DNA from: a virus | Virus record (IMG/VR): IMGVR_UViG_3300025694_000031 | Span: 1 to 25,362 of that record | Direction: 5' to 3' (one strand) | DNA length: 25,362 bases | Shown: piece after piece, positions 1 to 25,362 of the stretch | How positions within the stretch are numbered: the stretch's first letter is position 1 | Layout of the letters: the number at the start of each line of letters is the position of its first letter | Position numbers and translations under genes: made by a program | The notes under the pieces: model-generated | What the model was told of the DNA's origin: nothing | Databases searched by the model: none | What the model saw: the letters and a program-made list of their open reading frames with translations, nothing else

Positions 1-75
1 CTTCGTGAACATTTAAAGTTAAAGCCTATTCTTCCTAGTTGTTTAGGGAAGACAATGGTGACTAGTAATGATTGA
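1..75 (+). CDS. 3' end of an unidentified upstream gene (partial)
   Basis: Frame 1 is open from the first base of the window to a TGA at 73-75. It encodes 24 residues that end in KTMVTSND. The stop lies 8 bases inside the next gene, which fits the overlapping gene style seen throughout the window. Too little is visible to name a family, and the rest of the gene lies outside the window. The alternative is that this is a chance open frame, because only 24 codons can be seen. Confidence 0.4.
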   Translation, partial: LREHLKLKPILPSCLGKTMVTSND

Positions 76-787
76 CACTATGATGGTACATAGTGTTAGT
101 TCTAGCACTAAGAATAATGCAGCTAGATTCTCACACAATAGTATACAAGGACACTTCCATAGTAACTTTGAGATTAGCTATGCAGCAGACACTAATCAGA
201 TTAGATGGGCTATGACCGTAGGATGTTTAATGAATCCAGATGGTGTAGCAGCTAGGTATGGGTCAGGTATAATATTAAAAAGACCTATACTAGGATGTGG
301 TGTAGTAGTAAGTAGTAAGGGTAACTATTTAATTATCAGTGACTTACACATACCGTACCACCACCGTGATGCTTTTAGTTTCCTAGAATCTGTGTCTGAG
401 TATTATGATTGTAAAGTAATACTTAATGTAGGAGATATGATTGACCACCATGCGGGTAGCTACCATGAGTCTGAGCCTGATGCTCTTAGTCCAGAGGAAG
501 AGTACTATCAGTCTATGGAGTACTGTAATGAGTTACAAGATATATTTCCTAGCATGATTATAACCGAGGGCAATCACGACAAGATACCACAGAGGAAGCT
601 AAAGACTTGTGGACTACCTGCGTCTATGGTGTATGATTACAATAAACTATATAAGCTAGATGCTAAGTGGAAGTGGGTAGACAAGTATACGTTTAATTCT
701 AATGGAGGACAGCCTGTACTAGTACCTATGGTACTTAATCAGAAAGGGAGATGGAATAAGAAAGTACATGGGAGTAAAGTAGGATGA
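68..787 (+). CDS. Calcineurin-like metallophosphoesterase with rearranged motif order
   Basis: This 239-residue protein carries all the signatures of the calcineurin-like phosphoesterase fold, a two-metal phosphatase/nuclease family. They are D92-L93-H94, G122-D123, G168-N169-H170-D171, a lone His (H8 in MMVHS) and G28-H29-F30-H31. In ordinary family members the DxH, GD and GNHD blocks come first, and the lone His and GHxH come near the C-terminus. Here the GHFH half (residues 1-82, ending GCGVVV) comes first and the DLH/GD/GNHD half (84-208) second. A short tail strand (QPVLVPMVLNQKGRW) closes the protein. No strong ribosome binding site precedes the ATG at 68, and the same frame has a stop at 59-61. 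The stop overlaps the next start as ATGA. The family call is firm; whether the rearranged enzyme is active is unknown. Confidence 0.8.
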   Translation: MIDTMMVHSVSSSTKNNAARFSHNSIQGHFHSNFEISYAADTNQIRWAMTVGCLMNPDGVAARYGSGIILKRPILGCGVVVSSKGNYLIISDLHIPYHHRDAFSFLESVSEYYDCKVILNVGDMIDHHAGSYHESEPDALSPEEEYYQSMEYCNELQDIFPSMIITEGNHDKIPQRKLKTCGLPASMVYDYNKLYKLDAKWKWVDKYTFNSNGGQPVLVPMVLNQKGRWNKKVHGSKVG

Positions 788-942
788 CTCTCACACTAGA
801 TGAAGTTAAGAAGTGCATCTCTAGTCAGTATGATCCAGACTTAATAGTAGAGATACTAGAGATTACCACGGAAGAACTATTGGAAAATTTCCATGATAGA
901 CTAGTGGATAATTTAAATAAATTTGAGATAGAAGGAGATTAA
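784..942 (+). CDS. Small acidic protein between phosphoesterase and RNR
   Basis: A 52-residue ORF starts MTLTLDEVKK, overlaps the phosphoesterase stop as ATGA, and ends six bases before the reductase start. The middle (EILEITTEELLENF) is a predicted acidic helix. It resembles short proteins I recall next to nucleotide-metabolism genes in other marine phages, but no function is known to me. The last codons (GAAGGAGAT, 931-939) also form the Shine-Dalgarno sequence of the reductase gene, so translation of the two is probably coupled. Tight fit on both sides supports it as a real gene. Confidence 0.7.
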   Translation: MTLTLDEVKKCISSQYDPDLIVEILEITTEELLENFHDRLVDNLNKFEIEGD

Positions 943-947
943 TTTTA

Positions 948-2816
948 ATGAAGTTATATGAAGATTATATTCATCAAAGTAAATACGCACGGTACTTAGA
1001 CGAACAACAACGTAGAGAATCGTGGGATGAAACTGTGTCTAGGTACGTAGATTACTGGGTTGATAAGGGGCTTATAGAAGGGGAGGATATAGCAGACATA
1101 GGTACAGCTATAGCTGACAAGAGAGTCATGCCTTCTATGAGAGCTATGATGACTGCGGGTAAAGCATTAGACCGTGATAATGTAGCGGGATATAACTGTT
1201 CATACTTGCCAGTAGACCACCCTCGCGCCTTTGATGAAGCACTATATATACTGTGTTGTGGTACTGGTGTTGGCTTCTCAGTTGAGCGTAAGTTTACTGA
1301 TAAGTTACCTGAAGTAGCTGAAGAGTTCCAAGATACTGATAGCACTATAGTAGTAGCAGATAGTAAACTAGGTTGGGCTAGTTCATACAAAGAGTTAATA
1401 TCATTATTGTATAATGGTAGAGTACCTACATGGGATACTTCCAAAGTTAGAAAGAAAGGAGAGAGGTTAAAGACCTTTGGTGGTAGAGCTAGTGGTGCTG
1501 AACCTCTGATTGACTTGTTCCAATTCACTACTTATATATTTAAAACAGCCGCAGGGCGAAGGCTAACTCCGTTGGAGTGCCACGACTTGATGTGTAAAGT
1601 AGGAGATATAGTTGTAGTAGGTGGTGTTCGTAGGTCAGCGATGATTAGTTTATCAGACCTAGAAGACAGTCAAATGAGAACAGCTAAGTTTGGTAGATGG
1701 TCGGACGCTAACCCACACAGAGCATTGTCTAATAACTCAGTTTGCTATGAGTCTAAACCTACTATGGAGCAGTTCATGGAAGAATGGAAAGCATTATACA
1801 TGTCACACTCAGGTGAGCGTGGTATATTTTCTCGTGCTGCTGCTAAAAAGCTATCACCTAGTCGTAGAGATACTAACTTTGACTTCGGGACGAACCCTTG
1901 TAGTGAGATAGTTCTGCGTCCAAATCAATTCTGCAATTTAACAGAGGTAATTGTTAGACCAGATGATGATCTTGATTCTCTCAAAGAGAAAGTTAGATTA
2001 GCTACTATACTAGGTACGCTACAGGCTACACTAACAGACTTCAGATACCTACGAGGTATATGGAAGAAGAATACAGAAGAGGAACGCTTACTTGGTGTTA
2101 GTATGACCGGAATAAGTGACCACCCTGTGTTAATGAATGAGAAATCTATAGACCTACCTAGATGGTTGGAGGAACTAAAAGATGTTTCCATTAAGACTAA
2201 TAAGATATGGGCAGATAAGTTGGGTATTCCTGAAAGTACCAGTATTACTTGCGTTAAGCCTAGTGGTACTGTTAGTCAGCTTTGTGATACTGCTAGTGGT
2301 ATCCATCCTCGTTACAATAGCTACTACATTAGACGAGTACGACAAGATAACAAAGACCCTCTGACAAAGTACATGGATAAGACTGGTATACCAAATGAAC
2401 CGTGTTCTATGAAACCAGATACTACTACTGTATTTGAGTTTCCAATGAAAGCTCCTAAAGGAGCGTTGACTAGAACAGATAAGTCTGCGATAGAACAGCT
2501 TGAGCATTGGTTAGTGTATCAAAAGTATTGGTGTGAGCATAAGCCAAGCATAACTGTTTATGTACGTGAGGATGAGTGGATGGAGACAGGTGCATGGGTG
2601 TATAGTCACTTTGATTATATGAGTGGAGTTTCATTCTTACCATTCGACAATGGGTCATACAAACAAGCACCGTACACAGACTGTACAGAAGATGAGTACA
2701 ACGATGCGTTAAAAGCAATGCCAAAAGATATACAATGGAGCAGTATGATTGAGATGGAAGACAACACAACTAGCAGTCAGGAGTTAGCCTGTACTGGAGG
2801 AGCATGTGAACTATGA
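948..2816 (+). CDS. nrdJ: Adenosylcobalamin-dependent class II ribonucleotide reductase (monomeric type)
   Basis: This 622-residue enzyme would reduce ribonucleotides to deoxyribonucleotides for phage DNA synthesis, using vitamin B12 as the radical source. It matches the monomeric Lactobacillus-type RTPR family. C84 (GYNCSYLP) and C329 (QFCNL) would form the active-site disulfide pair. N316-P317-C318-S319-E320 contains the thiyl-radical cysteine C318 and glutamate E320. C615 and C620 (ELACTGGACEL) form the C-terminal shuttle pair. It is shorter than the roughly 740-residue bacterial model enzyme, but every key cysteine is present, so it is probably functional. The Shine-Dalgarno GAAGGAGAT lies at 931-939. 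Because class II enzymes need no oxygen or separate radical subunit, one gene suffices; the host must supply cobalamin. Confidence 0.95.
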   Translation: MKLYEDYIHQSKYARYLDEQQRRESWDETVSRYVDYWVDKGLIEGEDIADIGTAIADKRVMPSMRAMMTAGKALDRDNVAGYNCSYLPVDHPRAFDEALYILCCGTGVGFSVERKFTDKLPEVAEEFQDTDSTIVVADSKLGWASSYKELISLLYNGRVPTWDTSKVRKKGERLKTFGGRASGAEPLIDLFQFTTYIFKTAAGRRLTPLECHDLMCKVGDIVVVGGVRRSAMISLSDLEDSQMRTAKFGRWSDANPHRALSNNSVCYESKPTMEQFMEEWKALYMSHSGERGIFSRAAAKKLSPSRRDTNFDFGTNPCSEIVLRPNQFCNLTEVIVRPDDDLDSLKEKVRLATILGTLQATLTDFRYLRGIWKKNTEEERLLGVSMTGISDHPVLMNEKSIDLPRWLEELKDVSIKTNKIWADKLGIPESTSITCVKPSGTVSQLCDTASGIHPRYNSYYIRRVRQDNKDPLTKYMDKTGIPNEPCSMKPDTTTVFEFPMKAPKGALTRTDKSAIEQLEHWLVYQKYWCEHKPSITVYVREDEWMETGAWVYSHFDYMSGVSFLPFDNGSYKQAPYTDCTEDEYNDALKAMPKDIQWSSMIEMEDNTTSSQELACTGGACEL

Positions 2817-3049
2817 GTAAAGATATAAACAGTAACTACTATGATGCAGGTGATATAGAAGTTTTAGATGTCATTAAAGCAAAACTTACACCCCCTCAGT
2901 ATGAGGGGTACTTGCTAGGTAACTCTATTAAGTACAGCCTAAGACTTAACTGGAAAGGTAGTAAGGCTAGAGATGCAGAAAAGTTAAAGAACTACAGTGA
3001 GTGGTATTATCACTGCATAAACCAACCTATTAAAGAGAGAACAGAATAG
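2813..3049 (+). CDS. DUF3310 family protein
   Basis: A 78-residue protein with the typical DUF3310 (SaV-like) pattern: NYYDAGDIEVLDVIKAKLTP, then QYEGYLLGNSIKYSLR and a C-terminal helix containing KARDAEKLKNY. Members are widespread in phages, usually beside nucleotide-metabolism genes, but their biochemical role is not settled. The start overlaps the reductase stop as ATGA, so the two are translationally coupled. That fits a shared role in nucleotide supply. Confidence 0.8.
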   Translation: MSKDINSNYYDAGDIEVLDVIKAKLTPPQYEGYLLGNSIKYSLRLNWKGSKARDAEKLKNYSEWYYHCINQPIKERTE

Positions 3050-3060
3050 GAGATATATAT

Positions 3061-3348
3061 ATGAATGTAGTTGACATAAGTGAAAAAAAAGATAATATAG
3101 AACTATATCGGGCTGTCATAAGAACCTCTTCTAAGGGAGAGTTAGTAACTTACTTTACAGGGTATTTGTTTGATAAAGAAGAAGGGCTACCTGATACCAT
3201 TTTCTTTCTTTATAATGAAAAGATTAGTGAAACACCTCATCTTATGATTAACATGGCTAATATAGAGTTCATCGAGATGGAGCTTATAAAGGATGATGAT
3301 GAAGAAGATGATAACTATACTACAGAACAGGAAAGAAACGATGATTAA
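3061..3348 (+). CDS. Hypothetical protein with very acidic C-terminus
   Basis: This 95-residue protein is not one I recognise. A strong Shine-Dalgarno (AGGAGATATATAT before the ATG) sits in the 11-base gap after DUF3310. Residues 1-75 look globular, with alternating beta-like stretches (ELVTYFTGYLF, TIFFLYNEK, MANIEFIEMELI). The last 20 residues are dominated by Asp, Glu and Asn (DDDEEDD). The end overlaps the next small zinc-ribbon gene by 8 bases. Position in the plus-strand module suggests an early or middle gene. Confidence 0.7.
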   Translation: MNVVDISEKKDNIELYRAVIRTSSKGELVTYFTGYLFDKEEGLPDTIFFLYNEKISETPHLMINMANIEFIEMELIKDDDEEDDNYTTEQERNDD

Positions 3349-3508
3349 AATGAGATGTGGTTTAAAGTGTCCTGAGTGTGGTAGTTGTAACACCGAGTAC
3401 AGAGAAGGACATAGGCAAACTTCAGATACACCTGCTGAACTTTCTGGATGGGAGTGTATTTGTGGTGTTTGTTTTGAAGAGGACAGTGTTAATTATGACG
3501 ACTGGTAA
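3341..3508 (+). CDS. Small zinc-ribbon protein
   Basis: I start this 55-residue protein at the ATG at 3341 rather than at upstream ATGs in the same frame. AGGAAAG lies just before it, and the upstream residues are a low-quality read-through of the neighbouring gene's acidic tail. CPECGSC near the N-terminus and CICGVC near the C-terminus supply two CxxC/CxC knuckles, enough for one structural zinc site. The C-terminus is acidic (FEEDSVNYDDW). Small zinc ribbons of this kind are common in phage metabolic modules and often of unknown function. Confidence 0.7.
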   Translation: MIKMRCGLKCPECGSCNTEYREGHRQTSDTPAELSGWECICGVCFEEDSVNYDDW

Positions 3509-3535
3509 GACTAGTCAAGGAGATAGGTAACTTAA

Positions 3536-3754
3536 ATGAGAGATGATCTATGTGATAATTGTCATAGGAAAGCACCTCTTAAACTAACAGTTGGGTTTCA
3601 GATGCTATGTGTTGTATGTATGCACGACCAGTTTCAATATCCTTTAATGGATGCTTTGGAAGAGAAAGAAGCGAATGATATGAAACAAGAAGCATTGAAG
3701 AAACTAGCAAAAGACTTTAATAAAAAACTAGGGAGAGATAAACCAGATGAATAG
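3536..3754 (+). CDS. Small CxxC zinc-binding protein with helical tail
   Basis: This 72-residue protein has one CxxC pair at residues 6-9 (CDNC) and a second near 25-28 (CVVC), followed by a charged, probably alpha-helical second half (ALEEKEANDMKQEALKKL). The four cysteines and nearby His residues suit one zinc site. A clear Shine-Dalgarno (AAGGAGAT) precedes the start. It overlaps the following 48-residue ORF by 8 bases. The function is unknown. Confidence 0.75.
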   Translation: MRDDLCDNCHRKAPLKLTVGFQMLCVVCMHDQFQYPLMDALEEKEANDMKQEALKKLAKDFNKKLGRDKPDE

Positions 3755-3893
3755 TATACCAGTTATCAAAGAGTGGAAGAGTATAGATGGTGCATTGCGG
3801 GGAGTTATTAGAAACGGTACGTTATTACTTGACAAGAATAGCCAAGTAATATTACGTACCGAAAATGTAAGACTACTTAATTTAACTGAGTAA
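3747..3893 (+). CDS. Small hypothetical protein, last gene of the plus-strand module
   Basis: A 48-residue ORF starts MNSIPVIKEW inside the end of the previous gene and stops at TAA 3891-3893, directly at the convergent hairpin. Its pattern (GVIRNGTLLLDKN, then VILRTENVRLLNL) suggests a small beta-rich fold. GGGAGAG lies about 10 bases upstream of the ATG. I do not recognise a family. It fills an otherwise empty gap between a coding gene and the terminator, and its overlap is typical of this module. Confidence 0.6.
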   Translation: MNSIPVIKEWKSIDGALRGVIRNGTLLLDKNSQVILRTENVRLLNLTE

Positions 3894-3917
3894 TAGTATC
3901 AATGATACTATAGTTTT
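3893..3917. terminator. Hairpin between convergent modules
   Basis: ATAGTATC at 3893-3900 and GATACTAT at 3904-3911 form an 8-bp stem with a 3-base loop, followed on the plus strand by a short TTTT run at 3914-3917. It overlaps the stop codons of both converging genes. The stem is AT-rich, so strength is uncertain, but the position between head-on operons fits a terminator. Confidence 0.5.
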
Positions 3918-5674
3918 AGTAAATTCTTTCTGTCTTTTCCTGTGTTTATAACCGAAGCTCCGGTGAATAACCCTGATTTCATATTTGACGCTTTATACGA
4001 TGGTGTCTTGTTTTGTAGTAAACCACCTACTGCTGCTCTAGGAGCAAGTAATCTAACACCTACTTCAGTTGCAGCAACCATAGGGTGTCCTGCTATTAAT
4101 GAAGCAGCAGCTACTGCCGTATCAAACATAGTTAAATAACCTGTTGCGCCTTTAACATCAGCAGCAGCCTTTGGAAAGGTCTTTGCAAAATCAGTTACTA
4201 GTTTTACACCTCCTGTAAATCCATCACCTTTAATCTTACTTCCTTTTGACGCTCTATCGGATAAAGAAACTAGTGTTGGTAGGCTTATCAAACCTGTTAC
4301 AGGGTGCATAGCTGTTTCCACAACATGTATCTTTGCTAACTGTTTACGAGCATTTTTATATGCTGTCATTAGTTCAGGTTTCCCAACAGCAGCTAAGTGA
4401 CTTTCCATCAAATCTTCTAAAGCAGTAGCTATAGCCATTCTACCTGACGCAGACTTAGTATCTGATGGTTTAGAATTTGGGTTTTTATATACTGCTTTAG
4501 CATCTCGTCTAAGGTTACTTATGTTTCTCATCATTATTTCAGGGTCAAACACTTTTTTACTTAACTGTTCTTTAAATAACCCAATAACTTCTTTGTATGA
4601 TTTGTTTAGTTTAGGGTCATGCTTAAACAAAGATTCTACTTCTTTTAAGTAACCTGTAAGTGTATCTTTAAATGTTTTTGTTGGAGCGATCATATCGGCA
4701 TAGCTTTTACTAGAAACAGATTGTTTACCAGTTATAAAGTCTTTTTTACCAAATGTATTAACTACTACTTTTCCTCCTTTTAGACCTCGACTAACTTCAG
4801 CGTATATAGCGTAATAATTTTGCTTTGCAATATCTAAGTTACCACCTATATTAGGATTTATAGGCTCATTTGGTTTAATTCCAATATCTTTTTTTATAAT
4901 ATCCGTAGCTTTATTCGTGTTAAATTCTGACAATGCTTTGTTTGTTTTTGTCATTCCTGATATTTGAGATTTAACACCCGTTTCGGCAGGGGTTCTTAGT
5001 CCTACTGCCTGTGCTTCTGTTCTAGCATTGTCTATAAGTATGTTTCTGTCTTTGTCTCGGTTTAATGCTTTTTGTTTAGTATCTTTAAGTTTCTGGCTGT
5101 GCATTTTTGCACCTATAAAAACAGGAGCGTGGATAACACCTTCTCTAATTGCGTTAGCAAGCATACCTAAAGGAGAGTCACCTGCCTCGTCTTCACCAAA
5201 ACTACCAAGATAATCCGCAGTAGCGTGAATTCCCTTACCTACTAAATTAATAGGATTCCACATAGTTGTCGCTAGAAAATCCCCTACATCTGTTTTAGTG
5301 TCATAGGTCATGGCTTCTTGTACGTTTTGTTTTACTTGAGCAGGATCTACATCACTTATACCAAGAGCGTCTACACCTACAGCACCTAACCCTGCTAAAT
5401 CTGAAGCAGTTTTAGCTAACATGCCTGATCCCATATTAAGAGCGTAGTCAAGGGGTGCTAATGCGTTACCAACTTGTCCCTTTACAACATCGATAGTTTT
5501 GTCTGACAATGACTTAGGATCTTCTTGTGTCTTTGGTACTCCAAAGTCAGACTCTTTAGCTAATCCTATTCTAATAGCTTCTTGTTTAATCTGAGCATCT
5601 GTGGCATCCGCAGGGACATCCTCCATTATAGCACCGTTAGGAAGTTCAATCTCTATTTTTTTTAATTCATTCAT
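3908..5674 (-). CDS. Probable internal virion / DNA-ejection protein
   Basis: This 588-residue protein is the last gene of the late operon. The N-terminal stretch (residues 5-36, with VPADATDAQIKQEAI) resembles the short N-terminal motif of many phage ejection and tail-tip proteins. Residues about 60-180 contain Gly/Ala-rich, mildly hydrophobic segments. The centre is Lys-rich and helical. A hydrophobic Ala/Val-rich segment lies near residue 520 (AAASLIAGHPMVAATEV). Podoviruses usually end the structural operon with two or three such proteins, which cross the cell envelope ahead of the DNA. The start codon forms TAATG with the upstream stop. No catalytic motif, such as a transglycosylase, was seen. 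Confidence 0.6.
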   Translation of the reverse strand: MNELKKIEIELPNGAIMEDVPADATDAQIKQEAIRIGLAKESDFGVPKTQEDPKSLSDKTIDVVKGQVGNALAPLDYALNMGSGMLAKTASDLAGLGAVGVDALGISDVDPAQVKQNVQEAMTYDTKTDVGDFLATTMWNPINLVGKGIHATADYLGSFGEDEAGDSPLGMLANAIREGVIHAPVFIGAKMHSQKLKDTKQKALNRDKDRNILIDNARTEAQAVGLRTPAETGVKSQISGMTKTNKALSEFNTNKATDIIKKDIGIKPNEPINPNIGGNLDIAKQNYYAIYAEVSRGLKGGKVVVNTFGKKDFITGKQSVSSKSYADMIAPTKTFKDTLTGYLKEVESLFKHDPKLNKSYKEVIGLFKEQLSKKVFDPEIMMRNISNLRRDAKAVYKNPNSKPSDTKSASGRMAIATALEDLMESHLAAVGKPELMTAYKNARKQLAKIHVVETAMHPVTGLISLPTLVSLSDRASKGSKIKGDGFTGGVKLVTDFAKTFPKAAADVKGATGYLTMFDTAVAAASLIAGHPMVAATEVGVRLLAPRAAVGGLLQNKTPSYKASNMKSGLFTGASVINTGKDRKNLLKL

Positions 5675-7572
5675 TATCTATCTGCCCCCCACTTTTTACG
5701 AACACGAGGTGTTCCGCCCTCATCTTCAGGAAGGTTTGATAATGCACGTTTAATATTGTCTTGAATGATTTGTTCTTCTTCTTTAAAACCATCTATTCTG
5801 TTTTGCATTTCCATTTTCATTAACTTTACAACCGCAGAGTAAGATTCATGGTCATACTTGGTAGACAACATCTCGTTTGTTTCTTTTCTTAATGCATCAG
5901 AAACTGGGGTATTACCCATAGAACCTGACATAATCTTAGCAAATTCACTAACAAACGCCATGTTAGCTGCGTAAAACTCTGCCGTATCTGGATCACCTGT
6001 AATATTTTTCTGACCTTTAATAAGCCATTTATCAACAGCAGGTATACCTATTCTATACACTTTTTTAGATAATCCTAATGCTATATCAGCGTTTTTTACA
6101 GCTAGTTTTTCAAATGCCTCTGCCGATCTAAATTGTTTGGCTATTTGTTTACCGGCAGCATTATTGAAAGTTATAATTTGTCTGTTCACCACAGCTTCTG
6201 TGTTTCCAGTTCCTCTTTCAGCAAGTATTTCAGCAGCCCTGTTCGCTACTTGCATCCTAGCTATAGAAGCATTTTCACTTCTTCCAAGACTAGGCATTGC
6301 GCCTGTAGCTAAAAATTGTTCTGCATTTAAATCAATAGCTGCATCAGTTAATCGACCTGTATTATCAATAGGCTCGTAACCCGCTAACTTATTAACCTTA
6401 GATTCAAACAACTCAACCTGATGCTTAAGCTCTTCATTTTCAGGGTCTGCTTTTAACTTAGCTTTAGCTAGGTTTAAAGGAATCATTCCCTTCTCAAGAT
6501 CAGTTAGCATAGCATATTTCATTCTCTCTTCTGCTAATTCATCCTTAGTTGCTAATCTCTCTGCTTTTACTATATCAGCCAGATGTTTCTTTATTGCTTT
6601 GTCCCTAGCTACAGGATCATTCTTGTAAAGATCTGAGGTATACTGGTTTTGTATTGTAACAGGCAATCTAGAGAAAGAAGTGTTATCTATGCTTAAGTGA
6701 AGATCTACTTTTTCTTCAGAAGTTAAATCTTTGTTATTAAGAACTGAAGGTGCTATATATGACGTAAGTGAGCTAGGATCGTTATTGAGCATTTCAACTG
6801 CTTGTTCATCTGTCAACATAATCTCGTTTCCATCACGGTCAAAATAAGGCTTTGGTTTACCTACTTTCGCGGTAGATGGAGCTGTGTATGGCTGAATAGA
6901 ATCGGGGTTCTCATCTGCCACAGCGTTAGCGTCCTCGTTATTTAACATAGTAACTTTACCGTCGACTATATAAGGCTGTAATTTAGATGGCTTATCTCCC
7001 ACTTTTGGAACAGGGACAAACCTATTGGGGGATACTTTATTTATAGCAGAAACATCAGCGTCTGTCATTGTAACGTCTTTTCCTGTCACTGTGTCACGAA
7101 AAGGATTTAAAACAATTTTAGCAGCCGTTGGGTTTCTAGATGCGTAAGCAGAAGCCTTGTCTTTATCTATTGAAGCCATCTGTTTCTCGTAATTAATTCC
7201 TGTATCTAAAGCGGATAGTGCCTCTTGTGTGTATCCCGCAGCAGCTAATTCTGTAGCTGCTGATTTAAAAAAGTCAGGAGTACCAAATTTGTGTTGACTA
7301 GATACTCTGTCTTTAATACTGTTAATATCAGATGCACGTTTAACCTCTGGATTAAGGGTTACAGAATCTCCTAGAAGCCCTGATTTGTCTATACCTGCTC
7401 CTATTAGGTTTCCACCTCTACGCATGTTATAAGACCTATTAGCCCTTACCTGAGAGCGTATATCGTTTATAGGATCATATCCCATACGAGGGTTATCTGC
7501 GTTAGCGTTCTGTCTAGCTTTAGCTTCTTGTAAAGCTATTACGTCATTTTCTGTTTCAAATAAAGTAGCCAT
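5674..7572 (-). CDS. Probable internal virion protein with three tandem repeats
   Basis: A 632-residue protein, mostly charged and helical. Residues about 151-276 hold three related units of roughly 40 residues: KIVLNPFRDTVTGKDVTMTD, QPYIVDGKVTMLNNEDANAV and KPYFDRDGNEIMLTDEQAVEML, the second and third closing with YTAPS or YIAPS. The repeats could bind a virion partner or the envelope. Both ends join neighbours by TAATG overlaps, so the three large proteins from 8519 to 3908 are probably made as a set. Position and size fit an ejection or core protein; no enzyme motif is visible. Confidence 0.6.
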   Translation of the reverse strand: MATLFETENDVIALQEAKARQNANADNPRMGYDPINDIRSQVRANRSYNMRRGGNLIGAGIDKSGLLGDSVTLNPEVKRASDINSIKDRVSSQHKFGTPDFFKSAATELAAAGYTQEALSALDTGINYEKQMASIDKDKASAYASRNPTAAKIVLNPFRDTVTGKDVTMTDADVSAINKVSPNRFVPVPKVGDKPSKLQPYIVDGKVTMLNNEDANAVADENPDSIQPYTAPSTAKVGKPKPYFDRDGNEIMLTDEQAVEMLNNDPSSLTSYIAPSVLNNKDLTSEEKVDLHLSIDNTSFSRLPVTIQNQYTSDLYKNDPVARDKAIKKHLADIVKAERLATKDELAEERMKYAMLTDLEKGMIPLNLAKAKLKADPENEELKHQVELFESKVNKLAGYEPIDNTGRLTDAAIDLNAEQFLATGAMPSLGRSENASIARMQVANRAAEILAERGTGNTEAVVNRQIITFNNAAGKQIAKQFRSAEAFEKLAVKNADIALGLSKKVYRIGIPAVDKWLIKGQKNITGDPDTAEFYAANMAFVSEFAKIMSGSMGNTPVSDALRKETNEMLSTKYDHESYSAVVKLMKMEMQNRIDGFKEEEQIIQDNIKRALSNLPEDEGGTPRVRKKWGADR

Positions 7573-8519
7573 TAGTATGCATACCCGTTGTTATATTGAT
7601 TCCCCATAAAATAACCACCACCCCTATTACCTGCATATGTTGAACTACCTAGTAAATTACCAGTAGAAGCATACGGAGACCTAGCTAAATAATTACCAGT
7701 AGTTCCATAGTTTGGATTAGACAATGAACCTCCTATAAATGGAGTAGTGTTACCACCACCACCACCTAACCCACCTATAGCCTGACCTGCATACATATCA
7801 AGCGGTGCGCCTATATCATTCCAGAAAGACATACTATCAGCATAGTCTTGTGTATCAGATTGATACTGTGCTTGCCTAGCTTTGTCAACGCTTCTAGTTA
7901 AATTGTTAAATTGAGTCATATCATTATTTAATTGACCAGTTCCACCTTGAAGTAGATTAATCAATAATCCACCTGTAGATCCTTGCCTACCAAATAATGT
8001 ATTTTCTCTATTTTCTCCTGATTGTAACAAGTTAAGGATGTTTGCTTCTCTATTAAACTCTTGTTCTGCTAACATTTTGGCACTCATATCTCTTTGAGCA
8101 GAGGTTACACCAACCCCACCTGACGCTGCATTTTGTACTTCTAATAGTCTGTTTAAATTTGAATTTTCATTTCTATCAAGTACGCCTTTCATCAACCCAT
8201 ATCGTTCATCTGCATAGTCGCGTATATTAAAATCATTATAATCAGATAAAGATTTATCATATGTACTTTGATAGTTATCTGCAATACCTTGACCCTGCGG
8301 GGTAAACCCAACAGTCCCAGACCCTACTTTACTATTAGGGTCAAAGTTATAATTTGTGTTATATAAAAGACCTTGTGTGCCTTGTGACTTAGCCATTGTT
8401 GACCCTAAAGTAGGAGCATCAGGTCTATCTTCTCCAAATAACTTTCCTAAAATAGCACCAAAAAAAGCAGGAGAAGTCCAAAATCTTTGAAAGTTAATTA
8501 ATCTAGTTATTGGGTTCAT
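7572..8519 (-). CDS. Probable virion protein with Gly/Asn/Tyr-rich tail
   Basis: This 315-residue protein has a helical, Asn/Gln-rich middle (for example NSNLNRLLEVQNAASGG). Its last 90 residues are rich in Gly, Asn, Ser and Tyr (GGLGGGGGN, YAGNRGGGYFMGNQYNNGY), a flexible low-complexity tail. It starts inside the previous small gene (17-base overlap). In podovirus operons this slot, just after the fibre gene and before the largest ejection proteins, usually encodes a small internal virion protein. I infer that role from position, not from a motif. Confidence 0.55.
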   Translation of the reverse strand: MNPITRLINFQRFWTSPAFFGAILGKLFGEDRPDAPTLGSTMAKSQGTQGLLYNTNYNFDPNSKVGSGTVGFTPQGQGIADNYQSTYDKSLSDYNDFNIRDYADERYGLMKGVLDRNENSNLNRLLEVQNAASGGVGVTSAQRDMSAKMLAEQEFNREANILNLLQSGENRENTLFGRQGSTGGLLINLLQGGTGQLNNDMTQFNNLTRSVDKARQAQYQSDTQDYADSMSFWNDIGAPLDMYAGQAIGGLGGGGGNTTPFIGGSLSNPNYGTTGNYLARSPYASTGNLLGSSTYAGNRGGGYFMGNQYNNGYAY

Positions 8520-8772
8520 TTATTCTATCCTCTGTTAATTTTAACATTTGGTCATTCTGTTTAGCCATTGTATTTCTAAACGATTCTACTGCTGCACCTG
8601 TCTGTCTAGCTTGTTGTGCGTTCTCTATAAGTAACATTGGCATAAAAGTCATAGCACATCCAAAGTTATCTACGTCTTCTCCAGACTGTGGATTTTTACC
8701 TATGATGTGTGTGTACCACTGACACCCATGTTCTAAACATTCATCTCCAATTAATGGACATATCTTTTTCAT
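8503..8772 (-). CDS. Conserved phage protein with four-cysteine N-terminal motif
   Basis: An 89-residue protein with C5, C12, C17 and C39 spread through CPLIGDECLEHGCQWYTHIIG and DNFGCAMTF. The cysteines could hold a zinc ion or an Fe-S cluster. The second half is helical and polar (ENAQQARQTGAAVESFRNTM). I recall very similar proteins at this place in other marine phage structural operons, but none with a tested role. It follows the fibre/collar gene after two bases and overlaps the next gene by 17. Confidence 0.7.
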   Translation of the reverse strand: MKKICPLIGDECLEHGCQWYTHIIGKNPQSGEDVDNFGCAMTFMPMLLIENAQQARQTGAAVESFRNTMAKQNDQMLKLTEDRINEPNN

Positions 8773-8774
8773 TG

Positions 8775-9380
8775 TTAATCCTTAGAAGCTATGATTAAAT
8801 CTAAATACTTTATGTTCATAGTTAGATCATGATCATGCTCTGCATTACCACCAGTAGACCCTGATGTAGCAGCAGCAGGTTGAACATTTCTATTGACACC
8901 CCCACCACGTTCTTGTAAAGCTCCATTAGGGTAGTCATAAGAGTGAGTATGTGCGGGTAACTCAGACACAGTTAGAGCATGTCCTTGTGTTGATATACTA
9001 GAACCAAACACAGAAGTAAATGCAGTAGCACCATGTGTCCCATCAGACCATGAACTGCTAGTAACAACACGCAATGCGTGGTCATTAAGACTTGCCGTTG
9101 TTACTCTAGTCCACCCTGTAGGGGCTGCTGTTTGATAGAACACCATCTTAGTACCAGAAGGAAATCCACCAACTCCACCATCTTGTAAGTCACCTGTGGC
9201 AGATAGAGTTGCGACATTACCAGCAGAACTAGGTACTGCTTTATTAGCTTTACTTCCTACTGCTGTAACTATAGCGTCAAAGTCATCATCGACCTCACTT
9301 CCCTTTATTAGTTTACTAGGATTACCAGTACTTAAACTGTCTTTTGCACTAAAATCATTAACCCTTGAATAATCCGTCAC
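8775..9380 (-). CDS. Tail fibre / collar-type protein
   Basis: This 201-residue protein starts with GTG in a GTGA overlap with the nozzle gene stop. Residues about 75-105 contain GFPSGTKMVFYQTAAPTGWT, a recurrent phage fibre and collar motif. A His-rich region follows (SELPAHTHSYD, then HDHDLTMNIKYLDLIIASKD) that in related tail fibres can coordinate metal in the receptor-binding tip. It is probably part of the adsorption apparatus at the tail. The short N-terminus (DYSRVNDFSAKDSL) would attach it to the tail. Confidence 0.7.
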   Translation of the reverse strand: MTDYSRVNDFSAKDSLSTGNPSKLIKGSEVDDDFDAIVTAVGSKANKAVPSSAGNVATLSATGDLQDGGVGGFPSGTKMVFYQTAAPTGWTRVTTASLNDHALRVVTSSSWSDGTHGATAFTSVFGSSISTQGHALTVSELPAHTHSYDYPNGALQERGGGVNRNVQPAAATSGSTGGNAEHDHDLTMNIKYLDLIIASKD

Positions 9381-11338
9381 GTTGCTGAACCCCTTGCTAG
9401 TCTACCTAGCTTAATATATATTATAACTCTGGATATACAAAAACCAGAGCCATCGATGTTAACATCTAATCCTAATTGCATTGTGTCACCACTACCACCA
9501 TGTTGCACCATAGCAAATCTATTTTCAGTATCACCAGACCACTCAGCTAAACCCCATTCACCCGATGACCACTCTGAACCAGAAGAAGCAGTTAGTGTTT
9601 TTGTTCTTCGATATACACTATCTTTAAAATCATAACCTATTGTAAAATCTACGTCATACCCAGTACCACCTAGAAAGTAGGCGTTATACTTTTTAACAAA
9701 CTTAACTCTACTTCTAAGTGATGGGTCAATTTCTCCCATGTCTATCCAAGCAGACCTCCAAGATAGTAGGTATGGTTTATTTATAATAAACTTACCCTGT
9801 TCTAAACCATACTCATTGTATCCAGAATATACTCCAATCGCACCTGCTTTAGCTAAATTAAGTTTACCATCTCTAGTAAGTGCCATGCTTTGTACGTTTA
9901 TTGCAGTCCAAGTTGTAACTCTAGGTGGACTAAATCCATCTTTTATATTAAATGATTTTTTAAAATCAAAACAATAAATTAAGTCTCCTACTTTTAATAC
10001 GTAAATACCTAACTCAGGGCTATACTCAGATTTAATAGCTGTATCATCTGTAGCAGTTGGTAGATTACTACGAACTTCATTTATTAATTCATCTCTTATA
10101 AATACAGACATTTCTTGCAGTGGTACTTTTTCTAACTGTATTGTACGACCTAATGCCCTGAGTCCTTGAAAAGATAAGAATATTACTTCATCACCTATAT
10201 TCTTAACAGAGTCTCTTGCAATACAACCAGTACCAACAACCTGATCAACTATAGATAACTCACTTGGCACGTTTATATTATTAAATATTAAAGTATTAAA
10301 TCTTGAGAATATAACTAAGTTATTATTAAATGTTGCTATTGCCGTAATAAAGTCATCGTTTCTTGCAAACACTAAACTAGTGTCTATTGACCCACCACCA
10401 TTAACTGAGTCAAATTTATGTGAAAATCCTAAAGCAGAGTAATCAATAGTTGTTCTATCTTCTCTTAAAGCAAATACTCTACCATATGCTGATAATACTT
10501 CTTTTCCTTTTGGCATATGTACAGTAGTCCACACTGCGGTATTGTCTGATGTACTTGCACCATTAGCAGTTGCCCACGTTGGCTCAGAGCTACCAGATGT
10601 TCCTGCTGTCTTACATACTAGATAATAAGTAGTAGTAGGTGACGCTGCTGCTTTAACTGTTGCTCCTAACGCATAGGCTGTTCCTGTTGCATATGCTGCA
10701 TGTTTGCTGTGTAGCGTAGCAAAGTCAGTAGCTGACCCATCCCAATATATAGGGTCTTCTCCTTGTGCAAACCCTATTACTTCTGATTCAAAGTTTTGAA
10801 ACTTCCAATGTGTTTCTGAAACAGCTATAGCACCATTCCTTTCTACTAGAGTACCTTCTCCTGTACATATTCTACCTACTAGTACAGTTGTCCATCTAGC
10901 AGTATTGTCTGCTGTAACTGCTGCATCAGCAGCGTTCCAACTAGGCTCAGTTCCGGCTGATGTACCCGCAACACTACAAACTAAAAAGTAGGCTGTAGTT
11001 GGTACTGCTGCTGCTCTGACTACATCTCCTACTGCATATACTTTAGATGCAGCCCAGTTAGTGCTAGTTCTAGGCTCACCTGTTACTGAAATCATATGAG
11101 TAGTTGCAGTGTCTTTAACATATTCAAACAAAGTATCTACGCTAGGGTGTCCTAGTACTGGATTTGTTGTTGTTTTCTTAAACGCTTCTCTAGCACACAG
11201 CCTACCAAAAGCATCAAATATGCAGTTATCTGCAATCTGCGCCCAGTCAGCAGATAAACCACCGGCATATGCCTCTGAACTAATTCCTCGATTAGCAGGT
11301 AGATCTATATTTAATGGTACAAGAGGTTGGCTAGGCAT
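9377..11338 (-). CDS. Tail tubular protein B-like (tail nozzle) with two sugar-binding-like repeats
   Basis: I use the ATG at 11338, which forms TAATG with the upstream stop. The same frame can be read five codons further from a TTG at 11353. The 653-residue product follows the connector gene, as T7 gp12 follows gp11. Two homologous insertions of about 60 residues lie at roughly residues 95-154 and 214-274. Each has YxxGxxV, a YFLVC or YYLVC strand, AGTS, EPxW and a final WTTV, the pattern of small carbohydrate-binding modules often grafted onto phage tail proteins. They probably decorate the tail and help surface binding. Confidence 0.7.
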   Translation of the reverse strand: MPSQPLVPLNIDLPANRGISSEAYAGGLSADWAQIADNCIFDAFGRLCAREAFKKTTTNPVLGHPSVDTLFEYVKDTATTHMISVTGEPRTSTNWAASKVYAVGDVVRAAAVPTTAYFLVCSVAGTSAGTEPSWNAADAAVTADNTARWTTVLVGRICTGEGTLVERNGAIAVSETHWKFQNFESEVIGFAQGEDPIYWDGSATDFATLHSKHAAYATGTAYALGATVKAAASPTTTYYLVCKTAGTSGSSEPTWATANGASTSDNTAVWTTVHMPKGKEVLSAYGRVFALREDRTTIDYSALGFSHKFDSVNGGGSIDTSLVFARNDDFITAIATFNNNLVIFSRFNTLIFNNINVPSELSIVDQVVGTGCIARDSVKNIGDEVIFLSFQGLRALGRTIQLEKVPLQEMSVFIRDELINEVRSNLPTATDDTAIKSEYSPELGIYVLKVGDLIYCFDFKKSFNIKDGFSPPRVTTWTAINVQSMALTRDGKLNLAKAGAIGVYSGYNEYGLEQGKFIINKPYLLSWRSAWIDMGEIDPSLRSRVKFVKKYNAYFLGGTGYDVDFTIGYDFKDSVYRRTKTLTASSGSEWSSGEWGLAEWSGDTENRFAMVQHGGSGDTMQLGLDVNIDGSGFCISRVIIYIKLGRLARGSAT

Positions 11339-12120
11339 TAAACTACCACCCAATCACCTTCAGCACCGTCATCTGCTGAGTCATAGTGAGATCTATCTCT
11401 TGATATAGCAGTTGCTAGATAGTCATTGTATTTTTTAGTTACTTCATCAAACAACTGACCACCATCTTCACCTCGTTCAGATATACACCTAGCCCACGTT
11501 CCGTGCATTATAGCAGTCTCAGCACATGATAAAACAAGAACACTAATATCAGTAGTTAAAGGTTCTTGTGGATTATATGCCCAACATGTAAAGTCATATA
11601 CTGTATCTGGTACTGGATATAATTCTATAATCATATCACCTTGATTATCATACCCTCTAGTTCTCCAGTAGGAAGGTGATGACTGTTGTTGTGTTCCTAA
11701 TTTAGTAACTCTATTAAAGTACTTATCAGACATGTTCCGTAATTCGCTATCTGAAGATGTATTGTATACTCCTAGAATCTTAGTTCGTTCATTACTAGCG
11801 TCTTCTGTGTCGTATCCTTCTACTTTAGTCACTTGGAATAAGTTACCATCTGAGTCAATTACAGACAGTGCTGTTGATGTTATATCAGCGTTACCTAGAT
11901 TATATAATGACTTTCCAGATGTAGTACTAAAATTAAGTTCTGTTCTTAGTTGACTCCATGTCCACGCACTTTCTACTTCTTCTTTAACATCATTAAGAAA
12001 CTCACCTACCATAGCTGCATATGGAACATCTGCTATGTTTTGCGAAGCAGTTAATTGATCTTCTCTTAATCGTAGAAGTATCTTATTTACTATCTGTTTT
12101 CTGGTAACATTTGTTGCCAT
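11338..12120 (-). CDS. Head-tail connector (tail tubular protein A-like)
   Basis: This 260-residue protein sits between capsid genes and the nozzle gene, where podoviruses encode the gp11/gp4-type adaptor below the portal. It begins with helices (RKQIVNKILLRLREDQLTA, FLNDVKEEVESAWTWSQLRTEL). It then has a beta-rich core with YNLGNADI and IELYPVPDT, and ends in a helix (LFDEVTKKYNDYLATAI). The Trp-rich helix followed by a beta domain is typical of the adaptor family. TAATG overlaps join it to genes on both sides. The assignment rests on position, size and fold-like pattern. Confidence 0.7.
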   Translation of the reverse strand: MATNVTRKQIVNKILLRLREDQLTASQNIADVPYAAMVGEFLNDVKEEVESAWTWSQLRTELNFSTTSGKSLYNLGNADITSTALSVIDSDGNLFQVTKVEGYDTEDASNERTKILGVYNTSSDSELRNMSDKYFNRVTKLGTQQQSSPSYWRTRGYDNQGDMIIELYPVPDTVYDFTCWAYNPQEPLTTDISVLVLSCAETAIMHGTWARCISERGEDGGQLFDEVTKKYNDYLATAISRDRSHYDSADDGAEGDWVVV

Positions 12121-12377
12121 TAGTAAAACCTCTTTATTATTGCTTCCATGACATTAGATTTTGTTGATGGTATAGGTACAGGTATTTCATAATTTTCACA
12201 GAACAATATTGATTTAACTAAGTTCATGTTTATATCTAGTATATTACCACCGTTTTTCTTTAATACAGTTAAAGCATGTAGAGCATCTACTACTATAGTA
12301 GTACCAAAATAATCTACTTTAGCTGTACCTTCTTTCAATTCTTTTACTGCTTCTTTCTTTTTCTTCTTTACTACCAT
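12120..12377 (-). CDS. Small hypothetical protein with lysine-rich N-terminus
   Basis: An 85-residue protein that starts MVVKKKKKEAVKELKEG and continues with a short mixed alpha/beta region (YFGTTIVVDALHALTVLKKNGG). A GGAGAAATATG-type ribosome binding site precedes it, and it begins a new translational block after the hairpin at 12415-12433. The stop forms TAATG with the connector gene. A virion-assembly role is plausible from position only; I do not recognise the family. Confidence 0.6.
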   Translation of the reverse strand: MVVKKKKKEAVKELKEGTAKVDYFGTTIVVDALHALTVLKKNGGNILDINMNLVKSILFCENYEIPVPIPSTKSNVMEAIIKRFY

Positions 12378-12414
12378 AACATATTTCTCCTATGGGGATA
12401 TGTATTATTAAATA

Positions 12415-12433
12415 AGGGGAGAAAGTCTCCCCT
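12415..12433 (-). terminator. GC-rich hairpin after the small capsid-associated gene
   Basis: AGGGGAGA (12415-12422) pairs with TCTCCCCT (12426-12433) around a 3-base loop. It follows the stop of the 12440-12793 gene on the minus strand. No strong U-run follows (TATTTAAT), so it may be a partial terminator or an mRNA 3'-end stabiliser rather than a full stop. Confidence 0.6.
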
Positions 12434-12439
12434 ATTCTT

Positions 12440-12793
12440 TTACCAACTTGGACTTGCTACTAGTATCTTCATAACTCCTGCATTAAGTGCATCTGCTGCA
12501 AACTCACCTTTGTCTGCTTGTATATATACAGACACAACATTTGCTGCTGTTACTGCACACAACATAGTTGCTTGGTCAGTTCCATCACTTAAATCTACAT
12601 TTATACTATGTGCTACTACAACATCACCTAGCGAAACGCCGGGAACTGCTAAAGTTACTGTAGCTGTATCATTGGCTGCTATTGCATCTTGGTCTGCCCA
12701 AGTTGCTGTTAGCTTCCACATCTGTCCACCAAACGCACCACCGAATTGCTCTCTGCCTTGTACAGCAGAATTGAGTGTTAACGTATTAGCCAT
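12440..12793 (-). CDS. Probable capsid decoration or minor structural protein
   Basis: This 117-residue, Ala/Val/Thr-rich protein with alternating beta-type segments (LTLNSAVQG, ATVTLAVPGV, VVVAHSINVDL, VVSVYIQADKG) sits directly after the major capsid gene. An excellent Shine-Dalgarno (AGGAGGT) precedes it, and GC-rich hairpins bracket it, implying high, capsid-like expression. Position and composition fit a head decoration or cement protein. No specific family was recognised, so another small virion role is possible. Confidence 0.6.
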   Translation of the reverse strand: MANTLTLNSAVQGREQFGGAFGGQMWKLTATWADQDAIAANDTATVTLAVPGVSLGDVVVAHSINVDLSDGTDQATMLCAVTAANVVSVYIQADKGEFAADALNAGVMKILVASPSW

Positions 12794-12815
12794 TACTCAT
12801 ACCTCCTATTAAAGT

Positions 12816-12837
12816 GAGGGGAGTATTACCTCCCCTC
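12816..12837 (-). terminator. GC-rich hairpin after the major capsid gene
   Basis: GAGGGGAG (12816-12823) and CTCCCCTC (12830-12837) form an 8-bp stem with a 6-base loop, just after the capsid stop. No U-run follows, and the next gene's AGGAGGT ribosome binding site is immediately downstream. It may limit read-through or protect the abundant capsid mRNA. Confidence 0.6.
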
Positions 12838-12843
12838 TATTGG

Positions 12844-13896
12844 TTATGCAGGGACTACGAAAGCCAATGCAGCGTCATCACGCATTTCACCAACACCATA
12901 AAGAGTATCAGCAGTAAATAAATCACCAAGCCATTCTTGCTTGTATTGTGATTGTGTACGTACAGATAGTTGTTCTACGTGAACAAATGCCGATTTGTGC
13001 AGTAACATACCTGCTCGGAATGGAGTATCCGTAGGGCTAGATGAGTTCCAATCAACCGTGTGACCTAGCTCATCTACAAATGAAGCACCAGTAGGAGCAG
13101 AAGCAGTAAAAGTAACAGACTGAGTGCTAGTCTGGTTATTAACATGAATCCACGGACACTGAGTTGAAACATATACAGGTATTCCATATAAGTCACCAAC
13201 TAAACCAGTACGAATTGCATTACCATCAGATAACTCACCAGTAAATGCTTGCTCTGTAAATCGTGAAAGACCTAATAGGTTATTCTTTTCTACAGGAGGT
13301 ATAATAAAATAACGTTCTGACATTGGAACATCAAAATCATCTAATGTCTGAACCATTTTACGAATACCTACATCGGCAAGTGCTGTACCATTACCAGTAC
13401 CTGAACCGGCAGCACCAGAAAAGTTAGTTGATCCATCACTACCTAGTACTGCTTTTTCGTAGGAGTTTGTTGCTCCTGCAATAGAACCACTGTTAACCGA
13501 TGCACCTAGTAATTGTAGATCTTGATCTACTTGTTGAGCAAGTGAATAACCTGCATCATCTGTGTAGAATCTACGATAACTATCTATTGCTTGAGTAGCT
13601 GTAATATCTTCAATCAATCGAGAGTACTCATAGTGTTTGTTTATAGTAACATTAACATCACTTTCTGTGTCAGCAATTAAAGTTACTTGAGTTTGTGCAG
13701 CTTTTAAAGATGCAGCCCCTCTAGTTCCTTTAGGAATGTTTAATGTATCGCCTTTCTTACCACTATGGGATATTTTAGTAACTAAATTAGCTACTACTAA
13801 GTTGCTTTTAAAAGCACCTATAATTTCATCACTCCATATCTCAGGTATAAATTTATCCTGAGTAGTATTAGTGACATGATTTGAACCTAAAGCCAT
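12844..13896 (-). CDS. Major capsid protein
   Basis: A 350-residue protein encoded right after the scaffold gene, as expected for the HK97-fold capsid subunit. Recognisable parts are the N-terminal arm (FIPEIWSDEIIGAFKSNLVV), the segment GDTLNIPKGTRGAASL, the helix around YSLAQQVDQDLQLLGASV, and a C-terminal region with YKQEWLGDLFTADTLYGVGE. The length is normal for T7-like and related podovirus capsids. The start is preceded by GGAGACATATATC. A GC-rich hairpin follows the stop. Confidence 0.85.
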   Translation of the reverse strand: MALGSNHVTNTTQDKFIPEIWSDEIIGAFKSNLVVANLVTKISHSGKKGDTLNIPKGTRGAASLKAAQTQVTLIADTESDVNVTINKHYEYSRLIEDITATQAIDSYRRFYTDDAGYSLAQQVDQDLQLLGASVNSGSIAGATNSYEKAVLGSDGSTNFSGAAGSGTGNGTALADVGIRKMVQTLDDFDVPMSERYFIIPPVEKNNLLGLSRFTEQAFTGELSDGNAIRTGLVGDLYGIPVYVSTQCPWIHVNNQTSTQSVTFTASAPTGASFVDELGHTVDWNSSSPTDTPFRAGMLLHKSAFVHVEQLSVRTQSQYKQEWLGDLFTADTLYGVGEMRDDAALAFVVPA

Positions 13897-13916
13897 GATA
13901 TATGTCTCCTATATCG

Positions 13917-14711
13917 TTATCGAACTCTACCTTCTACGTAGGCTTGTCTGATTTCATCAGCCATTTCCCAGTACTTAGTCGGATTCTGAGTTCGTAGATT
14001 AATTATTTCTTTTCGTTTAAATACTTTTGTACTAGTTTGTCCTGAACTGCCTGATTCAGTTGTCATATCAGCAACACGACTTTGAACATTACGTTCCTTA
14101 TCACTAATAGAAGCTGTAGATCCTTGTTGTCTTTGAGCTTTAAAGTTAATAAGTAGTTCGTCTGCTGCTTCTAAATCTAGGTTATTGTTAGCACGACCGT
14201 ACAAATCTATACGAACATTTGATGAATTTACCCACTCGTTAAACTCTGGAGTTGCGACCACTTCTATATAGTCAGGGTGCTTACTCTTTAAATCTTGCTC
14301 TGCGGTAACAGCATTAGATTGTGTAAGTTTGTCCGTGACTGGTTTTAGACGTTGGTCTACCAGTTTACCAATGGATTCTATTGGGTTATCGTAGTCAAAT
14401 TCGACAGATTCGTCTACTTTAGTAGGCTCTACTGTTTTTGAATCTAACTCACGTTGTACTAATTGGTCAGCTAACTTCCTCGCATTACCGAGTTCTTGTG
14501 CTTGCTTACCATATGATTTTTCAAGTTCGCTATAAGACTTTGCTACATCTTCAACAGACTTGTTTTGAAACTTAGAAGGTATCTGGTAATCAGGCTTCTC
14601 AGGTTCAGTGTTAGTATTTTCATTTTCTTCTGGTGTAGATTCTTCTACGTATAAATCACCTGTTGCAGGTTCTGTTTCATTTACTATTCTATCTTTATCT
14701 TTGTTGCTCAT
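13917..14711 (-). CDS. Capsid scaffolding protein
   Basis: A 264-residue, strongly acidic protein lying between portal-side genes and the capsid gene. Residues 1-60 are disordered and rich in Glu, Asn and Thr (ESTPEENENTNTEPEKPDY). IPSKFQNKSVEDVAKSYSELEKSYGKQAQELGNAR follows in two halves as a coiled-coil-like helix. The C-terminus is basic and helical, where scaffolds bind coat protein. This organisation is standard for podovirus internal scaffolds that direct procapsid assembly and then leave. No protease is seen nearby. Confidence 0.8.
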   Translation of the reverse strand: MSNKDKDRIVNETEPATGDLYVEESTPEENENTNTEPEKPDYQIPSKFQNKSVEDVAKSYSELEKSYGKQAQELGNARKLADQLVQRELDSKTVEPTKVDESVEFDYDNPIESIGKLVDQRLKPVTDKLTQSNAVTAEQDLKSKHPDYIEVVATPEFNEWVNSSNVRIDLYGRANNNLDLEAADELLINFKAQRQQGSTASISDKERNVQSRVADMTTESGSSGQTSTKVFKRKEIINLRTQNPTKYWEMADEIRQAYVEGRVR

Positions 14712-14919
14712 TTTTATATGCTCCTATGTGTCTTTTATCCCATGTAGCTGCTGCTGTAGGGAAGTCACCTGTTACTCCTTCCAACACAAACTGAGGTGAG
14801 CTTATAATAAATCCACTTAGTTTGTTACAAACTGGACAGGGCTTTGGTGCTTGTCTGTCGTTCATTTTACATGTGTAAGTAAACTTACCATGCTCCTTAC
14901 ATCTATACTCATATATCAT
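14695..14919 (-). CDS. FmdB-like zinc-ribbon protein
   Basis: This 74-residue protein opens with MIYEYRCKEHGKF, the usual start of FmdB-type regulatory zinc ribbons. A later Cys (C17) and CPVC at residues 28-31 complete the likely zinc site. Similar proteins are common between portal and scaffold genes of marine phages, function unknown. It overlaps the upstream gene as ATGA and the scaffold gene by 17 bases. Confidence 0.75.
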   Translation of the reverse strand: MIYEYRCKEHGKFTYTCKMNDRQAPKPCPVCNKLSGFIISSPQFVLEGVTGDFPTAAATWDKRHIGAYKNEQQR

Positions 14920-15164
14920 TTTTCTTCTTCTTCTTCAGTTTCTTCTACATTTTGAGTCATAGATACTTCTAAATTTAGTACCATATCTAATACATTAACT
15001 GTACCGTTTATTACACCTGCTTTAAATTCAGTATCTATTTCATATGGTGCTTTAGTAACTACTGCATCTTTATATTGTTGAACTGTAGTTAACCATTCTT
15101 TCCAGATAGGTGTACTAAACATTTCAGTATATCGTTCATATGTCTCTTGTTGGATCTTGTCCAT
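14916..15164 (-). CDS. Small acidic-tailed protein next to the portal
   Basis: An 82-residue protein whose first half is helical with aromatic residues (QQETYERYTEMFSTPIWKEW) and whose end is a run of glutamates (VEETEEEEEK). It starts 29 bases inside the portal gene and ends in an ATGA overlap. Position suggests a head-assembly accessory, but I know of no assigned function. The poly-Glu tail could mimic DNA charge. Confidence 0.65.
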   Translation of the reverse strand: MDKIQQETYERYTEMFSTPIWKEWLTTVQQYKDAVVTKAPYEIDTEFKAGVINGTVNVLDMVLNLEVSMTQNVEETEEEEEK

Positions 15165-17106
15165 TCATAACTCCTTGTGGTTGTGCTTGCATTTCTGCTT
15201 GTTGCTGCATCATTGCTTGCGCCTGTTGTTGTTTGTCTTTGTTAGATAACATCATTTCGTTAATGAGTTGTAGCTCATCCATGAATCCTTTATTGCGTAC
15301 ATTTTCTGTATCTGACTCTGCTTTTTCTGCTTGAGCTAGATTAAGTACGCCCTTAGTTTTCTTGAATACTGCATCATTTTTAGCAATGAAGTCCTGAGTT
15401 TCGGCTTGTTGTTGTGCTAGTTGTGCTGCTTGTGCCTGTCCATCCGGTTTAGGTTGCATTGCTTCTTGTAGTTTCTGATCAATCATTGGAATCATTTCTT
15501 CTCTATTAGAGATAGTACTTAATTGATACAGTGACTTAATTAGCATCCAATATCCTACACTGTCTGGCTGAGTTGTATTAAGTAGTTGTACTATCTGTTG
15601 TGTTTCTACTTCCCTTGCCATAATGCCAAGACTAGAATTAACAACAAAATGTAAATCTACCAGTGGGTACTTGTCGGGGTCAGCTTGCATGTATCTCCAA
15701 GCAGACTTTTTAACAAATTCATCTAACAGGTTAACTTCTATATTTAGTAGTGTGCGTTTGTTTCGTTTAATAGAAGCACTAACTACCATACCCATATTAC
15801 CAGTTGTTTGATTAGGGTTTTGGTTTCTGGATTGTGCTTGAAAAGCACCTGTTCCCATTTCAACCATACGTTCTAAATCACCTGACTGATTAAAACTAGA
15901 AGGAGGTGGTGGGTTAAAGTTAATAGGAGCTATACTCTCTGCTATAGAACCATTAGTAAATATGGTTCTGCCGGGGTATACCTTAAATTTAGTGTTTAAA
16001 TCACGAGGTACAAGGCTTGCGTTTACTCCAATCATGGGTGCTACGGCAAAAGCCATTGCGTCAATCCTCGCTCTTAATTCTGCATCTAACGCTTTTTGAG
16101 GTGAGTATCCTTTTTCAGCCACTCCTCTTCCCCAAAATCTATTAGGAACTCTATCATGTTGATAAGCTATAATACTTCTATCGTGCATAAAGAATGGATT
16201 CTCAATAGCTCTTAACAAAACAGAATCATTTGCTATAGTTACAATAGCTTCTACCATTCCTGCTTCGTCTTCAGGTGAGTCTTGTGTCATTTCTAACTCT
16301 TCTTCAATGACCGAACCAATAGGGTCTAACATACTCTTAGGTACTTTACCATGATACTCTGTTATTTTAACCCAATCTTCTTTGCTAGATGGTGTAGTTT
16401 CCCCGTAAGCAGAGAAGTTATCATCATCTGAGTAGCTTCCTAACTCTACATTTGCATATATTCCTGACTTTTGTTTAGCTTCTATTTTATGAACATTGCT
16501 ACGCATTACATGAGCGCAACCAATTGCATCGTCTATATTTCTAGCTAGTGGATCTATTACAAACTCACGGGGATCTATTGGAATTAACTTAACGCATGGA
16601 TATAACTTCTCTTCTGATGTTAGCGTTCCATCTTCATTCTGTATTGGTACACGATTTTTACGAGATTCAACTACTACTTTAGCAATACCAGTGCCGTATA
16701 TAGCACCGTTTAATATTACTTCTGCAATGTTAGCAGGTACTTTATTAATGTCGTATTCTTTCATTAAAGTAGACAAAAACATATCCATGCTTTGTCTTTG
16801 TTGCTGATCGTCTATAGTAGTTCTATCTATATCTAACCATTTCTTTTTAGAAAACAATGCTTCTTCTAACTCAGCTACTGTAGCTTCTATAGCTTGTTGT
16901 AACGCAGGTGCAATAATTCTACTACGCTCACTACTTCTAAGTTTATCTTCTGACTTCCAAATACCACGCCATAGCCTGTAGTACTCATCCCATTTATCTT
17001 TGTAGTTATTATCTCGGTAGTCTTCCCATCCTTCACAGTGACCTATAACCCAAGCTACTAGAGGGTCTCTTCCTTTACTTTCATTATTATTAGGTAGTCT
17101 ATTCAT
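15136..17106 (-). CDS. Portal protein
   Basis: This 656-residue protein lies directly after the large terminase, the usual place for the dodecameric portal through which DNA enters and leaves the head. Characteristic parts are the N-terminal WDEYYRLWRGIW with SERSRIIAPALQQAIEATVAE, then the central region with FWGRGVAEKGYSPQKALDAE. The C-terminus is Gln-rich and helical (KQQQAQAMMQQQAEMQAQ), corresponding to the barrel that projects into the capsid. An AAAGGG ribosome binding site overlaps the terminase stop region. Confidence 0.9.
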   Translation of the reverse strand: MNRLPNNNESKGRDPLVAWVIGHCEGWEDYRDNNYKDKWDEYYRLWRGIWKSEDKLRSSERSRIIAPALQQAIEATVAELEEALFSKKKWLDIDRTTIDDQQQRQSMDMFLSTLMKEYDINKVPANIAEVILNGAIYGTGIAKVVVESRKNRVPIQNEDGTLTSEEKLYPCVKLIPIDPREFVIDPLARNIDDAIGCAHVMRSNVHKIEAKQKSGIYANVELGSYSDDDNFSAYGETTPSSKEDWVKITEYHGKVPKSMLDPIGSVIEEELEMTQDSPEDEAGMVEAIVTIANDSVLLRAIENPFFMHDRSIIAYQHDRVPNRFWGRGVAEKGYSPQKALDAELRARIDAMAFAVAPMIGVNASLVPRDLNTKFKVYPGRTIFTNGSIAESIAPINFNPPPPSSFNQSGDLERMVEMGTGAFQAQSRNQNPNQTTGNMGMVVSASIKRNKRTLLNIEVNLLDEFVKKSAWRYMQADPDKYPLVDLHFVVNSSLGIMAREVETQQIVQLLNTTQPDSVGYWMLIKSLYQLSTISNREEMIPMIDQKLQEAMQPKPDGQAQAAQLAQQQAETQDFIAKNDAVFKKTKGVLNLAQAEKAESDTENVRNKGFMDELQLINEMMLSNKDKQQQAQAMMQQQAEMQAQPQGVMNGQDPTRDI

Positions 17107-17115
17107 ATTATCCCT

Positions 17116-18372
17116 TTAGTATCCTGCAAAGTCATCCATCATTTCCCATGTGTCAACAACAGATTCATCTATATAACTAGTTACTGCTATCTGGTCTATA
17201 TAAGCTAGTGCATCGAGCATATCGTCATGTGTTAGTGGGTTAGGAAAATCTAATGCTTGCTCTGCTAGTTGCTTTAGATAAGTTCCTGCGGTAAACGATA
17301 CTCTCCCATGCTCTAACCGTCCTTGTAACGCCCATGTAACTCTATCTATCTTACGTTGACCACCGTGCGTTAACTCTACTGGTGTGAAATAGATGTTAAG
17401 TCTTCTCATTTGGTCAGAGAGGTATGGCATAATGGCGTTCTTTAAACTACCACCCTCAATTCCTAATTTCATTGGTCTATATTTCTGATAAGCCTTTATA
17501 ATTTTAATACTAGTTTCTCTTACATCCCACCGTCCTACTTGTATATCCTCAACATGCCAACCATATTCACCTACTTTAACTATTGCTATAGCGTGTTGAT
17601 CTAACCTTGCTAACCTACTCTTACTCTTTTTAGCAGTGTCTCCAAATCCCGCAGGGTCAACTGCTATATAATAGTTACCGCCTTCTGGTGTTTCTTTTAT
17701 AGTTGTAAACATGTCAGGTTGGAATACTGCACCTCCACCTACATTAAAACTAGCTTCAAACTCCTGTCTAAATACATCAGCACTTAACCTTCCTTTCTGG
17801 TTTTCTATTTCTTTCTTTGGAATAAAGGGGTTGTCCATTGATTTAAACTCAAAACATGCCCAATCTTCATCACGTTCACCTTGTTTTAATAACTCATAAA
17901 AGTGATTCTTACCTTTAGGTGTACCTATAAACAAAGCACCACCCTCTACATCTGCTAGTGTAGGTGATAATATTTCTTCCCACACTTGTGGTTTCATGTC
18001 TGCATATTCATCAAGAACCACATAAGATAAGCCTACACCTCGTAGAGTATCAGGTCTATCAGACCCTTTTATATGTATTTCTCTACCATTTATTAACTTT
18101 ACTACACCTGTATTTTCTAATGTTTGTTTAATTACACCCTCACCAAGTCCTTTGATGAGCTTCCACATAATATCCTTACCCTGTTGGAAAGTAGGAGCAA
18201 CATAGTAGACTACTATATCCTCTCCTAGTTCATATCCTAATTCATTCTTGTTTTTTAATCCCTCTATTAGTAAGGTTACTGCTGATAGGTATGATTTTCC
18301 AAACCGTCTACCGGCAGCACATACCTTAAACCTAGAGTTAGTTTCAAATATCTCTAACTGGGGTGGGTGCAA
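17116..18372 (-). CDS. terL: Terminase large subunit
   Basis: A 418-residue DNA-packaging motor. The ATPase has a Walker A-type loop (AAGRRFGKS, residues 19-27), Walker B (YVVLDE, 117-122) and a coupling motif (LFIGTPKG, about 147-154). The nuclease half has VDPAGFGD with D239, GIEGGS, and the final acidic cluster HDDMLDALAY. The only standard start codon in frame is TTG at 18372. However, upstream codons continue in frame and read VELKFE, which in related terminases belongs to the protein (KFELHP). A good AGGAA site lies too far from the TTG, so the true start may be an unusual codon near 18388-18393. Confidence 0.92.
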   Translation of the reverse strand: MHPPQLEIFETNSRFKVCAAGRRFGKSYLSAVTLLIEGLKNKNELGYELGEDIVVYYVAPTFQQGKDIMWKLIKGLGEGVIKQTLENTGVVKLINGREIHIKGSDRPDTLRGVGLSYVVLDEYADMKPQVWEEILSPTLADVEGGALFIGTPKGKNHFYELLKQGERDEDWACFEFKSMDNPFIPKKEIENQKGRLSADVFRQEFEASFNVGGGAVFQPDMFTTIKETPEGGNYYIAVDPAGFGDTAKKSKSRLARLDQHAIAIVKVGEYGWHVEDIQVGRWDVRETSIKIIKAYQKYRPMKLGIEGGSLKNAIMPYLSDQMRRLNIYFTPVELTHGGQRKIDRVTWALQGRLEHGRVSFTAGTYLKQLAEQALDFPNPLTHDDMLDALAYIDQIAVTSYIDESVVDTWEMMDDFAGY

Positions 18373-18402
18373 TTCAAACTTTAGTTCGACAGTATGTTCC
18401 TA

Positions 18403-18786
18403 TTATTTCTTAAACACTTGAGCAATCTTCTCGCCACTTCTACCTACCACATAACCACCTAACCCTATTTTTAGTAATTGCCACAGGTCAGGAGGTAACT
18501 CTAATAGTGGTGCTTCTATCCAAAACAAACTAAGATATGGATATACTAAGTAGTTATTTGCTATAATAATAACAAAAACTAGCATGGTAATAGGTCTCCA
18601 CTGCGCTGTTAGTTTGTGTTCTGACTGAGCTTCTGCTATTATAATATCAGCTTGTTTTTCAAACTCTTTGAATGAACCATCTAACATCATACTATTTAAC
18701 TTAGACTGAGCTTCTACTTGCTTGTCTTTGTTAGGTAGTACTCTTTTTATTACTTCACCTATTATAGGAAACAATGCTGCAATCAT
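18403..18786 (-). CDS. Holin of the 3TM (gene-transfer-agent) type
   Basis: A 127-residue membrane protein. The N-terminal hydrophobic stretch (ALFPIIGEVIKRVLP) is followed by a charged helix with ADIIIAEAQSEHKLTAQWRP, then ITMLVFVIIIANNYLVYPYL and a Gly-rich last segment (LLKIGLGGYVVGRSGEK). The AEAQ...WRP element before two membrane spans is the signature of 3TM holins. It would make inner-membrane lesions that release the endolysin. It starts in an ATGA overlap with a 22-codon basic ORF. Confidence 0.85.
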   Translation of the reverse strand: MIAALFPIIGEVIKRVLPNKDKQVEAQSKLNSMMLDGSFKEFEKQADIIIAEAQSEHKLTAQWRPITMLVFVIIIANNYLVYPYLSLFWIEAPLLELPPDLWQLLKIGLGGYVVGRSGEKIAQVFKK

Positions 18787-18851
18787 TTATTTAATCCTAG
18801 CCTTTTTGGTTTTTTAGTTTTCGTTAGTTTTTTACCATATTTCTTATTCAT
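18783..18851 (-). CDS. Tiny basic peptide overlapping the holin start
   Basis: A 22-codon ORF starts MNKKYGKKLTK and continues TKKPKRLGLNK, with 10 basic residues. Its TGA overlaps the holin ATG as ATGA. AGGAAA lies about nine bases upstream of the ATG. It could be a short leader that couples holin translation, or a lysis-timing peptide. Its size makes chance a real possibility. Confidence 0.4.
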   Translation of the reverse strand: MNKKYGKKLTKTKKPKRLGLNK

Positions 18852-18876
18852 TATAATATATTTCCTGTTTATGTAA

Positions 18877-19128
18877 TTACCACTTTACTTTATTTGCCCA
18901 GTATGCTGCACTAGTTTTACCTTTAGCTATATTCTTAGCGTGTCTAGCTTTAAACGCTTTGTTTCTAGCTGTCCCATCAGGACTACCTTTTACTCCAGCT
19001 TGTCCAAACCTAATCATACGATCTTTACCATTATCTTTTATAAGAACTACGTGTGACTTACCACCTTTGTTAGATGCTTTTGGTTGATTATATCCTGAAA
19101 AAGTTTCTCCCCTGTACTCTATAGTCAT
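18877..19128 (-). CDS. Small basic conserved phage protein
   Basis: This 83-residue Lys/Arg-rich protein has a short beta-like N-terminus (YRGETFSGYNQPK, SHVVLIKDNGK, MIRFGQAGVKGS) and a helical, very basic end (GTARNKAFKARHAKNIAKGK, then AAYWANKVKW). I recall close relatives beside terminase or lysis genes in other marine phages, without known function. The charge suggests nucleic-acid binding, which is inference. Its start overlaps the DUF1289 stop as ATGA. Confidence 0.7.
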   Translation of the reverse strand: MTIEYRGETFSGYNQPKASNKGGKSHVVLIKDNGKDRMIRFGQAGVKGSPDGTARNKAFKARHAKNIAKGKTSAAYWANKVKW

Positions 19129-19271
19129 ACTTTAATTCCTTGTATTATTTTAGTTCTTTCAATGTTGCTTAAATTAATCCAATTTGATATTTCATCTTTT
19201 GTTCTGTTACACCCTGTACATATATTGTGTTCATTTAATAAACACACATTAATACATGGAGTTTCTATATC
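19125..19271 (-). CDS. DUF1289-like cysteine protein, start codon not evident
   Basis: A reading frame encodes DIETPCINVCLLNEH, then NICTGCNRTKDEISNWINLS and NIERTKIIQGIKV, and stops in an ATGA overlap with the next gene. CxxxC followed by CxxC, then the Trp-containing helix, is the DUF1289 pattern, a family predicted to bind an Fe-S cluster or metal. No ATG, GTG or TTG exists in frame between an upstream stop and the conserved part. An ATG at 19271-19273 is one frame off and runs into TAG. The coordinates give the conserved part only. Either an ATT or ATA start is used, or a small indel has broken the gene. Confidence 0.6.
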   Translation of the reverse strand, partial: DIETPCINVCLLNEHNICTGCNRTKDEISNWINLSNIERTKIIQGIKV

Positions 19272-19284
19272 ATATGTGTAAATG

Positions 19285-19650
19285 TTAATACGTCCAACAG
19301 TTAGGTCTAGGAGATTCTAACTTATCATCTATATGTATAAATCTATTTTTTCCTTTTTGTGAAATACCTACTCCATTAAACCTCATTAAGAATATAACTC
19401 TAAGTAATCTATGTGCTTCTTTACCATTACATTTTATATCTACTGCATTTCCTTTGGTATGGGGTGAGTCTGCAACTCCTCCCACTCTATCATTATGTTC
19501 CATACATCTATAGGCAGAGTTGAGTACGATAGGTTTATTGTATCTGTTTCGTAACATATCGAGTTTTTCCATGAACACACTGTCCATGTCGGCTGTATTA
19601 CATCCACATTTGCATTTAAGTTCTTCGTGTGTAAAATAAGTACTCTCCAT
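19285..19650 (-). CDS. M15 family D-Ala-D-Ala peptidase (endolysin)
   Basis: I choose the ATG at 19650, one base after the upstream stop and with AAGGA in reach. An ATG at 19662 has no usable ribosome binding site. The 121-residue enzyme would cut the peptide side chains of peptidoglycan at lysis. The M15 zinc site is complete: H64 in SPHTKGNAVDI, D71 in the same motif and H106 in FIHIDD. SAYRCMEHNDRVGG is also typical. The CKCGC near residues 13-17 is common in this phage subfamily. No signal peptide is visible, so it depends on a holin. Confidence 0.88.
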   Translation of the reverse strand: MESTYFTHEELKCKCGCNTADMDSVFMEKLDMLRNRYNKPIVLNSAYRCMEHNDRVGGVADSPHTKGNAVDIKCNGKEAHRLLRVIFLMRFNGVGISQKGKNRFIHIDDKLESPRPNCWTY

Positions 19651-19651
19651 T

Positions 19652-20182
19652 TTATATATCATCCTTGTTCTTTAGAGATTCTGGTTTTATCCATACTGTT
19701 GTGTCAGTATCGTCATCATCCTTGTCATCAGACTGTGTTGTTACGTCTATTACTTCTTTTTTCTTAACGTGATGCACCGTCATAAAACTATATATTCCTG
19801 TCCAACCTTTTCTTTGTGCGTGTCCTCGTAGTATGTCGTACACCATTTGGTTAAGTAAAGCACAAAATATTCCAGTCACAATAGTAGCTTTTAATGTTAG
19901 TGGTGGTATTGACAACAAATGTTCACCAACTTCTTGCAAACTGTACTGACAAAAACACCCAGATAAAAACCCTGATAAAAAACTAAATCTATATTGCAGT
20001 TTTACACTATAAGGTTCACATCCACTTTTATAATTAATACGTTTCCAGTATATAGTCGTAGCTATAGCTAGTACGCACCCAACAAAGAATGGAGATATTG
20101 CTAATATAGTATAAGCATACCACGGCATTTGAGACACATTTGAACCAACTGACGCAGCATAGGCTAACGCTTCTTCTATCAT
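19652..20182 (-). CDS. Membrane protein beside the endolysin (possible second holin)
   Basis: This 176-residue protein has a clear first membrane span (AYTILAISPFFVGCVLAIAT), a hydrophobic Gly/Cys stretch (FSFLSGFLSGCFCQYSL) and a third segment (ATIVTGIFCALLNQMVYDIL). A cytoplasmic-type charged tail follows, with a run of aspartates (DDKDDDDTDTT). Two to three spans, small size and one-base spacing from the endolysin suggest a lysis role, for example a second holin or a regulator. No named family is recognised. Confidence 0.55.
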   Translation of the reverse strand: MIEEALAYAASVGSNVSQMPWYAYTILAISPFFVGCVLAIATTIYWKRINYKSGCEPYSVKLQYRFSFLSGFLSGCFCQYSLQEVGEHLLSIPPLTLKATIVTGIFCALLNQMVYDILRGHAQRKGWTGIYSFMTVHHVKKKEVIDVTTQSDDKDDDDTDTTVWIKPESLKNKDDI

Positions 20183-20478
20183 TACTCTTTAGGATATTTG
20201 TCTTTAACAGCCTTGACAACTACCTTCCAAGCATCAATGTCTTTATAAATCATATCAAGTTGATCTCCTGTCGAAGGATACTCTGCAACTCTTTTTGGAA
20301 TATATGCAGTAGCATCTAAATGAGCTTGGTATTCAGTATCATACCCGTCAATTAAATCTTGAGTTAGTGTTGGCAATGAAGTATTCCATTCTGTAATAAC
20401 GCCTTCTCTAGTGCATATGCCACCTACATTTGGGTGTTTCCAAGATAATGCTTCTGGCTTAACTACTGTTATACTCAT
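20182..20478 (-). CDS. Tail-fibre assembly / XkdW-like protein
   Basis: A 98-residue protein with a C-terminal motif RVAEYPSTGDQLDMIYKD and VKAVKDKYPKE, typical of small proteins encoded right after tail-fibre genes (XkdW-like, presumed chaperones or fibre-attachment proteins). The start overlaps the fibre gene stop as ATGA. A second protein at 21716-22039 shares the EYP-x(3)-D-x-LD ... AVKxKYPK pattern, so the window has two, each following fibre genes. Confidence 0.7.
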   Translation of the reverse strand: MSITVVKPEALSWKHPNVGGICTREGVITEWNTSLPTLTQDLIDGYDTEYQAHLDATAYIPKRVAEYPSTGDQLDMIYKDIDAWKVVVKAVKDKYPKE

Positions 20479-21041
20479 GGCGTGTACTCCGTGATTGTTA
20501 TTGATGAAGCAGCGACACCGCCATATTTCCTACCACTACTTACACCATTAAAGGTTGTAGTAGTTGAAGCTGCCGAACCTACTCTTACTTTAAAAGTTGT
20601 TTCAGAAACTGTACCTGCCGTCATATAATGGCTAAAGTTGTCTACTGTACGCCAATCAGCCGTTGCATTAAGTTCTACTGCTGCAAGTGCATTAGCTGTT
20701 GAATCTTGAAATAATGCAAGTGTATGTGTGTTTGATGCAGCGTCAGCACCAAACCAAACGACTTCTATTTTTAGTTTATTAGATGCACTCTTAGGACTAA
20801 TTGCAAGCGACATATACTGATCACCTTCATCGTTCTGCGGTATGGAATCATCGGATGGCATAACGGTTGTTCCTGTAGCAACCGCACTGTTTGTCACATT
20901 AACTACTTGAACTACTTGTTGTTTGGTAAATCCACCTGCTTCATTCTTTGCCGTGTCATACTGAATAAGATCGGTAGTCACAGACGTAGTTGCTGCAACT
21001 GTTGCCGTTGATACTGATGCACCTGTTATTGTTGTAGTCAT
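20475..21041 (-). CDS. Tail-fibre-like protein
   Basis: This 188-residue, Thr/Ala/Ser-rich protein has a domain I recognise from marine phage fibres: ATGTTVMPSDDSIPQNDEGD, then YMSLAISPKSASNKLKIEV, ALFQDSTANALAAVE, and a closing FNGVSSGRKYGG with SSITITEYTP. It is probably a distal beta-sandwich used for host binding. AAGGT precedes the ATG. It forms an ATGA pair with the XkdW-like gene downstream. Confidence 0.7.
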   Translation of the reverse strand: MTTTITGASVSTATVAATTSVTTDLIQYDTAKNEAGGFTKQQVVQVVNVTNSAVATGTTVMPSDDSIPQNDEGDQYMSLAISPKSASNKLKIEVVWFGADAASNTHTLALFQDSTANALAAVELNATADWRTVDNFSHYMTAGTVSETTFKVRVGSAASTTTTFNGVSSGRKYGGVAASSITITEYTP

Positions 21042-21050
21042 AGTTTTACC

Positions 21051-21704
21051 TTAAAAGGAATAATGAATGTTTATCTTACCTGCATCAAAAGTATTAGGAT
21101 TAACAGAGGTAAGTCTTATTTGAGTTAGTTCTGCTGACAATGATTTAGACCCTGCTACACTAGTTAACGCTTGTCCAGTTTGATGTATATTTCCTGCTGC
21201 AACCCAAGTAAATGTGCTTGCATCTAAAAGTTTTATAGTAACAAACCCATGACTTAGTGTAGCTGCTGCAACATCAACAGATAAAGTAAAACCTGCTGTG
21301 CCTGATGGAGTTGTACCATCGTGAGTATTAGTTGCAACGGCAGCATAACCAGACGTTTCTATACCACCTGAGTCTCCTAATTGAAGTAAGTAATCGGTAG
21401 TTCCGTTAGTACTCATACCATCAAGCATAAGTGTAATCTCTTTTACACCTGCGGGAATACTTGTAAAATCTTTAGTTGTTCCAGAGGTAGTTGCTACTAC
21501 TGTTCCTGCAACTTGTTGATACTGGCTACTAGGTAGAGTCGTTGTTGTATGTACTGTTTGATCTGTACCTGCGTCATTCGTAAACATTAAAGTGTTTGGC
21601 GTAGCATCATCGACCCATACCTGCCCAGAAGCTCCTACCTCTGCCAATGCAGCAGCTTGTTCTTTTAGATATAAAGAACCTGTGCCTGTTATTTTGCTAG
21701 TCAT
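21051..21704 (-). CDS. Tail-fibre-like protein, paralogue of 22042-22701
   Basis: A 217-residue protein starting MTSKITGTGSLYLKEQAA. The N-terminal block GQVWVDDATPNTLMFTNDAG is a recurrent fibre module. The remainder aligns along its length with the product of 22042-22701: IPAGVKEITLMLDGMSTNGT, GDSGGIETSGY, LLDASTFTW, GSKSLSAELTQIRL, FDAGKINIHY. The two therefore arose by duplication and have diverged most in the middle. AAAGG lies before the start. Probably a virion surface protein used in adsorption. Confidence 0.7.
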   Translation of the reverse strand: MTSKITGTGSLYLKEQAAALAEVGASGQVWVDDATPNTLMFTNDAGTDQTVHTTTTLPSSQYQQVAGTVVATTSGTTKDFTSIPAGVKEITLMLDGMSTNGTTDYLLQLGDSGGIETSGYAAVATNTHDGTTPSGTAGFTLSVDVAAATLSHGFVTIKLLDASTFTWVAAGNIHQTGQALTSVAGSKSLSAELTQIRLTSVNPNTFDAGKINIHYSF

Positions 21705-21715
21705 ATATAGTACCT

Positions 21716-22039
21716 TTATTTAGGATATTTTTCTTTAACTGCTTTACACGCAGCGACATATGTAGCTACTTGGTCTGTATCTTCTTTAACAATACCATCA
21801 AGATAGTCAGCCATAGGCGGGTATTCTCTTCGTCTATTTTCAAGCACTTGTGCTGCTGCTTCTGTTGCTAGTGCAGTCGTAGTGTATGAGCTTAGATCAT
21901 CATCAGTAGGCTGCGCTACACCCTCTACATACCATGCTTTGAAATTAGATTCTCCATTTAATCTATAATAAGAATCGGTGCTTCCAGAAACTGTTATGTC
22001 ATTGGCTTTTAAATAAAGATTTATTGCATTAATATTCAT
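21716..22039 (-). CDS. Tail-fibre assembly / XkdW-like protein
   Basis: A 107-residue protein with an N-terminal part (INLYLKANDITVSGSTDSYY, FKAWYVEGVAQP) and a C-terminal helix ending in RRREYPPMADYLDGIVKED and CKAVKEKYPK. The C-terminal pattern is shared with 20182-20478 and with small proteins that follow tail-fibre genes in many phages. It lies between the two paralogous fibre genes, with gaps of 2 and 11 bases, and probably serves the upstream fibre. Confidence 0.7.
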   Translation of the reverse strand: MNINAINLYLKANDITVSGSTDSYYRLNGESNFKAWYVEGVAQPTDDDLSSYTTTALATEAAAQVLENRRREYPPMADYLDGIVKEDTDQVATYVAACKAVKEKYPK

Positions 22040-22041
22040 AG

Positions 22042-22701
22042 TTATATCTCGTATTGTATGTTTATCATTCCTGCGTCAAACGCATCACTGCCGTTGACGG
22101 TTGTGTAAGTAATTCGATCAAGTGCTGCACTTAAAGATTTAGAGCTTGCAGAAAGAGTCAATTGATTAGTGGTCTGCCCAGATATTACTAACATACCCCA
22201 AGTATTAGTAGACGCATCAATCAAGTTTAGCACAACAGTTCCATTGCTCGTATCCGCAGCTTGAGTAATTGTAATTCTCATGCCATCACTGATGTTTCCT
22301 GTCGATGAACTAAAACCACCTGATGACACAAGAGCTTGCGCTCCAAGATAACCACTAGTCTCCAACCCACCGCTATCCCCTATGAGAATCCTATGATTAG
22401 AAGTGCCATTAGTTGACACCCCTTGCATTGATAAAGTAACTCGTTTTACTCCTGCGGGCACGCTAGTGAAGTTTATCGCAGTGCCACTAGTTGAAGCTAC
22501 TTTAGTTCCTTGTATTACTTTAACGGCATCAATTTGTGTTGTGTTTGCTACATGAACATCAGTACCTGCATCGTTAGTAAACATAAGAGTGTTAGGAACT
22601 GCATCGTCTACCCAAATCTGTCCGTCACCTGCTACGTCTGCTGCTGCACTAGCTCTTTCGGTTAGGAATATAGACCCATCACCAGTTACTTTAGCTGTCA
22701 T
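22042..22701 (-). CDS. Tail-fibre-like protein, paralogue of 21051-21704
   Basis: A 219-residue protein starting MTAKVTGDGSIFLTERAS. It has the same fibre module (GQIWVDDAVPNTLMFTNDAG) as its paralogue and a matching beta-rich domain (VPAGVKRVTLSMQGVSTNGT, GDSGGLETSGY, LIDASTNTWGM, SKSLSAALDRI, FDAGMINIQYEI). A GGAG ribosome binding site precedes the ATG. Proteins with this layout are usually fibre or spike components, and the two versions may widen the host range. Confidence 0.7.
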   Translation of the reverse strand: MTAKVTGDGSIFLTERASAAADVAGDGQIWVDDAVPNTLMFTNDAGTDVHVANTTQIDAVKVIQGTKVASTSGTAINFTSVPAGVKRVTLSMQGVSTNGTSNHRILIGDSGGLETSGYLGAQALVSSGGFSSSTGNISDGMRITITQAADTSNGTVVLNLIDASTNTWGMLVISGQTTNQLTLSASSKSLSAALDRITYTTVNGSDAFDAGMINIQYEI

Positions 22702-22719
22702 TTTAAATAAATCTCCACA

Positions 22720-23484
22720 TTATACTATAGTCCATACTTCACCAGTACCTACAGTTACTGTTACTCCGCTTGCAACGGACACTGCACCAAATGAACCTGC
22801 GTTATATCCATTAGTAATGGTGTAGTCAGTAGTAACAGTCTGTTCATTTTCCCAGAAAATCTTATCACCACCTGCTCCTGTAGCACCACCACCCGCAGCT
22901 TCTGCCCATTTAGTTCCACTAGCTGCACTAGAGTCTGCTGTTAATACATGGTCATTAGTTCCCACTGCCAATGCTACTGGGTCTGTAGTACCATCTCCAA
23001 CTAACAAAGAACCTTTAGCAGTAACGTCTAACGCTGTTATTGCACCCGCACCACTACCCAAAAGAACAGCACCATCTGTAAAAGTACTAGCTCCAGTACC
23101 ACCTTGTGCTACTGTTAAGTCTGTAGTTAGTCCAGATAAAGAAGTTATATCACTATTAGCTCCTCTAGTAGCAGCACCTAACGAAGTTAATGCAGTTGCT
23201 CCACTTTCTAACACAAAGTTAGAGCCATCACCTACTATAATAGCACTATTTGTAGGACTTAAAGCTGATACATCGGTTAATCTTGCGTTAAACGCTTGTA
23301 TATTTGTCCCAATAGTCCATCCTACGATAGACGAAGGAGTTAACGCTCCTGTGGATACTGCTCCAACTAAAGTACTTGCTCCATTTACTTTAAATGCACC
23401 TGTAATTAATCCTGTATCAGAGGATGTAGGAGCTTGTAGTTGAGGCGTACTCTCATCAAGAGCTATTAACTCTAATATTGACAT
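22720..23484 (-). CDS. Tail fibre protein with repetitive beta-rich body
   Basis: A 254-residue Ser/Thr/Gly/Ala-rich protein. The middle contains fibre-type repeats (LTVAQGGTGASTFTDGAVLL, LLVGDGTTDPVALAVGTNDH). The C-terminal 55 residues (GGDKIFWENEQTVTTDYTIT, then VASGVTVTVGTGEVWTIV) are a module very common at the ends of marine phage fibres. It heads the fibre block and probably forms a trimeric stalk. No intramolecular chaperone domain is visible. Confidence 0.75.
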   Translation of the reverse strand: MSILELIALDESTPQLQAPTSSDTGLITGAFKVNGASTLVGAVSTGALTPSSIVGWTIGTNIQAFNARLTDVSALSPTNSAIIVGDGSNFVLESGATALTSLGAATRGANSDITSLSGLTTDLTVAQGGTGASTFTDGAVLLGSGAGAITALDVTAKGSLLVGDGTTDPVALAVGTNDHVLTADSSAASGTKWAEAAGGGATGAGGDKIFWENEQTVTTDYTITNGYNAGSFGAVSVASGVTVTVGTGEVWTIV

Positions 23485-23487
23485 AGT

Positions 23488-23637
23488 TTAACCTTGTCCT
23501 TTTCCAGATTTTGTCATCATACTATATTGTGATTGTCCTGTAGAAGCGACCTTTACATCATACGTTTTGCTGCTGTTTAGTGTACCAATTCCTGTCATTT
23601 TAGGTGCTTCTTGGTACATTTTTTTATTACCTTTCAT
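23488..23637 (-). CDS. Small basic hypothetical protein after pqqA
   Basis: A 49-residue ORF with an excellent ribosome binding site (AGAGGA, ten bases before the ATG), starting MKGNKKMYQEAPKMTGIGTL and ending TKSGKGQG. It is basic and rich in Lys, Ser, Gly and Met, with no cysteines or membrane span. It begins 13 bases after the PqqA-like gene and ends three bases before the fibre start. I do not recognise the family. Position allows either a virion role or a link to the PqqA peptide. Confidence 0.65.
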   Translation of the reverse strand: MKGNKKMYQEAPKMTGIGTLNSSKTYDVKVASTGQSQYSMMTKSGKGQG

Positions 23638-23650
23638 ATTAAATTTTCCT

Positions 23651-23722
23651 CTATTTATTGTTAATATACATAGTTACTTCAAATCCAAATCTAATATCTT
23701 CATAGTTTGGTTTATCCCACAT
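23651..23722 (-). CDS. pqqA: PqqA-like peptide (coenzyme PQQ precursor)
   Basis: A 23-codon ORF encodes MWDKPNYEDIRFG followed by FEVTMYINNK. Bacterial PqqA peptides of 23 residues have the same layout (MW-K-P at the start, then LR-G-EVT-Y-NR at the end). The Glu and Tyr joined by the radical-SAM enzyme PqqE are at the same places, E15 and Y19, three residues apart. A strong ribosome binding site (AGAGGAGA, six bases before the ATG) and one-base spacing after the terminase-small-like gene show that it is meant to be translated. No pqqB, C, D or E is in the window, so host enzymes would have to mature it. It is expressed with late structural genes. Confidence 0.85.
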   Translation of the reverse strand: MWDKPNYEDIRFGFEVTMYINNK

Positions 23723-23723
23723 A

Positions 23724-24125
23724 CTAAGTCTCCTCTTCTATTAATTCTGCTTCTATAGTTTCTTGTTGTGTTATCTTAGTACCTTGTACTACAATGGTAA
23801 TGCCAGAATTGCTCTGGCTTGCTGTACCGTCTGATGCCTTTATTGCAGGTAATACCCTGTCCCAAAGTATCTTGAGGCAGGTGGAGTCACCTTCCTCTGC
23901 TAATTCTATTGTCTTGTTTACAATAGGTTGAAACCTATTTAGAACATCTGTCATTATACCATTCTTTGCTGCTTCTTGTAGCAAAGTTAATGTGTTCTTA
24001 CTTCCTTTAGGTCTACCTCCTTTATTACGAGGAGGTTCTGTTAGTCCACTGTTTTGGCTCGGTACTTCCTGTGTACTCTCGTTTGAGCTTTCTATAGAGT
24101 CTTTTATTATCTTTGTCGTAGTCAT
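23724..24125 (-). CDS. AT-hook protein, probable small terminase subunit
   Basis: A 133-residue protein from the ATG at 24125; a TTG two codons upstream is possible. The first 30 residues are Ser/Thr-rich and probably disordered. NKGGRPKGSKN is an AT-hook-like DNA-binding motif, as found at the N-terminus of many phage DNA-recognition proteins. Helices follow (LTLLQEAAKNGIMTDVLNRF, CLKILWDRVLPAIKAS), then a Thr/Glu-rich tail. Position near the head of the late operon and general layout suit the packaging-initiation subunit. The large subunit lies some 5 kb downstream, so the link is inference. Its first 101 bases overlap another small gene in a different frame. Confidence 0.55.
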   Translation of the reverse strand: MTTTKIIKDSIESSNESTQEVPSQNSGLTEPPRNKGGRPKGSKNTLTLLQEAAKNGIMTDVLNRFQPIVNKTIELAEEGDSTCLKILWDRVLPAIKASDGTASQSNSGITIVVQGTKITQQETIEAELIEEET

Positions 24126-24165
24126 CTGCAATAGTTCTCAATCTCTTGGCTATTTTGTTATTCAT
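24025..24165 (-). CDS. Small basic protein overlapping the AT-hook gene
   Basis: A 46-residue ORF starts MNNKIAKRLRTIADDYDKDN and continues KRLYRKLKREYTG. It is strongly basic and helical and resembles small phage proteins I have seen near terminase genes. It begins 8 bases inside the previous small gene and runs 101 bases into the AT-hook gene in another frame. The first 32 residues look like real coding sequence; the last 14 (TEPKQWTNRTSS) are less convincing and coincide with the overlapped gene. Confidence 0.55.
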   Translation of the reverse strand: MNNKIAKRLRTIADDYDKDNKRLYRKLKREYTGSTEPKQWTNRTSS

Positions 24166-24283
24166 CGGATACTACCAGTTTGAGGTGACACTCTTTTGTT
24201 TGATCTAGTTCCTTATCTGCTTCTTCTAAGATCTGATCTAACAGTTCAGTGGCTAACTCTAATCTTTCTATAGCTGTCATCAT
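24158..24283 (-). CDS. Tiny acidic helical protein
   Basis: A 41-residue ORF overlaps the upstream stop as ATGA (a second ATG follows at once). It has a helical sequence with a heptad-like pattern (ERLELATELLDQILEEADKE) and ends in LKLVVSDE. It overlaps the following basic 46-residue gene by 8 bases. An acidic partner next to a basic one is suggestive, but no function is known. Confidence 0.55.
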   Translation of the reverse strand: MMTAIERLELATELLDQILEEADKELDQTKECHLKLVVSDE

Positions 24284-24579
24284 ACTTCGCTGTAGTCAAA
24301 TCTTAATGTACCTGTAGCACTAGAACCTAATGTTATGTGTATGCCATTGAGTAAATGTATTCCCGCAGGAAACTCAAAGTTAGTGTTTATAGCTGTACTA
24401 GCTTTTATATCTAAAACTAGAGTACCACCTGTACCATCTCTTATTTCCATATCTTCTGTAGCAGTAGCTGTAATACAGTGAATGTTGTATAAAATAACTG
24501 GAGTAGCTACAACTACACTAGTTCCTGTACCGTGGGCATATACCTTGTATTTTACTAATGCGTGATTTACTTGTCCCAT
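24280..24579 (-). CDS. Small beta-rich virion-like protein, first gene of the late operon
   Basis: A 99-residue protein preceded by GGAACTTTATAA and the ATG at 24579. Its sequence alternates hydrophobic and Thr/Gly residues (GTSVVVATPVILYNIHCITA, GGTLVLDIKAST, IHLLNGIHITLGSSATGTLR), a beta-sandwich pattern I recall from small conserved proteins of marine phage structural operons. A surface or decoration role is plausible. It is the first gene downstream of two strong leftward promoters. Confidence 0.65.
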   Translation of the reverse strand: MGQVNHALVKYKVYAHGTGTSVVVATPVILYNIHCITATATEDMEIRDGTGGTLVLDIKASTAINTNFEFPAGIHLLNGIHITLGSSATGTLRFDYSEV

Positions 24580-24661
24580 TTATAAAGTTCCTTTTATTAT
24601 ACCTATATAAGTATTTATTTATATATATCTTATAAGAGATCCTATAAGTATTTAACAACTA

Positions 24662-24697
24662 TACTATTATTATATCATATAATCTAAGCTGTGTCAA
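24662..24697 (-). promoter_or_regulatory. Sigma70-type promoter for the late operon (proximal)
   Basis: On the minus strand, TTGACA (24697-24692) is followed by a 17-base spacer and TATAAT (24674-24669), both perfect consensus. Transcription would start near 24662, about 80 bases before the first late gene. Such a match implies strong use of the host RNA polymerase. Confidence 0.85.
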
Positions 24698-24809
24698 GTA
24701 ATATTTCTATAAACCTCAGTTTTTTTTATAGATAGATTATATCTGATCGTATTGGTATTACTAATCAATAGTTTATAAAGATATGTTAGTTAAGTATGTC
24801 TAGTAGTTA

Positions 24810-24845
24810 TACTATTATTATATCATATATTTAATCAAATGTCAA
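24810..24845 (-). promoter_or_regulatory. Sigma70-type promoter for the late operon (distal)
   Basis: A second perfect TTGACA (24845-24840), 17-base spacer and TATAAT (24822-24817) on the minus strand, 148 bases upstream of the proximal promoter. The start would be near 24810. The two promoters share -10 flanks but have different spacers. Confidence 0.85.
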
Positions 24846-24865
24846 GACTTATTTGCTATTACTTT

Positions 24866-24883
24866 TGTTGTATTATTACAACA
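24866..24883. promoter_or_regulatory. Operator-like inverted repeat upstream of the late promoters
   Basis: TGTTGTA (24866-24872) and TACAACA (24877-24883) form a perfect 7-base inverted repeat with a 4-base centre. It lies about 20 bases upstream of the distal -35, a common place for an activator site. It could also be a simple hairpin. Confidence 0.35.
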
Positions 24884-25020
24884 CACTAGTTTAATACTAC
24901 GATACTAAACTTTTATTATCGTTGCATCAGTAGCACTACATTAGCTCTCAGGGGTATTCTCGCTTTGTTTTAGGGTTGAGTATAATTACCCCTTTCCCAA
25001 AGTCTACTCTCAAGTGTATA

Positions 25021-25068
25021 TTGGTTAATATATATAATTTATTACGCTATATATTATCCCACCCCCCC
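25021..25068. other. Candidate DNA unwinding element with C-tract
   Basis: Positions 25021-25057 are nearly all A and T. They are followed by CCCACCCCCCC at 25058-25068 and then, six bases later, by the first DnaA-type box. AT-rich DNA, GC-rich cluster and boxes in this order resemble the core of bacterial origins. Confidence 0.4.
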
Positions 25069-25073
25069 TAAAA

Positions 25074-25296
25074 GTTATCCACAGGATACTAACAGGTTAT
25101 CCACAGGATATCCACAGGTTACTAACAGCTTATCCACTACCCGAGAAGTTATCCACAGGATATTAACAGCTTATGCACAATCTGGAAAGTTATCCACAGC
25201 TTTTCCACAGACTTACTAACCGTTTCAGAAGTTATCCACAGTCCATCCACAGTGCTATAATAGAACGGTCAGATATTGTACGATACTTATCCACAG
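25074..25296 (+). repeat. Array of DnaA-box 11-mers, candidate replication origin
   Basis: Six exact TTATCCACA boxes start at 25075, 25097, 25149, 25190, 25232 and 25287. TTATGCACA (25171) and TTTTCCACA (25201) also fit the TTWTNCACA DnaA-box consensus. TTATCCACT (25130), ATATCCACA (25108) and CCATCCACA (25243) are close variants. All are in the same orientation. They belong to an 11-base unit (GTTATCCACAG) repeated head to tail: six units fill 25074-25139, three fill 25148-25180, two fill 25189-25210 and two fill 25231-25252. The last, at 25286, is exactly three units further. Units at 25085, 25118 and 25159 are degenerate (for example GATACTAACAG) but keep the period. Confidence 0.85.
25251..25261 (+). 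promoter_or_regulatory. Extended -10 promoter within the DnaA-box array
   Basis: TGCTATAAT (25253-25261) is a perfect -10 with the TGn extension, on the plus strand, in the 33-base gap between the last two box units. The -35 position (TATCCA, 25233-25238) is poor, which is normal for extended -10 promoters. It would transcribe rightward out of the window, and bound DnaA on either side could control it. Confidence 0.5.
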
Positions 25297-25304
25297 AACT
25301 AGGT

Positions 25305-25343
25305 ATGCACCAAAACAGTGCAACCAATGCACCATAATGGTGC
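25305..25343. promoter_or_regulatory. Operator-like repeats downstream of the rightward promoter
   Basis: ATGCACCA occurs at 25305-25312 and again 22 bases later at 25327-25334. The second copy belongs to a perfect 7-base inverted repeat, GCACCAT (25329-25335) and ATGGTGC (25337-25343). Position just past the likely transcription start suggests a repressor site. The bases that follow (GCGAGGGAAAG) could include a ribosome binding site for a gene beyond the window. Confidence 0.4.
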
Positions 25344-25362
25344 GAGGGAAAGTTAAGAAGGG

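Follow-up and report, generated by a model that had tools for sequence, protein, structure and literature searches.

PqqA is the single-use peptide precursor of PQQ, and one PqqA is consumed per PQQ. Cyanophage psbA is a phage auxiliary metabolic gene. A phage-borne pqqA resembles it in that a gene of the host's main energy pathway is kept under phage control, but PqqA is neither an enzyme nor a reaction-centre protein; it is a ribosomal peptide precursor that is used once and is useless without host enzymes. A phage-encoded PqqA was described in the Methylophilaceae phage population VP_266 of Lake Baikal, where it occurs together with a methanol dehydrogenase and was proposed to support PQQ-dependent methanol oxidation (PMC7678222). 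In a reservoir study of 2026, pqqA, pqqD and pqqE were listed among the viral genes (PMC13188868). With the published VP_266 case, a phage PqqA has a precedent; phage pqqA is a kind of gene already known. The openly searchable literature held no further report of phage pqqA and no infection data on phage PqqA expression, processing or PQQ, and the main texts of the methylophage isolate papers mentioned PQQ, if at all, only as a medium supplement. Measured against this literature, the breadth of viral pqqA, its strict conservation, its occurrence in every methylophage isolate that was checked and its changing placement within the structural unit appear to be new.

The DNA analysed here, called the window, spans 25,362 bases and constitutes a single IMG/VR virus record. 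A PqqA should score above the family cut-offs, have Glu15 and Tyr19, and comprise about 22-29 residues with its own start, stop and ribosome binding site. When the minus strand was read from 23722 to 23651, a PqqA of 23 residues was obtained; the plus strand is meaningless there. The peptide scored 46.2 bits with the TIGR02107 profile (E 2.8e-12, curated cut-off 20) and 40.3 bits with the PF08042 profile (E 2.9e-10, curated cut-off 21.1). It shares with the bacterial PqqA of these families the length, the register and the core GFEVTMY, in which Glu15 and Tyr19 lie four residues apart. It differs from them in being encoded by a phage, within a packaging and structural unit and behind promoters of the phage genome. 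No match to the peptide was found in PHROGs or among solved structures. Since the profile scores are joined by conservation in relatives, a chance origin of the reading frame is excluded and, as judged from its sequence, it is a genuine and complete pqqA gene. The translation and both profile searches, which the initial annotation had proposed as a check, thus bear out the 23-residue PqqA with Glu15 and Tyr19 that it had described. The strong ribosome binding site it had claimed was found as GAGGAG, 7 nt before the ATG. Its position for the gene was correct, and the strand, which it had left out, is the minus strand.

Table 1. Location of pqqA and of other features in the window
Feature	Position	Strand	Remarks
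pqqA, 23 aa	23651..23722 (stop included)	-	product MWDKPNYEDIRFGFEVTMYINNK, stop TAG
Shine-Dalgarno sequence of pqqA	23730..23735	-	within the 3' end of the upstream gene
Small-terminase-like gene, 135 aa	23724..24131	-	directly upstream of pqqA with a 1-nt gap; GRPKGSKN motif
Gene of unknown function, 49 aa	23488..23637	-	directly downstream of pqqA
First gene of the leftward unit, 99 aa	24280..24579	-	in the near-identical phage G005, a 41-aa ORF comes next
Major capsid gene	12844..13896	-	in the leftward unit with pqqA
Promoter TTGACA-N14-TGATATAAT	24669..24697	-	0 mismatches to the extended -10 consensus
Second tandem promoter TTGACA-N14-TGATATAAT	24817..24845	-	0 mismatches to the extended -10 consensus
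Six DnaA-box-like elements TGTGGATAA	25075-25295	-	exact copies
Phage ribonucleotide reductase gene	948-2816		rightward unit; phrog_367, E 1.8e-179

The minus strand from 24579 to 3908 includes the genes for the large terminase, the portal, the major capsid protein, a GTA-type holin and an M15 peptidase. The genes for terminase, portal and capsid that share a unit with pqqA, together with a relative that has a terminal repeat (G005, see below), identify the window as a genuine phage genome. GRPKGSKN is a motif common in small terminases. The gene directly upstream of pqqA, which gave a weak DUF5681 match below the cut-off, probably encodes a small terminase, as suggested by this motif and by its position. 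Two tandem promoters head the leftward packaging and structural unit, and pqqA is the third or fourth gene after them (Table 1). They are the only exact matches to the extended -10 promoter in the whole window, and no terminator-like site was found on the minus strand between them and pqqA. Both are present at the same place in G005, and one exact copy heads the corresponding unit in G019, another relative. These promoters would be read by the host sigma-70 polymerase. The initial annotation had placed pqqA in a late structural operon. The structural location is confirmed by the terminase, portal and capsid genes, whereas "late" was a guess from position, and late expression is not established because two perfect extended -10 promoters of the sigma-70 type stand at the head of the unit.

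The DnaA-box-like elements just before the leftward unit all lie on the minus strand within about 220 bases, with 0.38 expected in the whole window. This cluster may be a replication origin or a DnaA-titrating site. A ribonucleotide reductase of the phage is encoded in the rightward unit.

Relatives of the phage were drawn from a portal search that gave 26 viral loci. Three close relatives have contigs that extend to the pqqA locus (L124, L126 and L128); all three keep an intact pqqA there, so that the stops or the loss of Glu15/Tyr19 in related phages, which the initial annotation had named as an argument against the PqqA reading, were not observed in them. L126 lies in G005, which has 37.4 kb and is flanked by direct repeats of about 0.6 kb and is thus near-complete. 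In the more distant G019 (62% portal identity), and in L146 and L147, pqqA instead follows the major capsid gene directly on its downstream side, and a hairpin and a T-run lie between the two. Since the position of pqqA differs among the relatives, the gene has moved, or was gained twice, within one structural unit. The remaining portal relatives gave no pqqA match; most of them are short fragments.

Altogether, pqqA comes next after the major capsid gene in 15 contigs with three capsid families (L044, L048, L074, L078, L095, L096, L100, L110, L094, L102, L077, L028, L140, L146 and L147). Eight of these contigs belong to a single lineage, with capsids 76-92% identical, and in most of the 15 a terminator-like hairpin separates the capsid gene and pqqA, so plain co-transcription of the two is not claimed.

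The distribution of pqqA in viruses was analysed with phage records and with IMG/VR. By tblastn of the phage records, the gene was detected in the Methylophilales phages Venkman, MEP401, MEP402 and MEP301, in four Melnitz records, in the LD28 phage P19250A and in an uncultured podovirus. None of the cultured OM43/LD28 phage types that were checked lacks it. Like the window, Venkman, MEP301, MEP401/402, P19250A and Melnitz have an intact pqqA, whose product has the same core and which in the opened records is not annotated as such, several of them having no gene call there at all. They differ in phage type and in the position of the gene: the pqqA of Venkman stands alone against the neighbouring genes, that of MEP401 heads a unit running into tail genes and that of Melnitz adjoins a tRNA gene. 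VP_266 is a single case, T4-like and with a methanol dehydrogenase (PMC7678222), whereas pqqA was found here across many phage types and no methanol dehydrogenase was found in the relatives G005 and G019.

In IMG/VR, the GFEVTMY pattern occurred in at least 120 viral stretches; the counts from this and the following pattern are lower bounds and do not give the frequency of pqqA among phages as a whole. A second pattern left residues 15 and 19 free, and Glu15 and Tyr19 were present in 122/122 matches listed for it; many of these loci had first been obtained by GFEVTMY, and the fair test of the two residues is the second scan, whose new loci, among the matches listed, likewise retain both. The 122 matches represent 51 different peptides, encoded by 109 different nucleotide sequences, and the codons of the invariant core vary synonymously. 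Of 143 viral pqqA starts, 141 follow a Shine-Dalgarno-like motif; among all ATGs of these contigs, the share is 9.5%. When the regions 5' of stand-alone viral pqqA genes were scanned for promoters, the mean best score was 8.58, hardly above the 8.46 of shuffled sequences, and a general promoter of viral pqqA's own is therefore not claimed. The commonest viral PqqA peptides are identical to Methylophilaceae PqqA over 22 residues, and 26 of the 50 longest pqqA records match one large-terminase family. It is conceivable that pqqA is carried without benefit after being acquired from hosts with many copies, and the numerous and small host genes would make such a capture easy. This is very improbable, however, with the strict conservation amid synonymous drift, the maintenance of the gene in unrelated phage types and its intact state at differing positions in related phages.

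The possible hosts were investigated by searching bacterial genomes with a DNA pattern for this type of PqqA. The matches were mostly in methylotrophs: Methylotenera, Methylophilus, Methylophaga, Methylococcaceae and OM43. Twenty plausible host genomes have 1-9 pqqA copies each, and PqqE was found in 19 of them, in agreement with the PQQ genes that the initial annotation had expected in hosts. In the Methylophilaceae, pqqA was present in 60/60 sampled genomes with a median of 5 copies (range 1-12), 58 genomes having two or more. In the Methylophaga muralis group, 47/57 genomes have pqqA, each with at least two copies; the other 10, some of them perhaps incomplete, gave no match. The PqqA of the window is nearest to gammaproteobacterial PqqA (18/22 identical), and the cultured pqqA carriers infect methylotrophs. 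The host of the window phage is probably a methylotroph as well. When relatives of its portal were searched in a sample of Gammaproteobacteria, one distant match (48%) was obtained, G247:C2:2771-4459 (L300), which may be a clue to the host.

The association with methylotrophs also bears on the idea that PQQ itself, or the peptide with its Glu-Tyr crosslink, has a different function, for example in redox protection or signalling. As far as the sequence goes, PQQ or its intermediates might be used by something other than dehydrogenases, but the viral peptides have no phage-specific residue pattern that deviates from the bacterial family, and we regard such a role as extremely improbable. In a PQQ-producing methylotroph, five pqqA copies were described, three of them outside operons and some strongly expressed (PMC9851590). 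The viral gene resembles these orphan copies, which stand alone without adjoining pqqB-E. The methylotrophs thus add precursor through orphan genes of their own, and the phage copy looks like one more of these.

The viral records were also analysed for the other components of the pathway. PqqE above the cut-off was found in 0/50 of the longest pqqA-carrying viral records, G005 and G019 included. With tblastn, PqqB, C, D or E was detected at 0/146 viral pqqA loci, whereas in the same test 31-53 of 119 bacterial pqqA loci gave PqqB-E matches. Accordingly, none of the viral pqqA loci is a complete PQQ biosynthesis locus with pqqBCDE beside pqqA. The absence of pqqB-E in these viral records and the presence of PqqE in plausible hosts are in line with the predicted dependence of the phage peptide on host PqqB-E.

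A PQQ alcohol dehydrogenase above the cut-off was found in one of the 50 longest pqqA records (G040, the 72-kb record of L043, at 34049-35731), which thereby combines the enzyme with pqqA like the Lake Baikal phages. Matches in Acinetobacter phage MD-2021a were excluded: CAKLQF020000010.1 (L291), where pqqABCDE lies beside ppk, fur and a dipeptidase gene, is bacterial DNA filed as phage.

A pqqA without pqqB-E is compatible with the supply of precursor and also with a decoy. In the latter case, the phage peptide would occupy PqqD/PqqE without being converted, diverting SAM or stopping methanol oxidation, and a substrate-like peptide could indeed compete for PqqD. Against this stand the two crosslinked residues, retained in all of the 122 matches listed, and the commonest viral peptides, which over 22 residues are host PqqA and should be processed alike. 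In addition, the hosts already have many pqqA copies, and the dehydrogenase in one viral record suits an enhancement of the pathway. We therefore consider a decoy quite unlikely.

We consider it likely instead that the lone phage pqqA raises or sustains PQQ through the host PqqB-E for the methanol dehydrogenase. The phage would express additional PqqA substrate, Glu15 and Tyr19 of which would be crosslinked by the host PqqD and PqqE, and host proteases, PqqB and PqqC would complete PQQ. The extra substrate would raise or sustain the PQQ pool, and the PQQ-dependent methanol dehydrogenase, the host's main entry for energy and carbon, would stay charged while virions are made. Because one PqqA is used per PQQ, a lone, strongly expressed pqqA would be the cheapest lever on the pathway. 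Processing by the host enzymes, the rise in PQQ, the advantage that the phage would gain and the methylotroph host of the window phage are all inferred. In favour of precursor supply we count the profile scores, the conservation of Glu15 and Tyr19, the strong ribosome binding site, the position behind consensus promoters, the lack of pqqB-E in the viral records searched, PqqE in plausible hosts and the many pqqA copies of methylotrophs. The presence of pqqA in several cultured methylophage types and its differing position among relatives, in which it yet stays in the structural unit, further support this reading. Engineering results are mixed: in Acetobacter, an increase of pqqAB raised PQQ by 29%, which speaks for precursor supply, but that of pqqABCDE raised it eightfold (PMC7936290), so PqqA was not the main limit in that organism. 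The incomplete identity of the window PqqA to the nearest bacterial PqqA found and the Methylophaga-group genomes without a pqqA match also count against precursor supply.

The strong consensus promoters and the phage's own ribosome binding site would equally suit a mere replacement, in which host pqqA messages are lost in the takeover and the phage copy only holds PQQ at the level of uninfected cells. The PqqB-E enzymes would then persist while the substrate peptide runs out. We regard this as unlikely; it differs from the precursor supply proposed above solely in whether PQQ goes up.

In the bacteria OM43, LD28 and their relatives, methanol oxidation is an important carbon flux of coastal and lake waters. 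Besides the window, pqqA is present in viral contigs numbering well above one hundred, almost always unannotated, and it was missed because gene callers skip genes of 23 codons. This suggests that feeding the methanol oxidation of the host is a common viral strategy. We find it evenly balanced whether a lone, strongly expressed PqqA is a near-universal convergent trait of the phages of PQQ-dependent methylotrophs, repeatedly gained in unrelated lineages, overlooked as too short to annotate, and, in coastal seas and lakes, a main means by which viruses act on methanol oxidation. Cultured phage-host pairs exist with H5P1 and Venkman or Melnitz and with FZCC0133 and MEP401/402. The finding further suggests that PQQ in methylotrophs can be limited by the supply of PqqA and not by that of the enzymes, which agrees with the many pqqA copies of these bacteria. 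If it is true that methylophages routinely bring PqqA, infection would be a direct lever on the methanol-oxidation flux.
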